From the NCBI GenBank assembly GCA_947626765.1, contig CANQTQ010000014.1, forward strand, positions 1 to 36,249: a stretch of 36,249 bases of DNA, in the 5' to 3' direction. Every line of letters starts with the position of its first letter. The stretch's first letter is position 1. The translations under genes and the position numbers were made by a program. This document shows, in pieces, positions 1 to 36,249 of the stretch. The notes under the pieces were generated by a model. The model was not told the origin of the DNA, searched no databases, and saw only the letters and a list, made by a program, of their open reading frames with translations. The stretch comes from an uncultured Clostridia bacterium (GTDB lineage: Bacteria > Bacillota > Clostridia > TANB77 > CAG-508).

Positions 1-33
1 GACATGTATTCTACGTAACAATATAGAAATATC

Positions 34-50
34 AGGAGGCTTAGCCTCCT
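34..50. repeat. Short perfect inverted repeat upstream of anti-sigma gene
   Basis: AGGAGGC and GCCTCCT form a 7-bp stem around a 3-base loop. No T-run follows, so it is not a clear intrinsic terminator. The arm contains AGGAGG, which resembles the real ribosome binding site at 71-76. It may end an upstream gene outside the window or affect translation of the next gene. Confidence 0.4.
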
Positions 51-85
51 GTACACGAGATAGAAAAGAAAGGAGGATTTTATAG

Positions 86-766
86 ATGAGTAAAAGTAGA
101 GATTGTAAGATAGTACAAGATTTATTACCAAACTACATAGAAAATCTAACAGATATTGAAACTAATCAATATATTGAAAAACATATAATGAATTGCAAAC
201 TTTGTCAAGAAAAGTTGAGAGACATGGAAGGAAATATAAAATTAGATAAAATTAATGAAGTAAAAAAAATAGATGCCTTAAAAAAAGTTAAAAGAAAGTA
301 CAAATTGATAACTGCAGTTATAACAATTATTATATTTTTAATTTTATTAGGAACTTTTTATTTTCGTAATAATTATACATTTGTAAATGAAAATAATAAA
401 TTAATGATTAGGCGAGTTACATTTGATAAGAATAATTATTCGGATGAGACATATTTAATTATTAAAGGAAATAGAAAAGAAGGAGGTACAAAAAATGGGT
501 ATGCTTATATTACTGCTATTATAAGTATAAACAGTGAAAACAAATGTATTAATATGAGAAAAATAATAGATGGTTATACTACAGAACAAATTGAAATATT
601 AAAAAATGAAACAAATAGAACTAATAATGATGGAATAATTTCTAATCTTAAAGTAGAAAATGAAATTATTTATTATAATGATAGTAGTTTTAATAATAAA
701 ACTAAAAATGAAATTTTAGAGTTATTTAAAACAATAATGACAATAGATAGCGTTACAAATTTATAA
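86..766 (+). CDS. Anti-sigma-factor-like membrane protein with N-terminal zinc finger
   Basis: This 226-residue protein begins with a zf-HC2-type zinc finger: Cys7, then His33 and a C-x2-C pair (KHIMNCKLC) at about residues 33-40. A basic linker and one strong membrane segment (about residues 74-93) follow, then an outward-facing C-terminal domain of about 130 residues with no recognised motif. The architecture matches ZAS-type anti-sigma factors, which hold an ECF sigma factor through the cytoplasmic zinc domain until an outside signal arrives. The cognate sigma gene usually lies just upstream, which here would be before base 1. The start is fixed by AGGAGG at 71-76. The outer domain probably sets the signal, but the sequence does not show which. 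Confidence 0.7.
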   Translation: MSKSRDCKIVQDLLPNYIENLTDIETNQYIEKHIMNCKLCQEKLRDMEGNIKLDKINEVKKIDALKKVKRKYKLITAVITIIIFLILLGTFYFRNNYTFVNENNKLMIRRVTFDKNNYSDETYLIIKGNRKEGGTKNGYAYITAIISINSENKCINMRKIIDGYTTEQIEILKNETNRTNNDGIISNLKVENEIIYYNDSSFNNKTKNEILELFKTIMTIDSVTNL

Positions 767-771
767 TAGAA

Positions 772-801
772 CAAGAGAGTTCTAAACTTTGAACTCTCTT
801 G
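772..801. terminator. Hairpin between convergent genes
   Basis: CAAGAGAGTTC and GAACTCTCTTG make a perfect 11-bp stem with an 8-base loop, just after the stop of the anti-sigma-like gene and before the 3' end of the convergent secreted-protein gene. There is no clean T-run on either strand, so it is a plausible but not classical terminator. Confidence 0.5.
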
Positions 802-802
802 C

Positions 803-1356
803 AGTGCAAAGGCTTATTAATTAAATTGTAACTTAATTGATGTTAAAAGAGCTTATTAGTAAATCCATACAGTAATGGATCCACTACTTGCAGAATCAAT
901 AGTGTAATGCACAGTATATTGCCCTGCAGGAACATTTAAAAGAGTTTTATTAGCGACCTCTTGATTGCCTGATAAAATAAAGGTATCACCAATTTTAGTT
1001 CCATCAGGACGAGTTAAGGAAACAGTAATATTCGCAGCCCCGCTAAATTCTGTCTTTACAGTCCAGCCAGCCCATGGACTCCAACTTCCATTTACTTGAA
1101 TTGGAAAAGAGCCAATAGTAGTGGAGGTTCCGTACTTAAAAGAAAATTGAGCGTATCCAGAAAGGGAACCGCACGGCATGATTTCTTCTGAATCTAAAGA
1201 GATAGAGTTAGTTGCACTTATCTCTTCTGTTGCAGCAAATGCTGAAACACTGCAACTAAAGCAAAGGATTAGTGCGAAGATGACGGAGAAAAACCGTTTG
1301 AAACCTTTCATTTAATAATACCTCCTAAAATAATATTAGATATTAGCCTTTGCACT
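803..1356. repeat. 12-bp inverted repeats flanking the secreted-protein gene
   Basis: AGTGCAAAGGCT lies at 803-814 and its exact reverse complement at 1345-1356. The similarity continues loosely into A/T bases inside. The repeats bracket only the gene at 856-1311. This could mark a small mobile cassette or be the remains of one; no target duplication is evident. Confidence 0.5.
856..1311 (-). CDS. Small secreted protein of unknown function
   Basis: This 151-residue protein starts with a classic signal peptide: basic MKGFKRFF, then a hydrophobic core, then AFA before the likely cleavage site near residue 27. The mature part is about 125 residues, rich in Ser, Thr, Gly and aromatics, with alternating beta-strand patterns (a Trp-rich stretch near residues 80-87 and a C-terminal VWIY). 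One cysteine remains in the mature part. I do not recognise the family; a small beta-sandwich is my inference. AGGAGG about 10 bases upstream supports the start. The gene is visibly richer in G and C than the AT-rich genes on both sides and lies between inverted repeats, suggesting recent acquisition. It might be an envelope, adhesion or bacteriocin-like protein. Confidence 0.75.
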   Translation of the reverse strand: MKGFKRFFSVIFALILCFSCSVSAFAATEEISATNSISLDSEEIMPCGSLSGYAQFSFKYGTSTTIGSFPIQVNGSWSPWAGWTVKTEFSGAANITVSLTRPDGTKIGDTFILSGNQEVANKTLLNVPAGQYTVHYTIDSASSGSITVWIY

Positions 1357-1498
1357 ATATTCTAAACAAAACTTTAAATAAAAGTTTTGAAAGAATATTA
1401 AATAGAATTTTAATAAATCAATTATAATACGATATTAACAAAATAAGAAAAAAGAAGAAAAAAGAAGAAAAAAGTGGAAAGTAAAAGAGGAATCAAAA

Positions 1499-2209
1499 AT
1501 GGAAAAAACAGTAGTAATAGCAGATGATGATTTAAATTGTGGTAAGTATCTTTTTAATTCATTTAGCGCTAATAAAAAAAATATTAATGTTGTAGGTATT
1601 GCTACAAATGGAGAAGAAACATTAGAAATTATAAAAAAGCTAAATCCAAATTTTTTAATTTTAGATTTAAAAATGCCAATAATTAGTGGCATTGAAGTTT
1701 TAAACTATATTGAAAAACAAAAAAATAATAATACTAAAGTAATTATAATTTCTGGAGAGTCTGACATGATTAATACTTTAGATTTTGCAAAATATAATAT
1801 GATTATTAATATATTTATTAAACCATTTAAATTTGGTGATTTATATAATGTTATTTTAAATACAAATGACTATAATAATTTTGAAATAAGAACATATATA
1901 GATGAGATTTTGCATAACTTTAAATTTAATTTTTCTAGCAAATTTTATCATTATTTATTATTATGCATTGAAAAAGCATTAAGTGGTCCTCTTATTTTAA
2001 ACAAAATATATAAATCAGTATCGAAGCAAGAAAAAATAAACCAAAATAGATTAAAATGGGGTATTCAAAAGTTAATATTATCTATGGTTAGGTATACGCC
2101 TACAAGTACTATAAAAGAATACATTCCGTATAATACTACACCAACGCCAAAAATATTCATTTATGAAATTGTACAGATAGTGAGAAAAAATATTGAAAGT
2201 AATAATTAA
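1499..2209 (+). CDS. Spo0A-like response regulator (receiver plus Spo0A-type DNA-binding domain)
   Basis: The N-terminal 120 residues form a receiver domain: acidic pocket D9-D11, phosphoacceptor D56 (LILDLKMP), conserved Ser85 and Lys108 before Pro109. Residues from about 132 on (FNFSSKFYHYLLLCIEKAL, then RLKWGIQKLILSMVRY) follow the pattern of the Spo0A C-terminal DNA-binding domain, which reads TGNCGAA-type boxes. It is 236 residues, shorter and more divergent than chromosomal Spo0A (about 265), so it is probably an accessory paralogue rather than the sporulation master regulator. No histidine kinase is nearby, so it would be phosphorylated by host relay proteins or act without phosphate. 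GAGGA lies 8 bases before the start. An AbrB-like gene follows, separated only by an insertion sequence. Confidence 0.75.
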   Translation: MEKTVVIADDDLNCGKYLFNSFSANKKNINVVGIATNGEETLEIIKKLNPNFLILDLKMPIISGIEVLNYIEKQKNNNTKVIIISGESDMINTLDFAKYNMIINIFIKPFKFGDLYNVILNTNDYNNFEIRTYIDEILHNFKFNFSSKFYHYLLLCIEKALSGPLILNKIYKSVSKQEKINQNRLKWGIQKLILSMVRYTPTSTIKEYIPYNTTPTPKIFIYEIVQIVRKNIESNN

Positions 2210-2253
2210 TAATTCATATTAAAGAGGGTGTCCTAGAATAGGAACCCGAAAGC

Positions 2254-2285
2254 AAAAATTCCAGTGAGAAATCGCTGGAATTTTT
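2254..2285. terminator. Hairpin inside left terminal repeat of the IS
   Basis: AAAAATTCCAG and CTGGAATTTTT form an 11-bp stem with a T-run on the exit side. It lies upstream of the transposase promoter, so it can stop transcription entering from the flank. Shielding the transposase from outside promoters is a common way for insertion sequences to stay quiet. Confidence 0.7.
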
Positions 2286-2307
2286 GTATGTAAAAATGTA
2301 TAAAATG

Positions 2308-2336
2308 CTGACAAATCAATACTTTAATGATATAAT
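2308..2336 (+). promoter_or_regulatory. Transposase promoter
   Basis: CTGACA at 2308-2313 and a perfect TATAAT at 2331-2336 are 17 bases apart, a near-consensus vegetative promoter 36 bases before the preferred transposase start. Confidence 0.75.
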
Positions 2337-2372
2337 TTAAGAGTAAAGAGTAGAAAATTTGGAGGTATGAAA

Positions 2373-4067
2373 ATGGGATTTAAAGCATATGAACAAAATC
2401 AATTAATGATACCAATGGAATGGAAAACTTTAATAGATAAAAATGATGTAGTATTTGTATTAAATGATGTAATAGAGCAAATGAATATAGATAAAATATT
2501 AGAAACATATTCCCCACTAGGAACAGATTCATATCATCCAAAAATGATGCTAAAAATATTGATGTATGGATATATAAAGAAAAAATATTCATCAAGACTA
2601 ATTGCAGAGGCTGTAAAAAGTGATGTAAAATTCATATGGTTAGCTGGTGGAAATAGACCTACTAGAAATGTAATTAATTCATTCAGAAAAGATAAGATGA
2701 AGATAATAATGGAAGATGTATTTTCAGAATTGTTAGTAATACTTGAGAAAAAAGGATATATAAATTCTGAAGAATATTTTGTAGACGGAACAAAAATAGA
2801 AGCAAATGCAAATAAATATAGTTTTGTATGGAAGAAATCAGTAGAGAAACAAAAAGAAGCATTACAAAGGAAAGTACATGAACTAATGAAAGAAATTGAT
2901 AGGCTAAATGAAGAAGAAGATAAAAACTGCCCAGATGAGGAAAGTCAACCAGAAGAAGTAACCCCTGAGGAATTGGAAGAATTTGCTAAAAGATTATCCG
3001 ATAAATTAAATCAAAGACCAGAAAAAGAGAAAACGAAAGAAGAAAAGCAAAAAGAAAGTAAAGTAAAAAAAGCGATAAAGAAAATAAATAGTGATTTTAA
3101 GCCAAGATTAGAAAAATATAATAAAGATTTAGAAACCATAGGGGAAAATAGAAATAGTTATTCAAAAACAGATCATGATGCTACATTTATGCATATGAAA
3201 GAAGATGCAATGAAGAATGGACAATTAAAGCCAGGATATAATGTACAAGTAGGAACTTGTAATGAATTCATAACAGCATGGAGTATACATCAAAATAGAA
3301 ATGATAATTCAACACTAATACCACATTTAGAAAGACATGAAAAGCTAAACGGAAAAAATCCTAAAAAAATAGGAGCAGATAGTGGATATGGAAACCAAGA
3401 AAATTATGAATACTTAAAAAAGAAAAAAATCAAAAATTTTGTAAAGTACACATATTTTCATAAAGAGCAAAAGAAAAGTTTCAAAGAACAAATATATAAT
3501 TGGCAGAATATGCCATATGATGAAGTTAACGATGAATTTACATGCCCAGAGGGAAATAAGTTAAAATATGTGAAAAGTCATGCAGAGAAAACTGAAACAG
3601 GATTTAATCAAGAGTATAGAATTTACGAATGCACAAATTGTAACAAATGTGCAAATAAACAACTATGTACAAAGGCAAAGGGAAATAGACAAATAAAATT
3701 TTACAAAAAAATGTGGCAACTTAAACAAGAGGCTCGAAAGAATTTGTTATCAGAAGAAGGAATACAAATGAGAAGAAAAAGGGCTGAATTTTCTGAAAGA
3801 GTTTTTGGGCAAATAAAATGGAATATGAGCTTCAAGCGATTTATGCTTAGAGGTCTTGAAAAAGTTGACATTGAATGGGGCTTACTCAGCTTTGCATTTA
3901 ATATAAAGAAAATGAATAAAAAAGATATAGAAAAAAATAAAGAAATAGCAATGGCAAAAGCTATTTGTTTATCTAAAAATATAATTAAAATTTTAAATAC
4001 AAAAATTCCAGCGATTTCTCACTGGAATTTTTGCTTTCGGGTTCCTATTCTAGGACACCCTCTTTAA
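2373..4067 (+). CDS. IS1182-family transposase
   Basis: This DDE transposase cuts and joins the ends of its own element. The N-terminal DUF772-type domain occupies roughly residues 15-110. The catalytic core shows Asp in VDGTKIEA, Asp in GADSGYG and Glu in ERVFGQIKW. Between the second and third acidic residues lies a Cys cluster (CTNCNKCANKQLC) that probably binds zinc. A charged Lys/Glu-rich insertion fills about residues 165-260. An upstream ATG at 2367 is only one base from GGAGG (2361-2365); the ATG at 2373 has normal spacing and is preferred, giving 564 residues. The last residues are read from the terminal repeat, and the TAA stop (4065-4067) comes from the TTAA target, not from the element. 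Confidence 0.93.
   Translation: MGFKAYEQNQLMIPMEWKTLIDKNDVVFVLNDVIEQMNIDKILETYSPLGTDSYHPKMMLKILMYGYIKKKYSSRLIAEAVKSDVKFIWLAGGNRPTRNVINSFRKDKMKIIMEDVFSELLVILEKKGYINSEEYFVDGTKIEANANKYSFVWKKSVEKQKEALQRKVHELMKEIDRLNEEEDKNCPDEESQPEEVTPEELEEFAKRLSDKLNQRPEKEKTKEEKQKESKVKKAIKKINSDFKPRLEKYNKDLETIGENRNSYSKTDHDATFMHMKEDAMKNGQLKPGYNVQVGTCNEFITAWSIHQNRNDNSTLIPHLERHEKLNGKNPKKIGADSGYGNQENYEYLKKKKIKNFVKYTYFHKEQKKSFKEQIYNWQNMPYDEVNDEFTCPEGNKLKYVKSHAEKTETGFNQEYRIYECTNCNKCANKQLCTKAKGNRQIKFYKKMWQLKQEARKNLLSEEGIQMRRKRAEFSERVFGQIKWNMSFKRFMLRGLEKVDIEWGLLSFAFNIKKMNKKDIEKNKEIAMAKAICLSKNIIKILNTKIPAISHWNFCFRVPILGHPL
4001..4032. terminator. Hairpin inside right terminal repeat of the IS
   Basis: This is the mirror copy of the left-end hairpin (AAAAATTCCAG and CTGGAATTTTT). 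It overlaps the 3' coding end of the transposase and can block transcription arriving from the right flank. Confidence 0.6.
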
Positions 4068-4084
4068 TTTTTGTTAAATAGTTA

Positions 4085-4330
4085 TTATAAATTTTTAAGT
4101 GATTCTAAACAATTTTTACAAATCACTTTGTCATTAACTTTAACCAATTCTTTTGTAGAACTACAAAACACACAATTTTTTTCATATTTTTGCAAAATTA
4201 TTGATGTTCCTTTTGTAAATATCTCAATAGGGTCTTTTTCTCCAATATTTAGCTTACTTCTTAATTCAATTGGAATAACAATTCTACCTAGTTCATCTAC
4301 TTTTCTAATAATTCCTGTACTTTTTTCCAC
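4085..4330 (-). CDS. AbrB/SpoVT-type transcriptional regulator with C-terminal zinc site
   Basis: Residues 1-45 match the swapped-hairpin AbrB DNA-binding fold (STGIIRKVDELGRIVIPIEL), which binds DNA as a dimer or tetramer. The tail carries two Cys pairs (CVFC and CKNC) about 16 residues apart, a likely zinc ribbon. This AbrB plus zinc-tail form of about 80 residues is common in Clostridia and their mobile elements. The start is GTG, placed after AGGTG on the minus strand. It reads leftward toward the IS, which has inserted directly beyond its 3' end, and is divergent from the Cro/C1 gene at 4463. In Bacillus, AbrB is controlled by Spo0A; here that link is only suggested by proximity. Confidence 0.85.
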   Translation of the reverse strand: MEKSTGIIRKVDELGRIVIPIELRSKLNIGEKDPIEIFTKGTSIILQKYEKNCVFCSSTKELVKVNDKVICKNCLESLKNL

Positions 4331-4462
4331 TTTTTTCTCACCTTTTACACCTTTCTTGAAAAATAATTTAAAGTATGCTTGTACATAATAATACTATACC
4401 GTTTCGAACGCATAATGTCAAGATGTTATATTTTTGCTATTCTATAAATAACGAGGTAAAAC

Positions 4463-4717
4463 ATGAAAAAATTAAATAGTAATAGTATTGGAAATAATTT
4501 AATAAAAGTAGATGGAAACATAATTTTTAAGTTACAAGATATTATGGAAAAACAGGGTTTTAATAAGTATAAGCTTTCTAAAGTTACGAATATTCGTTAT
4601 GATACAATTTGTAATTATTGCAAAGGTGAAGTAACTCTAATAAATGTAGAATACCTAAAAATATTTTGTAATGTTTTAAATTGTAGAATAGAAGATATAT
4701 TAGAATATAAAAAATAA
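4463..4717 (+). CDS. Cro/C1-type helix-turn-helix regulator
   Basis: This 84-residue protein is a single HTH_26-like domain: KYKLSKVTNIRYDTICNYCKG places the recognition helix near residues 45-55, and the ending (CRIEDILEYKK) is typical of small Cro/C1 proteins of Clostridia and their elements. GAGGT at 4453-4457 supports the start. It is divergent from the AbrB-like gene; the shared 130-base gap contains TTCGAA (4404-4409) near the middle. It is convergent with the long leftward operon and may mark that operon's distal boundary. Confidence 0.8.
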   Translation: MKKLNSNSIGNNLIKVDGNIIFKLQDIMEKQGFNKYKLSKVTNIRYDTICNYCKGEVTLINVEYLKIFCNVLNCRIEDILEYKK

Positions 4718-4719
4718 AA

Positions 4720-4748
4720 AAGACTTACTCACAATTTGAGTAAGTCTT
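4720..4748. terminator. Bidirectional intrinsic terminator
   Basis: AAGACTTACTCA and TGAGTAAGTCTT make a 12-bp stem around CAATT, with A-runs on one side and T-runs on the other. It can end both the rightward HTH gene and the leftward operon finishing at 4759. Confidence 0.85.
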
Positions 4749-4758
4749 AATTTTAACA

Positions 4759-5833
4759 TTAACTAGCTTTAGTCAATGCATAATTTACATTAAAATCTTC
4801 TTCAAAAAAATCTTTATAATTTCTAAAAATTTTAATATCTAATTTATAACCCAATGGTATTAGGTCCTTAAAAATACGATTAGTAATATAATCAATAGTT
4901 TCTGCTCCTTTTGAAGCTCTATACACAAATTTTATATCATTAATTTCTGTATTTTCAATTTCTTTTAAGATAATATATGAATTTGCAATATTTTGAAATG
5001 CTATTACGGGATAATTAATTGTTTCATTAATTAAATGACCTAATAACAAATTATCTGTTAGAATAACACTATTAGAATTTTCATCTATATTAGATTTCAT
5101 AACCCAATTTCTAGCACCAGTACCATTTATTTTATTATTGCTTGAAAACCATATATCAGAAGTATTATTAAATGATTTATTTAAATGAATAGATAAACCT
5201 TGTATATAACCATTTGTATCAAATACGGGTACAAAAAAACCATCAACTCTACAAAAACACCAAGACCAATCTTCTTCTTGATAAAATCCTGGTATTCCAG
5301 AAAGATTATATATTTTTGAAAGCTTACTTGCTATTAACCTTCGTTTAATATAGCTTTTAGGAATACTCTTAAACAAACATTGTTCTATGGAACTATTTAA
5401 AAATCCTAGATTATTTAAATATCTTTTATGGCAAATATCTAATTTTAACATATCTAAAAATTTTCTATAAATTGCATCTCTAATTTCAATGTCTTTAAGC
5501 AAGTTAATAGGGCTAATTTCAATTTTCGATTTTTCTGTTGAAAAACATTCTCGTTCTAGCAATTCTTTATATGCTTTTTTATTGTCAATATTTCTTACTT
5601 TAGCATATAAGCCTATTGAATAGCCACCTGCACCGCATCTGCAGCAACAATATTTATTGTTTTGTATATTTAAACTCATAGTAGGTATTTTACTATTTTT
5701 ATTGTAACCGACAGAAAGGGCATATTGTTTTATATTCATAACCCTTATTATCTATTATTTCTAAGCATAAGTGATAAGCAACATTTAATATAGCGATGTG
5801 TTTTTTTACTTCTTCAAAATCTAACTCATTCAT
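4759..5833 (-). pseudogene. CHC2 zinc-finger/TOPRIM-like primase-related protein, split by a one-base frameshift
   Basis: A start at 5833 behind AAAGGAG opens a frame that reads MNELDFEEVKKH and reaches a CPFC zinc pair, then stops after three more codons. The +1 frame continues at once with GYNKNSK, a second Cys pair (CCCRCGAGG) and about 290 further residues. Skipping one base (G5710; C on the coding strand) joins them into CPFC-GYN...CRCGAGG, the CHC2 finger of DNA primases. The rest follows the pattern of mobile-element primase-like proteins (SGIPGFY, then GFFVPVFD and NGTGARNW). The expected TOPRIM acidic position reads VILTD instead of a Glu. The 3' part alone (from 5739, 326 residues) lacks half of the zinc site. 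It could be a dead gene, a sequencing error or a programmed +1 shift. Confidence 0.8.
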
Positions 5834-5908
5834 AAATTTAATTCTCCTTTTATAGTAGCATAAATTTACTACATCAATAATATTTTAATTTTATAATATA
5901 ATTTCTTT

Positions 5909-6322
5909 TTAATTATTTTTACTATTTATATATGGCATTATAATCATAATATCTTTGATTAGTTTTTCTTTATTTTGTATATATTCTTTGATTACATCAG
6001 CTTGTGAATTAATAGTTTTTTTCCCTTTAAACATATCTGTATAATTATCAAAAGAACTTGCAAAACTTACAAGTTCTTTATGCTGTTCTAAGTATATAAA
6101 CCATAAGTACTTATAAAATGGAGATAAAAAATTTACTGGCAATTTGTTTCGATTTATGATTATGTAATCAGGCTTTTGACCTTTTTCTACTTTTGTATTA
6201 TTATATTTTCTTTTACATTTTTGATAGTGATTTTCTATGCTATCATATTTACCATCATATTTTACCTTTGCATACAGTGCAGAAAACCTTTTATCTCCTT
6301 TAGATGAACACTCTAAATCCAA
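5909..6322 (-). CDS. Conserved mobile-element protein of unknown function (KGDKRFSA motif)
   Basis: This 137-residue soluble protein opens with SKGDKRFSALYAKVKYDGK and SIENHYQ, a pattern I associate with uncharacterised proteins of phages and conjugative elements; the function is unknown. Later conserved-looking parts are KPDYII, FYKYLWFIYLEQH and SQADVIKEYI. The start appears to be TTG at 6320-6322, seven bases after a strong GAGGAGG; no better in-frame start was seen. It lies between the ArdC-like gene and the frameshifted CHC2 protein in the same leftward operon, so a role in DNA transfer or host takeover is possible, but only from context. Confidence 0.7.
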   Translation of the reverse strand: MDLECSSKGDKRFSALYAKVKYDGKYDSIENHYQKCKRKYNNTKVEKGQKPDYIIINRNKLPVNFLSPFYKYLWFIYLEQHKELVSFASSFDNYTDMFKGKKTINSQADVIKEYIQNKEKLIKDIMIIMPYINSKNN

Positions 6323-6359
6323 TTTTATTCCTCCTCTTTTATTATTCTTTTCACTTCAA

Positions 6360-7202
6360 TTATGCTATTTTTTCTTTTATAGTCTCGTATTGTTCTATTT
6401 CGCATATAAATTCATTAGCACATTTTTGTATTTTAGAACCTAATTCTATAACAAGTTTTGAATCACCATTAGCCCAGCTTGTTATATAATTAAAACTGCA
6501 CATAGAAGTATCTAATCCAAAATAATCAGCTACAATGTAGGCAATAGATTCTACAAAGACTTCTGATAGGTTTCTATTAGTTTTGTAATCAAAGTCATCA
6601 TACATTGCATGAGAAAGTTCATGCAATAATACAGCTACTTTGTTATTAGTAGATAAATTATTTCTAATCACAATTTTCTTATCTTTAGGACTATAGTAGC
6701 CTTTTGCACCACCTACAATTTCTTGTTCTATTACTGGAACTTTAGAAAAGTTTTTTAATTTTTCATAAAAATAAGCCATATCATCATTTTTAATTTCTTG
6801 ACTCTCTAAAGGTAATGTTTCACCTACCGTTTGCGAAATGTCATAAACATATACATATCTATAAATATTATATTTAATTGTTTCAATTTCTTCTGTTTCT
6901 TCACCATTTATAACTTTCTTGATTCTTTTATTATACTGTCTTGGTACAGGTGCTACAATAAATATTTTTTGAGCATTAGGTATAAGATTTCTTTTTAATT
7001 TAAGCCATGTGGACTTACCTGCTACTTTTGTAGCATCTGGAAATTGTGAATAAATTAAAACCATATTATTAAAACTATAACCTTTAAATTTACTTTGAAA
7101 TTTTAAAAATTTTAAGTATTCTCCACTATCTACTATATTTTTTACATTGTCTACAATTTTTTGAAAAGTTTCCTTTGTCTTATTTGATTTATAATAATTC
7201 AT
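6360..7202 (-). CDS. ArdC-like antirestriction protein with zinc metalloprotease domain
   Basis: The N-terminal part (to about residue 90) matches the ArdC ssDNA-binding domain: YSFNNMVLIYSQFPDATKVAG followed by KLKRN and the turn into FIVAPV. The C-terminal part is an IrrE/ImmA-type zinc peptidase with HELSH at residues 194-198 and downstream Glu residues (near 214-218) to complete the metal site. In plasmids such as pSa, ArdC protects incoming single-stranded DNA from host restriction. At 280 residues it is near the usual length. The start follows TAGGAGG, which overlaps the TAG stop of the upstream PcfJ-like gene, so the two are translationally close. It would be expressed early, together with SSB and the PcfJ/PcfK genes. 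Confidence 0.85.
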   Translation of the reverse strand: MNYYKSNKTKETFQKIVDNVKNIVDSGEYLKFLKFQSKFKGYSFNNMVLIYSQFPDATKVAGKSTWLKLKRNLIPNAQKIFIVAPVPRQYNKRIKKVINGEETEEIETIKYNIYRYVYVYDISQTVGETLPLESQEIKNDDMAYFYEKLKNFSKVPVIEQEIVGGAKGYYSPKDKKIVIRNNLSTNNKVAVLLHELSHAMYDDFDYKTNRNLSEVFVESIAYIVADYFGLDTSMCSFNYITSWANGDSKLVIELGSKIQKCANEFICEIEQYETIKEKIA

Positions 7203-7215
7203 AATTAAAAACCTC

Positions 7216-8790
7216 CTATGCTACCATTTTATTTAATTGATATTTCTTAATTTTTAGTTGTGTCTTTTGTTTATACTTCTCTTTTTGGTCTATAAATTGC
7301 CTAAAATTAATCCAATTAGCAATAAAACTTAATTGTTCTTTTGTAAAGTTTTTACTATGGTGTGGTAATTCCTTTTGAATCACCTTACCATTTTTAAACT
7401 CTAAAGTGATTAGTGATTTATCACAATTTTCTAAATTCCTCATAAAAAATATTTCTGTCTCACCCTTGGAATAAGGATTAAGGTAGATATGTCCAACGCA
7501 ATTTTCTTGCTGCCTTCCCTCATCTTTCATGCTATCAATGCTTGGAGCAGGAAAAATAATATATTTATCATTAGAATATGTATATTTAGAAAGTTGTAAA
7601 TACCTTAGGTATACAGCAAATTGCATATTCATATCTTCAGTTATTTTAATTCTAGATTGCAATTTATCATGTCTTGAAATTAAATTACGAGGAAATAAAT
7701 CTTTCTTAGATTTATAATTTAAAGCTAATTGCTTAGACATATTTAAATAATCACGATAAATACTTAAATTATTTAAGCCTTTAGGATAATTTTTTAATTT
7801 TTTTAAAGGGATAAATTCACTAATTTCTTTTAGAACTTTAATGTCTAATGAGGATAGGTCGTTTTTAGAATTAGAAAATTCCTCTAGTATGTCATTTCTT
7901 TTTAGATACCTTAAAATTCTAATACTTGTATACTTATATTTTTGTAATAAATTATTATCAGGTTTTTGAAATAATTGTAGTAGAAGTAGTTCTCTATATG
8001 ATATATTATTATCTTGCATAAATTTTAAAAAGCTTTTTGGAACACCGAACCTTTTACTAAAACAACCACTTCTTCTATTTAAAGCTTTAGAATAGAAGCA
8101 TAAATTATATAACTTTAACTTCCATAATAATTCAAAACTTGGATAAGCTGCCAATTCTAAAACATCTAAAAAATTATAATAATAATATGAAAATCTTTGT
8201 AAAAATTCATTTATTGGCGCATATTCCATAATTGTACCTTTGACAAGTCTTTTTTTATTATATGGATATGTAGGACAATCTGTTAAAAATTTATGCCCTT
8301 TATATATATACCATTGTATTTTTTTATTAGTTGGATAAACTGTTATAGAGCCAAACATATTTACATAAACATTATTACCTAAAAATCTACCAATACCTGG
8401 TAAAATTCTGCAGTATTCAGTAAAAGTTTTTTGCATTTTGTTGCTGTCTTTATTGAAATAAGAGTATATGTCAAATATTCTTATAACTATTTGCTTATTA
8501 ACCCTTTGAACTAATACTACAGACTGTTCAAAAGATTTTCTATAATAATTAATTCCATATACTTTTGATTCGGTATTACAATGCGGACAGTTTATAAAAT
8601 CTCTAACTTTTACAGTTTTATCAACAAAATATTTATTGCATTTTGTACAATACAGTTTTTTTACACTTCTATCTTTAATAATAAGGTGATGTTTTTTAGA
8701 ATTTTTTTCAATAAACTCATTCCAATGTTTTGGAAGTTTGCACTTTTTATCAATTTTATTCATCAATTCATCTATTTTTTCTTGTTTCAT
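7216..8790 (-). CDS. PcfJ-like protein
   Basis: This large protein has a zinc ribbon near the N-terminus (CTKCNKYF then CPHCNTES, about residues 48-76) and a C-terminal PcfJ domain. The domain hallmarks are MKDEGRQQENCVGHIY, then IFFMRN, then SLITLEFKNGKVIQ near residues 425-475. PcfJ is named from the conjugative plasmid pCF10 and is widespread in Gram-positive conjugative elements; its biochemical role is not established. The frame is open from a TTG at 8805, but GGAGG lies inside that stretch, so the ATG at 8788-8790 is preferred (524 residues). It overlaps the 3' end of the PcfK-like gene by 23 bases, showing tight operon coupling. The protein ends in Val-Ala. Confidence 0.85.
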   Translation of the reverse strand: MKQEKIDELMNKIDKKCKLPKHWNEFIEKNSKKHHLIIKDRSVKKLYCTKCNKYFVDKTVKVRDFINCPHCNTESKVYGINYYRKSFEQSVVLVQRVNKQIVIRIFDIYSYFNKDSNKMQKTFTEYCRILPGIGRFLGNNVYVNMFGSITVYPTNKKIQWYIYKGHKFLTDCPTYPYNKKRLVKGTIMEYAPINEFLQRFSYYYYNFLDVLELAAYPSFELLWKLKLYNLCFYSKALNRRSGCFSKRFGVPKSFLKFMQDNNISYRELLLLQLFQKPDNNLLQKYKYTSIRILRYLKRNDILEEFSNSKNDLSSLDIKVLKEISEFIPLKKLKNYPKGLNNLSIYRDYLNMSKQLALNYKSKKDLFPRNLISRHDKLQSRIKITEDMNMQFAVYLRYLQLSKYTYSNDKYIIFPAPSIDSMKDEGRQQENCVGHIYLNPYSKGETEIFFMRNLENCDKSLITLEFKNGKVIQKELPHHSKNFTKEQLSFIANWINFRQFIDQKEKYKQKTQLKIKKYQLNKMVA

Positions 8791-9193
8791 TATCATTACC
8801 TCCAAAAAGTGATATTTGCTCTACTTCAACTTTTTCTTCTATTTTCTTTTTTGCTTTTTCTAAAGAAACAACATTATCTTTTGAAAGGGCCTTTTTCTTT
8901 GTAGTGGTTGTATTTTCATTTGATTTATTGTTAATCTTTAATAAAGAATTAGGTAAAGAATAATACATAATAGCCCAAGCATATACAATTTCATTCGTTA
9001 TATAATTCCAGCCATTTGAACAATGTTTAATACCCTTTTCTCTAATAAATTTTGCCATATCTGCAAGTGATTTTTCTTCATTTAAATATTTTTCTTCCAT
9101 GTCTTCGCGAGATAATAGATAATCTACAGTCTGCTTTAAAGCAGGGTCTTTTTGATCCTTGACTTCTTCTTTTAATTTATCAAAACCATTCAT
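8768..9193 (-). CDS. PcfK-like / AcrIIA9-like protein
   Basis: This 141-residue protein has an N-terminal helical part (MNGFDKLKEEVKDQKDPAL), a middle motif ending NEIVYAWAIMYY (about residues 66-77) and a long charged low-complexity tail closing with EQISLFGG. The order and motifs (xxVYxWAxxYY, basic linker, terminal QxSLF) match PcfK-like proteins of conjugative elements. This is also how I remember the Cas9 inhibitor AcrIIA9. Inference: it could protect the element from type II CRISPR systems, or serve a replication or transfer role. The terminal SLF-type motif may also bind the sliding clamp. It sits directly upstream of PcfJ and overlaps it. GGAG-type spacing supports the start. Confidence 0.75.
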   Translation of the reverse strand: MNGFDKLKEEVKDQKDPALKQTVDYLLSREDMEEKYLNEEKSLADMAKFIREKGIKHCSNGWNYITNEIVYAWAIMYYSLPNSLLKINNKSNENTTTTKKKALSKDNVVSLEKAKKKIEEKVEVEQISLFGGNDNETRKNR

Positions 9194-9210
9194 TTTAAAT
9201 TCTCCTTTTA

Positions 9211-9603
9211 CTATAATATTTTTTGGAATCTTTTAAAAAGCTCATTTTCTTTTTTGGCTTTTTCCATATATTCTCTATAGTTTTCTAAACCATATTTACT
9301 AATTTTTTTTTGTTTCTCTTTTTGTATTGTAATTAATAAATCTTCTAATTCAGTAAAGTCATAAAAATAACAAATAAGGCCATTTTTAAAAATGACCTTA
9401 TTCCCATTATAATTTTTTATTAAATTAAATCTGTAGCTATATTTTTTCTTTCCAGGATGATCTGCAATACGAATACCACAAGCAACACCATAATCTAGCT
9501 TTAAGTATATTGAACTTGTGGAATAAGACTCATATACATGCACTATAAACCCCATATAGAGCAATTTCTTTATTAATATATCTGCAATTTCTGTTTCTGT
9601 CAT
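9211..9603 (-). CDS. Conserved hypothetical protein
   Basis: This 130-residue soluble protein has a central segment, IYLKLDYGVACGIRIADHPGK, then KYSYRFNL. The pattern of a strand carrying the dyad G-x-x-x-x-I-R-I-x-D-H recurs in uncharacterised proteins of Firmicutes mobile elements. The C-terminal third is a charged helix. Its ATG begins one base after the TAG stop of the upstream 91-residue gene, so the two are probably translated together. No catalytic motif is visible. Confidence 0.7.
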   Translation of the reverse strand: MTETEIADILIKKLLYMGFIVHVYESYSTSSIYLKLDYGVACGIRIADHPGKKKYSYRFNLIKNYNGNKVIFKNGLICYFYDFTELEDLLITIQKEKQKKISKYGLENYREYMEKAKKENELFKRFQKIL

Positions 9604-9604
9604 A

Positions 9605-9880
9605 CTAAGCAGCTTCTTTCATAACTTTACTTTCTTGCAAATATTTCATTTTATCAATTTTTTCTGTAATTAATTTTAGATTTGGTTTTATAAATTCTAC
9701 AGATTGCTCTGGAATATTTATTTCTGATACTCTAGCGATTTTTTCTCCATAAGAAGTTGGAGCCACTACTAAATCACCAACATTTACATTAATAGCAGTA
9801 TAGTAACTATATGACTTACCACTAAATGTTTTTGGCTCAAACTTATCTTCATATTTTACACTTATAATATTAGTTTCCAT
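9605..9880 (-). CDS. Small hypothetical protein, beta-rich, Ala-Ala C-terminus
   Basis: This 91-residue protein has a small beta-barrel-like pattern: KVGD-type turn (NVGDLVVAPTSYGEKIARV) then a helix. The V-G-D-x-V-V-x-P-x-x-x-G motif resembles SH3/KOW-like folds found in phage proteins, but I cannot name the family. It ends in EAA, one of several proteins in this operon ending in Ala-Ala. It lies directly between two other hypothetical genes. Confidence 0.65.
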   Translation of the reverse strand: METNIISVKYEDKFEPKTFSGKSYSYYTAINVNVGDLVVAPTSYGEKIARVSEINIPEQSVEFIKPNLKLITEKIDKMKYLQESKVMKEAA

Positions 9881-9884
9881 AGTT

Positions 9885-10301
9885 TTACACTCCTTCCAAT
9901 ACTTTTATTTCTGTTAATTCAATTTTAATATTATCTATATCAGTATCTAACTCGTAAGCATAGTCCTCATATAAGTCAACCACATAATTATAAAACTCTT
10001 TAATATCAAGTTTTTCAGCATAAGCTTTAAATTTATCCTTATAGATATTGTAGTAATCCTCTTGTAATGAGATTAAAAACTTTATATATACTTTTGTTCC
10101 TTTTTCCATTTTTATATCATTAATTGTTAAGAACTGAGTTGTAAATTTTTCAATTTTACTATTTACTTTCAAGTGATTTATAATGTTATTTCTTATGCCA
10201 TCATTTAATAAAATATTTAAAGTGGTTGAACAGAATTTACAAATAGGTTTGTTATCTTTTTCAATTTGTAAACTTGCTAATTCTCTACCATTACATATCA
10301 T
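9885..10301 (-). CDS. Hypothetical acidic protein
   Basis: This 138-residue soluble protein carries two Cys pairs-like sites near the N-terminus (C3, then CKFC near residues 21-24), hinting at a weak metal site, and an acidic C-terminal third (VVDLYEDYAYELDTDIDNI). I do not recognise it. AAAGGAG nine bases upstream supports the start. It is four bases upstream of the next gene, in the same operon as SSB. Confidence 0.65.
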   Translation of the reverse strand: MICNGRELASLQIEKDNKPICKFCSTTLNILLNDGIRNNIINHLKVNSKIEKFTTQFLTINDIKMEKGTKVYIKFLISLQEDYYNIYKDKFKAYAEKLDIKEFYNYVVDLYEDYAYELDTDIDNIKIELTEIKVLEGV

Positions 10302-10400
10302 ATAAAAAGCTCCTTTCTATTATTCATTATAACTATCATAAATATTTATTTGATATACTTTTCCTTTTTCATCAAGAGTATTAAAAATAAGTCCGTTCTT

Positions 10401-10829
10401 TTAAAATGGTAAATCGTCATCATTTGTAAGTTCTTCATTTTCTACTATAGAATTTTTATCTTCACTAGTATTGCTTTTATCAATGTTTCCTGTATCTTCA
10501 TTATTATTTTTTAAAGTATCTGCAAAGTCAATTTCTTCAGCAATAACTTCTGTAACATAGTGTTTATTCCCATTGGAGTCTTCATAATTACGAGTTTGTA
10601 TTTTACCTGAGACACAGATTTGAATCCCTTGCTTTAAATATTTTTCTACAAAGTCAGCTAATTTTGAATAAGTAACTATAGTAATAAAATCAGCTTGTCT
10701 TTCTTCTCCTGGTTTTACATATTTTCTATTTACAGCAAGTGTAAATAATCCTACTTTTGTGTTTGTAGCTTGTAAAAATCTGATATCTGGATCTTTTGTA
10801 AGTCTTCCTAATAAAATTGTTTTATTCAT
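10401..10829 (-). CDS. ssb: Single-stranded DNA-binding protein
   Basis: This is an OB-fold SSB of 142 residues. It starts MNKTILLGRLTKDPDIRF, has the core strands VGLFTLAVNRKY and ADFITIVTYSKLADF, and a disordered acidic linker from about residue 105. It ends in DDDLPF, the tip that recruits partner repair and replication proteins. It would coat the single strand made during transfer or rolling-circle replication. AAGGAAGG precedes the start. It lies downstream of an S6-like gene, mimicking the chromosomal rpsF-ssb order, but inside the mobile element. The frame stays open after the stop for another 25 codons. Confidence 0.95.
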   Translation of the reverse strand: MNKTILLGRLTKDPDIRFLQATNTKVGLFTLAVNRKYVKPGEERQADFITIVTYSKLADFVEKYLKQGIQICVSGKIQTRNYEDSNGNKHYVTEVIAEEIDFADTLKNNNEDTGNIDKSNTSEDKNSIVENEELTNDDDLPF

Positions 10830-10849
10830 ATTTTTTTACCTTCCTTTTC

Positions 10850-11212
10850 TTAAAATCTCCATTCATAATTAAATTCTTTTGCATATTCTTTTAATTTTTC
10901 TATATTCATAAGGCAATAATCTATTGTTTCATTTTTTGTAGCATAAGGGTTACATTTTGCACTTGAATATACTTCTTCAATAACTCCAAGCTTTTTTAAA
11001 AATTTGGTAATGCCTGAGTTTTCGGAATAATTTTTTATTGTTGCTGTATCTGGTTCATACATATAATCATTCATATTGACAGTAGCTACAGCAATATCTT
11101 CTCCATCAATACTTTTAATACTAATTGCCATAGCCTGTTTATTGTAAAGATAATTACTTACATTAAAATAACAATCTCCATAATTTTTATATTTAAAAGT
11201 TTTATATTTCAT
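10850..11212 (-). CDS. DUF4313-like protein
   Basis: This 120-residue protein has the pattern of the DUF4313 family: an N-terminal strand pair (GDCYFNVSNYLYNKQAMAISI), a central VATVNM strand, then an acidic helix and a GITKFLKKLGVI segment. DUF4313 proteins are common in gut Firmicutes mobile elements and have no known function. It separates the S6-like gene from ssb, so the usual rpsF-ssb pair is interrupted by an element-specific gene. Spacing to the upstream gene is only seven bases. Confidence 0.6.
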   Translation of the reverse strand: MKYKTFKYKNYGDCYFNVSNYLYNKQAMAISIKSIDGEDIAVATVNMNDYMYEPDTATIKNYSENSGITKFLKKLGVIEEVYSSAKCNPYATKNETIDYCLMNIEKLKEYAKEFNYEWRF

Positions 11213-11219
11213 AATTTTT

Positions 11220-11519
11220 TCAATCCTTTCTTCTTTTAATTTTTTTAACAGTTATAAATTTAAGTATTTCGTCTGTTATTATATAAATTCTTTCTAATTC
11301 TGATATCTTTTCGCTTTTCATACTGCACTGGATAATATAGTAATGTCCTTCAGAATGTCCTTTTACTTCATAAGCTAATCGCCTTTTTCCTAAATTTTCA
11401 ATTTTACTTATGTTTCCATTGTCTGTAATATAATTTTCTATTTTTTTAGCAACTTTTTGTCTTTCACTTTCTGTATAATCATCACTATTCATAATGAAAA
11501 TTGTTTCATAATCATTCAT
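11220..11519 (-). CDS. rpsF: Ribosomal protein S6 (bS6) paralogue
   Basis: This 99-residue protein follows bS6 along its whole length: NDYETIFIMNSDD, the central NLGKRRLAYEVKGHSEGHYYIIQ strand pair, and the closing DEILKFITVKK. bS6 binds bS18 and 16S rRNA in the platform of the small subunit. In most bacteria rpsF-ssb-rpsR form one operon. Here an rpsF copy precedes ssb but no rpsR is present, and all neighbours are mobile-element genes. Most likely the pair was captured with ssb, giving the element its own S6, or the protein has a new role. A second chromosomal copy would be expected. Confidence 0.88.
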   Translation of the reverse strand: MNDYETIFIMNSDDYTESERQKVAKKIENYITDNGNISKIENLGKRRLAYEVKGHSEGHYYIIQCSMKSEKISELERIYIITDEILKFITVKKIKRRKD

Positions 11520-11536
11520 AATTTTCCTTCCCTTTC

Positions 11537-11950
11537 TTATGCAGCTTTGAATATCTTTTCGATATTTTGTTTTGCATTTTGTAATTTAATTTCTCTTTGC
11601 TTTGAGTAATATTCTTCTAAATACTGTTCTTTATAATAGTCTATCTTATGTTGATGTTTCCTAAGCTTAAACATATTAATATATTTTCTAATGTCCTTTT
11701 TCTTCATAGAAACCCTACGATTATTTTTAATAGAAACAATTAAAAATGTTCCTAATACAATATTTCCTCCAACTATTCTATTAAAATCATCTAGTTTTGC
11801 ATTTTTATTTGCAATTAACATTGTATTTTCATTTAATTTTATTTTTGATAAATTTTCTCCAACAAATGCTTTTATAAATTTAATATTTGCTGGAATTTTA
11901 ATTACTTGTGCCTCTAAATTTGGCATTACTAATAAAACTTTAATTTTCAT
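11537..11950 (-). CDS. DUF3846-like protein, Ala-Ala C-terminus
   Basis: This 137-residue protein opens MKIKVLLVMPNLEAQVI, continues with a stretch typical of DUF3846 (IANKNAKLDDFNRIVGG, then IVLGTFLIVS) and a segment KKDIRKYINMF. The C-terminal 45 residues are a basic coiled-coil-like helix. DUF3846 proteins are frequent in phages and conjugative elements of gut Firmicutes and have no known function. It ends in KAA, and its GCTGCATAAGAAAGG stop region closely resembles that at 16127. It lies just upstream of the S6-like gene. Confidence 0.65.
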   Translation of the reverse strand: MKIKVLLVMPNLEAQVIKIPANIKFIKAFVGENLSKIKLNENTMLIANKNAKLDDFNRIVGGNIVLGTFLIVSIKNNRRVSMKKKDIRKYINMFKLRKHQHKIDYYKEQYLEEYYSKQREIKLQNAKQNIEKIFKAA

Positions 11951-11969
11951 ATGTATATCCTTTCTTTTA

Positions 11970-12771
11970 TTACCATAAAGAAATTTGATTATTTCCTTTT
12001 ACGATAATTTCTTTAAATAAATTTTGATTTGGTATTGTTTTTTCAGCAATAGTTTTGTTTTCACAATGACTTGATATAGTTGATGTATTTTCACTATTAT
12101 TTATATAAAATTCTCTAAATTTCCAATATTGTAGAAAGAAAAGAGGAGTTTCCATTTTAAAATATATTTGCCCACTTATAGTATTTCCACAATATACAAC
12201 AGCAGGAATTCCATATAAAGATAATTGAATATATGCCATATAAGCGCATGTACTAGAAATATCAGTAGCTTCTACAAGTAGTTGATGTTGATAATTAATA
12301 TTATGCTTTTTTAATACTTTTGCGAAAGATAATATCATACCGACCAGCACCACAAGTAGGCTCTGCCATTGATATAAAACCTTTTTCTGCAATAATTTTG
12401 CTTAGTTTATCTTCTTCTATATTAATTTCTGCCATAAAATCAGATATGTGAGATGGTGTAAAAAATTGTCCTAGTTCACCATTGCCTAAGTTTTCTTTTT
12501 CATAAAAAAAACCTAAAATATCTAGTATTTGAGCTGATTCTTCATAAGCCATAACTAATTCAGAAAACATTTTGCAGAACATTTCTTGTTCTCCGGTTTT
12601 ATAAGTATTAATTATATTTAGATATTCTTTTTCCATGTCCTGATTTTTAGCAAATGAATTATATATTGATATTGCACACATTTTTACAAAGTCTGCAAAA
12701 ACATTATTGCCATAAGTAGCTGATAATTTATGATATATATTTGTAAAATTTTTTAAATGTTCTTCATACAT
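11970..12771 (-). pseudogene. N6-adenine-specific DNA methylase, split by a one-base frameshift
   Basis: The first frame (start ATG at 12769-12771 after AAAGGA) reads MYEEHLKNF and leads to GELGQFFTP and the SAM-binding motif AEPTCGAG, then runs off into 14 unrelated codons. The +1 frame carries on with GMILSFAKVLKKHNINYQH, EATDISSTCAYMAYIQLSLYG and GNTI, the body of the methylase. Skipping one base (G12342; C on the coding strand) gives EPTCGAGGMILSFA, the expected motif I. The NPPF/Y catalytic motif is not seen, as in some small element-encoded methylases. The joined protein would be about 267 residues. Its role would be to mark element DNA against host restriction. Confidence 0.8.
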
Positions 12772-12796
12772 TTTTAATCCTTTCATTAAATATAAT

Positions 12797-12823
12797 AAAA
12801 AGACAGATTTCTCTGCCTTTTTT
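12797..12823 (-). terminator. Hairpin between ATPase and methylase genes
   Basis: On the minus strand AAGGCAGA pairs with TCTGTCTT (one G-T pair) around GAAA, followed by T-rich sequence. It lies inside the leftward operon, so it may act as a partial terminator that lowers expression of the distal genes. Confidence 0.6.
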
Positions 12824-12824
12824 A

Positions 12825-14657
12825 TTATGCTGCTTTTGAAATTACTGCAGCTTGATTTTTATTTATTTTCATTGTTCTATAGCTTGATATAGTAGGCTTA
12901 ATAATTGTATAATTTTCCTGGTTGTTGTAATCTGATATTTTAAGAGCTTGTCCTTTTTGAACTTTTGCTATAAAAAGTTGTGTATCTTTGCAATATTTAT
13001 TAATAAAGTCATAATCTGCACAGCTTTCATAGTCATCAATAAATAATGGAAAATTAACTCTACTAATTTTATTAAACATATTAGCAAATTCTAGTGCAGT
13101 TGCCATTTTTTCAGACCTAGATAAATCAGTTAGAATATTATTTTTGTAAGTAATAACAAAATCTTCTTTGATTTCTCCAGTTCCTTTCAATACTGAGTAG
13201 TATTTGATATTAACATCTTTTAAATAATTTTTAGCAATTTTCATTTTTTCTTCAATATATAATATGTAAAGTTTTTGGGCTACTTTTTTTGATTTATTTG
13301 CTAATTCGATACATTTATTATGAAGTTGTTTTTGCTTATTAAACTTAGAAATATCAGAATTTGCATTATCAATATTTTTTTGTTTTGTTGCTATTTGGCT
13401 ATTAAATTTTTCAATATCTAGTTTTTCATTTTCTAGTTGTCTAATATTTTCTTGAATGATAGTAATTCTTTTGCTTTTTTCAATAATGGGTTCTCCATCC
13501 AATGCATGATATTTACACCTTTCTATAGATAGTTTAGACTTTAAATCTTTTAGTTTGGCTTGCAATATATTATTTTTATCATAATAGCTAAGTAACTCTT
13601 TTTTCATATTAATTATTGATATATTTTTACTAATGCCTTGAATTTGCTGATTACAAGTAGGACAACAAGAAGATTCACCATTTTTTATTGAATAGTATTT
13701 TTTCTTCCCATCTTCCATTTTCTTTAAAAGTTCATGGCTTTCTGTTTCTTTTTCTAATATTTCTTTCTCTAAATCCTCTACTATTTTCTTTTGATTTTGC
13801 TTATTAATTATTCCCTCATTTCTATTTAAAAGGTCTAATTCCTGTTTCGCAAGTGCTAATTCTTCCTCTTTTTCAAATACCTTATAGTCTGGTAATTCTT
13901 CACTTGCTATATTTTTTGCATATTCAATTTTTCCATCTAATATAGAAATAGTATTCTCTGACTTTTTTATTTCTTCATTTATTTCAGAAATATATGTAGG
14001 TATATCTCGAGGTATAGCTTCTAAAATTTTTTGTTCTTCTTTACTTAGATTATTATAGGAAATATCCATTGGAATATTTAACATAGTAGTATTTATAAAT
14101 TCTTCTTGCTCATCTGCAGTAAGTTCCTCATATCTCTTATTTTGCTTATAGTATTTATTTATAAGCTTTTGCTGTTTTTCTTGGCTTAAAGAATCAAATA
14201 TTACTTTTGGTCTTATATCAGATAAATATGAATCTACCATTTCTTTTTGCTCTGCAGGTTTTTTAGATAAAAAATATAGTGGATTTATTATTGATAAAAA
14301 TAATTTCTTGTCCTTATAAAAGTTAATTAAATCTGTTTGTTTAACACTTTTTCCATCTAAAGTGATAAAATTCATATTATTATCGTATTTATGCTTTCCA
14401 CGAATTAAAACATGATGGATTCCTCTATTATCAGTAAAGTGTAACTCACCATAAGAAGCATCACACTTTTTATTGATTAAACAAGTTTTTTCATCTCCAG
14501 ATAGATTTGTTCCTAGCATTATATTAACAATGGCATATAAAATATTACTTTTACCAGACCTATTTTTACCAGTGATATTAGTAATATCATAACATTTTGC
14601 TTCAAACGATTTTTCAAACTTTCTAAAACCAATAGTTTTAATATAATCAATTTTCAT
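12825..14657 (-). CDS. Rad50/SbcC-like AAA ATPase with zinc hook
   Basis: This 610-residue protein has a Walker A motif at residues 30-37 (GKNRSGKS). Two coiled-coil arms (about 205-320 and 345-455) flank a zinc-hook CPTC at residues 332-335, and a Walker B-like FPLFIDDYES lies near residue 530. This is the head-coil-hook layout of Rad50/SbcC/SMC-like ATPases, shortened to element size. Chromosomal SbcC is about 1000 residues and works with the nuclease SbcD; no SbcD partner is visible here. It probably binds or remodels DNA ends or forks during element replication or counters host defence. The protein ends in KAA. GGAG-type site upstream supports the start. Confidence 0.85.
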   Translation of the reverse strand: MKIDYIKTIGFRKFEKSFEAKCYDITNITGKNRSGKSNILYAIVNIMLGTNLSGDEKTCLINKKCDASYGELHFTDNRGIHHVLIRGKHKYDNNMNFITLDGKSVKQTDLINFYKDKKLFLSIINPLYFLSKKPAEQKEMVDSYLSDIRPKVIFDSLSQEKQQKLINKYYKQNKRYEELTADEQEEFINTTMLNIPMDISYNNLSKEEQKILEAIPRDIPTYISEINEEIKKSENTISILDGKIEYAKNIASEELPDYKVFEKEEELALAKQELDLLNRNEGIINKQNQKKIVEDLEKEILEKETESHELLKKMEDGKKKYYSIKNGESSCCPTCNQQIQGISKNISIINMKKELLSYYDKNNILQAKLKDLKSKLSIERCKYHALDGEPIIEKSKRITIIQENIRQLENEKLDIEKFNSQIATKQKNIDNANSDISKFNKQKQLHNKCIELANKSKKVAQKLYILYIEEKMKIAKNYLKDVNIKYYSVLKGTGEIKEDFVITYKNNILTDLSRSEKMATALEFANMFNKISRVNFPLFIDDYESCADYDFINKYCKDTQLFIAKVQKGQALKISDYNNQENYTIIKPTISSYRTMKINKNQAAVISKAA

Positions 14658-14675
14658 TTTTTACTCCTTCTCATT

Positions 14676-14864
14676 TTATGAAATTTTTTGTATATATTCT
14701 GGTGAAATCCAATCTTCAGTATCATTTTCAAATTTTACTTGATAATCCTTAAAATATGGATCTCTTAAAACAATAACGGCTAACTGATTTTTGTAAAAAT
14801 TTCCGTTGTTTTTTCCAGGGCCATATACCATTACCAATTGTCCATTTTTAAATTCATTATGCAT
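14676..14864 (-). CDS. Small hypothetical protein (SH3/KOW-like)
   Basis: This 62-residue protein has an N-terminal pattern FKNGQLVMVYGPGKNNGNF then LAVIVLRDPYFKDYQVKFEND, resembling a small beta-barrel of KOW or SH3 type. I do not recognise a family. A strong AAAAAGGAG site lies upstream. It sits between the ATPase gene and the gp3-like gene; a modest gap of 117 bases upstream could hold a separate promoter. Confidence 0.6.
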   Translation of the reverse strand: MHNEFKNGQLVMVYGPGKNNGNFYKNQLAVIVLRDPYFKDYQVKFENDTEDWISPEYIQKIS

Positions 14865-14981
14865 TTGTATATATCTCCTTTTTCTATTTTTGTTTTAAGT
14901 ATTTACTTTTGATTTATACTTATGTATAATATAAAAAGTAGAGAAAGTAATTTGCATATTAGTAGTATAAGAGTAACTGTC

Positions 14982-16112
14982 TTATGCTGCTATTTTTTTT
15001 ATATGTTTTTCTACAAATTCTATATTCGTTGCAAATTTCTTGTTTTGAGCTTCTTGAAGTTGCAATTTCATAACAGAACCAAGCTCACATTCTAGTAATT
15101 CGTCTTTGAAATTAGGATGAATATATATATTTGAAATTTGATCATTCATATCTGTAAATTCTCCAACCAAATATTCTTTAGGTTTACCATTAATTATAAG
15201 ATTTTGTATTTGAGTATTTAATAGAACATAACAATCAGCATATTCATCTATTATTTCCTTTTGCTTATCTTTATTTTCGACTTCCTTTGTTGTTTTATTT
15301 CCTTTTATTACATTCTTTGTAGTGTCTTTTGACTTAGTACTTTTTTTTGTTACTTCTTCAGTTTTAGCCTTAGCAGTATTTTTCTCTGGTTCAATAGGAG
15401 TAATTTTTTCTGCACTACTAGTTGCTGTTTCATTACTTTTTAAAGTTGTATTTTCTTGTTGATTTTCAGTAGGTTCTGGAATTGATTTTTTTGAAATAAA
15501 TTCTTCTTTTAAAATAATATCAAGAATATAATTATTAAAAGTATTGCCATTAAAATTAGTTTGTTCTTTTTGCTGTAGAAATATTGTATATAGATTATTT
15601 AAAGAATTTCCCTGTGATTTTTGAAATTCTATGTATCCATCTAAATTATCAATTGACTGTTGCCCTGTAATCTTCATTAACCAAATTCTGTCATTAGATA
15701 TTTGTGGAATAATGAATTTTAACCAAGCAATTCGATTACATAGAGATTTCCCATTTTCATCTTTTTGACGATAACTACAGTCTGATTTACATTCAATCGG
15801 TTGCCATAGGTTTTTAACTTTTTGTCTCCCTACAGTTTGATTTTTTAAACAATAACATGCTGCTCCACCTTGATTATATCGTTCTTGCTTTACTGATAAT
15901 GGTCTATCTCCTACTAATTTAATATCGAGACTTTTAACTTGTTTAAACATTTTATTAAATTTTTCTAAATATGGTTTCATATTTTCTTCTTGAATTTTTG
16001 CTATAAAATAACCATATTCTTTTGTTCTTTGCTTACCATTAACCAATACTTTTTCTCCATGTTGTATTCTACCTATAATTGGTAAGTTTTTAAATTTTTT
16101 ACTTTCTTCCAT
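14982..16112 (-). CDS. gp3-like (recombination-directionality-factor-like) zinc protein
   Basis: The N-terminal half starts LPIIGRIQHGEKV and contains a Cys cluster (CKSDCSYRQ then SLCNRIAWLKFIIPQI) followed by WLMKITGQQSIDNLDGYIEF. This pattern is shared with phage gp3-like proteins, some of which act as recombination directionality factors; the match is from memory and moderate. A Lys/Thr-rich low-complexity linker (about residues 205-275) joins a C-terminal domain with no recognised motif. The frame is open from 16151, but AGGAAGG just before the ATG at 16110-16112 marks the start (376 residues). It ends in IAA. It lies 14 bases after the 119-residue gene. Confidence 0.55.
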   Translation of the reverse strand: MEESKKFKNLPIIGRIQHGEKVLVNGKQRTKEYGYFIAKIQEENMKPYLEKFNKMFKQVKSLDIKLVGDRPLSVKQERYNQGGAACYCLKNQTVGRQKVKNLWQPIECKSDCSYRQKDENGKSLCNRIAWLKFIIPQISNDRIWLMKITGQQSIDNLDGYIEFQKSQGNSLNNLYTIFLQQKEQTNFNGNTFNNYILDIILKEEFISKKSIPEPTENQQENTTLKSNETATSSAEKITPIEPEKNTAKAKTEEVTKKSTKSKDTTKNVIKGNKTTKEVENKDKQKEIIDEYADCYVLLNTQIQNLIINGKPKEYLVGEFTDMNDQISNIYIHPNFKDELLECELGSVMKLQLQEAQNKKFATNIEFVEKHIKKIAA

Positions 16113-16126
16113 TTTTCCTTCCTTTC

Positions 16127-16486
16127 TTATGCAGCAACTGCTTGCATACAATATTGCTTTTCTGATACTTTATTTAAATCAATTCTATATATAGGATAGA
16201 TAGAGCTATTGACAACACAAATTCCAGTTTGCTCTTTTAAAATTCCAAGTTTTAATAACTGAGGTATCATATTAGGTCTATATTTACAGTCAACTACGAT
16301 TTCATTGTCAGCTAGTTCTTTTTTACTTTGATTTAATGTAATATCAGCAAAATGTGCAGTTTCATTGGTTCCTGGATCAGTTCCAAATAGTGATAGTTGC
16401 AGATTTCCATTAGGGTATCTTGAATTAAAAATAAAACAATTTTCAAACATTATTTCATATAATTCAAAATTAAAACCATTTTCCAT
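16127..16486 (-). CDS. First gene of the leftward operon, conserved hypothetical
   Basis: This 119-residue protein contains GNLQLSLFGTDPGTNETAHFADITLN, a strand pattern that loosely recalls the DUF4313 protein at 10850, and a CKYRPNMIPQLLKLGIL helix. The function is unknown. AAAGGAG lies eleven bases before the start. A 406-base gap packed with hairpins lies upstream, so this is where the long leftward transcript should begin. The protein ends in VAA; its stop region (GCTGCATAAGAAAGG) recurs at the 3' end of the DUF3846-like gene. Confidence 0.6.
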   Translation of the reverse strand: MENGFNFELYEIMFENCFIFNSRYPNGNLQLSLFGTDPGTNETAHFADITLNQSKKELADNEIVVDCKYRPNMIPQLLKLGILKEQTGICVVNSSIYPIYRIDLNKVSEKQYCMQAVAA

Positions 16487-16892
16487 AAATTAATTTCTCC
16501 TTTCATACTTTTGTGTAAAAGATTTTTTTAAATATCCTCCTTTCTTCTATTTTTGGGCAAAAAGAAAAAGTAATCAATTTAGTAGATAGGGGGCACTACT
16601 ATATTTATTACTTTTTTCTTTTATTTTTTGACACAACAAATAATCTATATATTTATTGGACTTATACCCATTTTTTGCTACATTAAAAAATGTAGATGTA
16701 CTACTATCAACTATATTTGATAGCTATGCCACAAATAATATTGTGGGTAGTTATAGAAAAATCTATAACATAATCTTTATACACAAATATATTTTATAAG
16801 TTCTATTATTTGATTTCAATAAACACACTAAAAAAAATTAAAAAGCTTATTTTTGTAACTTTTTAGACATTTTATATATCTTTTTAATTAGA
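16487..16892. other. Hairpin-rich intergenic region (candidate origin, oriT or structured leader)
   Basis: No gene was found in this 406-base gap. It holds a long imperfect stem (16559-16574 with 16607-16622) enclosing AGTAG...CTACT, and then four consecutive short hairpins: 16678-16695 (CTACATT/AATGTAG), 16704-16723 (CTATCAA/TTGATAG), 16729-16746 (CCACAA/TTGTGG) and 16750-16769 (GTTATAG/CTATAAC). Such dense hairpins are seen at single-strand origins, oriT regions and in structured RNA leaders. On the minus strand they would precede the leftward operon. Which of these applies cannot be told from sequence alone. Confidence 0.6.
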
Positions 16893-17105
16893 CTACCAAC
16901 TTTTTATTTTTTCTTTTGCACAAGAAATGTCTTTAATTGATAAAGCTGTAATTATATCATATACGATTAACTTTTCCGGTATTTTTATTTGTTCTAATAT
17001 TAAAAAAGCAAATTCAATAGCATAATCAATACGGTTTTTGATTGTAATTTGTAGCATTATTTTTAGTTCTTCTTTTGTATAAATATTGTTATTTATTAAA
17101 TACAT
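16893..17105 (-). CDS. Small hypothetical protein
   Basis: The frame is open from 17177, but AAGGAG seven bases before the ATG at 17103-17105 points to a 70-residue protein beginning MYLINNNIYTKEELK. It looks all-helical (MLQITIKNRIDYAIEFAFLI). No family is recognised. It is divergent from the HTH gene at 17214, with an inverted repeat between them, so it could be an autoregulated partner. Confidence 0.5.
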   Translation of the reverse strand: MYLINNNIYTKEELKIMLQITIKNRIDYAIEFAFLILEQIKIPEKLIVYDIITALSIKDISCAKEKIKSW

Positions 17106-17127
17106 ATAATTACTCCTTTTTTTTACA

Positions 17128-17150
17128 ACTACTGCTAACATGACAGTAGT
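17128..17150. promoter_or_regulatory. Inverted-repeat operator between divergent genes
   Basis: ACTACTG and CAGTAGT are separated by nine bases and lie between the small leftward gene and the HTH gene at 17214. Its position just upstream of both genes suggests a binding site for one of the neighbouring HTH regulators. Confidence 0.5.
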
Positions 17151-17213
17151 ATATAACCATTTTTGTAATAAAATCAAGTAAAAATGAAATAATAAATAAA
17201 AAAGGTTAAAAAA

Positions 17214-17453
17214 ATGAGAAAAATAAATGGAAAAAAGAATTTGTTAGGTGCATATATAAAAGAATGCAGAGAAATTAAAAAATTAAACAGGAATGATTTA
17301 TCAAAGAAATTGCAATTATTAGGAATAAACCTATTAACAGATGATATTTATAAAATTGAAACAAACAGAGTAATATTAAAAGATTTTGAATTTGTAGCAA
17401 TTGCTAAAATTTTAGATATTGATATGAACGAAACAAAAAAGTTTTTAAATTAA
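17214..17453 (+). CDS. XRE-family helix-turn-helix regulator
   Basis: This 79-residue protein is little more than an XRE HTH domain: LGAYIKECREIKKLNRNDLSK marks helices 1-2, and the recognition part lies around residues 33-45 (LLTDDIYKIETNRV). It is similar in size to phage Cro proteins. It is convergent with the repressor at 17494 and shares its terminator. The site before the ATG (AAAGGTT) is weak, so expression may be low or controlled. It probably acts in the element's lysogeny-like switch. Confidence 0.75.
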   Translation: MRKINGKKNLLGAYIKECREIKKLNRNDLSKKLQLLGINLLTDDIYKIETNRVILKDFEFVAIAKILDIDMNETKKFLN

Positions 17454-17473
17454 TATTATTATAAAATATAACT

Positions 17474-17503
17474 AAAAAGAGTAACTTTATTTGTTACTCT
17501 TTT
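17474..17503. terminator. Bidirectional intrinsic terminator between the two XRE genes
   Basis: AAAAGAGTAAC and GTTACTCTTTT form an 11-bp stem with a 7-base loop, flanked by A-rich and T-rich tracts. It serves both convergent regulator genes and overlaps the very 3' end of the repressor gene. Confidence 0.8.
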
Positions 17504-17841
17504 ATTTTTTTATTTATATAGCATCTTATATTACATATACATTTGTAATACATTTTTAGTTCTTCTTTATCACTATTATCAATTATACTATATAAGCTTT
17601 CTCTTACTTGAAGTTTCCTATTTTCGCCTTTACCATAAAGAATATAATCCATTTCTATACCAGTTGCAAAAGCAATTTTATCTAAAGTACTTAAACTTGG
17701 TAAAAAATCTCCTCTTTCAATTTGACCAATGTGCCTTTCTGTTAAATCACATCTTATTGAAAATTTTTCTCTTGATTCTTCAAAAATTTCTTCTCTTATC
17801 CTTCGTATTCTAGCTCCAATTACAATTTTATCTAATGCCAT
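17494..17841 (-). CDS. XRE-family repressor, probable master regulator of the element
   Basis: This 115-residue protein has an N-terminal XRE domain (IGARIRRIREEIFEESREKFS, then LTERHIGQIERGDFLPSLSTLDKIA, the conserved helix-turn-helix and dimer turn) and a basic helical C-terminal third. Such proteins are the ImmR/CI-like repressors of conjugative elements and phages. A strong GGAGGT precedes the start. It is divergent from the sigma-factor operon, and the shared gap contains paired operator-like repeats, fitting a repressor that controls its own gene and the excision module. No ImmA partner lies beside it; the ArdC-like zinc protease at 6360 is a distant candidate. Confidence 0.85.
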   Translation of the reverse strand: MALDKIVIGARIRRIREEIFEESREKFSIRCDLTERHIGQIERGDFLPSLSTLDKIAFATGIEMDYILYGKGENRKLQVRESLYSIIDNSDKEELKMYYKCICNIRCYINKKIKE

Positions 17842-17926
17842 TAATTTACACCTCCGAAGTCTATATATATGTATATTTTACATCCTTTAGCAAAAACACA
17901 ATATACTTTATTTATGGAAAAAGTCG

Positions 17927-18039
17927 TACTTTGTCAAAGTATGTCGAATTTTACAATCAGTTATTTTCGAGTAGTACAAAAATTTGCAGATATTTTTTCG
18001 ACATTGTTTGACAATATCACTGACAAAATTTGACAATAT
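17927..18039. promoter_or_regulatory. Operator cluster between repressor and sigma-factor leader
   Basis: TACTTTG-T-CAAAGTA is a 7-bp inverted repeat at 17927-17941. An 18-base sequence at 17931-17948 recurs in opposite orientation at 17997-18014 with two differences; each copy contains TGTCGAA, the consensus 0A box bound by Spo0A. TTTGACAATAT occurs at 18007-18017 and 18029-18039, 22 bases apart (about two helical turns), and includes -35-like TTGACA. Likely binders are the XRE repressor or a Spo0A-type protein. Confidence 0.65.
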
Positions 18040-18069
18040 TTTTAGATAAAATTTTATATACTCTGCCAT

Positions 18070-18173
18070 AAGGGCTTAATATACCTGTTTTAAGTAGAGC
18101 ATATCTACAAAAGATATATTCTAAGATACTTATGACGAGAGTATTAAATACTTTAACAGGACTTTACGCCCTT
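18070..18173 (+). ncRNA. Structured leader RNA ending in a terminator-like T-run
   Basis: AAGGGC (18070-18075) pairs with GCCCTT (18168-18173), followed by six or more Ts. Inside, CCTGTTTTAAGTA (18084-18096) pairs with TACTTTAACAGG (18149-18160), and two hairpins sit within (ATATCT/AGATAT at 18101-18117 and ATACT/AGTAT at 18126-18144). The result is a branched RNA whose closing helix is followed by a T-run: the form of a transcription attenuator or riboswitch. I do not recognise the class. Confidence 0.6.
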
Positions 18174-18209
18174 TTTTATATGTTGAAAGGAGGTTTTTTA
18201 ATTTTATAT

Positions 18210-18263
18210 ATGTTCCACCTAAACAAGTATGTTTAGCCCAAATTGAAATTTGGGAGGGAACAT
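18210..18263 (+). promoter_or_regulatory. Three-way-junction leader that buries the sigma gene's ribosome binding site
   Basis: ATGTTCC (18210-18216) pairs with GGAACAT (18257-18263). Inside it are CTAAAC/GTTTAG (18219-18236) and an 8-bp hairpin CCCAAATT/AATTTGGG (18237-18254). The ribosome binding site GGAGG (18253-18257) straddles the junction, with bases in two helices, eight bases before the ATG at 18266. Translation of the sigma-like factor should therefore depend on opening this structure. Confidence 0.7.
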
Positions 18264-18265
18264 TT

Positions 18266-18649
18266 ATGAAAACACAAAAAGACTATAGGGAAGAGAAATT
18301 TGATAGTTATTTAAATAAAATTATCATTTTCTCTTCAAAAAAATATTTTAAAAAACAAATAAACATTTGTGATAAGGAAAAGACCATTGTAGATGATGAA
18401 GATGCGTCCACATCCTTACAAAAGATTTTTGCTACAAGTAACACATTTGACGAAATTGAAGACACTTTACAATTAAATAAAGCGTTAGAATCACTGTCTG
18501 CCATTGAGCAGTCGGTGATTTTTTTGCTTTTTAGAGAAGAATTAAGCCAAGATGAAGCTGCAGAAATATTAGAAATATGCTCAAAGTCAGTTAGTAGAAT
18601 AAAATTAAGAGCAATTAATAAATTAAAAAAATATTTGTTAGGAGATTAA
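18266..18649 (+). CDS. Sigma-70-like factor of the element
   Basis: This 127-residue protein carries a C-terminal sigma region 4-type HTH: ALESLSAIEQSVIFLLFREELSQDEAAEILEI and CSKSVSRIKLRAINKL (about residues 75-120). The N-terminal part starts MKTQKDYREEKFDSYLNKII and includes SSKKYFKKQ. It is similar in position and size to Tn916 Orf7-type regulators, which drive excision or transfer promoters. Full sigma factors have a region 2; here it is reduced, so a regulator rather than a complete sigma is possible. It is the first gene of a rightward set ending in xis and int, and its RBS lies in a structured leader. Confidence 0.8.
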   Translation: MKTQKDYREEKFDSYLNKIIIFSSKKYFKKQINICDKEKTIVDDEDASTSLQKIFATSNTFDEIEDTLQLNKALESLSAIEQSVIFLLFREELSQDEAAEILEICSKSVSRIKLRAINKLKKYLLGD

Positions 18650-18652
18650 AAA

Positions 18653-18832
18653 ATGGAAAAAGAAAGTTTATATGAATTAGGAAAATTAGCACAAGCAGGA
18701 GATGAAACTGCTATGCTTAAAATTATTGAACTTAAAAAGAAAATATTAAAAAAATATAGTTATGGAGATGAAGATAGATATCAATTTTTAATCATTAAAG
18801 TAATTGAGGGAATAAAAAGATACAAATTTTAA
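18653..18832 (+). CDS. Small helix-turn-helix protein (HTH_16-like)
   Basis: This 59-residue protein begins MEKESLYELGKLAQAGDE, a pattern of the HTH_16 family found directly after sigma-like genes in Tn916-type elements (the Orf8 position). The middle part (MLKIIELKKKILKKYSYGD) resembles sigma region 2 helices. GGAGA in the stop region of the sigma gene, three bases before its ATG, shows translational coupling. It may complete the sigma-like function of its neighbour. Confidence 0.7.
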   Translation: MEKESLYELGKLAQAGDETAMLKIIELKKKILKKYSYGDEDRYQFLIIKVIEGIKRYKF

Positions 18833-18908
18833 AATTTATGGTAGAAAAATGAAATTATAGTGGATGTATATAAAAGTGAAGGGCAATAAAAAGGAAGCAC
18901 TATATTTT

Positions 18909-18941
18909 AAAGGCAGGTAGGACAAGCTCTTATCTGCCTTT
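18909..18941 (+). terminator. Hairpin between HTH_16-like gene and membrane peptide
   Basis: AAAGGCAG (18909-18916) pairs with CTGCCTTT (18934-18941) around a 17-base loop that can add a few more pairs. A T-rich stretch follows weakly. It may lower expression of the downstream genes. Confidence 0.5.
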
Positions 18942-18968
18942 ATCTAAATTTTAGAAAGGAGATATAGA

Positions 18969-19139
18969 ATGGTTTTTAGGTTTTTATTATTAAGTCTTTC
19001 ACTAATTATAGTAACATTTATATTTGAGTTTCTAATACCAAAAATTAAACTAAAATATAGATTATATAAAGAATTAGAAACGAAAAGAAAAAGAGAAAAA
19101 GAATATAAGGAAATGATGAGTAAGTTAGAGATTAGATAA
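18969..19139 (+). CDS. Small single-pass membrane protein
   Basis: This 56-residue protein starts MVFRFLLLSLSLIIVTFIFE, a single membrane helix, and continues with a highly charged cytoplasmic-type tail (YKELETKRKREKEYKEMM). AAAGGAG seven bases before the ATG supports it. No family is recognised. Its position between the sigma-like module and the excision genes suggests an accessory role in the element. Confidence 0.7.
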   Translation: MVFRFLLLSLSLIIVTFIFEFLIPKIKLKYRLYKELETKRKREKEYKEMMSKLEIR

Positions 19140-19204
19140 ATTTCTAACTGATTTGTTATATCTAAAAAGTGTCGACAAAAAATTAACTAAAAGGTAATTA
19201 GAAA

Positions 19205-19627
19205 ATGGAAGTTTCAAAGGAAGATATTATTAATCTATATTATGAAAAACATTTAAAGGTAAAAGAAATTGCGGAAATACTTAATTGTTCTTCAGCATAT
19301 ATTACAAAAATTATAAAACAAGATTACAAATATATTAATGAAAAAGAATATAGAGCAAATAAATCAAAAATTAGTAGAAGAATTAGTCAAAATAAATTTG
19401 TAAAAGCAAAAAGAGAGCAAAGAAGAATAGATGATAATTATGCTTATGTAGAATCACAACATAGACAAGCAGTTGCAGAACTTTCAAAAACAAATCATTT
19501 AAGCAATGAAAATTATAGAAAATGGAATAGCAGTGCTTATATTTATAACCCTTCAAAAAGGAGGTATGAGTTCGACAGTAAACTTGGTCGCTCATATGAT
19601 GTTCCTAAATATATAAAAGAGAGGTAA
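19205..19627 (+). CDS. HTH protein with resolvase-like N-terminal domain
   Basis: Residues 1-45 form a helix-turn-helix (MEVSKEDIINLYYEKHLKVKEI, then AEILNCSSAYITKII) like those of resolvases and transposition regulators. A basic middle stretch (RRISQNKFVKAKREQRRIDD) and a closing pattern SKRRYEFDSKLGRSYDVP are shared with uncharacterised element proteins. It probably binds DNA in the excision/replication region. The site before the ATG (AAAAGGTAATTAG) is modest. Confidence 0.65.
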   Translation: MEVSKEDIINLYYEKHLKVKEIAEILNCSSAYITKIIKQDYKYINEKEYRANKSKISRRISQNKFVKAKREQRRIDDNYAYVESQHRQAVAELSKTNHLSNENYRKWNSSAYIYNPSKRRYEFDSKLGRSYDVPKYIKER

Positions 19628-19633
19628 AAAAGC

Positions 19634-19945
19634 ATGGAAGAAAAATTATTAAAATTATTTAAACTAGCAGATGCGCTAAATGAAAAACAAGACAAAGTAT
19701 ATGCACAAATTAATTATTGTGCAAATGATAGTAAAAAATTAGAAATTTCAATTAGATCAAAAGAGGATTTTTCATATGTTGAAAGATGTGAAATTCAACT
19801 ATCAAATAATCATATATTGAAATGGGACAATATCATTGGATTATTTGATAATTATGTAAAAGATATATCTGATGGAGAAAGTACAACAAATACTAAAACG
19901 ACACAATCTAAAAAAATAAAAAATGGATGTGAATTTGATGAATGA
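19634..19945 (+). CDS. Hypothetical protein upstream of excisionase
   Basis: This 103-residue protein reads MEEKLLKLFKLADALNEKQDK, then VYAQINYCAND and IQLSNNHILKWDNIIGLFDN, with a polar tail of Ser/Thr/Lys. It is found in the position just before xis in this type of element, but I recognise no domain. The start is ten bases after a GAGG site in the stop region of the previous gene. Its 3' end overlaps the excisionase start. Confidence 0.65.
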   Translation: MEEKLLKLFKLADALNEKQDKVYAQINYCANDSKKLEISIRSKEDFSYVERCEIQLSNNHILKWDNIIGLFDNYVKDISDGESTTNTKTTQSKKIKNGCEFDE

Positions 19946-20153
19946 TGAAGAAAATTTAGAAGAATATTGTAAAACAATATTTGCAGATTATCCAGATGTA
20001 GTAAAAGTAAATACACTTAAAGAAATGTTACCTAAAATAGGAAAAAACAAAATATATAAACTGTTGCAAGAGAAAGAGATTTTATCTAAAAGAATAGGTA
20101 GAGATTATTATATTCCTAAGATTAGCATAATAAAATATTTAACTAAAAAATAA
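19938..20153 (+). CDS. xis: Excisionase-like HTH protein
   Basis: From the start at 19938 this is a 71-residue basic protein with an HTH_17-like excisionase domain (NTLKEMLPKIGKNKIYKLLQEKEI, then RIGRDYYIPKISIIKYL). Excisionase bends att DNA so that Int can cut the element out. A start at 19923 (76 residues) is also possible, but GGATG sits just ahead of 19938. It overlaps the previous gene by eight bases and directly precedes int, the usual order. Confidence 0.8.
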   Translation: MNDEENLEEYCKTIFADYPDVVKVNTLKEMLPKIGKNKIYKLLQEKEILSKRIGRDYYIPKISIIKYLTKK

Positions 20154-20176
20154 AAGAGTTGTTTTCAGCATTGTAT

Positions 20177-20235
20177 AGCAAGTTAAACTTATGATATAAT
20201 CACTTTTAATGGTGATTAGATAAATTTAACTTGCT
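20177..20235 (+). terminator. Two-tier hairpin between xis and int
   Basis: AGCAAGTTAAA (20177-20187) pairs with TTTAACTTGCT (20225-20235), followed by a T-run, and an inner TAATCAC/GTGATTA helix lies within. It can end transcription after xis or act as an attenuator for int, keeping integrase low. Confidence 0.75.
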
Positions 20236-20253
20236 TTTTTGGAAAGGAGAAAA

Positions 20254-21582
20254 ATGATAACAGAAGCAAGAAATCAAAAACTAATTGATAGAATTAATAA
20301 ATTATCAGAAAATTGCATCATTTCAGATACAATTTCACATAGTTTACAAGAAAAAGATGGTGTATACCAATGTGTAATAAAATATCAGAAAAATGGAAAA
20401 TGGCAATCTTTTTGGGTTTCAACTGGCTATAAAACAAATTCTGGAAACCAAAGAGCTGCTAAAAATGTTGGCAGAGAAATAGAAGATATTTTTAGAAGTA
20501 CAATAAAAGAAAGCAAAGAAAAACAAGAAAACAAACAACAAAATCTTAATATTATAGATATACAAACTATGCTGGAATTAAATACTACAAATTATAATCC
20601 TGGTAAAGAAACAAAAGCTGATTGGGACTTTTATGAATATATGGAATACTGGTTAAACAAAATAATAATGCAATCAGTTGAACAAGATACTTTTAATGGT
20701 TATAAAAGAAATGTTACAGGATGGATGAAAAAATATTTTACTATGAATGAACATAAAAAAAGTGTAAAAGAAATAACTGCAGATGATTTAGATGACTTTT
20801 ATAGCTATTTGAGGGAAAACAATTTAAAAAATGCCACAATAGACCATTACAACGATAATATAAGCAGTGCATTTAAGTTTTTACTAAAAAAGAAATTGGT
20901 AAGATATAATCCAACAGATCTTGTCAATCCAATTACAGTAGAAACAATAGAAGTAGCGACATATACAAAATCAGAAATAGAAGAACTATTTAAAGTCCTA
21001 AAAGGTGATATTATAGAATTACCAACTTTAATTGCTGGGTATTATGGATTAAGAAGAAGTGAAATTGTAGGGTTAAGAAAAGAATCATTTGATTTTGAAA
21101 ATGATAATTTTATAGTTAACCATGTAGCAATTCAAAATGATGGAATAGAAAATGAGGAAAAAGTATATTTTAAAGATAAAACAAAATCTAAAAAAGGCTA
21201 TAGAACTTTTCCACTGTTTGCAGATGTTAAAAAAGTTATACTAGAGAGGTTAGAAAGAATAGAAGAAAATAAAAAAATTTTTGGAAACACTTATAATTAT
21301 AAATATAATGATTATATATGTGTTCAAGACAATGGAGATTTAATTCAACCAAGTTTTTTTACAAAACGTTTTTCAAAAATTATTGAAAGAAACAATTTAA
21401 GAAAAATAACACCTCACGGACTAAGACATAGTATAGCTACCTTATTACATTTGTCAGGAGTAGACATTAGAGATTTGCAAGATTGGTTAGGCCATGAAAA
21501 CATTACATCAACTAATAGATATACAAGAAGTGATTATAAGAAACAATTGCAAACACGGCAAAGCAGTTTTACAAATATTTGA
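20254..21582 (+). CDS. int: Tyrosine integrase of the tRNA-Arg element
   Basis: This 442-residue tyrosine recombinase has an AP2-like N-terminal arm-binding domain (VIKYQKNGKWQSFWVSTGY, about residues 35-60), a SAM-like core-binding domain (about 115-220) and a catalytic domain. The catalytic residues are Arg in YYGLRRSEIVGLR, Lys in KSKKGYRTFPL, HGLRH, WLGHENI and the nucleophile Tyr in NRYTRS. It integrates and, with Xis, excises the element at the 3' end of the tRNA. A TTG at 20239 keeps the frame open, but AAAGGAG right before the ATG at 20254 decides the start. It is convergent with the tRNA, whose 3' end faces it. Confidence 0.93.
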   Translation: MITEARNQKLIDRINKLSENCIISDTISHSLQEKDGVYQCVIKYQKNGKWQSFWVSTGYKTNSGNQRAAKNVGREIEDIFRSTIKESKEKQENKQQNLNIIDIQTMLELNTTNYNPGKETKADWDFYEYMEYWLNKIIMQSVEQDTFNGYKRNVTGWMKKYFTMNEHKKSVKEITADDLDDFYSYLRENNLKNATIDHYNDNISSAFKFLLKKKLVRYNPTDLVNPITVETIEVATYTKSEIEELFKVLKGDIIELPTLIAGYYGLRRSEIVGLRKESFDFENDNFIVNHVAIQNDGIENEEKVYFKDKTKSKKGYRTFPLFADVKKVILERLERIEENKKIFGNTYNYKYNDYICVQDNGDLIQPSFFTKRFSKIIERNNLRKITPHGLRHSIATLLHLSGVDIRDLQDWLGHENITSTNRYTRSDYKKQLQTRQSSFTNI

Positions 21583-21610
21583 AGATACTTCTATTACTGA
21601 AGATAAAAAA

Positions 21611-21632
21611 TAGTCATTATAAATAATGACTA
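21611..21632. terminator. Terminator after int
   Basis: TAGTCATTAT and ATAATGACTA form a 10-bp stem with a 2-base turn, 29 bases after the int stop. Confidence 0.65.
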
Positions 21633-21641
21633 CTTAAAAAC

Positions 21642-21664
21642 TTTTGTTAGAGTTTTTGTTAGAG
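21642..21664. repeat. Direct repeats next to the attachment site
   Basis: TTTTGTTAGAG occurs twice in a row (21642-21652 and 21654-21664), between int and the tRNA 3' end. Integrases of this type bind short direct repeats (arm sites) beside the core, so these are candidate integrase arm-binding sites. Confidence 0.5.
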
Positions 21665-21687
21665 AAATTTGATATATTCCCTACAAG

Positions 21688-21764
<77 letters not shown>

Positions 21765-21936
21765 ATGAACAAATAATATCATAACACGAATTAAATATAA
21801 TGTCAAGAAAAAATCTATAAAAACACTAGAAAGCACGGAAAATTAAGACTATAATGAAAATTACATTTTTAAGTTATCTAGTAGTATTAAACAAAAAAAT
21901 ATTAAAAAGAAAAAATGCTATAAATAAAACCAAATA

Positions 21937-22545
21937 TTACATCGAAAAAAATCCTATTAAGCCAAATAAAATAAACAATGAAGCTGAGACCTTTTGCATA
22001 ACTTTTTCTGAAACATATTTATTTAAAAACTTACCAAAAAGAATAGCAATAAAATCACAAACAACCATTGCAGAAATAGCACCAATTACAAGTGGAATTT
22101 TAAAATTAGGATACTGTATTCCAAGCCCAATTGAAGCTAAAAAAGTTTTATCTCCTAATTCTCCTATAATAATACATAAAGCAATTAAAAAACAATAATT
22201 AATTTTTAAATGAGTTATCTTATAAAAAATGCCATCTTTTTTATTTTCATCCATATTAAGAATTTCTTTTTTAGGAAGCAAAGTAATAAAACCCATTAAT
22301 AAAAAAGAAGAGTATGTAACAAATTCAATAATATTATGAAAAAACTCATTTTCTAATAACCCAATACGACTTCCAAATAAAATAGCAATACCATGACTAA
22401 AAAATGATCCAATTGCAACACCTAATAAAATTTTATATGTTTTATCTTTTCCAGCAAAAGATAAAACTAAAAGTTGGGTTTTATCTCCAAGTTCACTTAT
22501 AAAAATCATAGTAAAAGAAATAATAAAAGGATATACAAAATTCAT
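21937..22545 (-). CDS. GDT1/TMEM165 (UPF0016) family cation transporter
   Basis: This inner-membrane protein of about 202 residues has two inverted halves, each with the signature E-x-G-D-K-T: SELGDKTQ (near residue 18) and GELGDKTF (near residue 128), within six membrane helices. Family members export Mn or exchange Ca/Mn with protons. The frame is open from a TTG at 22557, but GGAG before the ATG at 22543-22545 sets the start. It stands alone, divergent from the ABC operon, and is the first clearly chromosomal gene beyond the tRNA. Confidence 0.9.
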   Translation of the reverse strand: MNFVYPFIISFTMIFISELGDKTQLLVLSFAGKDKTYKILLGVAIGSFFSHGIAILFGSRIGLLENEFFHNIIEFVTYSSFLLMGFITLLPKKEILNMDENKKDGIFYKITHLKINYCFLIALCIIIGELGDKTFLASIGLGIQYPNFKIPLVIGAISAMVVCDFIAILFGKFLNKYVSEKVMQKVSASLFILFGLIGFFSM

Positions 22546-22626
22546 ACTAAACTCCAAATTTTTTATAAAATGCTCTTTAATATATATTCAAATTTGTAAA
22601 TTCTATGTGAAAATTTTTTTTAGGGA

Positions 22627-22655
22627 TTGATATATAAAAAATATAGTGATAAGAT
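22627..22655 (+). promoter_or_regulatory. Promoter of the Gld-like ABC operon
   Basis: TTGATA (22627-22632) and TAAGAT (22650-22655) are 17 bases apart, about 47 bases before the GTG start. A plausible vegetative promoter. Confidence 0.45.
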
Positions 22656-22701
22656 ACATAAGTAAAATCTATACGGAAATAAAGAATAGGAGGAACAAAA
22701 A

Positions 22702-23769
22702 GTGATAGAAGTAAAAAATGTCACAAAAAAGTATGCTAATATCACAGCTGTTAATAACATTAGCTTTAGCGTAAATGATGGCGAAATAATTGGCTTTTTA
22801 GGCCCAAATGGTGCAGGAAAAACTACAACTATGAATATGATAACAGGTTTTATTGAACCTACGGAAGGTCAAATAATAGTAAATGGGTATGATATTTTAA
22901 AAAAATCAAAAAAAGCTAAAAAGCAAATAGGCTATATGCCAGAGGGAGTGCCATTATATACAGAATTAACTGTAAAAGAATTTATTAACTATATGGCAGA
23001 ACTAAAACTATTAAAAGGTGAAGAAAAAAAGAAAAGTGTAGAAAAAACAATAGAAGAAACTGGATTATCAGATGTAAAAAATAAATTAATTAGGAACTTA
23101 TCAAGAGGTTACAAACAAAGAACTAGCTTAGCAGGAGCATTAGTTGGAAATCCAGATGTAATTATTTTAGATGAGCCAACTGTCGGATTAGACCCAAAAC
23201 AAATTACAGAAATTAGGAGTCTAATTAAAGAACTCGGAAAAAATCATACTGTAATTTTAAGTAGCCATATTTTATCTGAAGTAAGTCAAATATGCGAAAG
23301 AGTTATTATTATAAATAATGGAAAAATTGTTGCAATAGATACTCCAGAAAATTTAGAGAAGAAAACTAAAGAGAAAAATACATTAATTGTTACAGTAGAA
23401 GATCCAAAAGGAAATATGGAAAGCTTGAAAGAAAAAGTAGAGGAAATTGAAGAAATTAAGTTATTAAAAAATAACGAAGATAACACAAAACAATATGCAA
23501 TTACTTCGAATAATCAAGTAGACCTAAGAAAAATATTATTTGAGGTATTACCAAAAGAAGAAATTACAATTTTTGAGTTAAAGAAAAATGAGGCAACTTT
23601 AGAAGAAGCATTTATAAAATTAATTGATTCTAATGATGATGAGCCACAAATTATCGAAGAAAAATCAAAAGAAGATAAAAAGAAAGAGAATAAGGAAAAA
23701 AAGCAAAAAGAAAAGGAAGAAAAAAGAAAAAATAAAGAAAACAAAAAAGAAAAAGGAGGTAAAAAATAA
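22702..23769 (+). CDS. ABC transporter ATPase (GldA-like)
   Basis: This 355-residue ATPase has Walker A GPNGAGKT (residues 34-41), the signature loop SRGYKQR (near 138), Walker B VIILDEP (about 153-159) and the switch His in SSHILSE. It energises the ABC-2 type membrane unit encoded next. The start is GTG behind AGGAGGA. After the nucleotide-binding domain there is a GldA-type accessory domain and a tail of about 40 almost only Lys, Glu and Asn residues. The next gene's ribosome binding site lies inside the codons of this tail, and the stop overlaps the next ATG by one base, so the two are coupled. Confidence 0.93.
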   Translation: MIEVKNVTKKYANITAVNNISFSVNDGEIIGFLGPNGAGKTTTMNMITGFIEPTEGQIIVNGYDILKKSKKAKKQIGYMPEGVPLYTELTVKEFINYMAELKLLKGEEKKKSVEKTIEETGLSDVKNKLIRNLSRGYKQRTSLAGALVGNPDVIILDEPTVGLDPKQITEIRSLIKELGKNHTVILSSHILSEVSQICERVIIINNGKIVAIDTPENLEKKTKEKNTLIVTVEDPKGNMESLKEKVEEIEEIKLLKNNEDNTKQYAITSNNQVDLRKILFEVLPKEEITIFELKKNEATLEEAFIKLIDSNDDEPQIIEEKSKEDKKKENKEKKQKEKEEKRKNKENKKEKGGKK

Positions 23770-24440
23770 TGTTAGCAGTATTTAAAAAAGAATTAAAAAG
23801 TTACTTTTTATCTCCTATTGGATATATAGCAATAGGAACCTTTCTAGTTGTTTTTAGTTTAATATTTTATTTAACAACAATAAGCATTGGAAGCTATGAT
23901 ATGGGAAATTTATACTTTAATACAGCAAGATATGGTTTATTAATTATTATTCCACTTATTAGTATGAGAATGTTTGCAGAAGAAAGAAAAACAGGAACAG
24001 AACAATTATTATTAACTTCACCTAGAAGTATTGTAGGAATTGTACTTGGAAAGTTTCTTGCAGCAGCTACACTAGTTTTAATTATATTAGCATTTTCTTT
24101 AGTATATTTTATTATTTTATGTTTTTTTAGTAAGCCAAATTTAGTACCTACTCTTGTAGCAATATTTGGATTTTTACTAATGGCAATGGCAGCAATTTCA
24201 GCAGGTATGTTTATATCTAGTATAACAGAAAATCAAATAGTTGCAGCCATTCTTACTATTGTATTAGTATTTTTACCAGAGTTAACTGGAATGTTTCCAT
24301 CAATTAACTTAATGAATAGCTATCAAAAATTTCCAGCAGGACTTATTTCAGCAACTGAGGTAGTTTCATTATTAGCATATATGGTAATGTTTATTTTATT
24401 TACAATTATTATTATGCAAAGAAGAAAATCAGTAAAATAG
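23769..24440 (+). CDS. ABC-2 permease (GldF-like)
   Basis: This 223-residue membrane protein has six predicted helices and the family opening LAVFKKELKSYFLSPIGYIA, followed by MRMFAEERKTGTEQLLLTSP, the conserved cytoplasmic loop that contacts the ATPase. It is the channel subunit of a Gld-type ABC-2 exporter. Its ATG overlaps the stop of the ATPase gene. Gld-type systems work in gliding or secretion in Bacteroidetes; in Clostridia their substrate is unknown. Confidence 0.9.
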   Translation: MLAVFKKELKSYFLSPIGYIAIGTFLVVFSLIFYLTTISIGSYDMGNLYFNTARYGLLIIIPLISMRMFAEERKTGTEQLLLTSPRSIVGIVLGKFLAAATLVLIILAFSLVYFIILCFFSKPNLVPTLVAIFGFLLMAMAAISAGMFISSITENQIVAAILTIVLVFLPELTGMFPSINLMNSYQKFPAGLISATEVVSLLAYMVMFILFTIIIMQRRKSVK

Positions 24441-24454
24441 AAAGGAAGAAAAAC

Positions 24455-25900
24455 ATGAAAGATAAATTTTTAAGCATAATCAAAAAGAAATGGCTAAGAA
24501 GTGCAATACTTACAGTTGTATTATTTGCTATTATTATTGGCGCTTATGCAGGAATTATATATGGAATGAGTAAAACTAATATTTCAGATATTGATTTTAC
24601 CAAAGATAAAATTTATTCAATATCACAAGCTACCAAAGATAGACTAAAAAACTTAGAAGAAGATATAACAATTTCTGTTTATAACATGTATGAATATGTA
24701 AATGATTTTGTATACAAATATGCTAATATAAATGATCATATAAAAATAGAAGAGGTAGATAATCTAATTTCTAAAGCACCATGGAAAGCAAACTATGGAG
24801 TTACAGACACAAGTTCATTTATACTAATTCAAGCTGAAAATAAAGAAAAGATATTATATGATTCAGATTTATATACTATAGATTACACTACATATGAACA
24901 AGTTGATACTACTGAAGAAGCTATAACTAATGCAATATTAGATGTTATTACGAATGTAAAACCAAAAATATGCTTTTTAGAAGGACACAATGTATATACC
25001 AAAGATTACTTTCAATATATAGACAGTTCTCTTCAATCAGAGGCAAATGAAATAGAATATGTTAATTTATTAGTAAATGGCAAAATGCCAGAAGACTGTA
25101 AATTATTAGTTATAACAGCTTTAAAAGAAGACATAACAGAAAAAGAAAGAGACTTAATCTTAGAATATATAAATAACGGAGGAGAAATATTATTATTAGC
25201 AGACCCAAATGCACTAGATGTTAAAACACCTAATTTTGATAAAGTCTTAGAGCAATATGGAGTTAGTGTTTCAGATGGTATAGTTTTAGAAGGCGATACT
25301 AGCAAAATGATGGCAGGTGCACCTAATTTTATTATTTCAACAATAAATAGAGATTCTGAAATTGTAAAAAATATAAACATGGACTTAAATTTATGTTTAA
25401 TAAACTCATCAAAACTAGAAATTGAATCTTATGAAGAATTAGAAAAAAAGAATGTTACAGTAGAAGTTTTAGCATCACTTAGTGATAAAGCATTTTATAG
25501 GTCTGACCTTGAATCTAATAGTCTAAATAAGATAAGTAGTGATAAAGATGCCACAGAAGAGCCAATAGCAGCAATATGCACAAAACAAAATGGAGAAAAC
25601 ACTTCAAAAATGATAATATTTGCTAATACTACATTTGCTACAAACTTAACTGTACAATATAGTGCAGACTATTATAAATATGCACTTGATATGTGCAATA
25701 ATAAAGATGTACTTTTAAATTCAGTTTCATATTTAACAGAAAGAGAAGACAACATTACAATTAGAAAAAATGATGAAACAATTTCTACTTATGATATAAG
25801 CGAAATGCAACTTAGAATAGTTTTAGGAATAATTTTTGCAATACCAGTATTTATCATATTTATTGGAATTGTAATATGGATTTTAAGAAGAAGAAAATAG
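24455..25900 (+). CDS. GldG-like ABC system auxiliary membrane protein
   Basis: This 481-residue protein has one N-terminal membrane helix (about 15-38), a large outside domain and one C-terminal helix followed by RRRK. The outside domain follows the GldG/ABC-type family (PF09822): FTKDKIYSISQATKDRLKNLEEDI near residue 50, GHNVYTKDY near 178 and GGEILLLADPNA near 248. It is thought to act as the extracytoplasmic partner of the GldA/GldF unit. It is 14 bases after the permease with GAAAGGAAG between them. Confidence 0.88.
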   Translation: MKDKFLSIIKKKWLRSAILTVVLFAIIIGAYAGIIYGMSKTNISDIDFTKDKIYSISQATKDRLKNLEEDITISVYNMYEYVNDFVYKYANINDHIKIEEVDNLISKAPWKANYGVTDTSSFILIQAENKEKILYDSDLYTIDYTTYEQVDTTEEAITNAILDVITNVKPKICFLEGHNVYTKDYFQYIDSSLQSEANEIEYVNLLVNGKMPEDCKLLVITALKEDITEKERDLILEYINNGGEILLLADPNALDVKTPNFDKVLEQYGVSVSDGIVLEGDTSKMMAGAPNFIISTINRDSEIVKNINMDLNLCLINSSKLEIESYEELEKKNVTVEVLASLSDKAFYRSDLESNSLNKISSDKDATEEPIAAICTKQNGENTSKMIIFANTTFATNLTVQYSADYYKYALDMCNNKDVLLNSVSYLTEREDNITIRKNDETISTYDISEMQLRIVLGIIFAIPVFIIFIGIVIWILRRRK

Positions 25901-25910
25901 TTCTTATACT

Positions 25911-25949
25911 AAAAACACTTTCATATTTATAAAATATGAAAGTGTTTTT
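25911..25949 (+). terminator. Strong terminator after the ABC operon
   Basis: AAAAACACTTTCATATTT pairs with AAATATGAAAGTGTTTTT over 18 bp with a 3-base loop, followed by T-run. It ends the three-gene operon. Confidence 0.9.
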
Positions 25950-25981
25950 TTAATACAAAAATTATATTTTGCGGAGTTTTT

Positions 25982-27016
25982 ATGAAAGATATTATTAAAG
26001 TAAGTTTTGTAATTATAGGAACTATGATAGGGGCAGGATTTGCATCAGGTCAAGAAATAGCAGTATTTTTTAATACTTATGGAATAAAAGGAATATTTGG
26101 AATATTTATATCTTCTATTTTAACAGGAGTAATTATTTATAAAGTTTTTAAAATTATACAGGAAAATCAAATACATGATTATAATAACTTTTTAGAGAAA
26201 ATTAGCTTAAATCAAAAAATTAATAAAATTATTCAAATAATAGTAAAATTATTTTTATTAACTTCGTTTTATATAATGGTGGCAGGATTTTGTGCATATT
26301 TTAAACAAGAATTTAATATTCCCATTTTTGTATCTGCACTTATTATTGCAACTTTGTGTTATCTTACACTTTCAAAAAACATAAAAGGACTTATTTCTAT
26401 TAACTCAATATTAGTACCAATTATTATTATGTTTGTTCTTTACATAGGAATACAAAATATTAATTTTACAACTCAATACTTTTCAAACAATAATTTAGAT
26501 ATAAATAATTCATATTTTAAATGGTTATTTAGTAGCATTTTATATACAAGTTATAATACTATTATACTTATTCCTATATTAATAAACCTAAATTCATATA
26601 TTAATACAAAATCAAAAGCAAAAAAAGTAAGCACTATTTGTAGCATAGCTTTAGCTATTCTTGGAATTTGTATATTTTGTTTATTACTAAGGGGAGAAAA
26701 TTATATTTCTGAACTAGAATTACCAATAATTCAAATAGTAAAGGAATTTGGAAAGATATATTCATTAATATATGGAATGGTAATTATAAGCGCAATTTTT
26801 ACATCTTGTATTTCAGCAGGATATAGTTTTTTAACTAATTTAAAAACTTATAATAAAAAAAATATTGCTTTACTCTGCTTTACATCAATACTAATTTCTC
26901 AAATTGGATTTTCTAAATTAGTAAATATATGGTACCCATTTTTTGGTATATTAGGACTTTTACAAATTTTTTATTGTATTAAAAAAATTCCTATTGAAAA
27001 AAAATATAAAAACTGA
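25982..27016 (+). CDS. YkvI-like membrane transporter
   Basis: This 344-residue protein has about ten membrane helices and begins KVSFVIIGTMIGAGFASGQEIAVFF, the hallmark of the YkvI family (COG3949) in the amino-acid/cation (APC) superfamily. The G-A-G-F-A-S-G-Q-E unwound first helix is where family members bind substrate. The substrate is unknown. Its site (GCGGAG, six bases before ATG) is short. It is a single gene between the terminator at 25911 and the DUF5711 gene. Confidence 0.85.
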   Translation: MKDIIKVSFVIIGTMIGAGFASGQEIAVFFNTYGIKGIFGIFISSILTGVIIYKVFKIIQENQIHDYNNFLEKISLNQKINKIIQIIVKLFLLTSFYIMVAGFCAYFKQEFNIPIFVSALIIATLCYLTLSKNIKGLISINSILVPIIIMFVLYIGIQNINFTTQYFSNNNLDINNSYFKWLFSSILYTSYNTIILIPILINLNSYINTKSKAKKVSTICSIALAILGICIFCLLLRGENYISELELPIIQIVKEFGKIYSLIYGMVIISAIFTSCISAGYSFLTNLKTYNKKNIALLCFTSILISQIGFSKLVNIWYPFFGILGLLQIFYCIKKIPIEKKYKN

Positions 27017-27052
27017 TATAAATAAATATAGGAAGGGGCAGGAATAAGCAAC

Positions 27053-28237
27053 ATGAAAAAAGTAGTAAAATTCAAACAAAATAATAAAAATACTAATAGA
27101 AAAAAAATATTTATAACATCTGGAATAATTATACTTATTTTACTATTTGTTATTACTGCTGTTGTTTATCAATCAAATGAAACTTTTAGAGAGTTTGTTG
27201 ATAAATATATTCTAATGAAAAATGTTACAGAAGAAAATGTTCCTACAATAGATATTGATTATGAATCAAATACAAATATAATTCCTTATGGAAAATACAT
27301 ATGTATATTAGCTGAAAATACACTATTTGAATATAATAGTTCTGGTAAAAAAGAAAAAGAAGTTAAAATAGAAATAAGTAATCCAATATATGATGCAGAA
27401 AATAATTATTTAGTAATTGGAGAAAAAAATAATCAAAAATTATATCTAATAAATGGTGAGCATATTGTTTGGGAAAAAAATATAGAGGGAAATTTAAATA
27501 AAGTATCAGTAAATAAAAATGGCTATGTTAGTATAATAGTAACTGGAACTACATATAAATCTGTTATAGTTACATATGACAAAGATGGAAATGAATTATT
27601 TAAATCATATTTATCAAATACAATTGCAATAGATTCATGTATTTCACCAAACAATAGTGAACTTGCATATGCAGAAGTAAATGTATCTGGAACTGCAGTA
27701 CAATCGAACATAAAAGTAATTTCTGTAAGCGAAGCAAAAGAAAAAAATACAGAACCAAAATATACATATTCAGCTCCACAAAACAGTTTAATTATTAGAA
27801 TAAAATATCAAGATAAAAATCAAATAGTATGTATGTACGAAAATAGCATACATACACTTGAACAAGAAAATGATATCGAAATAATGAAATTAGATGGAGA
27901 TGACCAAAAAATTTCTTTTGGAGATATAGAATTAAACAATAGCGTTTTTCGTACAGTAGAAAAATCAACAGGGCTTTTTAGTGCAGATACAGTAGTCGAA
28001 ATAAAAAATGTAGGTAATCAAAAAGAGAGCATTTATACAACCAAAAATGTAGCAAAAAGTGTTACAAGTGGACAAAACATTATAGCACTTAACTTAGGAA
28101 CAGAAGTAGAATTTATAGATACAAATGGAAGATTAGTAAAAAGATATATATCAACACAAGTAGTAAGAGACGTTGTAATTTGTGATGGCTTAGCAGGAAT
28201 TGTTTATAGAGATAAAATTGAATTAATTTCACTATAA
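27053..28237 (+). CDS. DUF5711 membrane-anchored beta-propeller-like protein
   Basis: This 394-residue protein has a short basic N-terminus, one membrane helix (about 20-40) and an outside domain of repeated four-strand units typical of a propeller (for example IIPYGKYICILAENTLFEYN, YLVIGEKNNQKLYLING, VTYDKDGNELFKSY). The pattern fits DUF5711, a Clostridia family without known function. It is followed 22 bases later by the CvpA-like gene, so a shared envelope role is likely. Confidence 0.8.
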   Translation: MKKVVKFKQNNKNTNRKKIFITSGIIILILLFVITAVVYQSNETFREFVDKYILMKNVTEENVPTIDIDYESNTNIIPYGKYICILAENTLFEYNSSGKKEKEVKIEISNPIYDAENNYLVIGEKNNQKLYLINGEHIVWEKNIEGNLNKVSVNKNGYVSIIVTGTTYKSVIVTYDKDGNELFKSYLSNTIAIDSCISPNNSELAYAEVNVSGTAVQSNIKVISVSEAKEKNTEPKYTYSAPQNSLIIRIKYQDKNQIVCMYENSIHTLEQENDIEIMKLDGDDQKISFGDIELNNSVFRTVEKSTGLFSADTVVEIKNVGNQKESIYTTKNVAKSVTSGQNIIALNLGTEVEFIDTNGRLVKRYISTQVVRDVVICDGLAGIVYRDKIELISL

Positions 28238-28259
28238 TATATTGAAAGGAGGAAGTAAA

Positions 28260-28922
28260 ATGAATTTAATAATTGATTTAATAATACTTGCAATTTTTAT
28301 AATTTGCATTTTAACTGGTTATAAAAGAGGTTTAACTGGTTCTATATTAAAAATAGTTTCTTTTATAGTAGCAGTATTAGTAGCATTTATTTTATTTAAA
28401 CCAGTATCAAATATTATTATAGAACATACTAATTGGGATGAGAGCTTAGAACAAGCAATTAGACAAATGGCAGTAGAAAATGATGTACAAACAAATACAG
28501 AAAATCAAAGTGAAAATAAAGGAATGCCAGATGTCATAATGAATTATATAAATGAAGCGGTAGAACAAGCAGGAGAAGACGCTAAAGAAGCTATTATAGA
28601 TTCTACAGCAAGAAATGTAGCTGTTACTATAATTAATGGAGCAGTTATAATCTCTCTATTTATAATTAGTAGAATTATCTTATTCTTAATAAGAGGTTTA
28701 TTAAACTTATTAACAGAGTTACCAATAATAAAACAGTTTGATAAATTAGGCGGAATTATTTATGGATTATTACAATCTTTAGTAATTATATATATAATAC
28801 TTGCAATAATATCATTTATTAGCCCAATGATTGCACAAACTGGATTTATTAAAGCAATACAAGAATCATATGTAGGAAGTATACTTTACAATAATAACTT
28901 ATTATTAAAACTAATTTTTTAA
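28260..28922 (+). CDS. CvpA-family membrane protein
   Basis: The opening NLIIDLIILAIFIICILTGYKRG matches the CvpA family: a short helix then the G-Y-K-R-G turn and four further helices. CvpA proteins are linked to cell-envelope stress and secretion. The frame is open from a TTG at 28242, but AAAGGAGG lies just before the ATG at 28260, giving 220 residues. An acidic loop (about residues 70-110) separates helices 2 and 3. It follows the DUF5711 gene. Confidence 0.85.
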   Translation: MNLIIDLIILAIFIICILTGYKRGLTGSILKIVSFIVAVLVAFILFKPVSNIIIEHTNWDESLEQAIRQMAVENDVQTNTENQSENKGMPDVIMNYINEAVEQAGEDAKEAIIDSTARNVAVTIINGAVIISLFIISRIILFLIRGLLNLLTELPIIKQFDKLGGIIYGLLQSLVIIYIILAIISFISPMIAQTGFIKAIQESYVGSILYNNNLLLKLIF

Positions 28923-28959
28923 TTAAAAGTAAATATTTTGTGAAAATATAGTGAAAATA

Positions 28960-28988
28960 TTGATATTAATATATAATTTTGATATACT
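28960..28988 (+). promoter_or_regulatory. Promoter of the LCP gene
   Basis: TTGATA (28960-28965), a 17-base spacer and TATACT (28983-28988), 28 bases before the earliest LCP start. A good vegetative promoter. Confidence 0.6.
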
Positions 28989-29016
28989 ACAAAACAGAGT
29001 ATGAAAAAAGGAATAG

Positions 29017-30282
29017 GTGAACACTTTGAGTAACAAAAAATCAAACAAAAGAAAATCTGGAATATTTAAAAAAATATTATTAGTATTATTACTTCTTATA
29101 TTAGTATCAGGAGCAGTTTTTGCATATAGAGTTTATCAAAATGGTGGAGGAAAGAAAGGCTTTTTAGCAACAATAGTTGGACATACTCCAGATACAGTAA
29201 AGAATTTAGAAAAAATGTATTGTCTACTTTTAGGAGAAAGCGAAGGATTAACAGATACCATAATGATTGCAGAATATGACCCACAAGCGCAGCAAGCTTC
29301 TCTTTTATCAATACCAAGAGATACATTTATTGGAGATAATAAAAATAGAGCACGTGCAGTAGACAAAATAAATTCTGTTTATTCAACGGGTGTAGATAAT
29401 CTTTTAAAAAAAGTAAATAATCTAACAGGGCTTAATATAAAATATTATTTAGCAGTAGACACAGTAGCCTTTAAAGAAGTTATAGATGCAATTGGTAGAG
29501 TTAAATTTAATGTTCCAATGGACATGGATTATGATGATAATCGTCAAAACTTACACATACATCTAAAAGCAGGTGAACAATTATTAGATGGAGATAAGGC
29601 AGAACAAGTAGTTAGATTTAGACATAACAATGATGGTACAACATATCCATATTCATATGGAGACCAAGACTTTGGAAGAATGAAAACACAAAGAGCATTC
29701 CTAACTGCACTAGCAAAACAAACTTTAAAAGTAGAAAATATAACAAAAATTAGTACATTTATGGACATAGCTAAAAAATATATTAAAACAAATTTAGACT
29801 TTAATATATTAAAGGACTATATACCTTATATTGTAGAATTTAATGTAGATAGCTTACAAACACAGCATTTACCAGGAGAATCAGAAAGAACGCCAAATGG
29901 TGTATGGATTTTCTCAGCAGATGAAGAAGAAACAGCAAAAATTGTTGATGAATTTTTCATAAACCCAAAAATAGAAGATAATGTTGACACAAGCCAAATT
30001 GATACTTCAGGAATTGATAAATCAAAAATAAAAATAGAATTATTAAATGGAAGTAACAGTAATACAAAATTACAAATAGTAAAAAGAAGATTAGAAAATG
30101 CAGGATATGTAGTAGCAAAAACAGGAGAAGCTACAGATACTGAAAATACAGTTATTGTAGACAGAAAAAATACAGAACACGAAAATATTAAAGAAGAACT
30201 TAAAATTTTAGCAGATACAACATATATATATTTAGGGGAAGAAACAGATGTAGACTTTACAATAGTTTTAGGTATGGCATAG
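29017..30282 (+). CDS. LytR-CpsA-Psr (LCP) family cell-wall glycopolymer ligase
   Basis: This 421-residue protein has a signal anchor (about 18-35), the LCP domain (about 75-245) and a LytR C-terminal domain (about 330-421). The LCP core shows LGES near residue 72, the catalytic-site Asp/Arg pair in SIPRDTFIGD, and VRFRHNNDGT with DFGRMKTQRAFLTALAKQ. LCP enzymes move teichoic acid or capsule chains from the lipid carrier to peptidoglycan outside the membrane. GTG at 29017 is used here; a TTG at 29026 after AGGTGA is an alternative. It has its own promoter and terminator. Confidence 0.93.
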   Translation: MNTLSNKKSNKRKSGIFKKILLVLLLLILVSGAVFAYRVYQNGGGKKGFLATIVGHTPDTVKNLEKMYCLLLGESEGLTDTIMIAEYDPQAQQASLLSIPRDTFIGDNKNRARAVDKINSVYSTGVDNLLKKVNNLTGLNIKYYLAVDTVAFKEVIDAIGRVKFNVPMDMDYDDNRQNLHIHLKAGEQLLDGDKAEQVVRFRHNNDGTTYPYSYGDQDFGRMKTQRAFLTALAKQTLKVENITKISTFMDIAKKYIKTNLDFNILKDYIPYIVEFNVDSLQTQHLPGESERTPNGVWIFSADEEETAKIVDEFFINPKIEDNVDTSQIDTSGIDKSKIKIELLNGSNSNTKLQIVKRRLENAGYVVAKTGEATDTENTVIVDRKNTEHENIKEELKILADTTYIYLGEETDVDFTIVLGMA

Positions 30283-30292
30283 AATTATAATA

Positions 30293-30332
30293 AAAAAATG
30301 GGGGAACTTTTAAATTAGTACTCCCATTTTTT
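30293..30332. terminator. Terminator between LCP gene and convergent carboxypeptidase
   Basis: AAAAAATGGG pairs with CCCATTTTTT, with A and T runs on both sides, so it can serve both convergent genes. Confidence 0.8.
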
Positions 30333-30360
30333 GTTTTGATTTATTTGCATTCGTAGAAAT

Positions 30361-31755
30361 TTACTCTTTAAAATTACTTAAAGAAGTATATCTGAAATTT
30401 CCTGAACCCTTGCCTGTTTTTGCATGACTTTTCTTTTTAGATTTTTTCTTTTTTCTCTTTTTAGACTTTGGCTGCTTTAATAATAAACTAATAATATATA
30501 GAGTAACTAAAATCAAAACAATTCTAATTAAAATAGACCAAAAACCAGATGCAATAACACTTGTTTCTGCAAGTAAGTCAGAAGAATATGTATCATCTCC
30601 AACATGATATGTAATTTTACCAATTACACTATTTGCAGCAATTGGAGCCTTTAGCTTATCATTAAATACAATTTCAGGTTCATAACTTTCTTGTGAATTA
30701 CTTTCCATGAAAATAGAAATTTCATCTTTTACTATTACATTTAAATTTTTAGTATCTTTTGTTGCACCAGAAATTGAAATTTGTTGTAATACACTATTTT
30801 TTTCATGTACTGTTTCTACTTTATAGTTTTTAAAAGCATAATCAAATAAATTAATGCAATCTAAATATCTTTGACTTAAGCCTTCTTTAGTAGATTGCCC
30901 ACCTAAAACAACCACAATAACTTCTAAATTATCTTTTTTAGCACCAGCTATAATGCAAGAACCAGCCTCACTAGTATAACCTGTTTTAATTCCAATTGCA
31001 TTTTCGTAATAATAATTATCTTTGGCATTAGAAGTTTTTACCTCAATTAATTCATTACTAGTAGTAAAAGTACGATCAGCCTTGTCATATTTATTTGTTG
31101 TAGGCAAAGTATATTTTGTTTTTTTAACAATCTCTCTAATTTTACTATACTGCATAGCATATCTTCCCATAAGAGCTAAATCATAAGCAGTAGTAGTATG
31201 ATTTTTATTATGAATACCATTAGGATTTACAAAATGAGTATTTAAACAACCAATTTCTTTTGCCTTTTCATTCATCATATTTGCAAAATTTTCTACACTA
31301 CCACCAATATGTTCTGCCAAAACAAAAGCAGCATCATTAGCAGATGGAATTAAAAGAACATTTAAAAGCTGTTCAATAGTAAGTTCTTCACCTTCTTTTA
31401 AGTTAGCTGTAACATAACTAGAAGGAACAGAAAAAATAGCATTATGACTTACAGTTGCAACATCTGTTAATTCACAATTTTCTATAGTTAAAATAGCAGT
31501 CATGATTTTAGTAGTACTAGCTGGATATTTAATTTGATTAGAATTTTTTTCATATAAAACCTTGCCAGAATTAGCTTCCATTAAAATACAAGCAGGAGAA
31601 TAAGTAGTAATTGAAGTATTGGTACTTGTATTAGAACTTCCATTTTGTTGTGTGTTAGAAACACTAGAAGACTCAGTAGCGTAAGAACAAGATGCAAAAA
31701 GTTGACAAAGCAAAGTAATGATAAATAATAATATAAAATATTTTGCTTTTTTCAT
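30361..31755 (-). CDS. D-alanyl-D-alanine carboxypeptidase (PBP5 family)
   Basis: This 464-residue enzyme trims the last D-Ala of peptidoglycan peptides outside the membrane. It shows a signal peptide (about 1-27), the catalytic STTK box (YPASTTKIMTA, about residues 79-89), the SAN box (SANDAAFVLAEHIGG) and KTG box (GIKTGYTSEAG), followed by the beta-rich stalk. The C-terminus differs from the usual amphipathic anchor: a full membrane helix (about 405-425) is followed by a tail of about 40 residues very rich in Lys, ending SNFKE. AGGAG supports the start. It is divergent from comEA. Confidence 0.93.
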   Translation of the reverse strand: MKKAKYFILLFIITLLCQLFASCSYATESSSVSNTQQNGSSNTSTNTSITTYSPACILMEANSGKVLYEKNSNQIKYPASTTKIMTAILTIENCELTDVATVSHNAIFSVPSSYVTANLKEGEELTIEQLLNVLLIPSANDAAFVLAEHIGGSVENFANMMNEKAKEIGCLNTHFVNPNGIHNKNHTTTAYDLALMGRYAMQYSKIREIVKKTKYTLPTTNKYDKADRTFTTSNELIEVKTSNAKDNYYYENAIGIKTGYTSEAGSCIIAGAKKDNLEVIVVVLGGQSTKEGLSQRYLDCINLFDYAFKNYKVETVHEKNSVLQQISISGATKDTKNLNVIVKDEISIFMESNSQESYEPEIVFNDKLKAPIAANSVIGKITYHVGDDTYSSDLLAETSVIASGFWSILIRIVLILVTLYIISLLLKQPKSKKRKKKKSKKKSHAKTGKGSGNFRYTSLSNFKE

Positions 31756-31889
31756 AGTATATCTCCTATTAAAACTAACTATAACTATATATTAAATATA
31801 AAATAATTTCAAGTAATACATATAAACTTATGAAAAAATTCACAATTTAGAACTCAAATAATTAAAAATTATAAAATTGGAGGAAAAAT

Positions 31890-32609
31890 ATGAATAATTT
31901 AAATAAAAAACAAAAAATAATATTAATTGCTATAGGAATGATATTAATAACTATTATTGGAACTGTAGGATTTATTATTTCAAATAAGGAAAATGAAAGC
32001 ACTATTGACTTAAATAGTCTATTAAGTGAAGAAGACATAAAAAATTTAGAAAATACTAATCAAAATAATGCAATTATTGAAAATAGTGAACAAATAGGCA
32101 CTAATTTAAATGAAGAAAATATTAATTTACAAGAAGATAAAATAGTAGTACACATAACAGGAGAAGTTAAGAAAACAGGAATAATAACTTTAAATAAAGG
32201 AGCAAGAATTGCAGATGCAATTAAAGCAGCAGGAGGAACAACAAGTGAAGCTGATATTGATGAAGTTAATTTAGCATATCAGCTTCAGGACGGACAGAAA
32301 ATTTATATACCAAATAAAAAAGACAAACAAAAAAATGAATCAAAAGTGTATATCACAAGTGAAAGTGGAAATAATGTTATCATACAAGAAAATACTTCAG
32401 AAACAGGAGGTAAGAATAAAAAAGTGAATATAAATAAGGCAACACAAAGTGAATTAGAAACATTACCAGGAATAGGAGAAGCAATGGCAAATAGAATTAT
32501 AGAATATAGAGAACAAAATGGAAACTTTCAAAAAATAGAGGACTTAAAAAATATAAAAGGAATAGGAGAAGCTAAATTTGATAAAATAAAAGAATTGGTA
32601 ACTGTGTAA
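31890..32609 (+). CDS. comEA: ComEA-like DNA-binding protein
   Basis: This 239-residue membrane protein has an N-terminal anchor (about 9-32), an SLBB domain (VVHITGEVKKTG to QKIYIPN, about 87-145) and two helix-hairpin-helix motifs (TLPGIGEAMANRIIEYR and NIKGIGEAKFDKI, about 180-235). ComEA binds incoming double-stranded DNA outside the cell during natural transformation. GGAGG eight bases before the ATG supports the start. ComEC is not adjacent here, so the operon is split from its usual partners. Confidence 0.93.
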   Translation: MNNLNKKQKIILIAIGMILITIIGTVGFIISNKENESTIDLNSLLSEEDIKNLENTNQNNAIIENSEQIGTNLNEENINLQEDKIVVHITGEVKKTGIITLNKGARIADAIKAAGGTTSEADIDEVNLAYQLQDGQKIYIPNKKDKQKNESKVYITSESGNNVIIQENTSETGGKNKKVNINKATQSELETLPGIGEAMANRIIEYREQNGNFQKIEDLKNIKGIGEAKFDKIKELVTV

Positions 32610-32880
32610 TGAACTTTTCTCAATGTAAAAGTAGTTTAATATACATATATTAAATTGCTTTTTAAGTTTAGATATAAAATTGAAATCTAATGTAATATAT
32701 AAGTCTTTAAGCTATTAGATTTTATTGTTGTGCAATAAAATAAATGATTCTGTTACTAACTAAATTCAAAATAAAAGCATATAATAAATATAATGAAAGT
32801 TAACATAGATTTAATATGGGAAATTTTTATAGACTTTATAGTTTTTTATGGGTTTTTTATAGGTTTTTGACAAAAGTGTC
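32610..32880. other. Gene-free region after comEA
   Basis: I see no gene here. It is very AT-rich and contains a near-terminator at 32618-32665 (AAAGTAGTTTAATAT then ATATTAAATTGCTTTTT), which probably ends comEA. Just before the tRNA promoter lies GACAAAAGTGTC (32869-32880). Confidence 0.5.
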
Positions 32881-32909
32881 TTGACAATAAAAGTAAAAAC
32901 AGGTATACT
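32881..32909 (+). promoter_or_regulatory. Promoter of tRNA-fMet
   Basis: Perfect TTGACA (32881-32886), 17-base spacer and TATACT (32904-32909), 28 bases before the tRNA: a strong stable-RNA promoter. Confidence 0.85.
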
Positions 32910-32936
32910 AGAAAGGTAGTAAGAATTTAAACATAT

Positions 32937-33012
<76 letters not shown>

Positions 33013-33018
33013 AACTTT

Positions 33019-33049
33019 AATCACTAGAACTATAACGGTTTAAGTGATT
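33019..33049 (+). terminator. Terminator after tRNA-fMet
   Basis: AATCACT and AGTGATT form a 7-bp stem followed by TTTTTT, six bases after the tRNA end. Confidence 0.75.
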
Positions 33050-33199
33050 TTTTAATGTTTTCAAATAGTTTACAATAATACTAAAATTAAGCACTATTAT
33101 GTCTATTTGGGAAAAAGTTGGGAAAAGTAAACACATCAAACTACTGAAACTCTAATAAAAAATCATAAAAATTCACTAATTAATATTTTAAAAAATTAT

Positions 33200-33239
33200 A
33201 AAAGGCAATGGGAAATCTAAAAATATTTAGTTGCCTTTT
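33200..33239 (-). terminator. Terminator after the second integrase
   Basis: AAAAGGCAA and TTGCCTTTT make a 9-bp stem with A/T tracts on both sides, about 65 bases beyond the int stop on the minus strand; it can work in both directions. Confidence 0.75.
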
Positions 33240-33303
33240 ATTTTATATCGTGAAAATTTGTAACGGCTTTTTGCCATTTGTGAAAATTAGAAAAAAGTTA
33301 GAA

Positions 33304-34497
33304 TTAAGACCTTGTTGGTAATAGTAAGTTTTCTAGTGCATAACCAGCTTTTCTATTATGAGAAAGTAGTGGATGCACATAAAAGTTAAGTGTTGTACTT
33401 ACTTGTGCATGACCTAGTCTTGCAGAAATTATTGCAATATCAATATTTTGTGCTACTAGTAAACTTGCATTTGTATGTCTTAATCCGTGAAAATTAATTA
33501 CAGGTAATCCTATTGTACTTACATATTTTACAAACCATTTACTAATTGTAGATGGATGCATTGGTTTGCCATCAGCTTGAACAAATAACCTATTAGAATT
33601 AGTCCATAATTCGCCGTAGAAGGATTTTTGTTCTTCATACCATAATTTATATTCCTCAAGTAAAGAAATGATAAATTCGGGTATTGCAATCTCTCTAATA
33701 GAGCTTTCTGTTTTTGGTACTTTTGTAAAGATTCCCATATCTGATAGATACTGACTAGAGCGATTAATACAAATTATTCCGTTTTTAAAATCAACATCTT
33801 GCCACTCTAATCCCATTAACTCGCCTAAACGAACACCAGTAAATAGTGTAAGAATAATTGCTACTTTGTATTTTGTATCTTCAACAGAAAGTTGTTCGAG
33901 ATTCTCTAGCAATATTTTAGTTTGTTCATCATCATAAGATCTTCTTTTAGGCTTTTTAGCTTTAGGTGGTTGAACGCGTTCTGCAGGATTTGTAACAATC
34001 ATTTGCCAATAAACTGCCCTATGAAGCATTGCTCTTAATAGTCTGTGATGTTCTAAAATTGTTTTACCTGATAAAGGCTTTAAAGTTTTCTTGCCATTGT
34101 TATTTTTCTTTCTTACTAATTGAGTATCTCTTTCAAGTAAATCATAGAATTGCATAATATCAATTGGTCTGATTTTATTAATATAGAAATGTCCAAAATA
34201 AGGAAGAAGTCTTGTTTCTAACATTCTACAATATCTTTTATAAGTTGATGGTGCAAGTTCTTTTGAGCCATAATCTCTTTTCCATATTTCTGTAAATTCA
34301 GAAAATTTAAGAGATTTACCATTAATAACTAAACCATTTTGAACATCTGTAACAAATTTAGCAAGTTCCACTTCGGCATCTTTTTTAGTTCCATGAACTG
34401 TTTTAGTGTGTCTGATAATGTTTCCTTCTAGGTCATATCCATTTGTACAGATTAGCCTATAACTATTTTTTCCTCTTTTTTCTATACTCCCAGCCAT
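33304..34497 (-). CDS. int: Tyrosine integrase of the tRNA-fMet element
   Basis: This 397-residue tyrosine recombinase has an N-terminal arm domain (SIEKRGKNSYRLICTNG, Lys-rich), a core-binding domain (SEFTEIWKRDYGSKELAPSTYKR, about 65-170) and a catalytic domain. The catalytic residues are Arg in TGVRLGELMGLEW, Lys in KVPKTESSIREI, HGLRHTNAS, RLGHAQVS and Tyr in LNFYVH. Its AGGAGGTG site is intact although an IS110-family element has inserted exactly at it, so the original promoter is now 1.6 kb away and any expression must start inside the insertion sequence. Confidence 0.93.
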   Translation of the reverse strand: MAGSIEKRGKNSYRLICTNGYDLEGNIIRHTKTVHGTKKDAEVELAKFVTDVQNGLVINGKSLKFSEFTEIWKRDYGSKELAPSTYKRYCRMLETRLLPYFGHFYINKIRPIDIMQFYDLLERDTQLVRKKNNNGKKTLKPLSGKTILEHHRLLRAMLHRAVYWQMIVTNPAERVQPPKAKKPKRRSYDDEQTKILLENLEQLSVEDTKYKVAIILTLFTGVRLGELMGLEWQDVDFKNGIICINRSSQYLSDMGIFTKVPKTESSIREIAIPEFIISLLEEYKLWYEEQKSFYGELWTNSNRLFVQADGKPMHPSTISKWFVKYVSTIGLPVINFHGLRHTNASLLVAQNIDIAIISARLGHAQVSTTLNFYVHPLLSHNRKAGYALENLLLPTRS

Positions 34498-34519
34498 TAC
34501 TTATTTCACCTCCTAGTAT

Positions 34520-34553
34520 AATAATGTTAAGTCAAAAATAACTTGACATTATT
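34520..34553. repeat. 13-bp imperfect inverted repeat at the IS110 left end
   Basis: AATAATGTTAAGT and ACTTGACATTATT (one mismatch) surround eight bases just inside the inferred left end. On the minus strand it lies directly upstream of the integrase site, so it may shape outward transcription or be bound by the transposase. Confidence 0.5.
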
Positions 34554-34606
34554 TTATTTTTCTATGAGTTATTCAAGAACTCATAATATAATATTAGACC
34601 AATTTA

Positions 34607-34615
34607 TGGTATAAT
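34607..34615 (+). promoter_or_regulatory. Extended -10 promoter of the bridge-RNA candidate
   Basis: TGGTATAAT is a perfect extended -10 box. Transcription would start about seven bases later, at the first bases of the structured RNA (34622-34626). Confidence 0.7.
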
Positions 34616-34625
34616 TATTGTAATT

Positions 34626-34795
34626 GTTAGAGTGGTTTTAGCCACCTCCTTGAGCGTTAGGCTCTTTGTGAAGACTAAAGCCTCTACTTTACATTCGGAT
34701 ATTAATAAGTTGGATAAGTATTATTTTTTTATAATAATGACTTTTATTTGTCGCTAGGTTATATTCTTGTAAAGACATTGAGGGTTGCCTCTAAC
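34626..34795 (+). ncRNA. Candidate IS110 bridge RNA
   Basis: Domain I: an 11-bp stem (34629-34641 with 34675-34685, 2-base bulge) opens into an internal loop of 10 bases on each side (34642-34651 and 34665-34674), closed by GAGC/GCTC. Domain II: CTTTAC/GTAAAG (34687-34692, 34769-34774) opens into a larger loop of 23 and 25 bases, closed by a 10-bp hairpin (34716-34743). A small GAGG/CCTC hairpin ends the RNA. This is the two-loop layout of bridge RNAs. The left arm of loop I (CCACCTCCTT) matches the insertion site; loop II contains AGTTGG, as at the right IS end (36137-36142), and CTAGG, complementary to CCTAG at the left end. Confidence 0.7.
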
Positions 34796-34820
34796 ATAAA
34801 TTAGAAAGGGTGTTTATATT

Positions 34821-35999
34821 ATGTTTTATTTAGGTATTGATGTTGCAAAAGTTAATCATGTAGCTTCTTTAATTGCAGATGATGGATCTATTTTAATTAA
34901 AGCTATTAAGTTTACTAATTCTAGTGAAGGGTTACAAAAACTGCTTGATTGTATTAGCAATTATGATTCTTCTCAAGTTTATTGTGCTATGGAAGCTACT
35001 GGTACTTATTGGCTTTCTTTATTTTCTGCACTAACTGATAAAGGTTTTAACGTTTCCGTTTTTAATCCTTATCAAATAAAATCTTTCAGAGGAGCTTATA
35101 CTAATCGTAAGCAGAAAAATGATGTTATTGATTCTGTTTTAATCGCTAATTTCTTAAGTTTTAATGGTACTGAGCAAACTTCTTTACCTAATGATGACTT
35201 ACTTGCTTTAAAAAATTTAACCAGATATAGGAGAAATCTTGTTGATAATATTTCTAAAGCAAAAACTCAAGTTACGGGTATTTTAGATAAGGTTTTCCCA
35301 GAATATTCAGATTTGTTCTCTGACATTTTTGGTGAAGCCTCTAAACAAATTTTACTTAACTGTCCAACTCCTAATGAGGTTATTAATTTTAATACTAGAA
35401 AATTAGCTAACTTGTTGAAAAAGGCTTCTCGTGGGTATCATTCTACTAATAAAGTTCGTGAAGTCAAAAATTTAGCTAAAAATTCTTTTGGTATAAAATT
35501 TACTGGTAATGCTTGTTCTTTTGAAATCAAACAGCTTGTTAATCAAATTATCTTTCTTGAAAATCAAGTTAACGAATTGGAAGTTAAAATTAAAGATATT
35601 TATTCTAAACTTGATAACCATTTACAAAGCATCCCTGGAATTGGTGAAGTAACTGCACCAATTATTTTAGCTGAAATTGGTGACATTAATAATTTTAGTT
35701 CACCAAGTAAATTAACAGCTTTTGCTGGTATTGACCCCTCTGAAAATCAATCTGGCAATAAAAAATCTTCTAATGAGAAAACTTCCAAAAGAGGTTCTCC
35801 ATATTTAAGACATGCTCTTTATACAGCTGCTATGGTTGCTTCTACTAGTGACCCTGTTATGCACGATTATTATATAAAAAAGCGTGCAGAGGGAAAGCAT
35901 CATTATGTTGCTTTAACTGGTATTGAGCGAAAACTACTTGGAATAATATTCCATGTCTTAAAAGAAAATAGAGATTATAGGCCACCTAAATCTTCATAA
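34821..35999 (+). CDS. IS110-family transposase (DEDD recombinase)
   Basis: This 392-residue protein has an N-terminal RuvC-like DEDD domain with Asp7 (GIDVAK), Glu58 (MEATGTYW), Asp101 and Asp104 (KNDVIDS). A coiled-coil linker follows, and then a Tnp_20 domain (about 270-360) with LQSIPGIGEVTAPIILAEIGD and NQSGNKKSS...SKRGSPYLRHALY; the Ser of the latter region takes part in strand exchange in this family. Such enzymes recombine DNA guided by the bridge RNA encoded upstream. RBS GAAAGGGTG lies before the start. Codon use is slightly different from the flanking int gene, in line with a separate origin. Confidence 0.93.
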   Translation: MFYLGIDVAKVNHVASLIADDGSILIKAIKFTNSSEGLQKLLDCISNYDSSQVYCAMEATGTYWLSLFSALTDKGFNVSVFNPYQIKSFRGAYTNRKQKNDVIDSVLIANFLSFNGTEQTSLPNDDLLALKNLTRYRRNLVDNISKAKTQVTGILDKVFPEYSDLFSDIFGEASKQILLNCPTPNEVINFNTRKLANLLKKASRGYHSTNKVREVKNLAKNSFGIKFTGNACSFEIKQLVNQIIFLENQVNELEVKIKDIYSKLDNHLQSIPGIGEVTAPIILAEIGDINNFSSPSKLTAFAGIDPSENQSGNKKSSNEKTSKRGSPYLRHALYTAAMVASTSDPVMHDYYIKKRAEGKHHYVALTGIERKLLGIIFHVLKENRDYRPPKSS

Positions 36000-36249
36000 T
36001 ACATATAATTTCTAATTTTCAATGTACTACCATAAGTTTACATAACTTTAATGTTTTCATTAAAGTCTTTTTATCATGCCTAAAATATTATTTTTTAATT
36101 TTAAAAATTTTTTTCATAAAAGACTTGACTTTTTATAGTTGGTCTTTCAAGTATGCCTATGGGTGGGAGAAATATTTATTTTATGATATTATATATTATT
36201 TCTAGAAAAATTACCAGCCTTTTTGGGCTATTTTATGCCTGTTTCAAAG

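Follow-up and report, generated by a model that had tools for sequence, protein, structure and literature searches.

At positions 16487–16892 of a contig from an uncultured Clostridia bacterium (36,249 nt, analysed as a whole and called the window below), a cluster of hairpins separates a leftward operon from a set of regulatory genes, and the question is what these hairpins are for. A preliminary description had counted at least five of them in a gene-free region and had offered a structured RNA, a single-strand origin or an oriT, possibly acted on in trans, as explanations. The count and the absence of genes were both confirmed: the gap contains a single long imperfect stem, four short hairpins and no gene of at least 60 aa. 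The arms of the long stem (16559–16585 and 16596–16622) are 85% complementary. Folded as RNA, the gap gave z-scores of −5.3 for the minus strand and −3.7 for the plus strand, and folded as DNA −4.4 and −3.4; in each of the four runs (both strands, RNA and DNA) 0 of 100 shuffles equalled the real fold, which places it beyond chance. Two further copies of the RNA folded with z-scores of −6.5 and −5.3. All hairpins are parts of one minus-strand RNA of about 270 bases, from about 16785 to 16512, and are nested inside a larger fold that two long-range helices, P1 and P6, close (Table 1). Judged from sequence comparison, this is almost certainly a conserved structured leader RNA.

Table 1. Positions of the RNA, its signals and the neighbouring operon features in the window.
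Feature	Position	Strand	Remarks
−35 box TTGAAA	16814..16819	−	in conserved TATTGAA
−10 box TAAAAT	16791..16796	−	17-nt spacer
P1 5' strand TGTGTATAAAGATT	16772..16785	−	inferred transcript 5' end; complementary to 16512–16524
Hairpin P2, GTTATAG/CTATAAC	16750..16769	−	
Hairpin P3, CCACAA/TTGTGG	16729..16746	−	strong compensatory change: 100% of cells paired, both sides changed in 5 of 6 pairs
Hairpin P4, GCTATCAA/TTGATAGT	16703..16724	−	both sides changed in 6 of 8 pairs
Hairpin P5, CTACATT/AATGTAG	16678..16695	−	both sides changed in 5 of 7 pairs
P6 5' strand TGGGTA	16665..16670	−	pairs with TGCCCA
Hairpin P6a	16635..16657	−	two model helices, 81% and 93% of cells paired
Long hairpin P6b	16561..16620	−	C-rich loop 16589–16593, then U-rich run
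P6 3' strand TGCCCA	16554..16559	−	
GAAAGGAGGA	16535..16544	−	Shine-Dalgarno-like, without start codon
P1 3' strand AATCTTTTACACA	16512..16524	−	pairs with 16772–16785
Shine-Dalgarno site of first gene	16497..16504	−	by sequence
orf119, first operon gene	16127..16486	−	weak DUF4313 similarity
Recombination-directionality-factor (RDF)-like protein	14982..16151	−	PF18897, Gp3-like, E 6e-13
SbcC/RecF-like ATPase	12825..14657	−	
Intrinsic-terminator-like hairpin	12797..12822	−	inside operon, directly after SbcC-like gene
Terminator-like hairpin	4720..4748	−	end of operon

A DNA search of 194 related genomes returned eight long matches besides the window's own (73–84% identity, E < 1e-43); 103 of the 194 genomes pass E 0.001 in the same search, the shorter matches being treated as AT-rich chance. 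Alignment of the eight long matches revealed covarying hairpins, and a covariance model of the core, R1 (154 positions), was used for wider searches. R1 was found in 31 of 390 genomes from the window's family, in 27 of 385 genomes drawn from the order, one of them belonging to another family, and in 2 of 391 drawn from the class, both members of the window's family; there is overlap between the three draws, and the window's own genome is counted in them. A DNA pattern of the 3' end, run over the named genome collection, matched 55 stretches, 49 of which contain the R1 core (the six without it are L088, L101, L105, L108, L112 and L115; L102, with the core, is cut at its 5' end).

From 90 records, five of which lacked a recognisable 3' end and were dropped (L006, L036, L042, L049 and L062), 48 distinct full-length RNAs of 262–323 nt were obtained; these copies were partly selected by their 3' end, and separate counts were made on copies found independently. 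A coding function of the RNA was rejected on account of its ORFs, the longest of which are short and of irregular length over the 48 copies (5–63 aa in sense, 10–67 aa in antisense). The carriers are mostly recorded as uncultured Clostridia, many of them from animal guts by their sample names, and mostly carry the RNA once per genome. Among viral contigs, a protein query found no relative, and two DNA patterns hit 4 stretches and 1 stretch, none matching the R1 core model; distant blastn against phage and plasmid collections gave short matches only. The window and six diverged copies were searched against Rfam 15 with curated and with permissive thresholds; no relevant family was returned, and the only matches within the window were two tRNAs. 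No description of this RNA was recognised in the available parts of the literature; large surveys such as PMC8040213 could include it unnamed.

In the alignment of 38 distinct cores, standard pairs make up 96.3% of cells, compared with 89.1% in shuffles and 24–52% when partners were slid. Both sides are changed in 23 of the 35 core pairs (102 cells in total), and 0 of 500 shuffles attained any of the five measures used. The comparison of stems among relatives that had been suggested earlier was thereby carried out, and the stems proved to be kept with compensatory change, alongside many invariant junction and loop bases. Read on the minus strand, P2–P5 hold 26 G-U cells versus 5 A-C cells, an excess which argues that the minus-strand transcript is the structured molecule. 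One doubtful copy, L062 (50.6 bits), was kept in the covariation, G-U/A-C, neighbour-gene and 3'-end-independent counts, and the core of L044 is apparently shifted in the model alignment.

The two long-range helices differ in what the alignment can say of them. P1 is proposed as the closing helix on the basis of complementarity and conservation: the two arms complement each other in the listed copies, duplexes of cognate and of non-cognate arms have the same stability, and both arms are too invariant to give covariation information. P6, which encloses P6a and P6b, pairs TGGGTA-like with TGCCCA-like strands in most of the 46 copies scored, L046 and L048 of the 48 having been left out; its variants include AGGATA/TATCCT, TTAGGGTA/TACCCTAA and AGGGATA/TGTCCCT. 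Of 300 re-pairings 3 were equally good, and in L109 the best helix is a different one. The distal stem of P6b is variable yet still foldable in the printed copies. Taken as a plain terminator, P6b is weak on scoring, being positive in only 8 of the 36 copies scored (of 48), with a median of −19. Inspection by eye raised a possible pseudoknot in which GGAGG would pair with the C-rich P6b loop.

Signals for transcription are conserved too. TATTGAA occurs in 47 of 48 distinct full-length copies, mostly followed at a 17-nt spacing by a TAAAAT-like −10 box, and the distance from the end of this box to the first base of P1 is 5 nt in 46 of 47 copies. The promoter is likewise present in 35 of the 38 distinct copies whose detection did not depend on the 3' end. 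From this phasing we infer that the transcript begins at about 16785, the first base of P1. Near the 3' end, AAAGGAGGA occurs in 34 of 37 copies whose detection made no use of that sequence, the failing copies being L006 and L036, whose 3' part is missing, and the doubtful L062; a start codon lies near it in 1 of 48 copies. Invariant in intact copies, AAAGGAGGA may serve for ribosome docking or for stabilising the message. Past P1 the first gene has its own Shine-Dalgarno site, and the first start codon mostly lies 22–28 nt after P1.

Two of these incomplete copies were inspected individually. In L006 (G006:C18, 1740–1770) the RNA breaks off in the C-rich P6b loop and continues into what by eye looks like a reversed integrase 3' end, either a deletion or an assembly chimera. 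In L036 (G236:C5) the RNA lacks the 3' strand of P1, and the Shine-Dalgarno site of ssb occupies the usual place of the site without a start codon.

To describe the genomic context, neighbouring genes were compared over 53 distinct loci. The RNA stands at the head of the leftward operon (orf119/RDF-like/SbcC-like/.../S6/SSB/PcfJ) in 47 of them. Of these 47, 42 begin with orf119 and 5 with the RDF-like gene, which ties the RNA to the operon rather than to one gene. Among the remaining loci, ssb follows directly in L036, and neither orf119 nor the RDF-like gene was found in L006, L056, L062, L049 and L072, the last two of which sit at contig ends. Of 21 genomes that carry a close RDF-like gene, 20 show the RNA upstream, the exception beginning at base 1 of its contig; no RNA was found at the loci of eight genomes with distant or fragmentary RDF matches only. 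The orf119 product had no Pfam match above the cut-off and no PHROG or NCBIfam match.

Type IV secretion genes occur in related elements (T4SS-DNA_transf in G418; TraG P-loop and T4SS_pilin in G116), so these elements look like integrative conjugative elements or their remnants. On the window's contig no secretion gene was identified, and its genome carries two PF02534 genes on other contigs. The earlier remark that the window lacks a relaxase also stood, none being found among the window ORFs scanned and PF03432 being unmatched in the whole genome.

Several features of the element were recorded in passing. An S6 homologue (PF01250, E 1.6e-24) lies near the SSB gene (11220–11519 and 10401–10829, both on the minus strand), and S6 homologues are also present in other elements of the family. 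The N6 methylase-like gene of the window is split into two overlapping frames (11970–12392 and 12301–12786, minus strand) and is one ORF of 258–269 aa in the related elements G020, G358 and G418; by this comparison the window's gene looks frameshifted. On the other side of the gap, 17494–21582 encodes a helix-turn-helix protein, a sigma-70-like protein (18266–18649), a second helix-turn-helix protein and a tyrosine integrase beside a tRNA (21691–21764), a set that recalls the regulatory end of Tn916; G071 and G418 have, by eye, serine recombinases instead. An A-T-rich terminator-like hairpin at 17475–17503, with a plus-strand T run after it, lies between two convergent regulatory genes. A DDE transposase gene (PF13751; 2367–4067, plus strand) is located just past the operon's far end and may have replaced part of the element.

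Within the operon, prediction supports an internal terminator about 4 kb downstream of the RNA, at a conserved position. With a terminator score calibrated elsewhere, and therefore as a prediction only, the gap after the SbcC-like gene is positive (d > 0) in sense in 18 of 26 operons and in antisense in none of the 26; as a control, the gap that follows the RDF-like gene is positive in 1 of 38. The form GGC(A/G)G..CTGTC follows the SbcC-like gene in 15 of 25 loci. Seven of the eight long elements score positive in this gap, with G418 showing a different hairpin at the same place, so that the position appears to be conserved more than the sequence; the eighth element, G342, scores 0.4 as L070 in the 26-operon count. 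Over all 63 gaps of the eight elements, 9 were positive in sense, 2 in antisense and 0 after shuffling. The next start codon lies within a few dozen bases of the internal terminator, which leaves little room for a promoter after it.

A mobile-element operon that opens with a structured RNA and contains an internal terminator has the layout of known RNA antiterminators, and to our knowledge RNA-only antiterminators are few (put, EAR, canT and conAn2). We therefore propose, tentatively and at a confidence that stops a little short of probable, that this RNA is a cis-acting processive antiterminator resembling canT, conAn2 and put in its working; homology is not claimed. Transcription would start from a dedicated promoter (16819–16791, minus strand) at the first base of P1, and the first 270 nt or so would fold into P1 as the closing helix, P2–P5, and P6 around P6a and P6b. 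While the transcript runs on into the long leftward operon, the folded RNA would act in cis on the very RNA polymerase transcribing it and render that polymerase resistant to terminators. The genes past the terminator in the SbcC gap (methylase, S6, SSB, PcfJ and others) would then be expressed only from this promoter. The RNA, its strand, structure and promoter and its place at the operon head are supported by the alignments; contact with RNA polymerase, and antitermination itself, are what we infer from them.

In favour of antitermination, structure, strand, phased promoter and fixed operon-head place are all conserved, and the predicted internal terminator is sense-only. On the other hand, 8 of the 26 operons with the RNA show no positive-scoring terminator in the SbcC gap, and there is typically one internal terminator per operon versus more than 20 in pLS20, as given in the available part of PMC8955417. 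The proposal also leaves the invariant AAAGGAGGA unexplained; this site would be better accounted for by ribosome docking or message stabilisation, either of which could coexist with antitermination. No homology to conAn2 or canT was found, and with the U-rich run behind P6b the leader could instead be a conventional attenuator.

That last possibility is the strongest of the alternatives, although we consider it unlikely. An attenuator or riboswitch leader would sense a protein, a metabolite or the state of the element through its fold, and transcription would stop at the U-rich run of P6b or proceed. A long hairpin with a U-rich run behind it, as in the printed copies, and the invariant junction and loop bases beside covarying stems, are what such a leader would show. 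However, P6b rarely scores as a terminator, inspection revealed no competing antiterminator pairing, and the first gene differs between loci. Moreover, the 3' strands of P6 and P1 are conserved though they lie beyond the U-run, and the read-through form thus seems to be selected.

P1 and the invariant 3' site also fit a leader that stabilises its message, a reading we hold to be decidedly doubtful. P1, which starts at the inferred first transcribed base, would seal the 5' end, and the start-codon-less site would bind the 30S subunit, shielding the message from 5'-to-3' decay; AAAGGAGGA, invariant in intact copies and without a start codon, suits this role. According to the available part of PMC3997798, whose reference list names STAB-SD (cryIIIA), long messages of Gram-positive bacteria are stabilised by leaders in which a blocked 5' end is combined with a strong Shine-Dalgarno site that lacks a start codon. 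The present RNA resembles STAB-SD leaders in having such a site within a long leader, the stabilisation here being putative. However, the elaborate covarying P2–P6 fold would be left unexplained, the start site is inferred, and P1 is unproven by covariation. We know of no requirement for a covarying multi-helix fold in STAB-SD leaders.

A small RNA acting in trans seems improbable. It would be freed from the leader by an end or a cleavage after P6b, and the loop of P6b, C-rich in the printed copies, would pair with G-rich sites of other messages. Its place at the head of nearly always the same operon, its mostly single copy per genome and the lack of a clear terminator past P1 argue against such a role. 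More of a long shot is a new class of RNA in which a 30S subunit, docked via AAAGGAGGA on the nascent leader, would together with the fold keep RNA polymerase resistant to termination; an S6-like ribosomal protein encoded in the same operon would be in keeping with a function directed at the ribosome. Least credible of all is a single-stranded DNA site: of the options raised in the preliminary description, the structured RNA holds, through compensatory change, G-U bias and the phased promoter, and oriT and single-strand origin find no support, since the strand also folds as DNA but nothing needs single-stranded DNA, in the transcript sense G-U pairs are retained, unlike A-C pairs (DNA also forms G-T, more weakly), and the signals present are transcriptional, with a promoter phased to the first helix and a ribosome-binding site and operon directly after.

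If the antitermination reading is true, this antiterminator, with its covarying fold resolved and natural variants by the dozen, could be dissected by comparison and compensatory mutation, and RNA control of conjugative elements would extend to uncultured gut Clostridia. Among systems that invite comparison, the put RNA is smaller than this RNA. In the available description of HK022 putRNA (PMC9378689), put is an RNA of a mobile element's early operon that acts alone and directly on RNA polymerase, a role like the one proposed here. That polymerase is the one of E. coli, and the likeness considered is one of description. EAR is held in Rfam, unlike this RNA, which matches no Rfam family. It is an RNA antiterminator of the long eps operons of Bacillus, in Bacillota, named in the available parts of PMC8955417 and PMC11658703.

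Closer in setting are the RNAs of Gram-positive conjugative elements. R1 had no credible match in bases 1–50000 of pLS20 (best E 0.09) and no match in 50 kb of pCF10 including part of its Tn916-like insert, so our claim is that the RNA works like these systems, not that it is a member of them. The conAn system of pLS20 acts at the start of long conjugation operons with more than 20 terminators, according to the available part of PMC8955417, and like conAn2 the present RNA is found at the start of a long operon containing intrinsic terminators, here predicted. conAn consists of two parts, conAn2 RNA and the ConAn1 protein, whereas no ConAn1 counterpart was identified here, orf119 being at most a candidate. 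As described in the available part of PMC11658703, canT of Tn916 is a cis-acting RNA permitting read-through, with a function established by experiment, whereas function here is proposed from sequence. Situated downstream of Porf7, canT works across the junction of the circle once the element has excised, whereas the RNA reported here begins at a promoter inside the element, at the operon itself. Both are structured RNAs of Gram-positive integrative conjugative elements, canT acting in cis between promoter and terminator, and the sigma-like gene and helix-turn-helix regulators of the canT region, as far as PMC11658703 describes it, also have their like in the window.

Follow-up and report, generated by a model that had tools for sequence, protein, structure and literature searches.

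The leader that precedes the gene heading a Tn916-like excision module probably acts as a cis-acting switch of three RNA strands, in which a strand at the 5' end (A) pairs with a nearby strand (B) in the off state and with a second strand further downstream (B') in the on state. It occupies positions 18070-18265 of the window, i.e. the whole stretch of 36,249 nucleotides that was analysed, which comes from a draft assembly (1.48 Mb) of an uncultured Clostridia bacterium. Comparison of related leader sequences showed that A:B and A:B' are both conserved and that they exclude each other. By the same comparison, A:B' is the best-supported pairing of all. Because A thus has a second and well-conserved partner, a single strand that gates both transcription and translation is the likely design. 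Both pairings are kept in dozens of related elements; hence, the element seems to keep its own activation in check by means of an RNA switch that had not been described before.

The leader lies between a gene for an XRE-type regulator on the minus strand (17494-17841) and the divergently oriented gene for a sigma-70 region 4 protein of 127 amino acids on the plus strand (18266-18649). The latter has the position of Orf7 in Tn916, and profile searches matched its product to PF04545 (35.7 bits, cut-off 24.1) and, above the cut-off, to TIGR02937. Downstream of the sigma gene follow, in order, an HTH_16-like protein, an excisionase-like protein, a tyrosine integrase and a tRNA-Arg gene. The order XRE regulator (minus strand), sigma Orf7, HTH_16 Orf8, Xis and tyrosine integrase is that of a Tn916-type excision module (compare pCF10/Tn925), with scores of the Orf8-like, XRE and Xis matches slightly below the curated cut-offs. 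An earlier note on this DNA had placed the leader before the opening gene of an excision module, and the sigma gene indeed heads such a module. A strong 15-bp hairpin (AAAGGCAGGTAGGACAAGCTCTTATCTGCCTTT) was also observed at 18907-18945, in the gap that separates the Orf8-like gene from the next ORF, a position corresponding to that of canT in Tn916.

The predicted promoter on the plus strand (18030-18062) consists of TTGACA (18030-18035), a 21-nt spacing and TATACT (18057-18062), with a predicted start at about 18069. Its layout, YGACA-N21-TATAAT, is common to most relatives. In nearly all leaders the -10-like hexamer ends 5-9 nt upstream of strand A, which should make A the 5' end of the RNA. 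A transcript start downstream of 18210, which the earlier note had named as evidence against its own reading, is not what is predicted, since the predicted start lies near 18069. In most relatives, as in the window (18008-18062), YGACA is spaced 21 nt and not 17 nt from the -10 hexamer, and it often has extra copies 10 or about 22 nt upstream. Judged from this arrangement, the YGACA boxes likely serve the divergent XRE protein as an operator or activator site, or else belong to a promoter without the standard sigma-70 spacing.

All features of the leader lie on the plus strand. Strand A spans 18070-18097, of which 18072-18090 pairs with B'. Both A and B' (18215-18239) are supported by energies of own versus permuted duplexes, by covariation and by counts on a tree, and B' contains the CCC of the anti-Shine-Dalgarno hairpin. 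The core of domain 1 (18098-18150), recognised by sequence conservation, carries a loop with the consensus YRCRAAWGA (ACAAAAGA in the window, 18107-18114) and the sequence AAGATACTTATGA (18123-18135). Strand B (18151-18173), which is supported by A:B covariation and a permutation test, makes up the 3' strand of the long stem in domain 1 and runs into a terminator-like run of six T (18172-18177). Further downstream, AAAGGAGG (18186-18193) is followed by a T-rich tract and then by a three-way junction (18210-18263). The covariation of the junction is found mainly in its closing stem (18210-18216/18257-18263) and in hairpin b (18237-18243/18248-18254), both also part of the predicted fold; hairpin a (18219-18225/18230-18236) comes from the predicted fold. 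The Shine-Dalgarno sequence of the sigma gene, GGGAGGG (18252-18258), spans hairpin b and the closing stem and is buried in the junction according to the fold and the unpaired probabilities.

Both domains folded far better than shuffled sequences. Domain 1 (18066-18178), closed by AAGGGC/GCCCTT, reached -28.3 kcal/mol (z = -4.5), and the segment 18180-18275, which folded into the three-way junction, reached -25.6 kcal/mol (z = -3.9); in each case none of 200 shuffles was as good. The earlier note had described a branched RNA with this closing stem and a T-run, followed by a three-way junction with GGAGG across it. Both structures and the place of the Shine-Dalgarno sequence were borne out, and relatives of the main lineages keep the closing stem of domain 1, the T-run and the junction. 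The inner branches fared less well, as they appear in the predicted fold and the inner helices of domain 1, drawn from L054, covaried no better than shuffles. The two halves of the core of domain 1 were more complementary when taken from one species than when combined across species (z = -5.5).

When relatives were compared, B', situated between the closing stem and the anti-Shine-Dalgarno hairpin, turned out to resemble B, the 3' strand of the domain 1 stem. The bounds of A, B and B' were set by hand in 29 leaders (28 of the main types and L077), and the permutation controls used the same segments. The mean energy of a leader's own A:B duplex was -21.5 kcal/mol, compared to -15.4 kcal/mol with permuted partners (z = -9.2; 0 of 20000 permutations). 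For A:B' the corresponding energies were -22.0 and -16.1 kcal/mol (z = -8.2; 0 of 20000), and partner exchange between species thus carried a penalty of about 6 kcal/mol. The signal was also found inside type I (z = -6.6 for A:B and -6.2 for A:B') and inside type II (z = -3.4 and -2.7, respectively). As negative controls, A was paired with the promoter region, the core, the Shine-Dalgarno strand or the coding sequence, which gave z values from -0.9 to 0.6. Weak control signals were obtained for A with the linker (z = -2.8 and -2.0) and for B' with the Shine-Dalgarno strand (z = -1.9). In L109, outside the set used for delimiting the strands, A:B' scored -24.9 and was the best of 29 candidate partners.

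Covariation was assessed in a MAFFT alignment of 28 non-redundant leaders. Among the cells of A:B', 86.3% were paired, against 38-57% when the strands were slid by 1-3 columns, and 15 of the 23 pairs showed two-sided change (0 of 500 shuffles). The paired cells amounted to 76.9% for A:B and 85.8% for the three-way junction. On a tree of the sigma proteins, A:B' had 19 compensatory double changes on 12 pairs, compared to 0-2 when slid and to a mean of 2.4 and a maximum of 9 in 200 random re-pairings. A:B had 16 compensatory double changes, and 0-5 when slid. The covariation that the earlier note had suggested looking for in related leaders is therefore present.

These counts bear on a reading in which the two stages are independent. 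The leader would then consist of an intrinsic attenuator and a separate junction that masks the ribosome site, and the complementarity of A and B' would be a relic of the sequence duplication behind B and B'. Such a relic would fit the resemblance of B to B'; moreover, each domain folds well alone and the ground state has both. However, compensatory changes are more numerous in A:B' than in A:B, A and B' change together in L049, L056, L059, L063 and L064, and both pairings are kept in divergent leaders with other sequences. We consider independent stages unlikely. The earlier note had likewise proposed two stages; an attenuator-like domain followed by a masking junction stands, but their independence does not, as A has B' as its second conserved partner.

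The three-strand switch that we favour would work as follows. Transcription is predicted to start at strand A. By default, A would form the long stem with B, which together with the T-run would end transcription. In read-through transcripts, the Shine-Dalgarno sequence would be hidden by the three-way junction and translation presumably repressed. The sigma gene would be off at two levels, because of the terminator-like stem and because of the hidden Shine-Dalgarno sequence in read-through RNA. If A were kept from B or released from it, A would pair instead with B', which includes the junction's 5' half. Both the anti-Shine-Dalgarno hairpin and the closing stem would then open, and ribosomes could initiate at the Shine-Dalgarno sequence predicted to be exposed, which would make A:B' the on state. 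One strand would thus be both an arm of the terminator-like stem and an activator of translation. The trigger may act via the conserved core of domain 1, via slow transcription or via ribosome loading.

Predicted folds point to off as the resting state, since the unconstrained fold contained A:B in all 29 leaders and forcing A:B' cost 9.4 kcal/mol on average, in energies that leave aside co-transcriptional order and pseudoknots. With A:B' forced, the mean unpaired probability of the Shine-Dalgarno sequence in these leaders rose from 0.16 to 0.68. At a cost of 9.4 kcal/mol, the exchange must be paid for or bypassed. Within domain 1, neither A nor B had a second partner beyond permuted controls, and the sequence therefore does not show how A would be kept off B before B' is made. 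A classical antiterminator in domain 1 was rejected, as the complementarity of A or B to the core did not exceed that of permuted controls.

The complementarity of A and B' would equally serve an action in trans. The terminated 5' RNA, from A to the T-run (about 105 nt), would pair via A with B' of read-through transcripts and activate them, and sigma translation would rise with promoter activity. If the T-run terminates, this short RNA would be expected to outnumber the read-through mRNA. However, A would be locked in the short RNA by a stem of ~20 pairs with B, A and B' occur together in cis, and lineages without the T-run still have A:B'. We regard action in trans as very unlikely, and retain the switch in cis.

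T residues were clearly enriched after strand B. In the 29 leaders, the 9 nt after B contained 6.6 T, compared to 3.4 at random positions, and a run of at least four T was present in 90%, compared to 19% at random positions. A stable stem directly before a T-run, as in intrinsic terminators, is thus found in the main lineages, whereas there are divergent leaders without a T-run. A pattern scanner did not call a terminator at the leader, because its loop limit excludes stems that enclose long inserts.

The motif A[AG]GGAGG lies ahead of the junction in 28 of the 28 main-type leaders. In the window (18186-18209) and its relatives, the conserved AAGGAGG and the T-rich tract bear a likeness to a ribosome standby site or to TTNTTT, the motif of NusG-dependent pausing (PMC12288461), which makes them a candidate standby site or pause motif. 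So strong a ribosome-binding motif just ahead of the junction could also indicate a translation attenuator of the erm/tlrB type, in which a ribosome on a small leader ORF selects the pairing. Divergent leaders with a ribosome site and ATGTAA after B would suit such an attenuator, and there are precedents in the dual attenuation of tlrB (PMC12288461) and in topAI, where a ribosome-sensing uORF controls a masked ribosome site (PMC12121999). However, the 28 main-type leaders had no conserved start codon at usable spacing after AAGGAGG, and no conserved frame, length, small ORF or peptide; a leader peptide by the erm/tlrB criterion was accordingly rejected. Moreover, the RTG triplet before TTCC is missing in several leaders, with compensation in its pairing partner. 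A translation attenuator of this type is therefore improbable, and the exchange of strand A between B and B' remains our preferred one.

The sigma protein was found in 42 of the 385 genomes of the order and in genome contigs; the named relatives are uncultured Clostridia, with one labelled Bacilli. From the relatives, 39 non-redundant upstream regions were collected. A model of the junction with its ribosome site matched 36 of the 385 genomes of the order. All of its strong matches, among them a decayed copy in L109, lay at the sigma gene, and a model of domain 1 led to the same places. In a class-wide search of 391 genomes, the window's own genome gave the only credible junction match. The second class-wide match (L112 in G653), as well as L122 in G113 and L121 in G060, were chance matches on inspection. 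No similar DNA was found in plasmids, phages or viral contigs.

Three divergent types of leader, read by eye from few sequences, were distinguished: L013/L032/L050/L068, L074, and L077/L078. They have other letters, and yet strand A again has two partners, a B close by and the 5' arm of the structure at the ribosome site. In the L013 type, an extended A strand includes a copy of the Shine-Dalgarno strand, and L074 adopts A:B' already in its free fold. Directly after B, L013, L032, L050 and L074 have a good ribosome site and the start-stop codon pair ATGTAA. The T-run, described in the earlier note as part of the first structure, is absent from the most divergent relatives (the L013 type, L074 and L077/L078). 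Since these leaders keep the pairings without it, the translational half is constant and the T-run is variable, and termination is not a universal part. In L053 nearly the whole leader appears deleted and ATTTGGGAGGAACACTTATG alone remains ahead of the sigma gene; it is predicted to be a natural variant without the switch.

The leader had no match at gathering thresholds in Rfam 15 (riboswitches, T-box and leaders), its best weak match being tsr31 with 22.6 bits against 50. This RNA-family search agrees with the earlier note, which did not recognise a known riboswitch class. A T-box was rejected, as no covariance-model match was obtained. The relatives adjoin tRNA-Thr, Lys or Arg genes with differing anticodons. 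Sensing of tRNA via AGA in the conserved core was rejected too, because the loop varies to TGA and different tRNA genes adjoin the relatives. We found no description of the window leader in the open-licence literature.

Conjugative and integrative elements have to remain silent most of the time. To our knowledge, little is understood, outside a few models, about what licenses the rare moments at which they become active. The conserved switch proposed here, placed before the gene that opens the excision module, would offer a concrete, testable gate. As a more tentative idea, the element would leave the chromosome only once strand A is freed by a signal from the cell, which may be the state of the ribosome. 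That the pairings persist although the sequences differ suggests strong selection on a pair of locks that a single strand moves, which would be a simple natural design for coupling the control of transcription and translation.

In erm leaders, mutually exclusive hairpins decide whether the Shine-Dalgarno sequence is hidden. In the window leader, exclusive pairings would decide this in a similar way. The tlrB leader is a case of dual attenuation (PMC12288461). Unlike erm and tlrB, the main lineage lacks a conserved leader peptide. Control of transcription and translation is combined in the leaders of tlrB and of the TRAP-controlled trp operon (PMC12288461). In trpEDCFBA of Bacillus subtilis, as predicted for the window, transcription attenuation and sequestration of the Shine-Dalgarno sequence of the first gene both depend on alternative structures of a single leader (PMC12288461). 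By its conserved and mutually exclusive pairings, the window leader likewise opposes a terminator plus hidden site to an exclusive alternative, and would be comparable to the TRAP leader in its working only. In the TRAP leader a protein promotes the OFF structures, whereas in the window pairing of A with its second partner is predicted to free the ribosome site, and the downstream genes differ.

Closer to the excision module, canT of Tn916 is a cis-acting antiterminator RNA between orf8 and xis that acts processively on distant terminators (PMC11658703). The window leader would also be a cis-acting RNA of a Tn916-like excision-module transcript (PMC11658703); unlike canT, it precedes the sigma gene, and its predicted action is local. 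The orf7 leader of Tn916/Tn925 resembles it in layout, although sequence similarity is not obvious. In pCF10 (Tn925; L111, 42855-43120, minus strand), a terminator-like hairpin with T6 and a 13-bp hairpin that hides the ribosome site of orf7 lie ahead of this gene, hairpins of which we found no description in the open-licence literature. In the same leader, pairing of GTGAAAGGAG with CTTCCTTTC could provide an alternative of the erm kind, adjoining a possible short ORF (MQQIPLSHWD). L111 also carries, beside the XRE gene of Tn925, a match to Rfam SQ2397, a cis-regulator of an HTH transcription factor (43142-43371, minus strand; 229.8 bits). The hairpins before orf7 of Tn916 itself merit re-examination. 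We tentatively raise the possibility of a new class of RNA regulator, in which one 5' strand common to the transcription and translation gates works via three-strand exchange and would have been kept by selection in four or more types of leader whose sequences are unrelated, each of them before the Orf7-type sigma gene of Tn916-like elements. Dual attenuators are already known; the layout of the window leader is new.
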